IMG/VR virus record: IMGVR_UViG_3300032116_000514 | Location: 1-39,931 of that record | Reading direction: 5' to 3' (one strand) | DNA: 39,931 nucleotides | DNA from: a virus | In this document: in pieces, positions 1-39,931 of the stretch | Position numbering within the stretch: position 1 is the first letter of the stretch | How the letters are laid out: every line of letters starts with the position of its first letter | Translations under genes and position numbers: made by a program | Notes under the pieces: generated by a model | Seen by the model: only the letters and a program-made list of their open reading frames with translations | Told to the model about the DNA's origin: nothing | Databases searched by the model: none

Positions 1-756
1 AGGTACTGCGAGCAGACCTGAGTATGCGCTAGCAGTTCCGCGTGCGAACAAGAGCATGCGCTCTTCCATCAACATTGTTGCGTATAGCGTAGATGTTGAT
101 GAGAGTTGGCGTAGGTCTTGATATCCCATACCTGAGAAGTTCGCATCAAACGAAACTTGGTCAGATAGTGAATACGAGTTGTATGGCAACACGAGGTCGT
201 CTGCTGTGTAGGAAATCTGTGGACCGCGCTCTAAATAGAGAGGGTTAGATGCTCCAGGAGCAAAGTTGTTTTGTGTTGTTTCTGTAATACCAGGCCAAAT
301 GTTTCCTTGTCCGCCTGTTCCGGTACCTGTGTAACCAAGAATTCTCTTGACACGATGTGAGGTACCAACTCCGCGCTTGCGTGGAAGTTTGTTACGAAGT
401 GGTGTTGGACGAGGCGTTAGAAGTTTTGCAGGTGCTTCGAGGTCGAACGCTGCAAAAGATGAAGTAAGTGGCTGAGTAAGAGTGATTTCTTTGTTGATAT
501 CACCCATAGCGCCACGCTGTGCTGCGAGAGCGTTGTTCAATGCTGAAACAGCATCAGGAGTCAAAGACTTGTTAGCAACAAGTGCTTCGATTTGTGACGC
601 GGCATCAGTAGAACCACCAAGAGTTTCACCATCAAAAGAGCGAGGTGCGGAAAGCGCCTTGCTTAGTTCTGATGTGTATTCCTCATGGCGCTCAGCAGCA
701 ACTTTAGGATTGGACTCATTGTATAAGTCCGCTGCTTTGAGTTGTGTTTTAGCCAT
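1..756 (-). CDS. Major capsid protein, N-terminal 252 residues (runs off the window)
   Basis: The gene starts at 756 (MAKTQLKAADLYNE) and stays open for 252 codons to the window edge, so the C-terminal part is missing. An AGAAAG ribosome site lies just upstream. It directly follows portal, MuF and protease/scaffold genes, where HK97-fold capsid genes sit. The first ~100 residues are helical and charged, as in the delta or N-arm of such proteins. They are followed by a basic stretch (LRNKLPRKRGVG) and a Gly/Thr-rich loop. Later residues (LYATMLMEERMLLFARGT) look like the spine helix of the P-domain. The role is inferred from position and these features. Confidence 0.82.
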   Translation of the reverse strand, partial: MAKTQLKAADLYNESNPKVAAERHEEYTSELSKALSAPRSFDGETLGGSTDAASQIEALVANKSLTPDAVSALNNALAAQRGAMGDINKEITLTQPLTSSFAAFDLEAPAKLLTPRPTPLRNKLPRKRGVGTSHRVKRILGYTGTGTGGQGNIWPGITETTQNNFAPGASNPLYLERGPQISYTADDLVLPYNSYSLSDQVSFDANFSGMGYQDLRQLSSTSTLYATMLMEERMLLFARGTASAYSGLLAVP

Positions 757-776
757 TGTTATCTTTCTGTAAAGAG

Positions 777-2135
777 TTACGCCTTGATTTCGGTTTCCGC
801 TTTGGCAAGGTAATCCTTAGCCATTTCGCGGTATCCCTTAGCAAGGTCGTTATCGGTTGTAGCGGATGCCTTTGCTAGATACAAATCTGCTTTGGCTTTC
901 CACTCATTATTGGTTTTAGCACCTGTCGCTATGGTTGTCCGCTTTGGACCGCCACCTATTGCGAGAGATTTTGCCGTTGCTAGTTCTGTTTCAAGAGATG
1001 CTGCTTTGTTCTCTACCGCCTCTTTTGCGGACTTTAACTCAGCAATTTCTGCTTGTACTGAAGCCATAGCACTCTTTACGGCTTTCTCAATGACAGCAGT
1101 AACGCCGTCAGCGAGCAGGGACTTCTCTGCCGAGTCTGCCTCGTCAGAATCTTCTTCTTCGATTACTGTTCCGATTTCTTCGATAGTCGAAGGTGGAACA
1201 ATTGTTTCAACGCTCTTAGGCGTTGGTGGTTGAATCGCAGGTGATGGCACAGGTGTTTCGCTTGGTGTGACCATGACTGCTGTTGAAACATCAGGGTTGC
1301 CGTGAGAGTTTGCTGGCATATTGCATCCGCACTCTAGGCATTTTTGAACTGATTTATCTGCCATCTCGTTGTCCTCAACGACAACTTCTTTCTTGGCTTC
1401 TTCGAGTTCGTGTTGCGCGGTTTCTGCTCCGACCATTGGACCTTCGGCAGTTTCTTGTTCGGCGGTTTCGCCGTACTGCTTTTCAATGTCGTCATATCCG
1501 CATTCTTTGCACATACGCGATACTTCGTCTAGTGCTTTGCGAGCAGCAGCATAACGCTCTACCATTTCATCACGGGAAGGAACATTTTTGGCTTCACCGC
1601 TCATAGGCATTGCTTCTGATGCCATCTCTTTCTCTATGTTAGTTTCCACCAGTTCCTCTACTTTCGTTAGTGATTTTTCACCATTGACTGATTTCGCCAA
1701 AACAAGTTGGCAATTTGGATTAGCAGGTCTATCGACCAAACTAACTTCTACGATTTGACCATCAATAATGCGACCATTTGCCGCCTTCTGGTCACGAACA
1801 ACACGCGGCGCTTTGATGCCGATGCTGAAACCTTTAAGTACGCGCGACTTAACTTTCTTGACAGAAACAGGGTCAACTACTAGCGCGGAAATGTAGTGTC
1901 CGTCTGACTTCTGTTCGTATTCTTGCGCAACACCAGCAGCGATATTGCTGTGCTGTTCGCGGATATTACCGCCTGTCATGAACCATTCAGGCATCGCGCG
2001 GTCAAGCCACGCAGGGTCGCAAATCTGCTGGTCAATGTCAATGGAATCGTCTGTTGCTTTACCATAAACGGTAAGAGTGCCGTCACCATTATCGTCCATT
2101 TTGACGATGCCAGCGTATACGCTTGTATCTTTCAT
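777..2135 (-). CDS. Prohead protease with fused scaffold-like C-terminus
   Basis: Residues 1-150 match the HK97 prohead protease family (U35). Candidate catalytic His62 is in NIREQHS, Ser104 in KGFSIGI, and the conserved IVEVSLVDRPANP strand follows at ~128-138. The enzyme would trim scaffold and capsid N-arms inside the prohead. The remaining ~300 residues are acidic and Ala/Glu-rich, with a likely coiled coil around 345-395, and probably act as the scaffold. This segment also holds two Cys clusters, CKECG near 210 and CLECGC near 268, which look metal-binding and are unusual for a scaffold. The start is preceded by AAAGGAAAG, and the gene lies 20 bases upstream of the capsid gene. Confidence 0.85.
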   Translation of the reverse strand: MKDTSVYAGIVKMDDNGDGTLTVYGKATDDSIDIDQQICDPAWLDRAMPEWFMTGGNIREQHSNIAAGVAQEYEQKSDGHYISALVVDPVSVKKVKSRVLKGFSIGIKAPRVVRDQKAANGRIIDGQIVEVSLVDRPANPNCQLVLAKSVNGEKSLTKVEELVETNIEKEMASEAMPMSGEAKNVPSRDEMVERYAAARKALDEVSRMCKECGYDDIEKQYGETAEQETAEGPMVGAETAQHELEEAKKEVVVEDNEMADKSVQKCLECGCNMPANSHGNPDVSTAVMVTPSETPVPSPAIQPPTPKSVETIVPPSTIEEIGTVIEEEDSDEADSAEKSLLADGVTAVIEKAVKSAMASVQAEIAELKSAKEAVENKAASLETELATAKSLAIGGGPKRTTIATGAKTNNEWKAKADLYLAKASATTDNDLAKGYREMAKDYLAKAETEIKA

Positions 2136-2144
2136 ATCTTTCCT

Positions 2145-2954
2145 TTACTCGTTTATGAGTTTTGTATCAACTACATAGGGCGCAACATCGCACATACAGT
2201 TCGGGTGAACAGGTGGGTCGCCGTTAGGCCATTGTTCGCCGAGTTGTATCGGTGATGCTGCTTCGTTTTCCGAACATAAATCGCAAGGGTCTGCGACTAA
2301 ATATTCAATCATTTCAACACCTGAATCGCGGTACAAATCTAGAGAGGACTGTACCACCGCGTACGATGTTTCGGTTTGCGCTATTGACAACGCCCGAACA
2401 GGGTCATCAATAAGTTGGTCTATCAGAATAGCGGCAGAGCGTGGACTGATACCTTCGTTCAGCGTACGAGCGAGGATAGTTCCGATGCGTTTTACTGTCG
2501 TCATCGTTATCTCGTCAGACATACTCGTACCGCGATTAAGCAGGTCGTAGAGTGTTGCGCTAGGGCGTAGCCGTAATGCTGCTGCTCTGTTTCCGGGTTT
2601 CCAGTTGTTCCAGTTGATAGCCAATGCGCGCTGTAATTCTTTTTTACTCGGCGCTGCTTTGCTGACTTTTGCTTTTCGTGCTATCTCGTATGCGCTGAGG
2701 TCAATACCGAGAATCGCAGCATCAGCATAAAGGTTGAACAGGGTATTGCGTAGCGTACGAGTATTCACAATGACATGAACGCGCGCCCATGCGCGAGCCT
2801 CGTCAGGTGTGACACTTCCGCTACCTTCGGGAAAGTTCGCAAACCAAGCATCGATAATGTCTGTAACGCTTACCGAATCTCGTATTGCTCTGCGAATAGC
2901 GCGTTGATGCCGAACCGCAAGCCTCGTCTTAAGACGCTTCGTGTTCGGTTTCAT
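2145..2954 (-). CDS. Phage Mu gpF-like head morphogenesis (MuF) protein
   Basis: This is a 269-residue protein with a basic, helical N-terminus. Its C-terminal domain has the family hallmark: CDLC near 225, then VHPNCMCD near 253, a Cys/His set that probably binds metal. MuF proteins are minor capsid components packaged with the portal. The gene starts immediately after the portal stop codon (TAAATG), so translation is likely coupled. Residues ~190-215 (VRALSIAQTETSYAVV) match the family signature with its conserved TE motif before the Cys cluster. Confidence 0.85.
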   Translation of the reverse strand: MKPNTKRLKTRLAVRHQRAIRRAIRDSVSVTDIIDAWFANFPEGSGSVTPDEARAWARVHVIVNTRTLRNTLFNLYADAAILGIDLSAYEIARKAKVSKAAPSKKELQRALAINWNNWKPGNRAAALRLRPSATLYDLLNRGTSMSDEITMTTVKRIGTILARTLNEGISPRSAAILIDQLIDDPVRALSIAQTETSYAVVQSSLDLYRDSGVEMIEYLVADPCDLCSENEAASPIQLGEQWPNGDPPVHPNCMCDVAPYVVDTKLINE

Positions 2955-4829
2955 TTACAGCCCTATGTATCTCTCCGCGTGCCAACGGGCAGATTCTTCG
3001 TCACCGATAGCAAGATACTTGTTGATAACTTCTGCGTAGTCTGCTTCGATTACTTCGAAATTGAAGGGTCTTTTGCGATTACCTTTGCGGAGCCACTTGA
3101 GGAATTTCTTAACTTCCTCAGTAGTTTTATCACTTTCTTCTTCCTTCTTTTCCTCTGCCACCTCTTGAACCAGTTGTCCTTCTTCAGTTTGAGGTGTTTC
3201 GCCGATGGGGAGTTCGCCGTCAACTGCCTCAGCATCAGGACCTTCAAGAGCACTTGCTCCTGCCGCTGTTGCTGCATCGATAATCCCTTCTGGTGAGAGG
3301 AAGAATAATCCGCTACCACTATAAAGCATTGGCATATCTGCTTGTGGTGTGTCGAGTAGTGGCAAACCACTCTTGGAACGCGCTTCGTTTACTGTGCGGT
3401 TGCCGTTCTTCAACTCAATATCAATACGGCGCGCTTCTGCTTCCGTATCAACCTTAGACTCAAACAGAATCTTGAATTCAAGTTCGCGCGGCATACCGAG
3501 ATAAACATAGGACAAGTTCGTAAGTTGCTTGCTAATCCAGTCGACTAGCGGAGCAATGCCGATAACTTCGCCCGAGAGTGTTTCGCCTTCTTGTAATCCT
3601 GACGCACCGAGCGAACCGCTACCGCTAAATCCGATTTCTGATGGCAATACGCCGAAGTGTCCGCAGATAGAGGTGACAAGATAGTTATCAAGAACATCTT
3701 TGAACTTCTCGCCGTATCCTTCAAACTGATGCGGTACGAAACCAGCAGGTAGTACGCGCGAACGCTTACGCTGTGCGGTTTGTCCTGCGAGGTCATCGTT
3801 GAAAATGTTTTCATACGCGCGCAACAACTCTGGATTATTACCAAATGTTGCGTCAGTTTGAAACATTAGTTCAGGGAGTACACCATCTGTATATTCTGCT
3901 CGTAGCCACTGCTGTCTGCGCAGATAAATGTCAGCAAGAGGTAATGAGCGCTCAGTTGGGGAAAATCCATAGATAGTCCATGACCTTCTATTTTTGACCA
4001 AATAAGATAGTTCGTCAGAGGTGAATTCTCCATCGGCATCTTCCATTTCCATTGGCGCCATGAATTCGCTACGAGGAAATCCGTAGAGAATCTGCTGAAA
4101 CGCAGGGTTAGGTGGAATAGGACGCATTCCTCGGTCGTCAATAAGTGGCTTGATAGTTGAGCCGTCAAGTACCTGAAATCCGTATAAATCTCCACCGACA
4201 GACTTTTGTGGCCAAATAGCCCACGCATCTATCACGAGGATTTCTTCTACGGAAAGGTTAATCCAGTCCGAAAATGTGTATCCATTTGCTTTGTCAGGGT
4301 TTTCCCAAAATCCGCGTAGGCGAGCAATATCTTCTGTGTATTTCTCACGCGCCGAAGCCATCGCACGAACATGGTCTTTGCCTGATTCTGCTGCGATGCG
4401 TTCAGAAGCGTCATCGCTCAAAACAATATCCCAGTCCATACCCGTGATTTTGTTTTTCACAACTTCAAGACAACGGCGGATAATATCTACTTGGTCTGCG
4501 GTTGCGCGTAATGTCTTGAAAGGGATAAGACGCGTTTCCGTGATGTTGATATTTTGCGCAACTTGATACTCATAACGGCGAGGGTCAGGACGACCATCTT
4601 CGCGTAATGGATTTATCGCTCCCGGAACGATAGGACTTCCGGGTGTAAATGGAACATTTGGCCAAATCGGATTACGAGGTAATCCAACTGACTGACCGTA
4701 TGTTTGATTCATAGGTCTAGAGCGATTCACCATATCTTGTTCAGAGATAGTGACAGTTCCGGGCGGAAGATTCGGTGCTTTCTGAATTTCCGCCGCGACT
4801 GCTCTAGCCAATCTGTCAAGCAGACCCAC
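2955..4829 (-). CDS. Portal protein
   Basis: The portal forms the dodecameric ring at the capsid vertex through which DNA is packaged. This 624-residue protein starts with GTG, preceded by a full AGGAGG with 5-base spacing. The segment with QNINITETRLIPFKTLRATADQVD, the WDIVLSDDA stretch and LPAGF..QFEGYGEKF is typical of phage portal proteins of actinophage type. The last ~130 residues are an acidic Glu/Lys-rich extension (IGETPQTEEGQ, EEKKEEESDKT) followed by a short basic-aromatic tail, which lies beyond the usual portal core. The gene sits between a fibre gene and MuF. Confidence 0.85.
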   Translation of the reverse strand: MGLLDRLARAVAAEIQKAPNLPPGTVTISEQDMVNRSRPMNQTYGQSVGLPRNPIWPNVPFTPGSPIVPGAINPLREDGRPDPRRYEYQVAQNINITETRLIPFKTLRATADQVDIIRRCLEVVKNKITGMDWDIVLSDDASERIAAESGKDHVRAMASAREKYTEDIARLRGFWENPDKANGYTFSDWINLSVEEILVIDAWAIWPQKSVGGDLYGFQVLDGSTIKPLIDDRGMRPIPPNPAFQQILYGFPRSEFMAPMEMEDADGEFTSDELSYLVKNRRSWTIYGFSPTERSLPLADIYLRRQQWLRAEYTDGVLPELMFQTDATFGNNPELLRAYENIFNDDLAGQTAQRKRSRVLPAGFVPHQFEGYGEKFKDVLDNYLVTSICGHFGVLPSEIGFSGSGSLGASGLQEGETLSGEVIGIAPLVDWISKQLTNLSYVYLGMPRELEFKILFESKVDTEAEARRIDIELKNGNRTVNEARSKSGLPLLDTPQADMPMLYSGSGLFFLSPEGIIDAATAAGASALEGPDAEAVDGELPIGETPQTEEGQLVQEVAEEKKEEESDKTTEEVKKFLKWLRKGNRKRPFNFEVIEADYAEVINKYLAIGDEESARWHAERYIGL

Positions 4830-4838
4830 GCTAGCCTC

Positions 4839-6359
4839 CTAAGCGTGTACGACTACACGATATTGATTTGAAGTTGGAGCGACTGAGAATAGCAGAGTAA
4901 TCGAAGTAGTGTTTGTATGTTGTACATCGCAAATCACTTCTGCGTATGGGCTGCTGTTATCATAGACAGTAACAATAACATCACGAGTGCCGAGGTCATG
5001 GGTAATCGTGTATGAGGTGTTCGAGCCGTCACCAACATTGGCTGCGTACTTGCGTACAACAACAGCAGTATCGATAGCGATACCTGCGGAACTGACAGAG
5101 ATACCTGTATGAGCAACAGCAGAGAAGTTATTTGCTCCGCCGACTGCTCCGAGAGCAACACCATTGCTTGCGGTATAAGTACCAGCACCCGAGAACTGAG
5201 TGAACTCAAGAACAGTAGAGTTGAGGGTAATTGGGTTGTCGGTTGTAAGAACCCAGCCAGTATTGGCAAGAGTGTCGCCAGTCTGTACGAATGTGAACAT
5301 ACCCGACTTAACTTCAGCAGAAGTATTAGCGTCAGCAGAGCGAACAAGAATCCAAGGATTCGAGCCGTCACCTTCTTGCGACAATACATAAATGCCGTTG
5401 TATTGACCACCTAGACCGCCGAGGCTTGCCTCATTTTTGACGAGAACGCGCTGACCAGCAAGAACTTGGTCGCCGTCTACTGTGAGAGTGGTGTTGCTTC
5501 CTGCTGTGATTGTTCCGCCGTTAGCAGAAGTCCACGCAGGGCTGTTAGGAAGAATTGCGGCAGTTGCGAGGTGAACTGCTTCTTTGATAAGAAGTCCTTG
5601 CGCAGTTGCATCAACATACGCTTTAGTTGCTGCGTCAGTATCGGCAGTTGGTGTTGCGAGGTTAGTAATCTTGTAGTTACCGAAAGACACATCAGCAAGA
5701 GGAACAGTAAGCGCGGAAAGATTGATTGCGCTGTGTGCTGCGTTGTCGTGTGTTGGTGTTCCGTGAGTATGGTCATTACGAGCGAAGTCTGTGCCTGAAC
5801 CATTAGCAGAAGCAGAACCGAAAGTTGTTTGCGCGGTGACATTGCCAAAATTAGGTAGTGCGTGAACATGGTCTGCGCGAGCAGGTGTACTCGCAGTACC
5901 TACGCTGTTAGTTCCACCAGCCGCAAGTGTTTGCGGTGCTGTGCTGGTGAGAGATGGCGTTCCGTGCGTGTGGTCAGCGCGAGCATAATCGTTGCTGCTA
6001 CCGCTTGACGAAGTATCGCCGTAAGAGGTTTGTGCTGAAACTGTGCCGAAAGATGAGATTTGGTCCCATGTCGAGCCATCGCTTAGATATAGGAGATTAT
6101 TATCTGTTGCGAAATAGAGCGTACCAGCAGGAACAGTATTAGCGGCAGGGCGGTTGCTGAATGTACCGTACTGAACTTGCGTAGTCTGTACGAAGTTCAC
6201 CCATTGTGTGCCGTTGTAAAAATACAGCGTATCGTCAGAGGTGTTGTAGTAAATCTGACCATCGAGAGGGCTAGATGGTGCAGTTCCGAGATTCTGAATT
6301 ACCGCGTTTTGTAATTCGTTCTTGTTTAAGTCAATGCTGACTAGAAATTTTCTTGCCAT
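4839..6359 (-). CDS. Tail- or head-fibre protein with DHTHG repeats
   Basis: This 506-residue fibre-like protein has two short N-terminal modules of the form GQIYYNTSDDTLYFYNGTQW and GTLYFATDNNLLYLSDGSTW, which are common in phage fibres. Three ARADHTHG-type HxH repeats follow at ~125-200. Next comes the LATPTADTDAATKAYVD signature near 233-250, then a long beta-rich shaft. The C-terminal ~60 residues (SYTITHDLGTRDVIVTVYD) resemble the product of the next gene upstream at 6368-6646. Its position between terminase and portal, far from the other fibre genes, leaves open whether it decorates the head or the tail. Confidence 0.7.
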   Translation of the reverse strand: MARKFLVSIDLNKNELQNAVIQNLGTAPSSPLDGQIYYNTSDDTLYFYNGTQWVNFVQTTQVQYGTFSNRPAANTVPAGTLYFATDNNLLYLSDGSTWDQISSFGTVSAQTSYGDTSSSGSSNDYARADHTHGTPSLTSTAPQTLAAGGTNSVGTASTPARADHVHALPNFGNVTAQTTFGSASANGSGTDFARNDHTHGTPTHDNAAHSAINLSALTVPLADVSFGNYKITNLATPTADTDAATKAYVDATAQGLLIKEAVHLATAAILPNSPAWTSANGGTITAGSNTTLTVDGDQVLAGQRVLVKNEASLGGLGGQYNGIYVLSQEGDGSNPWILVRSADANTSAEVKSGMFTFVQTGDTLANTGWVLTTDNPITLNSTVLEFTQFSGAGTYTASNGVALGAVGGANNFSAVAHTGISVSSAGIAIDTAVVVRKYAANVGDGSNTSYTITHDLGTRDVIVTVYDNSSPYAEVICDVQHTNTTSITLLFSVAPTSNQYRVVVHA

Positions 6360-6367
6360 TATTTCTC

Positions 6368-6646
6368 CTATATTACATACGCGGTGCCAGTAAAGGCTGC
6401 CGTGAAGGTTATTACCATTGTGTTCTTGCTTGGATAACTAAATGTGCCTTCACATTGAGTACCTGCTGAATCAAGCACGACCGCAGTAGGTTCTCCACCG
6501 AGATTATGATTGATAGTCCATACGCTACTGGCAACTGCTTGAGTATGCGTATAGAAAATTTGTGCTGCTCCACCTTGCGGTCCGGGAGCAGTAACGCGGA
6601 TAATCGGCTGCGTTACTTGAACTACTACTGTTTCGTCTGCCATCAT
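6368..6646 (-). CDS. Small virion-associated beta-domain protein
   Basis: This is a 92-residue protein. From residue ~40 it carries a WTINHNLGGEPTAVVLDSAG module that resembles the C-terminal domain of the fibre encoded at 4839-6359. It begins with two possible starts (ATGATG), overlaps the upstream gene by 4 bases (ATGA) and lies 8 bases from the fibre gene. It could be an adaptor or a separate copy of the fibre tip. No family name is certain. Confidence 0.6.
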   Translation of the reverse strand: MMADETVVVQVTQPIIRVTAPGPQGGAAQIFYTHTQAVASSVWTINHNLGGEPTAVVLDSAGTQCEGTFSYPSKNTMVITFTAAFTGTAYVI

Positions 6647-6990
6647 GTCCTCGTTACTTGTGGGCTGACTTCAATTGTGCCTTGAACAAGGCGTGTTACA
6701 ACATTCTGAGGCGAAGTAATTTCAATGTCATAAGCATATCTGCCGTTAGTAATCGCTGCCGTTTGTGTGTTGGTCGCATGACACGCGATAGTTCCAGTAT
6801 TGCCTGTGATAGTAATGCCGTTGCCGTTCGTCAGGGTCAATACTGCTGTTTTGGCGAGTGGTGATGTGCGTACTTGTAGTGCTGCGGTGTAACTCGTGAT
6901 ATTGACAGGATTGCCGTTCGGCTGTTCATAAATAAAAGTTATATACCAATCCGCACCTTGGTCGATTACGGTGTTGTAAGTAACTGCCAT
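6643..6990 (-). CDS. Small beta-sandwich structural protein
   Basis: This 115-residue protein opens with YNTVIDQGADWYITFIYEQ. It continues with NPVNITSYTAALQVR and ends with RLVQGTIEVSPQVTR. Proteins of this pattern are frequent in environmental phages beside fibre or head genes, and the pattern suggests a baseplate-upper-protein-like or Ig-like N-terminal sandwich. It lies directly after the terminase gene, sharing the short fibre operon. The biochemical role is unknown. Confidence 0.55.
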   Translation of the reverse strand: MAVTYNTVIDQGADWYITFIYEQPNGNPVNITSYTAALQVRTSPLAKTAVLTLTNGNGITITGNTGTIACHATNTQTAAITNGRYAYDIEITSPQNVVTRLVQGTIEVSPQVTRT

Positions 6991-8415
6991 TTATGCTCCT
7001 AGTGCCGCGTTACAGTATTCGCAAATCTTGTTCGTTTTCTTATTCGGCATCTGACAACTGCCGCAAATTGTAGCGAGGTTCTGTAATCCCGTAAGAGATA
7101 CTGAACCATCTTTCAGTTCGGTAAGTGCCCACACTAGTGCGTCTAGTCTATCAGGTGATTCGGCGCTTTCGGGTGTCCACATTACCATTTGGTCCTCGAG
7201 TTGCGGAAACGCGCCAACATGATGAACGCGATACTGCTCGTAGAGTGCCGAAATAGGTTCTGCGCGCACACGCTTTCCGCGTGTCGCATGAACTTTGGTA
7301 ACAGGTGCATTTCTATCTACCTGTTGAAGCACCATAATAACCATGTCACCGCCGTTGTTTGTTTCAGCAACGATTCGGTCTGCCTTGTGTTTTCTAAATG
7401 CTTCAATTGCTCGCTTACCCCATTCGTTTGGAGTAGCGCGTATAGTGTCATCAGAGAGGACATAGAAGTGTCCGTCTGATGCTGCTCCTGCTGTGATAAT
7501 TCCTGTTTCATCGCTATCTTCTCCGCTCGTTACTGCTGGGTCAATAGCAACTACGATGCGGTATAGCGGTGGTACTTTGTCGGGCGTGACGCGAGTATCT
7601 TCTATCCAATAGCGCTGCCATAGTGCGCCTTCTGCCTGTTCCAGCAGTTCGCCGTATAACTCTTGCCTTCCTGTGCGCGTACCTTCGTAGCGCGCCTTCA
7701 GTTCCGCTAGCGCGGTTTCAGACAAATTCCTTGCGTTATCAAATGTGCTTCCGCGAGTGACAACTACTGAGCCGTCAGTACGCGATACCCAGTCACGAAG
7801 TAACTTGATGGGCTTTGGCGTTGTTGTTGCAACGATGCGTGGTCTTTCGCCGATACGCAGCGCAGGTGCTAAACCTTCTGTCCAAGTTTCATACGGATAA
7901 GGCCAAGCAGCAACCTCATCAAGCCATGCGCCTGATAAGTTCAGACCGCGACCGCTATCGGGCGAATCCGCACCGAACATGTGAACTATCTGTCCGTCTT
8001 TGAAAGTAATCTTGTATGACGATTTGTTATAGATATAATCAACATCAGGCACTAGCCCACGATTTCGTATTGAAACCAGCAGCCCTGATGGACCTTCTAC
8101 GCAGACTGTTTTCGTATCGCTAAAACGCGGTGCGATAATTGCCCATTGCGTACCCGTGCCGTCAGGTGCTTTTGGCGTTGTCAATATGCGTTCCGTAAGC
8201 CACTCTGCGCCTGTGCGTGTCTTGCCCCAACCGCGACCCGACATAATCAACCAGATATTCCAGTCGCCTTCGGGTTCGTGTTGTTCGGGTCTGCCGATAA
8301 ACCACCAAGGCTTGCGGTGTAGGCTGTGAATGTACTCGCTAGTTTGTTGGTTCAGCCATCGCTGTTGTTCCGCTATCGGTAACTGCGATATCTGTTCCCT
8401 GAGTGATAGACCCAT
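6991..8415 (-). CDS. Terminase large subunit with C-terminal zinc ribbon
   Basis: This is the packaging ATPase and nuclease. Walker A is SGRGWGKT at 59-66. The Walker B and catalytic Glu lie in GAWLDEVAAW near 165. The nuclease domain begins at VAIDPAVTSGEDSDETG, with the metal-binding Asp. The start at 8415 overlaps the small subunit by 77 bases. I keep it because the N-terminus (SQLPIAEQQRWLNQQ) looks like the usual large-subunit N-terminus. The last ~25 residues (CGSCQMP, then CEYC) form a CxxC...CxxC zinc ribbon that standard terminases lack. Confidence 0.9.
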   Translation of the reverse strand: MGLSLREQISQLPIAEQQRWLNQQTSEYIHSLHRKPWWFIGRPEQHEPEGDWNIWLIMSGRGWGKTRTGAEWLTERILTTPKAPDGTGTQWAIIAPRFSDTKTVCVEGPSGLLVSIRNRGLVPDVDYIYNKSSYKITFKDGQIVHMFGADSPDSGRGLNLSGAWLDEVAAWPYPYETWTEGLAPALRIGERPRIVATTTPKPIKLLRDWVSRTDGSVVVTRGSTFDNARNLSETALAELKARYEGTRTGRQELYGELLEQAEGALWQRYWIEDTRVTPDKVPPLYRIVVAIDPAVTSGEDSDETGIITAGAASDGHFYVLSDDTIRATPNEWGKRAIEAFRKHKADRIVAETNNGGDMVIMVLQQVDRNAPVTKVHATRGKRVRAEPISALYEQYRVHHVGAFPQLEDQMVMWTPESAESPDRLDALVWALTELKDGSVSLTGLQNLATICGSCQMPNKKTNKICEYCNAALGA

Positions 8416-8833
8416 TTACGCTGCCTTCGTTAATGAACTCGAGAATTGCCTTCTTTGCTTCCTCTATGTCTATTTGAATCGGTGTGCCATTCGGACCTGA
8501 AATCTCTGCGCGGATTTTGTCGTTCCTTCCCCAGCGTTCTGCGTGCTTTCTTTCAAGCCACCACGCTGCCGCTTGCCATCTGCCGTTTTGTGCTGCTTGT
8601 TGAATACGCACAACCGCATCAGCCTCAGCAGCAGCAAGAGCGCGCAAGACAGACTCCCGAAATTCCCGATAGTCTTTCTTCGCGTTAGGTTCTTGCGCTA
8701 ACTCCATCCAGCGATAGAAAGTTGTTTCGCCTATTCCTGCTAGTTCAGCAGCAACCTTTTGGTCGTTTCCTGCCCGTAACGCACGGATAAGTTTTTCCAG
8801 CGTTTCCGGTGTTAGTTTGCTCGGTCTAGACAT
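8339..8833 (-). CDS. Terminase small subunit
   Basis: This 164-residue protein has an N-terminal helix-turn-helix (AELAGIGETTFYRWMELA, about 28-45) followed by the long helical segment LRALAAAEADAVVRIQQAAQNGRWQAAAWWLER. That arrangement is typical of small terminase or HTH-type packaging recognition proteins. It would bind the packaging site and hand DNA to the large subunit. It overlaps the large-subunit gene by 77 bases and the glycosyltransferase gene by 8, so DNA modification and packaging genes are translationally chained. Confidence 0.85.
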   Translation of the reverse strand: MSRPSKLTPETLEKLIRALRAGNDQKVAAELAGIGETTFYRWMELAQEPNAKKDYREFRESVLRALAAAEADAVVRIQQAAQNGRWQAAAWWLERKHAERWGRNDKIRAEISGPNGTPIQIDIEEAKKAILEFINEGSVNGSITQGTDIAVTDSGTTAMAEPTN

Positions 8834-9623
8834 CTACTCTTGGCAATTTCTCGAAGGTAATTGGTTTCAAGCGAATATTTTTGATTCCGCCAGCCTTCGT
8901 TACAACTTTACATAGTTCAGGATAGTGCGCTTCCATTTCGTACAGTACCCGTGTGTGGTCTGTCTGCCTATCGGCTACTCCGCGTGTTTTGAGTTCTGCG
9001 TCAATACCGCCAGCAGCAAAATACTTGGTAGTAGGGCAGAGATATTCGAAACGCACGACAGAGCCATTCTGAATAAACGAGCGAATCGTGCTTTCGTAGT
9101 CATCGCCCGATGCTTCGAGCAGTCTGTCTTTACCGATAAACACAGGGTCGCCAGCGTAACAGCCGTAGAAAAGTCCGATGATATAGCGCAGCCCTACGGA
9201 GATATGGTCGTGAAGGAAAAAACCATTCTCAACAGGGTTGATTCCCCACATTGTTGCGCCGACCTGTTTCGCCGTCTTGAAGCCAAGTTCAACGAGTGCG
9301 TCTAGGTCGCCTTGCCAATCCTCTAATTTCCCGTCTGCCGTACGCTGCCGAAGGCGGACAACATCATCGTCCATGTTCAGTAGCGGTGTGCCTTTGGGAT
9401 AGTAGTGATGATAAAACTGTTGTTGCTGGATTTTGCCCAAAACACCTGTGACTACGCGGTATTTATGTCCTAGCACATACCGATAGTGGTCGCTTTCTTC
9501 TTCTCCTGCCACGAATACCGTGATGCGGTCAGGGTCTACTTTCTTGCTCTCTAGCCATACGAGAGTCTTATCGCGCAATAATTCGGCGCGCTTGTACGAA
9601 GGTATTGCTATTTGGTAATCCAT
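8826..9623 (-). CDS. TET-associated-type glycosyltransferase (DNA base glycosylation candidate)
   Basis: This 265-residue GT-A-like protein starts IAIPSYKRAELLRDKTL and has a probable metal and sugar-nucleotide motif LLNMDDDV at 81-88, at the position of a DxD. The family is known as phage-encoded glycosyltransferases that sit beside TET/JBP oxygenases and glycosylate the hydroxymethyl base. Here it lies 16 bases downstream of such an oxygenase and overlaps the small terminase gene. The donor is not known from sequence, but the UDP-glucuronate decarboxylase in the same cassette suggests UDP-xylose or a derived pentose. A virion or cell-wall glycosyltransferase is the main alternative. Confidence 0.72.
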   Translation of the reverse strand: MDYQIAIPSYKRAELLRDKTLVWLESKKVDPDRITVFVAGEEESDHYRYVLGHKYRVVTGVLGKIQQQQFYHHYYPKGTPLLNMDDDVVRLRQRTADGKLEDWQGDLDALVELGFKTAKQVGATMWGINPVENGFFLHDHISVGLRYIIGLFYGCYAGDPVFIGKDRLLEASGDDYESTIRSFIQNGSVVRFEYLCPTTKYFAAGGIDAELKTRGVADRQTDHTRVLYEMEAHYPELCKVVTKAGGIKNIRLKPITFEKLPRVDV

Positions 9624-9639
9624 CGCCTTCCTTCCGTTA

Positions 9640-10506
9640 TCAACCGCCGAGTATGCGCGGTTTCGTTTCGCCTTTCAGGGCGGAAGCGAATGCGAGTTCT
9701 CGCTCGGTTCTGCGTTTGCGTGCTTCGGCTTGTTCGACTGCGTAAGTAAAGCAGTCTTTCATACCGCGTAAGCAGTAGTACACGACAGTATAACGATAGG
9801 CGTCTTTCGTGATGTGCTGAATAGGCGTTACGCCGTGAAGTAGTCGGAATCCCGGAAAGAACAACACCCAACCATCGCGGCATTCAATAACAGCGTTATA
9901 TTCAGGAATGCTGAGATAACCACCGCGAGTGCCACGCCGAACAACAGGCATAGCAGACCACATATCAAAATTATTGCCGTCATAATGATACGGAAGCGTG
10001 GAAGTTTTATTGACAACACCGCTAGTCCAGAGAGAGCGCTCCGAAATGCGCCACTCATCAGCAACCGCCGATGTTTCTTTTGCGTCTTTTTCATAAATTT
10101 CGGGCGCGATTTCGCGCATGATATCGCTCAAAATATCAGCAGTCTGCACTAATACATCGTGTTCTTCGGGTTGTTCGTGCGACATTGAAGTAGGGCGACA
10201 AGCCTCGCGTGTTTGAAATGGCTTGCGTGGTGCCATGCCGAAAGTACGGCTGTTGTTCTGTACGCCTGTGCTGCGTGTTACGCCTGTCGCGCTGTATTTG
10301 ATTCCGCGTACTGCGTTACGAAGATTCGCAGTCACATCTGCGTCCATCTTCAAATAAACAAGGAATGGCTCGCCTGTTGTTTCATCAACATAAATGCCTT
10401 CTTCAGTAATGTTGGCTTCAATTTCAGGAACGAGTAATCCCTTCATTTCGCGCACATCATCACGAGTGATAACTTGCTTGACGGGAAATACTGTTAGTTC
10501 TTTCAT
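9640..10506 (-). CDS. TET/JBP-family 2-oxoglutarate/Fe(II) dioxygenase
   Basis: This 288-residue protein has the double-stranded beta-helix signature in its C-terminal half. His174 and Asp176 are in LPYHYDGNN, the distal iron ligand His224 is in FRLLHGVTP, and Arg238 in YRYTVVYY would bind 2-oxoglutarate. The GGYLSIPEYNAVIEC and GWVLFFPG strands between them fit the TET/JBP family. Such enzymes oxidise the methyl group of 5-methylcytosine or thymine in DNA. The gene overlaps the ParB-like gene by ATGA and precedes the glycosyltransferase. A general prolyl-hydroxylase-like oxygenase is the alternative, but the context argues against it. Confidence 0.8.
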   Translation of the reverse strand: MKELTVFPVKQVITRDDVREMKGLLVPEIEANITEEGIYVDETTGEPFLVYLKMDADVTANLRNAVRGIKYSATGVTRSTGVQNNSRTFGMAPRKPFQTREACRPTSMSHEQPEEHDVLVQTADILSDIMREIAPEIYEKDAKETSAVADEWRISERSLWTSGVVNKTSTLPYHYDGNNFDMWSAMPVVRRGTRGGYLSIPEYNAVIECRDGWVLFFPGFRLLHGVTPIQHITKDAYRYTVVYYCLRGMKDCFTYAVEQAEARKRRTERELAFASALKGETKPRILGG

Positions 10507-11141
10507 TGTGTTGGCACCTCAGAGTTGGATAGTTCGGCAATCATGCGCAGAATAGTATCTGCATTACTGTCTGTTCCGAAGCGTTCGCGCAACTCTGTAA
10601 GTTTTTCCATCGCCCAAATGTATTGGTGTTGTGGGAACTCACACATAAGCAGACGAATAGTTCTTTCCGCATAGCGTTGTGCGCGTTCTTCGAGTGTTGT
10701 TGTTGCCAACACATTTTCGTGTGCTGGTGCAGCAGCAACACCAAACTCAGGTGCTTGTTGCTCGTCTAGTATTGCGAGCAAGTCATCAATATCTGCTGGC
10801 TGATAGCCTGTTCCTTCGAGCGAAATATCTTCAAGTAAATCTAATAATGCTTGCTCATCGTAAGTGCCGAGGTCAGCAAGGCGGTTGTCAGCAGCAACAA
10901 TTTTCTTTGCGCCTTCGTCATCAACATCGATTTCGACAATGTTGATTTCTGTCCAGCCTAGCGACTGTGCCGCTTTCCACAGGTGATTTCCTGCGAGGAT
11001 TTGCTGAGTTGCTTTGCTAACAACTATTGGCTTGTACTGTCCGTTCGCTTTGAGAGATTCCGCGAGCGCAGCGACATTTCCCTTGCGAGGATTGCCTTCA
11101 AACTCTTTTAATGAGTTGATAGCGACTACTTTTGTTTCCAT
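10503..11141 (-). CDS. ParB-like nuclease-domain protein
   Basis: This 212-residue protein has an N-terminal ParB/sulfiredoxin-fold domain. It shows FEGNPRKGNVAALAESLKANGQYKPIVV, then the catalytic-loop-like ILAGNHLWKAAQSLGW, and VDDEGAKKIVAADNRLADLGTYD. The C-terminal ~70 residues are helical with no known domain; no methyltransferase is fused. ParB-like proteins are frequent in phage DNA-modification and packaging neighbourhoods and may bind or nick specific sites. Here it sits between the sugar-nucleotide enzyme and the TET/JBP oxygenase (ATGA overlap), so it probably works with that cassette. (Motif stretches are split by position: 14-33 and 34-41, 48-63, 73-95.). Confidence 0.8.
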   Translation of the reverse strand: METKVVAINSLKEFEGNPRKGNVAALAESLKANGQYKPIVVSKATQQILAGNHLWKAAQSLGWTEINIVEIDVDDEGAKKIVAADNRLADLGTYDEQALLDLLEDISLEGTGYQPADIDDLLAILDEQQAPEFGVAAAPAHENVLATTTLEERAQRYAERTIRLLMCEFPQHQYIWAMEKLTELRERFGTDSNADTILRMIAELSNSEVPTQ

Positions 11142-11151
11142 TTGCCTTCTC

Positions 11152-12087
11152 CTATTTCACTATGCTTGCGAAATACGCAATCGTTTTCTGTAAGCCTTCG
11201 TCTAAAAATGTCGTAGGCTGCCAGTCCAACTGTTCTTTTGCGTAGTTAATATTCGGCTGACGCTGTTTCGGGTCGTCCTGCGGTAGTGATTTGAAAACTA
11301 ATTCAGATTTGCTGTTCGTATATTTCAATACGAGTTCAGCGAGTTCCAGCATTGTGAACTCAACAGGATTACCTAAATTCATAGGTCCAACAATATGATT
11401 CGGCGTTGCCATCATTTTGATAATGCCGTGTACTAAATCATCGACATAACAGAAACTTCTTGTTTGTTTGCCGTCACCATAAATAGTTATCGGTTCATTG
11501 CGCAATGCTTGAACAATGAAATTGCTGACAACACGACCATCATCTGCTGCCATGCGCGGTCCATAAGTATTGAAAATGCGTATAACTTTGATGTTCAAAT
11601 CGAACTGTCGCCAATAATCGAAGAATAAAGTTTCTGCAACGCGTTTGCCTTCGTCATAACACGCGCGAATACCAATAGGATTTACTTTGCCCCAGTATGT
11701 TTCCGGCTGTGGGTGTTCTTCTGGGTCGCCATAAACTTCCGATGTTGATGCTTGTAAAACTTTTGCGCCTGTGCGTTTTGCTAGTTCTAGCATATTGATA
11801 GCACCGCTTACGCTCGTCACAGTAGTTTGTGTCGGATAGCGTTGATAATGTACGGGCGAAGCAGGACACGCTAAATTGTAGATTTCATCTACTTGCAAAT
11901 ATAACGGCTGCGATACATCATGTAATAAAAATTCGAAATTAGGATTATCGCGGAACGATGCGATATTGCGTTTGTTGCCCGTGTATAAATTATCAGCAAC
12001 GATTACTTCATTGCCTTCTGCGAGCAATCGCTCTGTCAGGTGCGAACCTAAAAATCCTGCGCCACCTGTAACAAGTATTTTTTTCAT
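11152..12087 (-). CDS. UDP-glucuronate decarboxylase (UDP-xylose synthase)-like
   Basis: This is an extended short-chain dehydrogenase of 311 residues. The NAD-binding GGAGFLGS is at 8-15. The UXS-specific signatures follow: [51 protein letters not shown] (catalytic YxxxK), [10 protein letters not shown] and [16 protein letters not shown]. This pattern separates UDP-xylose synthases from 4-epimerases. The reaction is UDP-glucuronate to UDP-xylose plus CO2. No UDP-glucose dehydrogenase is visible here, so the substrate would come from the host. Being first in the modification cassette, it probably supplies the sugar donor for the glycosyltransferase. GGAGG precedes the start. Confidence 0.88.
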
Positions 12088-12107
12088 TGCGCCTCCGTAC
12101 CTACAGA

Positions 12108-12155
12108 AGAAGTCTGCCTAGCGCGAAAGGGTAAAACGCACTAGGACAGACTTCT
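12108..12155 (-). terminator. Long imperfect hairpin between early region and modification cassette
   Basis: On the minus strand the arms AGAAGTCTG and CAGACTTCT pair. The stem continues through CCTAGTGCG and CGCGCTAGG, giving about 18 pairs with one bulged T, one G-T pair and an 11-base loop. No T tract follows. It sits in the 92-base gap after the helix-turn-helix gene and before the decarboxylase gene. It could be a terminator or attenuator, an RNase III-type processing site or an operator; the sequence does not decide. Confidence 0.5.
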
Positions 12156-12179
12156 CCCATTGGCAGGAAGTGTAACATA

Positions 12180-12389
12180 CTAAGGCGTGGAAGTATTCCT
12201 TCCCTGACCCAGTTTGCCTCGGTATGTTTGTAGTGCCAGCACATCTTGTAGGTGAAAGGTACTCCTACGCGACTGCCTTCCGACTGGCACTAATTGTTTT
12301 CGGTGAACCAACTGACGGAGGTTGTTCTTGCTGATTCCCAAAAGCATGGCTGCTACTTCACTATCAATGATTCCGTTGCCTTCTGTCAT
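12180..12389 (-). CDS. Small helix-turn-helix (excisionase/MerR-type) protein
   Basis: This is a 69-residue DNA-binding protein. SEVAAMLLGISKNNLRQLVHRKQLVPVGRQ forms a winged helix-turn-helix like excisionases and MerR-type helix_turn_helix_17 proteins (residues 10-39, here a 30-residue stretch). FHLQDVLALQTYR completes the wing and last helix. It ends the early operon and starts inside the stop of the preceding gene (ATGA). It may regulate the neighbouring region around the hairpin at 12108-12155; that is inference from position only. Confidence 0.72.
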   Translation of the reverse strand: MTEGNGIIDSEVAAMLLGISKNNLRQLVHRKQLVPVGRQSRRSTFHLQDVLALQTYRGKLGQGRNTSTP

Positions 12390-12607
12390 TGTTCCTCTAA
12401 AACTTTCTTCAAATTGGCGATGCGAGAGTAAGCATCTCCGCCTGCACTCATGACCTGTAACAGTTCCTTAGCCATATCTCTGCGTATGCCCCAATACATC
12501 TGCGCGCAAAGCATGTCATGATTCAGTTTTTTCGTATTGTTGTAGTTCGTGAAACGCAAAACATTGTTGAGAATGTCCTCAACGAACTTGTAACGCTCGG
12601 CTACCAT
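12386..12607 (-). CDS. Hypothetical helical protein, 73 aa
   Basis: This is not recognised. It is a mostly helical, charged protein (VAERYKFVEDILNNVLRF ... MAKELLQVMSAGGDAYSRIA) with no signal peptide or membrane segment. It shares a 7-base overlap with the preceding 45-residue gene and an ATGA overlap with the next, which supports it as a real member of the operon. No function can be stated. Confidence 0.6.
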   Translation of the reverse strand: MVAERYKFVEDILNNVLRFTNYNNTKKLNHDMLCAQMYWGIRRDMAKELLQVMSAGGDAYSRIANLKKVLEEQ

Positions 12608-12738
12608 TCAATGAATAACCACAGAGGTCCAAAATCTATGTTGAAAGACCACCTGTCCACGCATATTCCGAGTCCGAAACGCCAACTAATGCCACCGCCA
12701 ATGGTGACTTTGCCTACCTGTTTGAATGAACTTACCAT
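12601..12738 (-). CDS. Small Trp/Phe-rich protein, 45 aa
   Basis: This short gene fills the gap between SSB and the 73-residue gene. It begins MVSSFKQVGKVTIGGGISW and ends GPLWLFIEW. Its start overlaps the SSB stop (CCATGGTAA) and its own stop overlaps the next start (GAATGGTAG), each by 7 bases. The protein is beta-rich with alternating aromatic residues. No family is recognised. The paired overlaps are the main evidence that it is translated. Confidence 0.65.
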   Translation of the reverse strand: MVSSFKQVGKVTIGGGISWRFGLGICVDRWSFNIDFGPLWLFIEW

Positions 12739-13130
12739 GGGAAATCCTCGATAGGTTCTTCGTCCGATTTATCGGAACGCGGTTCCTGTGGTTCAGGTGC
12801 ATATTTCGGCACTATGCCAACACCATCAGCATTGATTTCAAGTGCGGTGCGCGCGTTGCCTTCTTTGTCTGTGTAGTTTGCTACTTGTAGTCTGCCTGTA
12901 ACAATTGCTTTGTCACCTTTCTTGAGTGCCAATGCTGTTCCGGCAGCATCACGATTCCATACGAATACGCGGAACCATGTTGTATCGCCATCTACCCACT
13001 CGTTGCCTTGTTGTTTGCGCGGAGTATTAGCGATGCTAAATGTTGTAACGGGTGTGCCTTTCGGTGTTTTCTTAAATTCGGCATCCGTTCCCAAGTTACC
13101 GATAATGGTAACTATCGGTTCACCAGCCAT
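12732..13130 (-). CDS. ssb: Single-stranded DNA-binding protein
   Basis: This is an OB-fold SSB of 132 residues. GEPIVTIIGNLGTDAEFKKT, TTWFRVFVWN and KGDKAIVTGRLQVANYTDKEG are the standard strands. A flexible acidic tail follows and ends EDFPW, close to the usual DDDIPF-type partner-binding tip but finishing in Trp. I place the start at the second ATG (13130) because AAAGGA lies 6 bases upstream of it; an ATG at 13136 directly abuts that site. It would protect replication and recombination intermediates along with the Bet-type protein. Confidence 0.9.
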   Translation of the reverse strand: MAGEPIVTIIGNLGTDAEFKKTPKGTPVTTFSIANTPRKQQGNEWVDGDTTWFRVFVWNRDAAGTALALKKGDKAIVTGRLQVANYTDKEGNARTALEINADGVGIVPKYAPEPQEPRSDKSDEEPIEDFPW

Positions 13131-13470
13131 AGCCATTCCTTTCGAGATATTTATAGGTGCCTTCCTGCGTCAGTATAACAATATCCCCGTTCGGAAGCGT
13201 AACAGGACACTCCGCAGGGTCAGCCCAACTTGAAACCATATAGCCTTTTTCAAGTGCGCTGCTAGGGTTGTTATGTACCGAATCCGTGTCAAGGTTGTGA
13301 CACTCATGGTGTAACGCAAGAAAATTAGTGATTTCGTCTTTGCCGCCACGACTGCGCAGTTTGCGATGATGAAGCGCCCAAGAGTGCGGAAGTGACCCAC
13401 CGCATTTTTCGCAGTACCCTCTCGCGCGTGCCCAAGTCAAAGCGCGTAGCACCTCTAGTTGCTGAGCCAT
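13120..13470 (-). CDS. HNH endonuclease
   Basis: This protein contains CEKCGG, WALHHRKLRSRGGKDEITNF and LHHECHN, the complete HNH beta-beta-alpha-metal motif with its zinc-binding Cys pair. I favour the ATG at 13470 (MAQQLEVLRALTWARARG), which gives 116 residues and a 16-base overlap with the upstream gene. A GTG at 13569 would add 33 residues but overlap it by 115 bases. In phages such proteins serve in packaging, recombination or homing. The early location beside RusA and SSB favours DNA processing. Confidence 0.82.
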   Translation of the reverse strand: MAQQLEVLRALTWARARGYCEKCGGSLPHSWALHHRKLRSRGGKDEITNFLALHHECHNLDTDSVHNNPSSALEKGYMVSSWADPAECPVTLPNGDIVILTQEGTYKYLERNGYGW

Positions 13471-13973
13471 GTACGCAATTTTCCAGTCATCGGGTCTTTG
13501 CAAGCAGTATTGACACAGACGAACATATCGTTTATACGCATCACGGACTTGTGCGCACATTGTCCGCACACCATCTCGGACTCGTAGGTATAAGTGTCGC
13601 CGTCATTGACTTTGACCCGAATACGGGTATGCCAATGGATTACCTCATCGCCTAAAGTTTTCGACAGCGATTTGCGTTTGCGAACAATATCTTCCCATAC
13701 AAGGTTGAGCCATTCGATTCGTGACATAACAAGCGGACATGGACCTACTTCTGTTTTGCGAACAGGAACAGGTAACGCTTGTTGAATTTCGCTTGCGACA
13801 AAATATGTCGTCTTGTGTGTCCATTTATGAAAATCTAACATCATGCTAAGAGTGCCAAGTGGCAACGGATAGCGCTGCGAAAACTTCGGCGCGCGCCCTT
13901 TTTCTCCTGAATCGTGTTTGTAATATTCCCACACTCGGGGATAGTCGCTCAGGATTTCTTCTAATAATTTCAT
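13455..13973 (-). CDS. Hypothetical protein with C-terminal zinc ribbon, 172 aa
   Basis: The N-terminal two-thirds are helical (LLEEILSDYPRVWEYYKH, IEWLNLVWEDIVRKRKS). The C-terminus has CGQCAHKSVMRINDMFVCVNTAC, a CxxC...CxxxxC zinc ribbon near 135-157. It overlaps RusA by 4 bases (ATGA) and the HNH gene. A nucleic-acid-binding role in replication or recombination is plausible but not shown. (The zinc stretch is 23 residues; key residues are its four cysteines.). Confidence 0.6.
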   Translation of the reverse strand: MKLLEEILSDYPRVWEYYKHDSGEKGRAPKFSQRYPLPLGTLSMMLDFHKWTHKTTYFVASEIQQALPVPVRKTEVGPCPLVMSRIEWLNLVWEDIVRKRKSLSKTLGDEVIHWHTRIRVKVNDGDTYTYESEMVCGQCAHKSVMRINDMFVCVNTACKDPMTGKLRTWLSN

Positions 13974-14347
13974 GTGCCTAGTTGCTCAATCGTTATCCAC
14001 ACGCCTTCCACAGACCCGTATGATTTACTTGCTGAGATTAGCGTTACTTGCGCATCATCAACATAAGCGACACCCGTAAGTCCATCGAGAACTGCGCGAA
14101 TTAGTTTATCTAAATCAGGCTTGACCCATGGCATTGAACGCGAACTTGTTTTTGGTTTGATATAAATGAATTCACAACTAACTTTCACAGCACCATCAAC
14201 AGGTCGATAGCCTGAGAGTTCTGCGTTACGCGCAATATCAGCACGCCATACTGCTAAATCTGTTGCTCTTGCGTGAATAGGGCGACCATGAATAAATTTC
14301 AGCGAACCCTGCGGAACGGGTCGCCCTTTCACGAAGAACGAATCCAT
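13970..14347 (-). CDS. RusA-family Holliday junction resolvase
   Basis: This is a 125-residue protein. FFVKGRPVPQGSLKF at the N-terminus, then WVKPDLDKLIRAVLDGLTG and VAYVDDAQV carry the conserved Asp residues (DLDK and DD) that bind Mg2+ in RusA. It resolves branched DNA before packaging. The start at 14347 forms TGATG with the stop of the upstream transglycosylase gene, so I prefer it to an upstream codon 33 bases earlier. Confidence 0.88.
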   Translation of the reverse strand: MDSFFVKGRPVPQGSLKFIHGRPIHARATDLAVWRADIARNAELSGYRPVDGAVKVSCEFIYIKPKTSSRSMPWVKPDLDKLIRAVLDGLTGVAYVDDAQVTLISASKSYGSVEGVWITIEQLGT

Positions 14348-14805
14348 CAATACCACCGATTCTTTTGCCAAAATTGCCAAGCGTTACATGGATTATTGTA
14401 ACGGATAGAAATATAATTCAATCCCCAAACTATCTGCCCTCGCGTGTCGTTAAGGAAGGCAGTTTTTTCGGCTTGAGTATTTCTTGGCATATTGCGTTGT
14501 GGTATCCCATGGTCATTGGTAGGGCTGACTGCTTTCGGATTCCATGCGGACTCTTTGCCCCATAGTTTCGATAGGCAGCCATACTGCTGTTTGCCCCATG
14601 CGTATTCTGTCTTGGCAATATCACGAGCAATTGCCCTAGGGTCTGTCAATTTCTTGACTTTCACAGGGTCTATGACTGGTGACATAGTTGCCGATAACGG
14701 CGCTGTAAAGGTGAATAGGGCTGCGAAATACGCAACCGCCAGCCCTCGTACCTTCCATTTTCTTTGAGCCTTCCTATAGCCTTCTACGGGTTTTATTGTG
14801 CTCAT
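14347..14805 (-). CDS. Membrane-anchored lytic transglycosylase-like protein
   Basis: This protein has a basic N-terminus, one hydrophobic segment (residues ~20-40, LAVAYFAALFTFTAPLSA) and a catalytic domain with YGCLSKLWGKESAWNPKAVS. The Glu of KESAW matches the SLT catalytic glutamate. The C-terminal WGLNYISIRYNNPCNAW is typical of actinobacterial SLT proteins. It would cut peptidoglycan from outside the membrane. Its place in the early operon, not the lysis cassette, is odd. It might be a superinfection-related or wall-remodelling enzyme rather than a lysin. Confidence 0.78.
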   Translation of the reverse strand: MSTIKPVEGYRKAQRKWKVRGLAVAYFAALFTFTAPLSATMSPVIDPVKVKKLTDPRAIARDIAKTEYAWGKQQYGCLSKLWGKESAWNPKAVSPTNDHGIPQRNMPRNTQAEKTAFLNDTRGQIVWGLNYISIRYNNPCNAWQFWQKNRWY

Positions 14806-14814
14806 TGAAGTACC

Positions 14815-15114
14815 TCATAACGCTCTAGTCTTGGAGCGTTCTTCTTCTTCGTAGGCTTTGAATTTAGATACAGTAGAGCGAGCGCGTAGTCGCTCCTGTA
14901 GTTCCTGACTTGAACGGGAACTTGCCTGAATATTTGCGCGTTCAGGGTCGCAGGTCGGACAAAATCGTACACCTTCGAAACGCTCTGATACAACTTTGGT
15001 ATTCCCATCTTTTGTAACAGTTTTCTTGTCCTCGTAGTACTCGACCCATATATAACCATATTCGCATGGTTCACTATGTGTACAAATACAACCTGTTTTT
15101 CCACAATGATTCAT
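14815..15114 (-). CDS. Cys/His-rich zinc-binding protein, 99 aa
   Basis: Residues 1-50 hold HCGKTGCICTHSEPCEYGYI and later FCPTCDPERAN, a pattern of six or more Cys plus His seen in actinophage early proteins next to replication initiators. The start at 15114 overlaps the upstream stop by one base (TAATG); a longer frame to 15162 lacks such support. The C-terminal ~45 residues are helical and charged. Possible roles are helicase loading or another part of replisome assembly, by location only. Confidence 0.65.
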   Translation of the reverse strand: MNHCGKTGCICTHSEPCEYGYIWVEYYEDKKTVTKDGNTKVVSERFEGVRFCPTCDPERANIQASSRSSQELQERLRARSTVSKFKAYEEEERSKTRAL

Positions 15115-15299
15115 TACATACCCTTTGTTCGGAATGGATTTTTTCTTGGTTTGTACGGGCATTCCTCAAGGTGCGCGTCCATTTTTTCGCCCACTCCTTC
15201 GTGCCTACCCGATTTCCAGATGACTATGAAACCACAATTGTGAAAACAACTCATGCTTTCATAGCCCTCTGGAATCTCGTATCCGTTTTCTAGTATCAT
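15114..15299 (-). CDS. Small C2HC zinc-finger protein, 61 aa
   Basis: The sequence contains SCFHNCGFIVIW and, after a spacer, MDAHLEECPY. The Cys/Cys/His/Cys spacing (CxxxC ... HxxxxC) fits a small zinc finger. It starts within the stop of the initiator gene (ATGA) and its own stop is used as the next gene's TAATG start. This is likely a DNA- or protein-binding accessory of replication; the role is unknown. Confidence 0.62.
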   Translation of the reverse strand: MILENGYEIPEGYESMSCFHNCGFIVIWKSGRHEGVGEKMDAHLEECPYKPRKNPFRTKGM

Positions 15300-16135
15300 G
15301 CTTTCCTATCCGCATACATTCTTTGGGCTATCCTAAACGCATAACTCACAAGGTCAGTCAAATCTTTTGCGGCTGCCTCGTCAATAGCGAGTAGGGCAAT
15401 TCGTCCGAACCGCTTGGTCATTTGACCGATACGGCTAATCTCTGCGGAAGTCAGTTTGCGTGACTGCAACTCAGCGACATACCACGCTGTCAGCGCGATA
15501 CACCCACCGATATCGTTGTTGATATGCAGCGTATCCCACTCGTCCTCGACCAACCGCGACAGATTCCATGCGTTGATACCCTGCGAACGCGCTTCTGCAA
15601 GTTTGCTGCTAATCCTGATAACAGAATCCTTTGCAGACTTCACGCGTGGCAGCGGAATCGGAGTATCCGATTCGTATGGTTCTACCTCTTTAGATATATC
15701 GATAGATATATCTAAAGAATTGGGTTGGGTTGGGTTGGGTTGGGTTGGGGTTGGCGTTTCGAATTCGTTTCCGAAGTCATCAGGAAACGCATCGGAAACG
15801 CGTTTCTTTTGCGTTTCTCGATACTTTGCCAGCCTCTCCCGTGCCTCTGCTCGTTTGCCTTCTACCTTTTCCCGTGTCGGTTGATACTCGTCATACGAGC
15901 GTATTTGAAATCCCTTCGCCGTGCGTTCCCATAGGTTTTGGTCCTCGAGTTCGTCACTTGGTTTTTCAGGATTATCGCCTACCCACGCATTGACGATTTG
16001 ATATGGGATATGCCCGTCTGTCAGTTGGCGGTTGGAATAGCACAGCCCTGTTATGAACAGGCGAAATGCCGTATCGGACAAGCCAATGACTTTCGGGTGG
16101 TCTGCGAAATTGTCGTCTAGCCGTACCCAGCCCAC
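15296..16135 (-). CDS. Replication initiation protein (DnaD/lambda O-like)
   Basis: This 279-residue protein has an N-terminal winged-helix-like segment (MGWVRLDDNFADHPKVIGLS, AFRLFITGLCYSN) typical of phage replisome organisers. A charged coiled stretch follows, then a low-complexity linker (TPTPTQPNPTQPN then LDISIDISKE) and a helical C-terminal domain. The DNA encoding the linker holds an inverted repeat and GGGTT repeats that look like an origin (15687-15754), as lambda's origin lies within gene O. The start is GTG, with TAGTG overlap to the upstream stop. Confidence 0.72.
   Translation of the reverse strand: MGWVRLDDNFADHPKVIGLSDTAFRLFITGLCYSNRQLTDGHIPYQIVNAWVGDNPEKPSDELEDQNLWERTAKGFQIRSYDEYQPTREKVEGKRAEARERLAKYRETQKKRVSDAFPDDFGNEFETPTPTQPNPTQPNSLDISIDISKEVEPYESDTPIPLPRVKSAKDSVIRISSKLAEARSQGINAWNLSRLVEDEWDTLHINNDIGGCIALTAWYVAELQSRKLTSAEISRIGQMTKRFGRIALLAIDEAAAKDLTDLVSYAFRIAQRMYADRKA
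15687..15754. other. Candidate replication origin inside the initiator gene
   Basis: A perfect inverted repeat has arms TCTTTAGATATATC (15687-15700) and GATATATCTAAAGA (15705-15718) around a 4-base centre, all AT-rich. Three bases later the plus strand carries five GGG tracts and one GGGG tract spaced by TT (15722-15750), a standard G-quadruplex pattern and a set of GGGTT iterons. Both lie in the linker-coding part of the initiator gene. The protein sequence there is low-complexity and would tolerate such constraints. Confidence 0.55.
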
Positions 16136-16365
16136 TAGTTTTCTCCCTTCACAGGTTGCAGAAATGTAACGAGTTGCTCGACTATCACAACATCACGACC
16201 TTCAATGTGATGGTGATATTCGGAAGCGAACGCATGAATTTCCTTGATGAATTCAGCACGGAAATAAGATTCCATGTGCCGATACATTGCTTGCGATACG
16301 CAAGCGCAGATAACAGTTTTGTCACCAACATCGCGTACGCCTAAACATTCGTGTAGGTCGCTCAT
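16135..16365 (-). CDS. Hypothetical protein, 76 aa
   Basis: This is not recognised. MSDLHECLGVRDVGDKTVIC opens the protein and a helical middle contains MYRHMESYFRAEFIKEI. The start at 16365 has AGGAG 8 bases upstream and overlaps the preceding small gene by ATGA. The stop is shared with the GTG start of the initiator. It is part of the replication gene chain; no function can be named. Confidence 0.6.
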   Translation of the reverse strand: MSDLHECLGVRDVGDKTVICACVSQAMYRHMESYFRAEFIKEIHAFASEYHHHIEGRDVVIVEQLVTFLQPVKGEN

Positions 16366-16457
16366 GCTTGCGCTCCTTCGTGTTCGAATTCGCATTCGTC
16401 ACAATGACACCAATCGCAACCTTCTATCGGACACTTGCCCCAATTGTCATCAGTCAT
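16362..16457 (-). CDS. Cys-rich microprotein, 31 aa
   Basis: This tiny gene lies in the gap between the Cas4-like nuclease and the 76-residue gene. The protein holds KCPIEGCDWCHCDECEFEH, with five Cys and two His in 19 residues, which looks like a compact metal-binding knuckle. It starts inside the nuclease gene's last codons (8-base overlap) and ends in an ATGA overlap with the next gene. The chain of overlaps argues for translation. Confidence 0.6.
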   Translation of the reverse strand: MTDDNWGKCPIEGCDWCHCDECEFEHEGAQA

Positions 16458-17409
16458 CGTTGCCTCCTGTTGCTTTCACGGATAGACGCGCAGAGTCCTT
16501 GCCGACCTTAAATGGAACATATCCAAGTTTTTCGAGGACTTCTGCTTCGTCAATGGATTTTCGTCCTGCTACGGACGACCAAGCGATTTTCAAGCCCGAT
16601 ACAGTAGTTCCGTTAGCGCCTTCAAGAAATCCTTTGAGTCCGTCTTTTTCCGCCTCTAGTTTCCGTATCTCATCGCTAACTCGGAGATAGTCCTGTGCGA
16701 CCTTATCAACGATAGGGTCAGGAATGTTGAAACTATCGGCTTCTGATTTTGACCGACCAGCACAACCCTTCGTGCCTGTCTTGTCATAGAACTCGCAGTA
16801 GTTACGGCAGAACACCGCGTCTTTTTCAGGCGCAGGTGGGTGCTTTGCGAACTTTACTTCCGACAACCATGCGAAGGCTTCATTTGCAACATTCGCATCG
16901 TACGGCTCGCTGTGATAAACAATGTCGTTCTCAGTACCATCACGCGGAATAGCAACAAGCGTGACAGTATTTACTTTCTGACCTAAGACATTTTCAATAA
17001 GCCAGCCGTATAACTGAACTTGCCAGCGCTGTTGTCTGCTCGGAAAATACGCGAGGTTGCGCATCTTCGTAGACTTCCAGTCAATGACTTCGCCCAATTG
17101 TTTATCGAACATATCAACATGACCACGCAGTTGTGCTTCTTCTGAATACACTTCTGTTTCCAGCAAATATCTTTCGCCGAACGGGTCAAGACGATGAAAC
17201 GCCTGTTGAATATACGAATGTATTGCTGTTCCCATCATGCTACTGAAACGCAATAAATTGCTGTTCGTTTTTTCCGCGCCGTTGATTTGTAGCCACAATT
17301 TGCGTGCGCAACTACCTACCTGACTCGGACCTATATCAGTTTGTTTACCGCGTGATTCTGATAAACCAGCAGCAGTAATGGCTTTGACTAATTCATTGGC
17401 TGCTGACAT
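16450..17409 (-). CDS. Cas4/RecB-like PD-(D/E)XK exonuclease
   Basis: This 319-residue protein has GHVDMFD and then GEVIDWKST, the PD-(D/E)XK active site (Asp, Asp, Lys). An early Cys (SCARKLWL) and a late cluster CRNYCEFYDKTGTKGC match the four-Cys iron-sulfur site of Cas4-type nucleases. It would resect DNA ends to give single strands for the Bet-type protein. A helical C-terminal ~90 residues is extra. The gene overlaps the upstream 88-residue gene by 17 bases. Confidence 0.85.
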   Translation of the reverse strand: MSAANELVKAITAAGLSESRGKQTDIGPSQVGSCARKLWLQINGAEKTNSNLLRFSSMMGTAIHSYIQQAFHRLDPFGERYLLETEVYSEEAQLRGHVDMFDKQLGEVIDWKSTKMRNLAYFPSRQQRWQVQLYGWLIENVLGQKVNTVTLVAIPRDGTENDIVYHSEPYDANVANEAFAWLSEVKFAKHPPAPEKDAVFCRNYCEFYDKTGTKGCAGRSKSEADSFNIPDPIVDKVAQDYLRVSDEIRKLEAEKDGLKGFLEGANGTTVSGLKIAWSSVAGRKSIDEAEVLEKLGYVPFKVGKDSARLSVKATGGNDD

Positions 17410-17659
17410 TTTGCGAACTCCGTTTCTTAACTGTTGCCTCTATGTAATATTCCATAGCGTTGTAGATTTCGCGCCAAATTGCATCATCGATTTCCATAAA
17501 ACGAATGACTTGAACCCACTCGTCATCGGTCAACGCAGCCTCGCCTTCGTGATGATTTTTCAGGTGTTCATCGGCTTCATCACGCAGAGTGATAGCAGCG
17601 AATACTTCGCTGTCATCAAGATATGGCGCGATTAGTTTTTTTACTTTTTCTATTTTCAT
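17393..17659 (-). CDS. Hypothetical acidic helical protein, 88 aa
   Basis: This is not recognised. It is acidic and helical (DDSEVFAAITLRDEADEHL, DDEWVQVIRFMEIDDAIW), with a basic C-terminus. The start follows an AAAGGGTAATG leader, one of seven similar initiation regions in the early operon. It may assist the nuclease that follows it, but only position suggests this. Confidence 0.6.
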   Translation of the reverse strand: MKIEKVKKLIAPYLDDSEVFAAITLRDEADEHLKNHHEGEAALTDDEWVQVIRFMEIDDAIWREIYNAMEYYIEATVKKRSSQNVSSQ

Positions 17660-17675
17660 TACCCTTTGCCCTTTC

Positions 17676-18026
17676 TTACGCTATGTCCATTGAAGCGCGT
17701 ACGGAGGTGCCGATAGAACGCGCAATATCTACTTGAGTGCGAACGCGAGCAGCATTTCCGCGCGCAGCCTTCACTAATGCTTCGGCTGTTTGAAGTTGAT
17801 GCCACTCCTGTTCACATTCGACAAGTGCTTTGTCAGCAACATCGCCTACGCGCAATTTCAGATTATTCATGCCAATGTTTAATCTTGCCCGAGCGATAGC
17901 GATTTCGAAAGTTGCCTTGACGCCGTGATATAACTTCTCAGCATCTACAAGTTCGTCATGCGCTTTGTCGATTTCCTTGCTAAGTTCGTAGAGTCTTGCC
18001 TCTACTCGTTCAGGTGTTATCGTCAT
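17676..18026 (-). CDS. Hypothetical coiled-coil protein, 116 aa
   Basis: The protein is almost wholly helical with heptad-like spacing (RVEARLYELSKEIDKAHDEL ... AEALVKAARGNAARV), suggesting a coiled coil. The start at 18026 has GGAAAGG upstream and an ATGA overlap with the upstream zinc-ribbon gene, so a start 30 bases earlier is rejected. The function is unknown; small coiled-coil proteins of this kind are common next to phage recombination genes. Confidence 0.6.
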   Translation of the reverse strand: MTITPERVEARLYELSKEIDKAHDELVDAEKLYHGVKATFEIAIARARLNIGMNNLKLRVGDVADKALVECEQEWHQLQTAEALVKAARGNAARVRTQVDIARSIGTSVRASMDIA

Positions 18027-18190
18027 ACTTGCCTTTCCGTTCCGCAGGTGGAACATGGTTGTTTATGAATAGTCCACGCACCGCAATACGCACATCGCGC
18101 AATAGGTTCGTGTCTTGCTGGTCTTGTTGCCGGAACAGCGTGAGGGTATGTCAATGCCCACCCGTCACGCCACGAATATGAACCTGTCAT
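18023..18190 (-). CDS. Zinc-ribbon microprotein, 55 aa
   Basis: The C-terminus is RCAYCGAWTIHKQPCSTCG, a CxxC...CxxC ribbon, and the N-terminus is MTGSYSWRDGWALTYPHAVP. The start at 18190 makes ATGA with the stop of the exported protein gene, and its stop makes ATGA with the next. It is one of several Cys-rich small proteins in this operon. The function is unknown. Confidence 0.6.
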   Translation of the reverse strand: MTGSYSWRDGWALTYPHAVPATRPARHEPIARCAYCGAWTIHKQPCSTCGTERQV

Positions 18191-18849
18191 GACTCGAGCC
18201 ACAATAGGAACTCTGCCCATAATTCTTGCCAACGCGCTAACCATTCGATTAGCGATTCCGAGAATAGAGGAATTTCAGGTTCAGGTTGCGTTTCGACAGG
18301 TGCAGTCGTAGTTGTTGTCGTATCTGAATTTATGACAGCGCCAACAGTAGCCGTATCTGCGACTGTTGTGACTGTGCTTGTTTCTGTAATGACTGTGCTT
18401 GTTTCTGTTGTGTTCGTAGGTGTTGGCGTAGGTGTTGGCGTAGGTGTTGGCGTAGGTGTTGGCGCAACAGGTTGTGGTTTAGGTTCAGGCGTAGGCTGTG
18501 GTTCTACTACTGTCGGCGTGACAATGACAGTAGTTTGCGTAGGCGTTATTGCCACGAATGTATTTTTCGTAGGTTCTTCTTTGACTACGAGAATTTGATT
18601 CGGTTGCGCACCGATTCCTGAATTGTTGCCATTGCTATCTGTCCTGCCTTGTAACACATAGCGTTCCCCTGCTTTCAATGTCAGTCGTGAATACAGAGAA
18701 TTCGGGTTGCCACAAGTACCAGCATCGCAAACGATTGCACCGCTTACGACTACACCATTACTATCAACGATGACATACACATCTGCTCGCGCAGGAATGA
18801 CTGTTGAAACCAATAGAACAACTAACAATATGATTAGTTTTTTCATCAT
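18187..18849 (-). CDS. Exported protein with Pro/Thr linker
   Basis: An N-terminal signal peptide (KKLIILLVVLLVSTVIPARA) precedes a small beta domain (~24-90) with a Cys pair (CDAGTC) and a polypeptide-binding-like GERYVLQGRTDSNG. A long Pro/Thr-rich linker follows, coded in part by a 12-base tandem repeat, then a Trp-rich amphipathic C-terminal helix (LIEWLARWQELWAEFLLWL). It would leave the cytoplasm and stay near the envelope. Superinfection exclusion or a wall-associated role is possible but unproven. The gene overlaps neighbours on both sides. Confidence 0.65.
   Translation of the reverse strand: MMKKLIILLVVLLVSTVIPARADVYVIVDSNGVVVSGAIVCDAGTCGNPNSLYSRLTLKAGERYVLQGRTDSNGNNSGIGAQPNQILVVKEEPTKNTFVAITPTQTTVIVTPTVVEPQPTPEPKPQPVAPTPTPTPTPTPTPTPTNTTETSTVITETSTVTTVADTATVGAVINSDTTTTTTAPVETQPEPEIPLFSESLIEWLARWQELWAEFLLWLES
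18419..18464. repeat. 12-base tandem repeat coding for Pro-Thr units
   Basis: GGTGTTGGCGTA is repeated almost four times in plus-strand reading (18419-18464) and codes Pro-Thr pairs in the exported protein. Further near repeats (TGACTGTGCTTGTTTCTG) lie at ~18369-18407. Copy number could vary by slippage and change linker length. Confidence 0.75.
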
Positions 18850-19415
18850 CGCTCCTCGAATAAAAACGCAGGATGCTCATTGCGTTCTACCCAAACAATG
18901 CAGTCATGCCCTTTCTCGTTCTTGCGTGTTCTACCTGAATCTATTAGGTAGCCATCATCAACGAGTGTTTTTCTTGTAGGGCGAAATGTGTTTCCATCGA
19001 TGCCGAGAAAGTTTTGCGCTTCATCATCAGTCGCACCATACACACCGCGCCCTGTGAAATACGAGTGAACGCGGTGACGAATAGTTCCTGAACGCGGCAA
19101 TACAGATTCGGCAGCAGCACGACTTGTTCGCTGTGCTTTCTTGCCGACTATCACAGTATTGTCGCTGACGGCGCGCAATGGTTCTTTCTTGCGTAGCGCT
19201 TTCTGTGTGTGATAGTGCTTAACGATGATATCGTAGACTTCTTCCATTGTTTGGTGATAGCAAGTTTCGCCCGTAGCGTCCATTTTGATAGCGTCAAAAT
19301 TGGCAGGGTGAAACAGGCATACGAAATTATCGTGGTCGCCTATCCATGGCAAATAGTCGCTAGGGCGCGTGAGTTGTTCCTCGCACCAATAGCAACTATC
19401 TTGTAGTAGTTCCAT
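18846..19415 (-). CDS. Winged-helix DNA-binding protein with N-terminal zinc motif
   Basis: Residues ~105-180 (SGTIRHRVHSYFTGRGVYG, ATDDEAQNFLGID, TFRPTRKTLVDDGYLID) form a winged helix as in phage replication or regulatory proteins. The N-terminus has CYWCEEQL and FVCLFHPANF, a likely zinc site, and the middle is basic. It starts after AGGAAGGAAAG. It could be a transcription regulator or a helper of DNA replication. Confidence 0.65.
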   Translation of the reverse strand: MELLQDSCYWCEEQLTRPSDYLPWIGDHDNFVCLFHPANFDAIKMDATGETCYHQTMEEVYDIIVKHYHTQKALRKKEPLRAVSDNTVIVGKKAQRTSRAAAESVLPRSGTIRHRVHSYFTGRGVYGATDDEAQNFLGIDGNTFRPTRKTLVDDGYLIDSGRTRKNEKGHDCIVWVERNEHPAFLFEER

Positions 19416-19587
19416 GTTCTTTCCTTCCTTCTGCTAGTGCCTCTAGGAACAAATCGCAATTGTCGCGAGTCCAACGCATAGTGGCTTCCGCTAAATCGGT
19501 GTCGCCACTTTGCGCTGCGTTAAATAATTTCTTGCTGGCTTGCGTGAGGAAATCCGCAACCATTGGATTCAGCGTGTTGTTAATCAT
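19396..19587 (-). CDS. Hypothetical helical protein, 63 aa
   Basis: This is not recognised. It is helical (MVADFLTQASKKLFNAAQSG, RWTRDNCDLFLEALAEGRK) with no signal or membrane segment. The ATG at 19587 overlaps the stop of the Bet-type gene by 8 bases; an upstream TTG is less likely. It overlaps the following winged-helix gene by 20 bases. It may be an accessory to the recombinase. Confidence 0.58.
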   Translation of the reverse strand: MINNTLNPMVADFLTQASKKLFNAAQSGDTDLAEATMRWTRDNCDLFLEALAEGRKEHGTTTR

Positions 19588-20368
19588 TGTTGGTCGCAAC
19601 TTTCTCTAGTACCAACATACGCAGAGTTTTGCCTTCGCCATCAGGAACGATTTCGTCTAGTAATGTTTTGTTTTTATCCCAAAACTTTTTCAAATCTTCC
19701 TTGGTTTTGCACTCGTTGAATTTTTCCATGATGCCTTCCCAGTCGGTTTCGCTTTGAGGCGATACAGGCTGGACGACCTCAGCCACCACAGGCTCTAGAG
19801 TGACCTTTACAGGCTTGACTGTGGAATCCTGACCCGAATCCGCTTGGCTCATTTCTTCGTCTGTGTATAGCCCTGACAAGTCGTTTGGGAACGCCTTGCG
19901 TAGCGCCAAAGATTCAGCGCATTTTGCGAGCATGAGGTCGGGCATTTTTTTCCACACGGGCGATGCCAACGCATACGAATCCCATTTTGCTACTGCGTAT
20001 AGTGGCTCGGCAAATCCTTTGCGATATACGCCAACTTTCGCTGCGTATGGTGGAGTCTTGCCAATCCAAACATCTTTCCATACGCCATCTTCGCCGCACC
20101 AAAATGGTCCTGCTTGTCCTGCGTATTCGCCTGAACGCTGCGCAACGATACGCAAACCATCAACCGATGTTTGTATTCCGTAGCGTCCGCCTCGTTCTAT
20201 CATGTAAATCTGACGAGCGAATGGGTCGAGTCCTGTTTTCTGTGCTTGATGGAAAAACACGGCGAGGTCGCCGTTGCTCGCATTGTTCAAGCCAAGTTGC
20301 TTCAACGCAGCGAGTTGCTGATTTGACCAAAAATCTTGGTCGTTTTTTATTGCTAGTGAAGTAGTCAT
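19580..20368 (-). CDS. bet: Bet/RecT-type single-strand annealing protein
   Basis: This 262-residue protein has the Bet core: GDLAVFFHQAQKTGLDPFAR, QIYMIERGGRYGIQTSVDGL, RIVAQRSGEYAG and PYAAKVGVYRKG, plus MLAKCAESLALRKAFPNDLSGLYTDEE. It anneals single strands and works with the Cas4-like nuclease in phage recombination. The start at 20368 has AGGAAGG upstream; a longer frame to 20455 overlaps the upstream gene and lacks homology. The C-terminal ~70 residues are variable, as usual. Confidence 0.9.
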   Translation of the reverse strand: MTTSLAIKNDQDFWSNQQLAALKQLGLNNASNGDLAVFFHQAQKTGLDPFARQIYMIERGGRYGIQTSVDGLRIVAQRSGEYAGQAGPFWCGEDGVWKDVWIGKTPPYAAKVGVYRKGFAEPLYAVAKWDSYALASPVWKKMPDLMLAKCAESLALRKAFPNDLSGLYTDEEMSQADSGQDSTVKPVKVTLEPVVAEVVQPVSPQSETDWEGIMEKFNECKTKEDLKKFWDKNKTLLDEIVPDGEGKTLRMLVLEKVATNND

Positions 20369-20388
20369 AGGTTTGCCTTCCTGTTCGA

Positions 20389-21072
20389 TTACTTGTTCGG
20401 TATTACGGGTGTGCGTATTTCGCCACGCCATTTTTCTATCGTGCTGTAACGCCATAGCGGTGTGCGACCATATTCGCGGTCGGGTGCTGGCATTTGCCCA
20501 CGCGCTTTGTATGCGCTAATGGTTTTCGGCGATACGCCGAGTAGTTCAGCGACTTGCTGTGAGGTGAGAAATACATTCGCGCCTTTGAGCATATCGAGGT
20601 TATCTCCGTTCTTGAATGTGCCGAGTCGGAATTCGCCGACTTCGGGAAGTGGCCAGATGTAAGGAATGTTGTCAGGAAGTTGCCAACCGCCGTAATACTC
20701 AGGGTATTTACGGATAAGGTTGGAGCGATGCGTCATGTGAAGTAATTCGTTATTGACCCACCACGGATATTTTCCTGCTTTCGCTCGCGTAAGTTGTGCG
20801 TTTAAATCGTTGAAGATTTCGCACATATTCCAACCATCGAATCCGCGTTCGTAAAACTCGATGGAAATAGTCAAGCCGTAAAGAGCCAAGTCGGCTTCGT
20901 GACCGCGCCACATGACTGTCGCAGGGTGATTAACCCAAGCGCCAGTATCGTCATAGTCACCGCGTAATGCTTTGAGAATTTGATATGTTTCAACGCGCTG
21001 TTTCCCTAAACGCTTGTCGTCTAGGACTTTTGCGGTATCAACATAGTTGTCGTGTGTCATGAAAGTTTGCAT
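20389..21072 (-). CDS. Pyrimidine-dimer DNA glycosylase-like protein fused to a MerR-type HTH
   Basis: The N-terminal ~140 residues (MQTFMTHDNYVDTAKVLDDK, RLGKQRVETYQILKAL, WVNHPATVMWRGHEADLALYG) match the T4 DenV / Pyr_excise family, which cuts at UV-damaged pyrimidines. The C-terminal ~55 residues (VFLTSQQVAELLGVSPKTIS ... LWRYSTIEKW) form an excisionase-like helix-turn-helix. That fusion is unusual and could target the enzyme or let it regulate. The start at 21072 follows AAAGGG just beyond the stop of the preceding microprotein. Confidence 0.78.
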   Translation of the reverse strand: MQTFMTHDNYVDTAKVLDDKRLGKQRVETYQILKALRGDYDDTGAWVNHPATVMWRGHEADLALYGLTISIEFYERGFDGWNMCEIFNDLNAQLTRAKAGKYPWWVNNELLHMTHRSNLIRKYPEYYGGWQLPDNIPYIWPLPEVGEFRLGTFKNGDNLDMLKGANVFLTSQQVAELLGVSPKTISAYKARGQMPAPDREYGRTPLWRYSTIEKWRGEIRTPVIPNK

Positions 21073-21074
21073 AA

Positions 21075-21185
21075 TTACCCTTTCTGTCCATAGTAACACT
21101 TCGCACACAGAGATACGCGTTCGTTGTCGCGTATGACTAAATGCGTGTATGTGCATTTTTGTTTACATTTTTCGCAACGACTCAT
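21075..21185 (-). CDS. Zinc-ribbon microprotein, 36 aa
   Basis: The protein is MSRCEKCKQKCTYTHLVIRD followed by a C-terminal CAKCYYGQKG, a two-knuckle CxxC...CxxC ribbon. Its ATG forms TGATG with the upstream stop at 21185. Its TAA lies within the AAAGGGTAA leader of the glycosylase gene, so its last codons double as the next ribosome site. The role is unknown, probably nucleic-acid binding. Confidence 0.65.
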   Translation of the reverse strand: MSRCEKCKQKCTYTHLVIRDNERVSLCAKCYYGQKG

Positions 21186-21412
21186 CAGTATCCCCACATA
21201 ACTGAACAAGCGCCGGAATCACAGTTCCACCATGTTCCGTTGATGGCGACAATGACTGCGCCGATAACTAAACCAACGCAGATTCCGACAACGATGCGTC
21301 CGCGCCGTGTCAGAATAGATTTTGATTCTTGTGCGTCAATAGCCATAAGGCGTAACGCAAGTCCTGTGCCGAATAGCGCAGCGACTATGTAAAGTATTGC
21401 TGGATATAACAT
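21185..21412 (-). CDS. Small two-TM membrane protein, 75 aa
   Basis: The protein begins MLYPAILYIVAALFGTGLAL, followed by a basic loop and a second hydrophobic segment VVGICVGLVIGAVIVAI. It ends with a short Cys-containing tail outside or inside the membrane. The start follows AGAAAGGGTAATC; an earlier ATG in frame lacks that site. It may be a membrane-bound superinfection or holin-like protein; neither is shown. Confidence 0.65.
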   Translation of the reverse strand: MLYPAILYIVAALFGTGLALRLMAIDAQESKSILTRRGRIVVGICVGLVIGAVIVAINGTWWNCDSGACSVMWGY

Positions 21413-21468
21413 GATTACCCTTTCTGTTGTGGTTGATTTTACAGTATGAAACGGCAGATACAAGAATA

Positions 21469-21498
21469 GGCGCGCCCACCGACAATGATGAGCGCGCC
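21469..21498 (-). terminator. GC-rich hairpin after the DUF932 gene
   Basis: GGCGCGC and GCGCGCC pair across a 16-base loop just downstream of the DUF932 stop. The sequence after it is only weakly T-rich (TATTCTTG). It may be a partial terminator or a message-end stabiliser. This gap has no hammerhead core, unlike the four gaps upstream. Confidence 0.5.
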
Positions 21499-21518
21499 GA
21501 ATTTCTTGATACTGCTAA

Positions 21519-22508
21519 CTACGCATTCATTAGGAGTGCGTGTGCCTTGTTCTTGATAGCGTCAGTTGCGCCGAGAATGTTTCTCTCAGCACGAACAGCA
21601 TTCTTGTTCTCGCCACCGCGTACTGCCTGTGCCCAGTCAGCCCACTCAACAACAGCGTTGTAAGCAGCCCACGCAGTATTCGCTACATTCTGCTGTGTTG
21701 GCGCGTACCACAGAGCAGTAATCTCTGCGCGCTTGGTGTCAATGCTGTTTTTCTGTCGCTCGCTAGCGTCCTTGTGTGCTGCTGGTACGAGTTTCTCAAC
21801 AAACTTCTTGAAGTCCTGCTCGTTCATGCTGCGGTTGAGCAGATAATTAACTTCGCGTTCGAATTCCTCTTGGTAGCGCCAAACGACACCGAGAGTTTCG
21901 CGTGCTTGTTGAACTTTCGCAGTAGAGCCAGCAGTATGCTTGAGCGAAATCTTGCTAACTGCGTGGTCGAGCGCGAGGCGAACTGTGTTCGTGCATACTG
22001 CGCGGATAGGTGTAACCGCAACAGTAAACGCGGACGAGCCATCGTGACTGTTGATAGCCATGATGTATTGGTTGATGGTATCAACGCCAGCAATTGTCAT
22101 CGCTTCGGGGAATTTCATCGTCATGAATACGCGCGCGCCATTATTGAGCGAACCAGCAGTTTCGAACTTCGCACCCGAATCATCGGATAGGTAGTTCAAG
22201 AACTCAAAAGCGTCTGCATTCTGAATCGGTGTATAGCGGTCGCCAACTACACCAAGAGCAGCCAACCCTTTCTTCGGGTGGTCGCGGTATGTGATGAACT
22301 TGTTGCCAACAGTAAGAACTTTGCCATCAACAACAGCGCCAACATTGGTGTCGCTAACTTTAACTTCCCAATTCAACTGTGCTGTTTCGAGTGCGTCCTG
22401 TGCTGTTAGCGCGTCAGGTGTAACTGTGCCGAGGTTGTGCCATGCTGGTTCGCGGTTGGCGAAAAATGCGCTAGTGCCGTCAGCGAACTGTTCGATGTTA
22501 TGTGCCAT
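21519..22508 (-). CDS. DUF932 (phage/plasmid-like, TIGR03299-type) protein
   Basis: This 329-residue protein has AHNIEQFADGTSAFF, EPAWHNLGTVTPDALTAQDAL and YTPIQNADAFEFLNYLS, then AVTPIRAVCTNTVRLAL, all typical of the DUF932 family found in phages and plasmids. The biochemical role of the family is not settled. The message leader carries a hammerhead ribozyme (22542-22596), and an AAAGGGTAAT site lies 9 bases before the start. It is the largest product of the ribozyme-separated region. Confidence 0.85.
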   Translation of the reverse strand: MAHNIEQFADGTSAFFANREPAWHNLGTVTPDALTAQDALETAQLNWEVKVSDTNVGAVVDGKVLTVGNKFITYRDHPKKGLAALGVVGDRYTPIQNADAFEFLNYLSDDSGAKFETAGSLNNGARVFMTMKFPEAMTIAGVDTINQYIMAINSHDGSSAFTVAVTPIRAVCTNTVRLALDHAVSKISLKHTAGSTAKVQQARETLGVVWRYQEEFEREVNYLLNRSMNEQDFKKFVEKLVPAAHKDASERQKNSIDTKRAEITALWYAPTQQNVANTAWAAYNAVVEWADWAQAVRGGENKNAVRAERNILGATDAIKNKAHALLMNA

Positions 22509-22541
22509 GAGTATTACCCTTTCAAGATAGTTTCAAACGAG

Positions 22542-22596
22542 AGGCTCGTCAGTAGTGCCATTCAGCACTAGACCCTGCCGAAGCAGGGTTTCGCCT
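22542..22596 (-). ncRNA. Type II hammerhead ribozyme 1 (before DUF932 gene)
   Basis: Minus-strand elements in order are stem II strand AGGC (22596-22593), GAA (22592-22590), A15.1 (22589), stem III CCCTGC/GCAGGG with TTCG loop (22588-22573), U16.1 (22572), C17 (22571), stem I TAGTGC/GCACTA with a 6-base loop (22570-22553), CTGACGA (22552-22546), and stem II GCCT (22545-22542). All core bases are intact. Cleavage is expected between 22571 and 22570. The first stem II base is the last base of the upstream TAA stop. Confidence 0.93.
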
Positions 22597-22808
22597 TAAT
22601 CTTTCATACCAGCAGATTCACAGAAATTCTGTATATCTATGCCTGTGTAATCTCCGATAATAGACGCGCCATTAGATGTTGTAACAGACAGCGCACCTGC
22701 GAACATATTTGTTACGGAATCTAATGCTTGAACTGCTGCTGGTTCTGTGTGTGTTTTGCGAGCCTCGCGAATAATTGCTGCGATGACTCTGTCGTCTAAT
22801 TGGTTCAT
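22596..22808 (-). CDS. Hypothetical protein, 70 aa
   Basis: This is not recognised. The N-terminus is helical (NQLDDRVIAAIIREARK), followed by a small-residue-rich segment (MFAGALSVTTSNGASIIGDY). It overlaps the upstream gene by 4 bases (ATGA), and its TAA stop is the first base of the hammerhead at 22542-22596. The upstream ribozyme product end would therefore fall 25 bases beyond the stop. Confidence 0.58.
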   Translation of the reverse strand: MNQLDDRVIAAIIREARKTHTEPAAVQALDSVTNMFAGALSVTTSNGASIIGDYTGIDIQNFCESAGMKD

Positions 22809-22987
22809 CGTGATTCCTTTACGATAGTAGGAATGTGTTCGCGTGTTCCGTTGTCAGTAAGTAAATCGTGTTTAAATAGACAACCTACGCAACAAAACAT
22901 ACGAGTCATTTCGCCGTTGTCGTAAATGAACCAACGATAATGTCCGTGTGTGCCTGCAGACCTTCCGCACATTTCGCAATCTTTCAT
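22805..22987 (-). CDS. Zinc-ribbon protein, 60 aa
   Basis: MKDCEMCGRSAGTHGHYRWF is followed by MFCCVGCLFKHDLL, giving a CxxC...CCxxC pattern with nearby His. The start at 22987 makes TGATG with the preceding stop; a GTG one codon earlier is possible. The gene overlaps the next one by ATGA. It is a probable nucleic-acid-binding accessory and its role is unknown. Confidence 0.62.
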   Translation of the reverse strand: MKDCEMCGRSAGTHGHYRWFIYDNGEMTRMFCCVGCLFKHDLLTDNGTREHIPTIVKESR

Positions 22988-23151
22988 CACGCACCTACCA
23001 TGTACTTGTTAGGCTTAACGCTGTTAGTTCTGACAACGCTTGTGTTTGGAAGAATCTCTACTAGGTCTTTCGCTTCGGCTTCCGCAGCGAATTCGTTTCC
23101 TGCTGTTACTACAACTTCTACTGTCAATTTCACTACATATTCTTTTGTCAT
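22987..23151 (-). CDS. Small beta-alpha protein, 54 aa
   Basis: MTKEYVVKLTVEVVVTAGNE is followed by FAAEAEAKDLVEIL and a basic tail. The pattern strand-strand-helix resembles tiny single-domain proteins with an alternating beta face; no family is recognised. It starts after AAAGGGTAATC, downstream of the second hammerhead ribozyme, and is coupled to the 60-residue gene by TGATG. It fills an otherwise empty 230-base stretch. Confidence 0.65.
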   Translation of the reverse strand: MTKEYVVKLTVEVVVTAGNEFAAEAEAKDLVEILPNTSVVRTNSVKPNKYMVGA

Positions 23152-23173
23152 GATTACCCTTTCGTTGTTTGCT

Positions 23174-23225
23174 GACCTCGTCAGTTACCGCGTTACGGTA
23201 AGACCGCCCGTAGGCGGTTTCGGTC
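23174..23225 (-). ncRNA. Type II hammerhead ribozyme 2
   Basis: Minus-strand order is stem II GACC (23225-23222), GAA (23221-23219), A15.1 (23218), stem III CCGCC/GGCGG with TACG loop (23217-23204), U16.1 (23203), C17 (23202), stem I TTACCG/CGGTAA with a 5-base loop (23201-23185), CTGACGA (23184-23178), and stem II GGTC (23177-23174). The core is complete and stem II pairs fully. Cleavage is expected between 23202 and 23201. The G of the upstream TAG stop is the first paired base. Confidence 0.94.
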
Positions 23226-23650
23226 TATAACTTGATTTCGCGTCTAGCGATTTGCGCATAGATGAAAAACTTTTCTAGCGCGTCTTGTGCTCGTTGTTGA
23301 AGTTCTTCGATTTTATCGACACGCTGCGACAAAACCCATGTTTGGTTGAATCCGCCATTTTCGCGGAACTTGTCAGCAACATATTGCGCTTTTTCAACAA
23401 GTTCTTGCGAAGCGTCTAGCGCGTCTTGTGAAGCGCCCCAATAAGTGATGTAGTAGTAGCGCATATACGCACCGATAGTGCCTTTAGCGTCACTCATTTC
23501 AAGTGTGTATGTTTCATCGTTTTGGCGAATCGTGTAACGAATCATCGATACTTTATTGCCATAAGTGCTTTCGCCTTCGTACTCACCGATAGTTTCAGTT
23601 GTTACATACTTAGATACGAACTTGGCTTTTTCTGCAACGGCTGTACTCAT
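23225..23650 (-). CDS. Hypothetical protein, 141 aa
   Basis: This is not recognised. A beta-rich first half (FVSKYVTTETIGEYEGESTY, VSMIRYTIRQNDETYTLEM) is followed by a long helical C-terminus (LDASQELVEKAQYVADKF ... LQQRAQDALEKFFIYAQIA). I use the ATG at 23650 because the longer frame would run through hammerhead 3. A ribosome site AAAGGG lies ~12 bases upstream. The gene lies between ribozymes 3 and 2. Confidence 0.65.
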   Translation of the reverse strand: MSTAVAEKAKFVSKYVTTETIGEYEGESTYGNKVSMIRYTIRQNDETYTLEMSDAKGTIGAYMRYYYITYWGASQDALDASQELVEKAQYVADKFRENGGFNQTWVLSQRVDKIEELQQRAQDALEKFFIYAQIARREIKL

Positions 23651-23678
23651 TTGTGATTTACCCTTTGTTAGTGCTGAT

Positions 23679-23735
23679 GGACTCATCAGTGCTGGCATTT
23701 ACCAGCAGACGCGGTATTGCTACCGCGTTTCGTCC
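23679..23735 (-). ncRNA. Type II hammerhead ribozyme 3
   Basis: Minus-strand order is stem II GGAC (23735-23732), GAA (23731-23729), A15.1 (23728), stem III CGCGGTA/TACCGCG with GCAA loop (23727-23710), U16.1 (23709), C17 (23708), stem I TGCTGG/CCAGCA with a 6-base loop (23707-23690), CTGATGA (23689-23683), and stem II GTCC (23682-23679). All pairs are Watson-Crick. Cleavage is expected between 23708 and 23707. It begins at the last base of the upstream TAG stop. Confidence 0.95.
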
Positions 23736-23938
23736 TAGTAACCGCGTGTCAACAAACTGTGCAATTTCACCAAATACAAATAGTGTTCATTTGATAGAAC
23801 TTCGTGTTCGTTGAGAAGCGTTTGATTAACAAGAATCGCTAAATCATTCAATTGACCGCGTGTCATAGTTACTGTTACTTCTTTGTCAAGATAGTTAGCG
23901 ATTGCTGCGTTGCTTGCCGCGTGAATGTCTTGTGCCAT
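23735..23938 (-). CDS. Hypothetical protein, 67 aa
   Basis: This is not recognised. It is a helical protein (DIHAASNAAIANYLDK, TMTRGQLNDLAILVNQTLLN, EHYLYLVKLHSLLTRGY) with no membrane segment. It is the first gene of the early operon after hammerhead 4 and is followed directly by hammerhead 3. The start has AAAGGGTAAAATC. The helical hairpin shape could be a small adaptor; the function is unknown. Confidence 0.62.
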   Translation of the reverse strand: MAQDIHAASNAAIANYLDKEVTVTMTRGQLNDLAILVNQTLLNEHEVLSNEHYLYLVKLHSLLTRGY

Positions 23939-23958
23939 GATTTTACCCTTTCGTAACT

Positions 23959-24017
23959 GAACTCATCAGTAGCAGCAGATACTGCTAGACGCACATATTG
24001 CTATGCGCGTTTCGTTC
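23959..24017 (-). ncRNA. Type II hammerhead ribozyme 4 (operon leader)
   Basis: Minus-strand order is stem II GAAC (24017-24014), GAA (24013-24011), A15.1 (24010), stem III of 8 pairs (one G-T) with GCAA loop (24009-23990), U16.1 (23989), C17 (23988), stem I TAGCAG/CTGCTA with a 6-base loop (23987-23970), CTGATGA (23969-23963), and stem II GTTC (23962-23959). The core is complete. Cleavage is expected between 23988 and 23987. No convincing gene lies just upstream, so this copy acts in the leader. Confidence 0.94.
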
Positions 24018-24474
24018 TCTACAATTCTGTCGTCGTAGTTGCTGTTCTATAGGCAGTGCGCTTACCACATCCGATTTACGGAAATAAGTGGCTAGTGATG
24101 TATCACGGGCGATGCCATCAAACACAACGAACGCGCGAACGCGTTTCGACTATCTGAATTCTGCTATGTAGTTATCTAGTTACAAATGAGCAAACGAGGG
24201 AGTTGTCGCGCGCGGTCAGACCGCCTTCGGTTCCCGTCATCGTCATCATGGGAGAAGTATTACAGGCTCAGGCGGTAAAAGCAAATCAGGCTGGCAGAAA
24301 GTTTTGGCGCGCCGTTCGAGCGTGCAGGCTCGACCCTGAGCGTGGCAACTTGAGCCCTGTGCGCCTATTACAGACCCGAACAGCCTTGCCCAAGGGTTTT
24401 CCCCCGTGCCGCCTCTAAAAATCGCTCTAATAGCCTCGCCTCACAGGGCTGGACAGGTGCGCTATTCTTCGGAC
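24018..24474. other. Noncoding control region between divergent genes
   Basis: This ~450-base stretch separates the early minus-strand operon from the plus-strand gene. I see small hairpins, AACGCG/CGCGTT with a UUCG-like loop on the minus strand (24130-24145) and GCGGT/ACCGC (24212-24224), and a more GC-rich half toward 24470. No gene has convincing coding character. The early promoter should lie here, but I cannot assign clear -35 and -10 boxes on the minus strand. Confidence 0.6.
24463..24468 (+). promoter_or_regulatory. Possible -10 box for a leaderless message
   Basis: TATTCT ends 6 bases before the ATG at 24475, the spacing expected if transcription starts at the start codon, as is common in actinobacteria. 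No ribosome site and no clear -35 box are visible. This is weak evidence. Confidence 0.3.
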
Positions 24475-24687
24475 ATGGCTATGGCTCGGGTCGTGATAAA
24501 TCTCGGCGGACTCAATGTCAAAATTGAACAAGACGCTGCGTATCCTGACATCATTACTGATATGTGTAATCGTGCTGCGGTTTTATTCGCAACATCATTA
24601 GCACAAGCTACTAGCGCAGGACTAGAAATCATGGCATCAACTTGGGTTGATTACGGCGATGATGATGACGAGGACGAGGACGCATAA
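24475..24687 (+). CDS. Small acidic-tailed protein, the only plus-strand gene
   Basis: This 70-residue protein, MAMARVVINLGGLNVKIEQD then a helical middle (CNRAAVLFATSLAQATSAG), ends in a run of acids (DDDDEDEDA). The frame is open further upstream to 24406, but the ATG at 24475 (or 24481) best fits the start of the conserved-looking part. It faces the early operon across the control region and shares a bidirectional terminator with the late operon. It could be a regulator or an acidic inhibitor; nothing identifies it. Confidence 0.6.
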   Translation: MAMARVVINLGGLNVKIEQDAAYPDIITDMCNRAAVLFATSLAQATSAGLEIMASTWVDYGDDDDEDEDA

Positions 24688-24717
24688 AAAAAAAGACCCC
24701 CCACCGAAGTGAGGGGT
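24686..24717 (-). terminator. Strong intrinsic terminator of the late operon
   Basis: On the minus strand ACCCCTCAC pairs with GTGGGGGGT (one mismatch) across a TTCG loop, followed by C and nine T. It lies 22 bases after the DUF6378 stop. The hairpin also sits 9 bases after the plus-strand gene's stop and is followed on that side by TTTT, so it probably works in both directions. Confidence 0.92.
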
Positions 24718-24738
24718 AACTTTTGCCACCTTTTGTTA

Positions 24739-25005
24739 CTAGGTTGCTAATTGACCAGCACCAGCGACATACGCAACTGCGTCAATGTAGTTGTCCGTGT
24801 GCGTTGGGTCATTAGCAATTCTTGAAATCTTCATAAGTGCCAGCATACATCCGACCATGTGTGCCGGAATAGGTTCATCTAGTTTTAGTACGGCTGCCCA
24901 TAGTTTGCCGATGCGTTCCCATGATTCTTCAATAGCACCATAGGTATCTTGTCTGTTGCCACCAATAAGGCAACTCGCTTCCGCAAGTATGTCGTCAATT
25001 TCCAT
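24739..25005 (-). CDS. DUF6378-type protein
   Basis: This 88-residue protein has ILAEASCLIGGNRQDTYG, RIGKLWAAVLKLDEPIPAHM, LALMKISRIANDPTHTDNYI and DAVAYVAGA, the pattern of the DUF6378 family common in phages. The family's role is not known. The start at 25005 makes TAATG with the stop of the phosphoesterase gene. It is the last gene before the terminator. Confidence 0.8.
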   Translation of the reverse strand: MEIDDILAEASCLIGGNRQDTYGAIEESWERIGKLWAAVLKLDEPIPAHMVGCMLALMKISRIANDPTHTDNYIDAVAYVAGAGQLAT

Positions 25006-26036
25006 TAGTCGAGCCAAATCTTATATGCGGCAGTTACTCTGCCTTTAATTGGGTCAACGAAATGAAGTCGTTGTGATGGTGTTGCGCTTGCCGCCAACAT
25101 GACACCAGCATATCGATTATCCGATTCCGTGCTGCCTGTTTGATAGACGCTTCCTTGTCCGTTTGCCATTGGCCACTCTGCGTGTGTGTGGTAGTGACCG
25201 ATATACACATCTCGGAAATCCCAATCGTATGCTCCGCTTCGCCAGCGGTTCGCGTGTTGAACGATGCCACTCGGACTCGCAAATCCATTCCGCCCAACTT
25301 CATCGCCATGGATAAGCAATGCTTTGTAGTTTCCGATTTGAACTCTCTGGATATCGTCTGGACACTCCTGCCATGTGAGTCGTTTTTCGTCTGATAACAA
25401 TTGTCGCGCGAGTTCGTAGCACATTCTGTCGAAGTTGTCGCTGCGTGGAACATTATCTCGCTTGCTTCCAATACGCCCATGATTACCCCATTCTGCTACG
25501 ACAGTCACCTTCTCGTAATTGCTCAAAGCGTAACGCACAACCTCTACCAAAAGTCGGCTTACCGTTACATATTGCTCAAAGAGTGTCGCGTCTATTTCGA
25601 ACGCTTGCGTGGGGAAATTGAATAAACCTTCGACCATGTCGCCACCGAACATAATCGTTACATCGCGTACTGGGTGGTCGGCGCGCTGTATGTCCGTGAT
25701 GCGTATGGCTTTCTTAGCAAAATCTAATACGCGTTTGCGCATAATCGTACTGTCGTAGGACACAGTTCGTTTCGCGCCTTGCCAGTCTGTTAAATGCCAT
25801 AGCGCAACTTCGGGTTTTGTTTTGCGTTTGTCTGCGCTCGGCGCTGCTATTCCGGGAAACTTATCGTGCGCTAATACTGCGTCATAACACGACTGAATCG
25901 TAACTTCGACAAGTTCTTCCGTGCGTTGTTTTGCTTTCTGTAAATCTTTCTGCGCTCTTTGTAATGCTTTGCGCAGTTCAACGATTTCAGGATTCGAGTC
26001 GTGGTCGAGTTGTTCTAAATCGTCACTTAGCGACAC
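25005..26036 (-). CDS. Calcineurin-like metallophosphoesterase
   Basis: This 343-residue protein starts with GTG and a ~70-residue coiled-coil N-terminus. Metal motifs follow in order: HLTDW near 80, FGGDMVEG near 128, EWGNHGR near 182, LIHGDEV near 242, and GHYHTHAEW near 280. These are the five blocks of a metallophosphoesterase, as in phage nucleases of the SbcD/Mre11 type. It overlaps the small HTH gene by 14 bases. The substrate is probably DNA, but a cyclic-nucleotide or protein phosphate is possible. Its place after lysis genes is unusual. Confidence 0.82.
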   Translation of the reverse strand: MSLSDDLEQLDHDSNPEIVELRKALQRAQKDLQKAKQRTEELVEVTIQSCYDAVLAHDKFPGIAAPSADKRKTKPEVALWHLTDWQGAKRTVSYDSTIMRKRVLDFAKKAIRITDIQRADHPVRDVTIMFGGDMVEGLFNFPTQAFEIDATLFEQYVTVSRLLVEVVRYALSNYEKVTVVAEWGNHGRIGSKRDNVPRSDNFDRMCYELARQLLSDEKRLTWQECPDDIQRVQIGNYKALLIHGDEVGRNGFASPSGIVQHANRWRSGAYDWDFRDVYIGHYHTHAEWPMANGQGSVYQTGSTESDNRYAGVMLAASATPSQRLHFVDPIKGRVTAAYKIWLD

Positions 26037-26268
26037 CGGAACAGACCCCTCGCCTATGCCGCCCCACTACTCCATCTGAAATCGGATAGCCGTTTTCTTT
26101 TAACAACTTACTCAATGCTGTGTGACTAACTTTCGGTCTAGCCATTGCTGCTACGAGAGCATCGCGTTCGGCTTGGGGGAGTTCACCGAGTAGCGTACAT
26201 ACTCCGCAGAATAACGATTGTGCCTTCCCGAATGCTTCAACATTCGACAAATCGTCTAGTAATCCCAT
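26023..26268 (-). CDS. Small helix-turn-helix protein, 81 aa
   Basis: HTALSKLLKENGYPISDGVV followed by GRHRRGVC forms a helix-turn-helix with a basic end, as in small DNA-binding proteins of actinophages. The N-terminus (MGLLDDLSNVEAFGKAQS) is helical. The gene lies between the holin candidate and the phosphoesterase. It could regulate late transcription or guide the phosphoesterase to DNA; position is the only hint. Confidence 0.62.
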   Translation of the reverse strand: MGLLDDLSNVEAFGKAQSLFCGVCTLLGELPQAERDALVAAMARPKVSHTALSKLLKENGYPISDGVVGRHRRGVCSGVAK

Positions 26269-26270
26269 GA

Positions 26271-26528
26271 CTACTTTTTCTTTACTGCTTTCTTCTTTTT
26301 CTTGTCTGCTTTTGCTAATTTGTTCAATTCGACTTCTACGGTATCGGCAATTAAACCGAACGCAGGGTCTTTAGGATTGATAGCGCGGAGTGCTGGTCCA
26401 AGTGTTGCAATAGCACCAGCGATAAGTAAATCTTCTGCTCCTGTGATTCCTGCGTTATACGCTACGAGAGCAGCGATAGCGAAAGAACGAACATACGATT
26501 CGATGGCTGATTTCATTTTATGATTCAT
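26271..26528 (-). CDS. Holin candidate, 85 aa
   Basis: The start has AGGAGG 6 bases upstream. The N-terminal helix SAIESYVRSFAIAALVAYN and the segment LLIAGAIATLGPALRAINP look like two membrane helices, and the C-terminus is very basic (KADKKKKKAVKKK). This shape fits small phage holins, and the endolysin gene lies 10 bases upstream in the same operon. No residue signature proves the family. Confidence 0.68.
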   Translation of the reverse strand: MNHKMKSAIESYVRSFAIAALVAYNAGITGAEDLLIAGAIATLGPALRAINPKDPAFGLIADTVEVELNKLAKADKKKKKAVKKK

Positions 26529-26538
26529 TTCTGCCTCC

Positions 26539-26997
26539 TTATGGTCGAGCCACAGCCATAACAGTAGCATAGGGTCGCTTCTTTTCCGCGACTTCACCAC
26601 CATTACTTTGTGAGCCCTTGTTGTCAGGTGAGGTATTACCTTCAATACAGACTAGGCGCTGACGCTTGACATTGTTCTTTACAACAATACCAACATGGTC
26701 AGGTTGAGCATCTGTATCAAACTGAAAGAAAACGATATCGCCTTCTTGCGCCTGTCCTACTGGTACTAACTTGTTCTTTTTCGTAAACCATTTCAAGCCA
26801 GCATCACACGAAGCAAAACCCTTTTTCGTGCTGGCTGCTACTGATGCTGATAGTCCTACTTTGTGATAAACCCACGATACGAACATGGCGCACCATGGTT
26901 GATTATTCATGCCATACCATTTGCCGAATTTAGTATCGTTATCGCCTGTTTCAGCGTACCCGAGTTCTTCGTATGCTGTCGCTACTATGTTATTCAT
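26539..26997 (-). CDS. CHAP-domain endolysin
   Basis: This 152-residue enzyme has PWCAMFVSWVYHKVG (catalytic Cys near 36), GDIVFFQFDTDAQPDHVGIV (catalytic His near 101) and CIEGNTS (third catalytic-site position). CHAP enzymes cut peptidoglycan peptides or amide bonds. No separate wall-binding domain is seen, so it is short for an endolysin. It shares the lysis cassette with a holin candidate and a membrane protein. Confidence 0.88.
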   Translation of the reverse strand: MNNIVATAYEELGYAETGDNDTKFGKWYGMNNQPWCAMFVSWVYHKVGLSASVAASTKKGFASCDAGLKWFTKKNKLVPVGQAQEGDIVFFQFDTDAQPDHVGIVVKNNVKRQRLVCIEGNTSPDNKGSQSNGGEVAEKKRPYATVMAVARP

Positions 26998-27004
26998 GCC
27001 TGTC

Positions 27005-27235
27005 CTATTTCTTGTCGATTAGCAGCAGATAAATCTGGTCTATTCTGCCTTCTAACTTGTTTACTTTTGCGTCAATATCATTGACTTTGTCTTTGATACT
27101 TGAGCCACCATTAGGTTTGAGTTCGCTCAAATAGTCACGAATCAAAGACTTCGTGATGAATCTGTGCGCTGCCCATAATGCGGCAAGTACGGCAAGTACG
27201 CCTGATACTGTCGTTGCCCAGTCAGGTATAGACAT
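27005..27235 (-). CDS. DUF2746-like membrane protein
   Basis: One N-terminal membrane helix (VSGVLAVLAALWAAHRFI) precedes YLSELKPNGGSSIKDKVNDI and a heptad helix (AKVNKLEGRIDQIYLLL). The LKPNGGSS motif is shared by DUF2746-type actinophage proteins found near lysis genes. It may be a second holin or an envelope factor. Confidence 0.72.
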   Translation of the reverse strand: MSIPDWATTVSGVLAVLAALWAAHRFITKSLIRDYLSELKPNGGSSIKDKVNDIDAKVNKLEGRIDQIYLLLIDKK

Positions 27236-27253
27236 TGTTATTGCACCTTTCGG

Positions 27254-27877
27254 TTATGCGATGAAGTATGTGCCGCTAATGTAGAAATAATCCGCAGTAG
27301 CAAGCGTGAGTGGTGAGTTGTGGTCAAATCTATTGTTGATTCCGTTTGAAGTCGGATAATACAGTTCTATATTTAGTGAGGCTGGTGCTAAATCACCAAG
27401 CAAATTCAAATGACTATTTGTACTTGTATCGTGTAATCCGCCTTGAATAACTGCGTGCATCTGACTAGGCAATCCTGTTGGTAATGTCAATGAATAATCA
27501 CCTGTGCCAAAATTTGTAACATTCGTCAGCGTGACGAGAATATAGAAAGTAATCATTTTGCCGACTCGCGAATACTGACCAACAGCAGGATTGTTTGTAT
27601 AAGTCAATCCTGTGCCTGACCAAGTTGAGGTAAACGGAACAACTGGAACGCCGAAAGCATTATCAGCAATTACAACCCATTTTGTGCCATCCCAATATTT
27701 GAGTTGGTCGTTGTAAGTATCGTAAAACGCATCACCAACATTAGGATTAGTCGGCGTACTTGTATTGAAATCTACATTAGGAAAATTGAAACGATACGCA
27801 GTTTCAAGCGCACGAATACGGCGGTCTAAATCCCAAAACATTTCCGAAGCAGTAGGTGGCAGATTGATGAACGGCAT
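27254..27877 (-). CDS. Minor tail / fibre protein, 207 aa
   Basis: PPTASEMFWDLDRRIRALE opens the protein. The module NPNVGDAFYDTYNDQLKYWD with GTKWVVIA is a common fibre adaptor unit. The C-terminal ~120 residues are beta-rich (SRVGKMITFYILVTLTNV, DYSLTLPTGL), typical of receptor-binding or tail-surface proteins. It follows the hub gene by 7 bases. Confidence 0.7.
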   Translation of the reverse strand: MPFINLPPTASEMFWDLDRRIRALETAYRFNFPNVDFNTSTPTNPNVGDAFYDTYNDQLKYWDGTKWVVIADNAFGVPVVPFTSTWSGTGLTYTNNPAVGQYSRVGKMITFYILVTLTNVTNFGTGDYSLTLPTGLPSQMHAVIQGGLHDTSTNSHLNLLGDLAPASLNIELYYPTSNGINNRFDHNSPLTLATADYFYISGTYFIA

Positions 27878-27884
27878 CTTGCTC

Positions 27885-28997
27885 CTAGTTGATAGTCGGT
27901 GGTGTTAGCGTAAGTGTAACGCGTTCAGGTCCGTCTTCACCAGGTTCTACGCTAATTGCCACGATGCGATATACCTGAGCCAAACCATAACCACTACCAT
28001 TATTAGGAAAGCGGTCATCAGTGATACGCAATAAACATTCATCGCCAGTTTTGTATGAGCCGAGTACTGGTTCGGCGTAGGCAGGAACAACAATCTTTGG
28101 CGTGACGACAGCTACTTGACGCGCTGTTACTTCGCCTAATGTTTGCTGATACAACAAGTCAGGGTCGAACTGGTCGGTATAAGACACAGTATCTTCTAAC
28201 AATGGCCAACCTGCTGCGATTTGATTTGTTGGGCTAACAGCCGTAGCACGAATTTTTGCTTCGTTGCTATTTGGTCCAATACCATACATTGTGTTAGCAG
28301 TCTGCGCACCGTCATCAGGCCATTCGTAAGTCACGATGTTCCCCGGAAACTCAAAGACAATCGCATCAGGGTTTGCTGCGTTGTATTGAATACCGCGCTG
28401 AGGATATTCTGTGCGTAGATATTTGCGTGGCTCTAAGAAAGCGTCATACGCAACATCGATATTCACATCAAAGCCGTCTTGCTGATTGCTGAGGTCTTTT
28501 ACCGCGCCTGATACATCTTTGAATTCATAGTCAAAATACACACGCGAAACGAGTATGCCTGACAAATTGTTTGGTACTACTACGCCAATATCGCCACCTG
28601 TCACGCCTTGTGCTAATGCGACAAGGTCTTGTGCTACGAACAACTGGTCTTCGTTTTCATATACCAGCGTGTTAGTGATGCGTCTGCGCTCAAAATAAGA
28701 CATGAACTCACGCGCTTGAAATGTAAAATGCTGACTGTCGCTATCCCATGTGCGTAACCAAATAACACCGCCCCAAATCAAAACACCATCTCGGTCTACA
28801 TAAATCGCAGTACGAGCAGGTTCTGTTGAGGCGGTAATGTCATAGCCTGTTTCATTGATATCTGAACCGAGAATAGTTCCTTGAAAACTACCTGATGTGT
28901 TCAATACCTGTGTGAATGAAACGCGTGTTAGTGGGAGTTCAGCAAGAATATCGTTTGTTCTAAGGTCGGCGAACAAATACCGATATTGAGTAGCCAT
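27885..28997 (-). CDS. Tail hub / Gp37-like minor tail protein
   Basis: This 370-residue protein, YRYLFADLRTNDILAELPLT then YVDRDGVLIWGGVIWLRTWD and FTFQAREFMSYFERR, matches the ReqiPepy6 Gp37-like minor tail proteins, which form the tail-tip hub. It has the usual four-part beta architecture and lacks the lysin domain some relatives carry. It lies among fibre and tail-tip genes. Confidence 0.82.
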   Translation of the reverse strand: MATQYRYLFADLRTNDILAELPLTRVSFTQVLNTSGSFQGTILGSDINETGYDITASTEPARTAIYVDRDGVLIWGGVIWLRTWDSDSQHFTFQAREFMSYFERRRITNTLVYENEDQLFVAQDLVALAQGVTGGDIGVVVPNNLSGILVSRVYFDYEFKDVSGAVKDLSNQQDGFDVNIDVAYDAFLEPRKYLRTEYPQRGIQYNAANPDAIVFEFPGNIVTYEWPDDGAQTANTMYGIGPNSNEAKIRATAVSPTNQIAAGWPLLEDTVSYTDQFDPDLLYQQTLGEVTARQVAVVTPKIVVPAYAEPVLGSYKTGDECLLRITDDRFPNNGSGYGLAQVYRIVAISVEPGEDGPERVTLTLTPPTIN

Positions 28998-28999
28998 TA

Positions 29000-29347
29000 C
29001 TACTCACTTACGGGAATCTCTACCCACTTCAGTTCATCTTCATTCCAAGTATATGGTTTGCCATCTGTCGGCATCGCAGTTGGTGCTTCCCACAAATAAG
29101 TATCTTGATTCAAAGTCCAAGATTCAAATGGTCGCGGAGCAGCAAAACCTGTACCGTCAAAAGTGAATCCGATACCTGCATAATTTTTATGAAGTGGTGT
29201 ACCACCTAATTTGTGTTCTCCGCCATGAGTATTGTACGAAGTTTGAACCCATGTTCCACCAAGATTGCTTTCGCACCATTCTTTAGTGTCAGCGACAATA
29301 ACGCGCAGAACTACATTGTCTTTATCTAATTCGGCAAAATGCGCCAT
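29000..29347 (-). CDS. Environmental-phage structural protein (NYAGIG type)
   Basis: The 115-residue protein AHFAELDKDNVVLRVIVADT, with HKNYAGIGFTFDGTGFAAPR then PFESWTLNQDTYLWEAP, follows the pattern of a protein widespread in marine and freshwater phages next to tail-fibre genes. Its role is unknown, probably on the tail surface. Its start overlaps the next upstream gene by one base. Confidence 0.7.
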   Translation of the reverse strand: MAHFAELDKDNVVLRVIVADTKEWCESNLGGTWVQTSYNTHGGEHKLGGTPLHKNYAGIGFTFDGTGFAAPRPFESWTLNQDTYLWEAPTAMPTDGKPYTWNEDELKWVEIPVSE

Positions 29348-29532
29348 TATTCTGTTTCCTTTTCTCCATATAGCGGTGATGCGTTGAGTAATTCTACTTC
29401 ACGCTTCGTCATAATTCCGCCTTGTTCATCTAGTTTTGTGCGCGCTTCCATAGCGTCATCAGCAACAACATGAACAAGCATTGTTACTTCATAACTATAT
29501 ACATGGGTCATTTTTGTTTTTTTCTTTTCCAT
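29347..29532 (-). CDS. Hypothetical protein, 61 aa
   Basis: This is not recognised. A basic start (MEKKKTKMTHVYSYEVTMLV) is followed by DDAMEARTKLDEQGGIMTKR, a short alpha/beta unit. GGAGAAGG lies upstream of the first ATG, so that start is preferred. It sits between the glycine-rich adhesin and the NYAGIG-type protein. Confidence 0.6.
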   Translation of the reverse strand: MEKKKTKMTHVYSYEVTMLVHVVADDAMEARTKLDEQGGIMTKREVELLNASPLYGEKETE

Positions 29533-29545
29533 TGAGCCTTCTCCT

Positions 29546-32500
29546 TTATGCTGGATAACGAATGATAACTATACCTGAACCACCTGCGGCACTGCTTTGT
29601 GAGAAGCCACCGCCACCACCGCCACCGCCAGTATTTGCAGTTCCAGCGACAGGGCTAACTTGTGGGCTTCCGTTTCCTGAACCACCAGCGCCACCGCCAC
29701 CTGAACCACCAGCGCCACCAGTAGCAGGTTCACCAGTTCCGTGAGCGCCACCACCGCCACCACCAGCACGCGTTACAGAAGTTCCAGTAATTGATGAAGC
29801 CAAACCATTACCACCAGCACCAGCAGTAGATGAAGAACCACCACCTGAGTTTCCATTACTTCCTGCGGAACTCGCACCGCCACCACCACCAGCAGCACCA
29901 TTATTGCCACCAGAGTTGTAAGTACCTTGACCACCACTCAAACCTTGACCAGTAGTACCTGAACCGCCCGGAATAGTTGATGGACTTGAAGAACCACCAG
30001 TTCCGCCACCACCCGAACCACCATTTGCTGATGATTGCGCAGGAGAAGAACCACTTCCAGTTCCGCCACCAAGAGAGGTGATTGTGCTGAATACGCTATT
30101 GCTTCCAGCAGAACCATCAGTTGCTCCACCAGCACCTACTGTAACTGCGTAAGCCTGTACTGATAAAGATAATGGGTTTTCAGAAACGCTATTACCGCCT
30201 GAAGTGCCAACAGATGTGCGATATCCACCAGCACCTCCACCGCCACCTGAGAATCCGCCATTACCAGCACCGCCACCAGCGATAACTAAGAAATCAGCAA
30301 CTAACGATTGATTAGGTGTAAATGTGCCCGATGAAGTGAATGTGTGAATGTAGTTAGTGCCATCAAAAGTGATAGTTCCACCAGTTGCTTTAGGCTGAAC
30401 CATAGGATAACTGATAATGACAACACCTGAACCACCAGCACCGCCACCTGCGTTGGGAGATGATGTATCACCACCGCCACCACCACCGCCACCTGTGTTT
30501 GAGGCACCTGCTTGTGCTTTTGTTCCATTGACACTTCCATTACCACCACCGCCAGCACCGCCAGCACCTATAGCGCCATCACCGAAAGCACCACCACCAC
30601 CACCGCCAGCATAAAATTGAGCAAAACCGCTAATTGAAGATGATGAACCAACACCACCTTGTCCTCCTGCGATATTTGAACCTGTCGTACCAGCACCGCC
30701 AGCACCACCGCCACCGCCACCGCCATAAGAAGGTGGCTGATTACCAGCACCATTTCCACCACTATTACCTTGTGATGGACTCGTTGAAGGAGTGTTTCCT
30801 GCTCCGCCACTAGCAGTCCATTGACCACCGCCACCTGAACCACCCGCGCCACCTGACGAATTTGGTCCTGCTGTACCGCCGTTATTTCCACCACCTCTAC
30901 CGCCACCTGCGGAAGTGATAGTAGAAAATATGGAGTTGTTTCCTGCTGTGTTATCACCAGTTTGTTCATTGTTATTACTTGCGCCAGTTCCACCAGCACC
31001 GACAGTAATTGAATATGCTTGTGCCGTTACTGAAAATGCCGACCCTGTTCTGTATCCGCCAGCACCACCGCCTCCAGCGTGTCTTGAACCACCACCACCA
31101 CCACCAGCGACAACAAGATAATTGACACTCAAAGATTCTGTCGGAGTGAATGTTCCTGACGAAGTAAAAGTATGAATCCAATTAGTTCCATCGGTACTTA
31201 TATTTCCACCAGTTGCTTTTGGTGATAGCGTTGTAGTTGGATAACGAACAATGACAAGTCCTGAACCACCAGCACCGCCAGCAGGAATGTTGTTATTGTT
31301 GTAAGAGTTACCGCCACCACCGCCACCTGTGTTCGCTGTACCAGCAGAACCAGCAGAACCAGCAGGACCACCATTACCGCCACCGCCAATACCGCCAGCA
31401 CCATTACTAACATTTCTTCCACTGTTAGTAGAACCGCCACCGCCACCGCCACCAGCGTAATATCCTGAAACACCTGTGCCTGTCGTGCTTGCCCAAGAAC
31501 TAAATGCGTTTGTACCTGCTCCGCCGTCACCTGAACCAGTACCAACACCTGAATCTTGTCCTCTTACACCAGCCGCACCAGCACCACCACCGCCACCTGA
31601 GCCATAATAACCATCACCATAAGGACGCGGATTATTGTGACCACCTGTACCAGCATTATTGCCTTGTCCTGCTGTATTTTGTCCAAAAAAGTATTGGTCA
31701 TAATAATTACCGCCACCACCTGAACCGCCATTTTGTCGTGTGCGACCACCACCAACAGCGGCAGTTAGCGATAAAGAACCACCAGTAACATTTGAATTAG
31801 ACCCATTAGAACCAGCGGAACCTCCAGCACCCACCGTGACTGTGTAATTTGTTCCGTTAGCAAATGTTAGACCTTGAAGTGTAGGAACTAATCCGCCAGC
31901 ACCACCACCGCCGCCAAAATCATTACTGTTTGGAGATTGTTCACCTGAACCACCACCTGCTATTACAAGAGTTTGTCCGTAATTGATTGTTGAAGTAGGA
32001 GTGAATGTGCCTGAAGAAGTAAATGTGTGATAGAAAAATTTACCGTCATAAGAAACAGTTCCACCAGTTGCTAAAACACCATTAGAAGAAGCAAATGAAC
32101 CTGACGAATTGAATGTATGAATTGTGTAAGAACCTGATGTTGTTTTAGTTCCGCCACCAAAATAATAACCAGAAGCGACAGCAGAAGTTAGATAACGCAT
32201 AATGACAACGCCTGAACCGCCATTACCTCCTGATGAAAACCCACCACCATTAGCGCCACCACCACCGCCACCAGTATTTGCGCTTCCGTTATTGGCTCCA
32301 GCATTTGCGCCACCACCAGTACCGCCACTACCACCGCTTCCATTATTGGCTCCGCCACCACCACCACCTGCGTATGTGACAGACGAACCTGAAATCAATG
32401 TGGCTACACCATTACCACCATTACCGCCACCTGATGAACCTGTTGTTCCAGCAGCACTAGCACCACCGCCACCACCGCTTAGGTTTCCTGATGTACCACC

Positions 32501-32953
32501 GCCACCATTACCACCTGCATAACCTTGATTACTTGTGCCAGCACCACCAGTAGATGTATTGGCACCACCACCGCCACCAGAACCACCGCTTGTACCATTA
32601 TTACTTTCACCACCGCCACCACCGCCACCGAAAGAAACGATTGGCGTGATTGTGCCTCCACTTATGCTTGAAGTTCCGCCTTGACTTCCAGTTGCCGCAG
32701 TATTTCCACCACTCGTACCAACTGCGCCACCTGCTCCAACAGTGACTGTGTAAGTAGAATTATAGGCAAGGGTCAATGCACTTTCCAAAGAACCTCCACC
32801 GCCAGTTGCGGTAACAGTTGAACGCAAACCACCAGCACCACCACCACCAGAGTTATGCTTTCCTCCACCGCCACCGCCAGCAACAACTAAATAATCAACC
32901 GATAAACCGAGACGACCTGTTTTGGCTGAATCAAGAACTCCAATAATAGGCAT
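29546..32953 (-). CDS. Giant glycine-rich tail adhesin, 1,135 aa
   Basis: The protein begins MPIIGVLDSAKTGRLGLSVD and is built of about four modules. Each module has YLVVAGGGGGG-type entry, long Gly/Ser/Asn-rich stretches with GGGGGGG runs, a YTVTVGAGG strand, and an end like VIMRYP. Joins of the type TGGTISYDGKFFYHTFTSSG separate them (near 310, 560 and 860). This fits Gly_rich_2-type adhesins, where poly-Gly II helices form a compact receptor-binding tip, as in T4-like gp38. It is the likeliest host-range determinant. Its start overlaps the next gene's stop (TAATG). Confidence 0.82.
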   Translation of the reverse strand: MPIIGVLDSAKTGRLGLSVDYLVVAGGGGGGKHNSGGGGAGGLRSTVTATGGGGSLESALTLAYNSTYTVTVGAGGAVGTSGGNTAATGSQGGTSSISGGTITPIVSFGGGGGGGESNNGTSGGSGGGGGANTSTGGAGTSNQGYAGGNGGGGTSGNLSGGGGGASAAGTTGSSGGGNGGNGVATLISGSSVTYAGGGGGGANNGSGGSGGTGGGANAGANNGSANTGGGGGGANGGGFSSGGNGGSGVVIMRYLTSAVASGYYFGGGTKTTSGSYTIHTFNSSGSFASSNGVLATGGTVSYDGKFFYHTFTSSGTFTPTSTINYGQTLVIAGGGSGEQSPNSNDFGGGGGAGGLVPTLQGLTFANGTNYTVTVGAGGSAGSNGSNSNVTGGSLSLTAAVGGGRTRQNGGSGGGGNYYDQYFFGQNTAGQGNNAGTGGHNNPRPYGDGYYGSGGGGGAGAAGVRGQDSGVGTGSGDGGAGTNAFSSWASTTGTGVSGYYAGGGGGGGSTNSGRNVSNGAGGIGGGGNGGPAGSAGSAGTANTGGGGGGNSYNNNNIPAGGAGGSGLVIVRYPTTTLSPKATGGNISTDGTNWIHTFTSSGTFTPTESLSVNYLVVAGGGGGGSRHAGGGGAGGYRTGSAFSVTAQAYSITVGAGGTGASNNNEQTGDNTAGNNSIFSTITSAGGGRGGGNNGGTAGPNSSGGAGGSGGGGQWTASGGAGNTPSTSPSQGNSGGNGAGNQPPSYGGGGGGGAGGAGTTGSNIAGGQGGVGSSSSISGFAQFYAGGGGGGAFGDGAIGAGGAGGGGNGSVNGTKAQAGASNTGGGGGGGGDTSSPNAGGGAGGSGVVIISYPMVQPKATGGTITFDGTNYIHTFTSSGTFTPNQSLVADFLVIAGGGAGNGGFSGGGGGAGGYRTSVGTSGGNSVSENPLSLSVQAYAVTVGAGGATDGSAGSNSVFSTITSLGGGTGSGSSPAQSSANGGSGGGGTGGSSSPSTIPGGSGTTGQGLSGGQGTYNSGGNNGAAGGGGGASSAGSNGNSGGGSSSTAGAGGNGLASSITGTSVTRAGGGGGGAHGTGEPATGGAGGSGGGGAGGSGNGSPQVSPVAGTANTGGGGGGGGFSQSSAAGGSGIVIIRYPA

Positions 32954-33717
32954 TAGGCAATATCTCCTACTACATACCAAGTATCTGTGCCTGTTTTGAT
33001 ACAGGTAGCAGATGAGTTTTGTGCGCGTAGTTTAGGTGCTGTTGCAGTCGCTCCTGTTGAATTGATAGTTGTAGTAGCAGGAGTTGTTGCTTGAATTGTT
33101 AGTTGTCCAGAACCAGTTTGAATAATTGTGATTTGAGTTCCTGTTGGAAACGCTACTGAGCCGTTAGTAGGAATGTTGATTGTTCCTGCTGTTGAACCAT
33201 TGCTTGCTAATAAAATATCGCCTTGGTCTGTAAGTTGAAGCGTATAAGCATTAGCAGAAAATGATGGCGTGACGAGAGGCTGACGAATGACAGCATCAGC
33301 AAAAGTTCCGCCTGAAATCGTTGGGCTAGTTCCAAATACAAGTGCGCCGGAACCAGTTTCGTCTGTTACAGCAGCAGCGAGATTTGCCGATGAAGGCGTA
33401 CCGAGCCATGTTGCTACACCTGTACCGAAAGATGTGATTCCAGTTCCGCCATTAGCGACAGATACAGGAGTAGAAAGCGAAATAGTTCCGCTTCCTGTAA
33501 TTGTGCCACCTGATAAACCAGTACCAGCAGTTACGCTAGTTACAGTTCCAGTTCCGCCGAAATAGGAAAGCGAGTTCCACGCAGTAGAACCATTACCGAT
33601 TTTTGCTTTACCTGTATCACTTTCAAATCCCCACTCACCTGCGGCAAGAGTTGGATTTGTTGAAGTCCATTGTGCGGCAGTTCCGCGCCGTACTTGAATT
33701 TGTGTGACTACTGCCAT
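32953..33717 (-). CDS. Tail fibre protein with RRGTAAQW N-terminus
   Basis: IQVRRGTAAQWTSTNPTLAA then GEWGFESDTGKAKIGNGS is the typical start of phage fibre and hyaluronidase-like proteins. A Gly/Ser/Thr-rich shaft contains VANGGTGITSFGTG. The C-terminal ~90 residues (GQLTIQ ... STGATATAPKLRAQNSSAT, WYVVGDIA) closely resemble the end of the 377-residue protein at 33974-35107. Confidence 0.78.
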   Translation of the reverse strand: MAVVTQIQVRRGTAAQWTSTNPTLAAGEWGFESDTGKAKIGNGSTAWNSLSYFGGTGTVTSVTAGTGLSGGTITGSGTISLSTPVSVANGGTGITSFGTGVATWLGTPSSANLAAAVTDETGSGALVFGTSPTISGGTFADAVIRQPLVTPSFSANAYTLQLTDQGDILLASNGSTAGTINIPTNGSVAFPTGTQITIIQTGSGQLTIQATTPATTTINSTGATATAPKLRAQNSSATCIKTGTDTWYVVGDIA

Positions 33718-33977
33718 TATGGAGTTCCCCCATTTACTGTTTGCGTAGCGGTATCAGATGGATTTGCGCCACCCATATAAGGTGCGATTCCATCAAATAC
33801 ACCAGCATCTATTTCGGTTAGTGTTGTTGAAGCGCCAACGACTTGCCAAGCAGAGCCGTCATACACTTTGAGTCCTGTTGAAGTATTGAAATATAAATCG
33901 CCAGCCCGTAGCGTAGGAGTTGAAATGTCCGAAGCCGAAGCAGGAACATTCGTAGGTGTAAGGGCTAAACGACTCAT
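33717..33977 (-). CDS. Small fibre-associated protein, 86 aa
   Basis: LRAGDLYFNTSTGLKVYDGS followed by AWQVVG is the short fibre-adaptor module also seen in the 506- and 207-residue fibres. Little else can be said. It is linked to both neighbours by overlaps (TAATG and ATGA), so it is probably assembled with them. Confidence 0.65.
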   Translation of the reverse strand: MSRLALTPTNVPASASDISTPTLRAGDLYFNTSTGLKVYDGSAWQVVGASTTLTEIDAGVFDGIAPYMGGANPSDTATQTVNGGTP

Positions 33978-35107
33978 GAAATATCACCTACCACTAACCA
34001 GTTGTCCGTTGAGGTCTGGATTAGTGTAGCACTTGAATACTGTGCGCGTAATGCTGGCGCGCTGGCAGTTGCGCCTGTTGAAACTACTGTCACGCCACCT
34101 GTTCCTGATACTGTGACTTGACCTGCGCCTAGTTGAACGATGTTAATTTGCGCGCCGACAGGATAGTTTACAGATGCGTTGAGCGGAATCGTAAGAGCAA
34201 TAGCAGATGCATTAGTCAGCGTGACAAGTTTGCCGTTATCAGCAAGAACTGTCGTATAGGTTGTTCCTGTTTGTGAGTTGATACCAAGATTGATGAGAGG
34301 CGAGGAAAGTGTTTTATTAGCGAGCGTCTGCGCGGTAGTGAGGTCGGCTGTAACGCTTGTGTCGATAGCAACGCTGACCGAAGTTGTACCTGTGACAGTA
34401 ATACCTGTGCCACCATTGACAGTTGTAACACCGCCAGCAGCAGCCGTAGTCTGAGTTGTACCATCTTGAAAAGTTAGAGTTCCATCTACACCGACAGCGA
34501 ATTTCTGTGTGCCTGTGCTGTCATTGACTTTGATGGCTTTGCCTGTTTGTCCTGCTACGCCATTCGCAACAATAGTATTCGCGGCAGTAGCCTGAGCAGT
34601 AAATTCATGTTCGCTAAATTGCGCCGTAACGCGTGTATCTGTGATGTTTGCGTTCGTAATAGATGTTGCGTTTGCCGCGACAGCAACATAAGCCAAAGTA
34701 AGAGAGTTCGCAGGTGCGGCAGGTGGTACTGGGCTACCTGCAGGAGTTCCTGTAACGACAGCATAAACGACTTGATTAGAAGCACCTGAATAGTACGAGT
34801 CTTGTACTTTGATTACTACGCGGTCAATACGCGCCTGAGCAGGGTCGGCAGTAGCGATAGCGACAGTTGTAGCGGCATCGTTATACGCGATGTATAAACC
34901 TTGATTAGCGACTTCTGTGCCGTTGATAAGTGCGTGTCCTGCGGCAACTGATACCGCCATAGAAGGAGTACCTGTTTGTGACACTTTCATGGAACCGTAA
35001 TCGGCTACGCCTTGCGACTTCCATACTGCACCAGTAGTGGTGAGTCGGTCATTGTCGGCAGGGTGAGTGCCGTTTTGTAACCACGAAGGCGGTGTTCTTA
35101 GTGCCAT
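33974..35107 (-). CDS. Baseplate / receptor-binding fibre protein, 377 aa
   Basis: TPPSWLQNGTHPADNDRLTT and VSVAAGHALINGTEVANQGL, then DPAQARIDRVVIKVQDSYYS, match minor tail proteins at the tail tip. The C-terminal module ends TGATASAPALRAQYSSATLI ... WLVVGDIS and is shared with the 254-residue fibre. AGGAGAAG precedes the start. It probably links the distal tail protein to the fibres. Confidence 0.75.
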   Translation of the reverse strand: MALRTPPSWLQNGTHPADNDRLTTTGAVWKSQGVADYGSMKVSQTGTPSMAVSVAAGHALINGTEVANQGLYIAYNDAATTVAIATADPAQARIDRVVIKVQDSYYSGASNQVVYAVVTGTPAGSPVPPAAPANSLTLAYVAVAANATSITNANITDTRVTAQFSEHEFTAQATAANTIVANGVAGQTGKAIKVNDSTGTQKFAVGVDGTLTFQDGTTQTTAAAGGVTTVNGGTGITVTGTTSVSVAIDTSVTADLTTAQTLANKTLSSPLINLGINSQTGTTYTTVLADNGKLVTLTNASAIALTIPLNASVNYPVGAQINIVQLGAGQVTVSGTGGVTVVSTGATASAPALRAQYSSATLIQTSTDNWLVVGDIS

Positions 35108-35115
35108 TTCTTCTC

Positions 35116-36015
35116 CTAGATATATGCGCTACGCCACGATACAACACAAGCAGTATTGCCGTCTGTTCCCGTAGCAGTAAAAGTGTAGTACGAAGTTCCG
35201 GGTGGAGCAGCGAACCAAGTAGAGGCGTTGTTGAGTAACGCTCTGCGTGATACGCCATTGAGTGTCACAGTTCTATAATCTGTGTTAAGAATCAACTCAT
35301 CTTCCGTGCCGAGAGTTGTGTCTATTTGAAGATAAAGTCCAGCCGTTACATTCGTGACGCGTGGGTTAATCGCAGGACCTTGAATTGAAATCGTTGGATA
35401 GGTAGTAGTCCAACCATTGTTCGTAATAAGGTTCGGCGCACCAGCACCACCGCCAAAATACATACCATCTTCAAATGGATTGTTGCTACCTGATGAAGGT
35501 GGCTCAGTATAAACACGATTATAGGTACGACCAGCAACAGTAGTCGCGTTGATAAGGTCAGTAGTTTGTAGCGTATCATCGTAATAGCGTGGGTCAGGAC
35601 AGAAAAACTCATACATGACCGTAGCCAAACCCGATGAGTATTCGGTGTTGATAGTCAATGCTCTACGCCGAACACGCGCATTAAAGCGTTGTAGGCTACT
35701 GCCCGGAAGTTGAAATTGAAGTAATCCTGTGCCTTGTTGTTGTGGCACGAGGTTTTCTTGTAACAAATCAAGATAGTAGTTCATAGAGTAGTTAGAATCG
35801 CCACGAACTGTCATTGTAAAAACAAGCGTTCTACCTGAAAGAAAATCGCGACCTGTCCACATACCATCTTGATAACCACGATTATCGTCTTGATTACGAA
35901 TGACAGGTAAATCCTCAAGTCCGTCGATAGTCATAATCTGATAGACAGAATTGCCACCGCCGAACTCAAAGTCGTTGAAAGCAAAACGATAATCAACTAG
36001 CGAGGCAACAGGCAT
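35116..36015 (-). CDS. Distal tail protein (Dit-like)
   Basis: This 299-residue protein starts VASLVDYRFAFNDFEFGGGN. It has DGMWTGRDFLSGRTLVFTMT in its first domain and a C-terminal beta-rich domain with PAINPRVTNVTAGLYLQIDT. That is the two-domain pattern of Dit proteins directly after a tape measure gene. Its start overlaps the tape-measure stop (TAATG). It would form the ring joining the tail tube to the tail tip. Confidence 0.82.
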   Translation of the reverse strand: MPVASLVDYRFAFNDFEFGGGNSVYQIMTIDGLEDLPVIRNQDDNRGYQDGMWTGRDFLSGRTLVFTMTVRGDSNYSMNYYLDLLQENLVPQQQGTGLLQFQLPGSSLQRFNARVRRRALTINTEYSSGLATVMYEFFCPDPRYYDDTLQTTDLINATTVAGRTYNRVYTEPPSSGSNNPFEDGMYFGGGAGAPNLITNNGWTTTYPTISIQGPAINPRVTNVTAGLYLQIDTTLGTEDELILNTDYRTVTLNGVSRRALLNNASTWFAAPPGTSYYTFTATGTDGNTACVVSWRSAYI

Positions 36016-39000
36016 TACTCTAACACCTTTCCACTTCTAGTGCGATATTGTACATCGCCCGAAGTTCTAATAGACCAACCAACATCATTGGCTATGTCCT
36101 GCGCGCTAGCATTTGTGTTTGCGTTGATAGTGATGCTTGGACCTGTTTTTAGACCCTGTCCAGTAATCGTAGCAAAGATATCTGCGATTCGTTGTCGCGC
36201 TACTGTTTCATTTGGCGTATCGTCAGGTTTCGCAGATGTAACAGTTCCAACACCATATTGAAATGTCCTATTGCCGACAGTAAATGTTTCAGGAAATCCT
36301 GATGGCGTTACAGCAGGAGTGATAGGTGTCGGTTCTACAACTACTGGTGTACCGCTAGGCGCTCCATCAGGTTCAGTAGATGGTGTTGATGCTGTCGTGA
36401 TAACGCAACCCATGAAATTAGCACTAAGTTCAACGCCAGCCTCGTTGTATGTAACGCTGAATTTCGCTTTACCCGAAGGGCAAGTGCCTACGCCGACTGC
36501 GCGTTCTTCAACCACAGTACGCGTAGTAGGAATGATATTCGGCGCTGTTGCAACAACACCAGGAGCCTGTAATGTGCTCAAAGACGCTAACGCTGCTTGA
36601 AGTTGGCGAATTTTCTCTTTAAGTTGCGCAATTTGTAAATCTATTGCGCTGATTTGTTCTGCCGTGCGAACATTGATAGCGTCAAGAGCAGCAGAGTAAG
36701 CATTAAAGGCTTCTGCGAGTGATTCTGTGAGTTGTTCTTCGTAGCCTTTAAGTTCTTTGTTCAGTTCAACTTGAACATTTGCAAGGTCGGCTGTGAGTTG
36801 CTCTGTCGCTAGAACAATGCCTGAGTTCATGCGTTTGGCTAAATCATCTACGCCGTGCGTTGATACGCTCTGCAATTTATCCCAATACGCTTTCATCTGC
36901 GCAATAGATTCAGGAGCGGAGTTGATAATAGTCTGCGCTAGTTGATGACCAACATCAGGACCTTGCGCTACGACTTCTTCAATGAAAGTTTGTGAGAATC
37001 CAAGACCAGCCAAAGTAGCAGCATCAGCAGCGAGCGTTTCTGCTTTCTTGGTTTGTAATCCTAGCGCAGCGAGAATACGCTCGGTGGTGCCGCCTTTCAT
37101 GTAGCGACCCTCAAATGTCAAAGCAGAGAAAATATCTCCTACTGTGCGATAAGTAGCGCTCTTGAACGCACCGCGTAGTTGGTCAACGGACTGTTTGACG
37201 ATTTCGGCACTACGCTTTGCTGCTGCTTCCTGCGCGGTGAATACATCTTTGTCGTACTGTGCGCGGATTTTCTTGACATCAATGTTGTATTGTTTCTCAA
37301 GTTCAGCGCGCTCTTTTGCTGCTTCTGCTAGTACTTTCGTGCGGTCAGCCTCGAGTTTGCCGATTTCTTTGTATGAGTCCGCAATAGCACGAATCATGTC
37401 TTGCTGTAATTTCTTGATTTCGCCTAGCGCTTCACGCATTCCGCCAGCCAAATTATCTACGAGGTCCTCTGCCTTTTTCATCGTGCTTTCAGCAGATAGA
37501 ATCGCTGCTTCATTACCGCTTTTCACAGCAGCCGTGTAATCATTCTGCGCTTTTGTGAGTTTAGCGATAGCAGCGTTGTACTGATTAGACGATGCTTGAT
37601 ACGCATTGACAGCACTCTGCGCCTGTAAAATCAACTCATCAACAGGATTCATGAGAATTTCTTGGACTGATTTGTTGAAATCGGTGCTAACAATGTCTTT
37701 CCAGAGCGCGCCTAATTCTTTGAACTCAGTTTTAGCCTTGTCGTTGAAATCTGCGATGGCTTGTGCTGCGCGTGCTAAACCGCTAGTAATATCATCAGCG
37801 ATAGTATCGCCAAGACCTTTGCCGTTTTCGAATCCCGGAATCGAAGGAATTTTGAAATCCCACTTGATTTCTAATTTTTTGCTTGTAAATTCGTCAATTT
37901 TTTTCTTAGCATCTTCGATGGCTTTTGTGTATTTGCCGATAGCCGCATATTGTTTTTCCCAATTAGCGAGGTCTTTCTTTGCTTCGGCTTCGCCTTCTTT
38001 ATCTCTACGGAATTTTGCCCACTCCAAACGCATTTTCATGCCAGCCTGAGTAACGAGCATGATGCCGCGTTCTAATGATTCATAACCAGCGACAATATTT
38101 TGAACTACGCCGAGAACCCATTTGCCTACTGAGCCGATTTTCTTGCGGAAATCTTCTGACGCGTTATAGGCTTTTACAAACGAGTATGCGATAGCGAAAA
38201 CGACAGCAGCAACACGCGCAATGGGTGAACGCAAAATAGTCAGCGCGAGCAGCGCAAGTTTTTTCGTCAAATTGACAACAGCAGGAATAAGCGCAACTGT
38301 GATGGCTGCTGCTAAAGCGATAACGAAATCGTTATTTTTCTTTATCCACGAACCTGTGTTATTGAGCGCACTGACAAATCTGTTGAGAACAGGCAGTACT
38401 TTCATGCCTATCGCTTCGAACAAATCGCCTAAATTCTCATTGAGAATCGCCAACTGACCTGCGAAAGTTTTGGCATACGCTTGTGCTTGACCGCCGAGGC
38501 GTTGTTCGAGTTGTTTCATAGCTTCAGCAGTTGCTACTGCTTTTGGCTTATTCGTATCGAGAATAATGCCGAATTCTTTGAATACTCTTGCGTTGCCGTT
38601 CTGCGCACGAATCAGCGCTCGCGCTGCTTCTTCCATGCCCATGTTCTTTGCGCGCGCGAGGTCTGCTGATAGCGCTAGTAAGCGATTGCTCTTTTCAACA
38701 TTGCCCGTAGCGGTAATCAAAACAGCATAAGCATCTGCCGCTTTTTCAGAACCGAAACCTAATTCTTCATAACTATCTACAAGTTTGGCTATATCCTGTC
38801 GGTTTTGTTCTGTTGATACACCGACATTCGCCATCGCTTGACCAAGACGATTCATGGACTTTTCCAAATCCATTACAGCCTTGACGCCGATACCCATGGA
38901 AACAACAGCAATAGCACCAAGAGCCTTCAACGCGCCCATGCCAACTACGGCTGCTTTCTGGAAACCTGACAACGCTTTGCCTGTTTTGATGGCTTGCGCT

Positions 39001-39104
39001 TCCATAGCCTTCAACTGCGTATTTACTTTGCCGAAAGTTGCAATAGCCTGTGTCGCGTTGGCTTGAACTTCAAAGAGGACAGGTGGTAAAAAACTACCAA
39101 TCAT
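36015..39104 (-). CDS. Tape measure protein
   Basis: This 1,029-residue protein has an N-terminal helical domain (FGKVNTQLKAMEAQAIKTGK, LEKSMNRLGQAMANVGVS) and the SEKAADAYAVLITATGNVEK motif of tape measures. Membrane-like helices lie near 52-80 and 263-300, followed by a coiled-coil region up to ~860 and a Pro/Thr-rich C-terminus. It sets tail length; at about 1.5 angstroms per residue this implies roughly 150 nm, an estimate. AGGAGG precedes the start. There is no peptidase domain. Confidence 0.92.
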   Translation of the reverse strand: MIGSFLPPVLFEVQANATQAIATFGKVNTQLKAMEAQAIKTGKALSGFQKAAVVGMGALKALGAIAVVSMGIGVKAVMDLEKSMNRLGQAMANVGVSTEQNRQDIAKLVDSYEELGFGSEKAADAYAVLITATGNVEKSNRLLALSADLARAKNMGMEEAARALIRAQNGNARVFKEFGIILDTNKPKAVATAEAMKQLEQRLGGQAQAYAKTFAGQLAILNENLGDLFEAIGMKVLPVLNRFVSALNNTGSWIKKNNDFVIALAAAITVALIPAVVNLTKKLALLALTILRSPIARVAAVVFAIAYSFVKAYNASEDFRKKIGSVGKWVLGVVQNIVAGYESLERGIMLVTQAGMKMRLEWAKFRRDKEGEAEAKKDLANWEKQYAAIGKYTKAIEDAKKKIDEFTSKKLEIKWDFKIPSIPGFENGKGLGDTIADDITSGLARAAQAIADFNDKAKTEFKELGALWKDIVSTDFNKSVQEILMNPVDELILQAQSAVNAYQASSNQYNAAIAKLTKAQNDYTAAVKSGNEAAILSAESTMKKAEDLVDNLAGGMREALGEIKKLQQDMIRAIADSYKEIGKLEADRTKVLAEAAKERAELEKQYNIDVKKIRAQYDKDVFTAQEAAAKRSAEIVKQSVDQLRGAFKSATYRTVGDIFSALTFEGRYMKGGTTERILAALGLQTKKAETLAADAATLAGLGFSQTFIEEVVAQGPDVGHQLAQTIINSAPESIAQMKAYWDKLQSVSTHGVDDLAKRMNSGIVLATEQLTADLANVQVELNKELKGYEEQLTESLAEAFNAYSAALDAINVRTAEQISAIDLQIAQLKEKIRQLQAALASLSTLQAPGVVATAPNIIPTTRTVVEERAVGVGTCPSGKAKFSVTYNEAGVELSANFMGCVITTASTPSTEPDGAPSGTPVVVEPTPITPAVTPSGFPETFTVGNRTFQYGVGTVTSAKPDDTPNETVARQRIADIFATITGQGLKTGPSITINANTNASAQDIANDVGWSIRTSGDVQYRTRSGKVLE

Positions 39105-39541
39105 TACCTGAACCTCCTAAAAAATTTGGATTGAACTTGCGGAACGATAACAGTACGGAATTTCTGATAAGCAGGTTCCATATACGGGAAACGAAGTCCT
39201 GCTGGCCAGTCACCGCCACCTAATTCTACTCTGCGTCCGTATTCAATAGTAGGACCAACTATTGCTGAATAGTTAGCAAATCCCATTTTGAAGCGTTCGC
39301 CACGAATCGAACGGCGCAGATTACCTGTGCGGTTCATAGGCGGTTGGTTCGGCGTGGCTTTCTCATAAACACGCCCACCGCGAGGACCTTTTGTGTAAGG
39401 TCGCGCGCCTTCGATTTGTTCTTTTGAAAGTTGAATCAAAGCAGTCATCATCTCGTCACGCGCCATTCGTGCTGAGTTGTTGATATCAGCACCGATTTTA
39501 TCAACGCCTTTTCTAACGAGTTTGAGATTGCTTGTTATCAC
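39104..39541 (-). CDS. HK97 gp10-like tail completion protein
   Basis: This 145-residue protein with SNLKLVRKGVDKIGADINNS, ATPNQPPMNRTGNLRRSIRG and IVGPTIEYGRRVELGGG matches the HK97 gp10 family of head-tail or tail completion proteins. The start is GTG, with the upstream chaperone extension overlapping by 29 bases. Its place between the chaperones and tape measure, rather than before the major tail gene, is somewhat unusual. Confidence 0.72.
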   Translation of the reverse strand: MITSNLKLVRKGVDKIGADINNSARMARDEMMTALIQLSKEQIEGARPYTKGPRGGRVYEKATPNQPPMNRTGNLRRSIRGERFKMGFANYSAIVGPTIEYGRRVELGGGDWPAGLRFPYMEPAYQKFRTVIVPQVQSKFFRRFR

Positions 39542-39743
39542 TTTTTGCTTTCACCTCATCAACAGCGCCAGCGATGGCTAATAGCCAGTCCATTAAATAC
39601 GCTGGTTGTTCATCTACTTGCGCAGGTGTCCAACCAAATTTTTCTGCTGCGACATAATAAATGTATTCATCATCGGGATATGAGAACGCTTCGTGGCGCT
39701 CTTTCCCTTGAAGAAGCCATTTTAGTCGCTGGAGCCTCCGAAA
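39513..39743 (-). CDS. Tail assembly chaperone, -1 frame extension (gpGT part)
   Basis: In the -1 frame after the slippery site the protein continues RRLQRLKWLLQGKERHEAFS, YPDDEYIYYVAAEKFGW, TPAQVDEQPAYLMDWLLAIA, a pattern typical of the second half of fused tail chaperones. The frame ends at 39513. It has no good start of its own, so it is reached by frameshifting from the 0-frame chaperone. The fused protein helps the tape measure and tail tube assemble. Confidence 0.85.
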   Translation of the reverse strand, partial: FRRLQRLKWLLQGKERHEAFSYPDDEYIYYVAAEKFGWTPAQVDEQPAYLMDWLLAIAGAVDEVKAKSDNKQSQTR

Positions 39744-39931
39744 GGGCTTTCAGGGTCAGCCTCAGTTTCTTTTGTTTGTGACAACTGTGGGAACAGAACC
39801 TTCTGTGCTTTACCTGCTTCTTCGGCGAGCGCATCGTAATCTGCCATTGTCAGTTCTTCGAGAAAACTGATTTTGACAGACGGAATCGGAAAATCAAAAG
39901 ACCATTCTTCAACGAGAATAGCGATAAGACC
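39722..39931 (-). CDS. Tail assembly chaperone, 0-frame (gpG-like), C-terminal 69 residues
   Basis: This gene enters from the window edge, so its N-terminus is missing. It reads VEEWSFDFPIPSVKISFLEE, MADYDALAEEAGKAQKVLF, ending GGSSD. It is followed by the -1 frame extension and then the gp10-like and tape-measure genes, the classic order of chaperone before tape measure. The slippery CCCTTTC lies six codons before its stop. Confidence 0.85.
   Translation of the reverse strand, partial: GLIAILVEEWSFDFPIPSVKISFLEELTMADYDALAEEAGKAQKVLFPQLSQTKETEADPESPFGGSSD
39740..39746 (-). promoter_or_regulatory. Programmed -1 ribosomal frameshift site CCCTTTC
   Basis: The heptamer reads C CCT TTC in the 0 frame, a perfect X XXY YYZ slippery sequence. 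After slipping, the frame reads CCC TTT and continues in the conserved chaperone extension. It is the only such heptamer I see in the overlap. Frameshifting here is the known mechanism in many siphoviruses. Confidence 0.88.

Follow-up and report, generated by a model that had tools for sequence, protein, structure and literature searches.

A tandem array of type II hammerhead ribozymes in a phage operon, with a putative product-side hairpin and a candidate leader RNA

The first natural type II hammerheads were described by Perreault et al. 2011 (PMC3088659), who found hammerheads clustered around single genes or gene blocks in prophages and proposed that they process transcripts into single-gene or operon-length mRNAs. 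Three of those tandem arrays cleave in vitro, and the one from A. tumefaciens does so in E. coli as well (PMC3088659). A pseudoknot between loop I and the tail, also reported by Perreault et al. (PMC3088659), is common among type II ribozymes without being universal, and is present in about 40% of all hammerheads. A 2017 review regarded the role of prokaryotic hammerheads as an open question and pointed out their persistent link with phages (PMC6155905). An earlier note on the DNA studied here had taken an array of this sort for a regulatory layout not yet described, a view that does not hold, since both the clustered prophage hammerheads and the mRNA processing were already put forward in the 2011 work (PMC3088659).

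Hammerheads of the window and their relatives

The window, i.e., the whole stretch of 39,931 bases that constitutes the 39.9-kb viral contig IMGVR_UViG_3300032116_000514 of IMG/VR, was searched with a strict descriptor (GAAA, closed stem III, U-H17, closed stem I, CUGANGA, stem II). Exactly four type II hammerheads were found, all of them on the minus strand, a detail absent from the earlier note. They are the four complete elements which that note had pointed out, and its stem II sequences (AGGC/GCCT, GACC/GGTC, GGAC/GTCC, and GAAC/GTTC), stem III loops (UUCG, UACG, GCAA, and GCAA), and C17 positions (22571, 23202, 23708, and 23988) are all reproduced by the descriptor matches. In the direction of transcription, they are as follows:

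23959..24017, minus strand: ribozyme R4, type II hammerhead before the first gene (leader), predicted cleavage between 23988 and 23987
23679..23735, minus strand: ribozyme R3, type II hammerhead, predicted cleavage 23708/23707, beginning within the stop codon of the 67-aa gene
23174..23225, minus strand: ribozyme R2, type II hammerhead, predicted cleavage 23202/23201, beginning within the stop codon of the 141-aa gene
22542..22596, minus strand: ribozyme R1, type II hammerhead, predicted cleavage 22571/22570, beginning within the stop codon of the 70-aa gene

Chance would yield approximately 0.007 matches per window (1 match in 150 Markov resamples of the window), and the reversed window sequence gave none with the strict descriptor. 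The core C3 U4 G5 A6 N7 G8 A9 / G12 A13 A14 A15.1 / U16.1 H17 is present in the four ribozymes and in all of their relatives, with stems I and III closed, stem II open, and no core-adjacent mispairs. A scan with the Rfam model RF02276 (Hammerhead_II), the check suggested at the outset, was positive only in part: three of the four ribozymes were matched (32.9, 32.2, and 29.9 bits; E 0.005–0.03), R4 was missed, and none reached the gathering score of 37 bits, which is a curated search cut-off and not a structural requirement. Seven relatives gave no RF02276 match at gathering thresholds either and, thus, standard annotation overlooks the hammerhead class of this clade, which supplies dozens of diverse ribozymes missed by standard Rfam annotation.

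Relatives were collected by scanning IMG/VR with the DUF932 protein encoded by the operon, which returned 77 loci. Arrays of two to five type II hammerheads, located immediately upstream of Shine–Dalgarno (SD) sequences, occur in all near-identical and ~65% identical DUF932 relatives and also in phage L090, and the 66 distant DUF932 loci (564 kb) contain no type II hammerhead. When full records were considered, including the Streptomyces phage record of L098, 13 of 13 carried ribozymes, with no match to a reversed control pattern. Scores under the Rfam gathering threshold would be expected from decayed or chance hammerhead-like sequences lacking activity. However, this explanation is hardly credible, since all 13 full records are positive and both the core and stem II are kept despite differing stem sequences: stem II, whose pairing was not demanded, comprises 3–5 bp in 41 of 41 distinct clade ribozymes, with eight sequence variants, and stem I pairs in every one of its 37 different sequences. 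Judging from sequence, the window elements are real type II hammerheads and very probably active.

The operon runs on the minus strand from a leader lacking same-strand ORFs through R4, the 67-aa gene, R3, the 141-aa gene, and R2, and continues with the 54-, 61-, and 70-aa genes, R1, the DUF932 gene, and a likely terminator:

23735..23938, minus strand: gene of 67 aa, flanked by R4 and R3, without a Pfam family
23225..23650, minus strand: gene of 141 aa, flanked by R3 and R2, without a Pfam family
22987..23151, minus strand: 54-aa gene after R2, starting 23 nt past the ribozyme
22805..22990, minus strand: 61-aa open frame, no Pfam family
22596..22808, minus strand: 70-aa gene, ending at R1
21519..22508, minus strand: gene of the 329-aa DUF932 protein after R1 (Pfam PF06067, E 1.3e-61)
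21469..21498, minus strand: likely intrinsic terminator closing the operon, with a 12-bp stem, the strongest in the terminator scan

The terminator scan as a whole was no richer than chance, and the promoter scan was no better than chance. No relatives of the 141-aa gene were found apart from that of one near-identical contig. All four window ribozymes end 18–34 nt upstream of an SD-bearing start codon, and in the first set of clade ribozymes such a start lies 18–34 nt downstream in 34 of 34 cases, with an ORF stop preceding 26 of them; in 21 of these 26, the stop codon ends on the initial base of stem II or immediately beside it, and a stop before together with an SD start after is met at 2.4% of random positions. 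The other 8 of the 34 are the first or leader ribozyme of their own array. Upstream of the first ribozyme, the window and most relatives contain 380–780 nt free of any same-strand ORF of 60 aa, one exception being L057, whose contig starts shortly ahead of its first ribozyme. C(UNCG)G tetraloops are frequent in stem III (13 of 34 clade ribozymes), and hairpins of this type would leave the upstream message with a 3′ end of unusual stability.

The genes nearby, encoding a RecT-like annealing protein, exonucleases, SSB, terminase, portal, and tail proteins, show the genome to be that of a tailed phage, and the designation of the operon as an "early" one is plausible. No nucleotide relatives of the window were found among named phages, and the best terminase matches are scattered among Microcystis, Roseobacter, and Brevundimonas phages, with at most 48%. 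Elsewhere on the minus strand, the window encodes a queuine tRNA-ribosyltransferase-like protein (9640–10506; PHROG 6059, E 4.6e-80), possibly involved in DNA or tRNA modification, and a pyrimidine-dimer DNA glycosylase domain fused with a MerR-like helix-turn-helix domain (20389–21156).

Pairing of the catalytic core with the tail

Beyond stem II, the tail has a sequence complementary to the catalytic strand CUGANGA. In tests (permutation and Fisher) that do not remove shared ancestry, the core–tail helix score averaged 12.1, as against 7.3 ± 0.3 with shuffled tails (z = 15) and 10.9 ± 0.24 with tails permuted among ribozymes (z = 4.7), and N7, the single free base of the catalytic strand, covaried with its partner in the tail, both in the clade (C–G 8, U–A 9, crossed 0; p = 4e-5) and with other phages added (18, 16, and 3 crossed; p = 9e-8). 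The signal is also present, though weaker (z = 10), across 80 other viral loci (some in the clade), which together contain 135 type II hammerheads. When 3′ products were folded, the core–tail hairpin attained a mean P of 0.80 versus 0.39 with shuffled tails, and those of the window are the following:

23957..23969, minus strand: R4 core–tail hairpin CUGA/UCAG, the weakest of the four; for the identical ribozyme in L004, P = 0.79 versus 0.46 with shuffled tails
23674..23689, minus strand: R3 core–tail hairpin CUGAUG-AGUC-CAUCAG, P = 0.99 in the 3′ product versus 0.57 with shuffled tails
23172..23184, minus strand: R2 core–tail hairpin CUGAC-GAG-GUCAG, P = 0.99 versus 0.62 with shuffled tails
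22536..22550, minus strand: R1 core–tail hairpin GACGA/UCGUU, P = 0.65 versus 0.20 with shuffled tails

This hairpin and the active ribozyme are mutually exclusive folds, and some ribozymes whose stem II is GAAC or GACC have just 4–5 bp of core–tail pairing. As modelled, the 3′ product probably loses its catalytic core by refolding into this hairpin, and the core–tail covariation defines a concrete step on the product side that lends itself to testing. A palindrome made up of core and tail might instead be a DNA operator bound by a repressor, given that CTGACGAGCCTCGTCAG-like inverted repeats resemble operators and that the covariation of N7 by itself also fits DNA symmetry. However, G–T pairs (G–U in RNA) take the place of G–C in 6 of 20 clade cases at G5 and in 5 of 20 at G8, against 1 case of other mismatches at these positions, and this preponderance of G–U favours an RNA hairpin; moreover, the ribozyme strand alone is involved and one half of the palindrome is the fixed catalytic core, so that an operator seems very improbable.

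A refolding RNA could act either after or before the cut. Since the tail is transcribed last, cutting first and refolding afterwards is the simplest reading. In an alternative reading, the ribozymes are conditional, with the core–tail hairpin as an OFF state that competes with cleavage beforehand and with translation tuning the cutting, folding being delayed by ribosomes that terminate at a stop codon overlapping stem II. The contact between stop codon and stem II in 21 of the 26 ribozymes that follow an ORF would suit this regulation, as would the thermodynamic models, in which 13 of 34 uncut RNAs have an inactive core–tail fold at least as stable as the active ribozyme, so that some copies may fail to cut. 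Nevertheless, the ribozyme is already complete when the tail emerges, which allows cutting to precede tail pairing, and leader ribozymes have no upstream ORF and, hence, no terminating ribosome; conditional cutting is, thus, considered unlikely, and refolding after the cut is preferred.

The loop I–tail pseudoknot was also considered as the role of the tail in this clade but is not supported, as there is no specific loop I–tail signal (z = 2.0 versus shuffles and −0.1 versus permutation); this pseudoknot is not required for membership of the type II class. Neither loop I or the core with the 5′ flank nor loop III with the tail gave a pairing signal in the clade, and no tertiary contact was identified among its ribozymes, which makes their cleavage rate at low magnesium uncertain. 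The pseudoknot does fit a different group of type II hammerheads from phages, in which stem I is longer, and ribozymes having it tend to be devoid of the core–tail hairpin (both in 3, one of the two in 42 and 34; p = 0.0008, uncorrected for ancestry).

Leader RNA and proposed function

The leader contains a further structured element:

24047..24119, minus strand: conserved three-way-junction leader RNA of ~73 nt, ending ~30 nt upstream of R4

The block is kept in L010, L013, L090, L157, L202–L205, and others. Its fold comprises 21 pairs, with 98.4% of cells paired, and 10 of the 21 pairs are changed on both sides, compared with 4.4 ± 1.4 compensated pairs in shuffles and at most 3 in slid versions. 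In eight of the nine contigs found by pattern, the leader RNA lies just ahead of the leader ribozyme, with 35–48 nt between the conserved block and the ribozyme; L205 has it without a ribozyme, so that it constitutes an independent element. No Rfam family matches it, its pattern is absent from the bacterial and archaeal genomes searched, and it represents a new structured-RNA candidate; its identification as a tRNA was tested and rejected. A weak match to the leader RNA model (23.5 bits) was obtained in L086, and no more than 50 nt downstream of it comes a type II hammerhead whose stem II has 2 bp. L086 (1189–1251 and 398–450, minus strand) is a different phage, one operon of which combines a distant copy of the leader RNA, this leader hammerhead, whose tail is of the GCC type, and a downstream hammerhead of the core–tail class.

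The likeliest function of the array, as far as sequence can tell, is co-transcriptional self-processing of the operon into separate messages. It is quite probable that the transcript cuts itself at the four hammerheads and that core–tail refolding then gives every message a structured 5′ end. In vivo, the operon transcript would undergo cleavage while being transcribed, each ribozyme occupying the gap from a stop codon (or the leader) to the next SD sequence. The 3′ end of the upstream RNA would then be formed by the stem III hairpin and bear a 2′,3′-cyclic phosphate, and the downstream message would begin with the stem I hairpin at a 5′-OH. The freed catalytic strand CUGANGA would pair with the nucleotides that follow, forming a second hairpin that could block religation and make the cut irreversible. 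In this way, every message, including the first one, would acquire a uniform structured 5′ end consisting of two adjacent hairpins just ahead of the ribosome-binding site, which might protect the mRNA.

Hammerhead products carry 5′-OH and 2′,3′-cyclic phosphate ends. Such chemistry suits ligation, and the arrays bracket single genes; the units excised between ribozymes might then be ligated, e.g., by RtcB, into circular mRNAs. Perreault et al. considered this possibility but, having looked for circular products of their own arrays, detected none (PMC3088659). Furthermore, no RNA ligase was found among the window proteins scanned, though the host could supply one, and circular messages are considered very improbable.

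The earlier proposal of a tandem type II array cutting one operon into units is supported by sequence, conservation, and context, but leaves the ribozyme before the first gene unexplained. The purpose of phage hammerheads has been open since 2011, and this leader ribozyme, which separates no genes, argues that gene separation cannot be their sole role and that what the ribozymes share is better sought in the making of a defined 5′ end. The array might tentatively be seen as a device for 5′-end maturation, by which native 5′ ends are replaced by the 5′-OH double hairpin and the first cut frees the three-way-junction RNA; as the latter sits just before the leader ribozyme, the cut at R4 would release it from the message.

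Comparison with known systems

In the early mRNA of phage T7, RNase III cuts the polycistronic transcript at intergenic structures and leaves hairpin-ended messages. There, a host protein does the cutting, whereas the window RNA would cut itself. The closest systems are the prophage clusters of Perreault et al., which likewise comprise several tandem hammerheads flanking genes in phage DNA. However, the ribozymes of the window are all type II, one of them also stands before the first gene, the partner of the tail is the catalytic core and not loop I, and a three-way-junction RNA is found in the leader. As regards RF02276, the permuted architecture, the conserved core, and the cleavage site are common to the window ribozymes, but these have a 4-bp stem II and a 6-bp stem I with a UAAAUG-like loop, score under gathering, and lack the signal of the loop I–tail pseudoknot.

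Arrays of type II hammerheads are common in viral contigs. The R4-like Streptomyces phages (Hank144 and R4) carry up to eight type II hammerheads per locus, likewise placed in intergenic gaps; unlike those of the window, their ribozymes have a GGU-type loop I and an AGCC tail, fitting the published pseudoknot class. Six to eight occur in one locus of L098 (Streptomyces phage Hank144, record 45.0–49.2 kb, up to eight) and of L128, both of which are culturable Streptomyces phages, and a similar region of Streptomyces phage R4 contains at least three, with none listed there in the annotation of the record. In the literature covered, which was open-access with few subscription papers or preprints, no later description of such phage arrays, the core–tail hairpin, or the leader RNA was found. 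The layout is of a known kind, whereas the leader ribozyme, the product-side refolding hairpin, and the leader RNA appear to be new.
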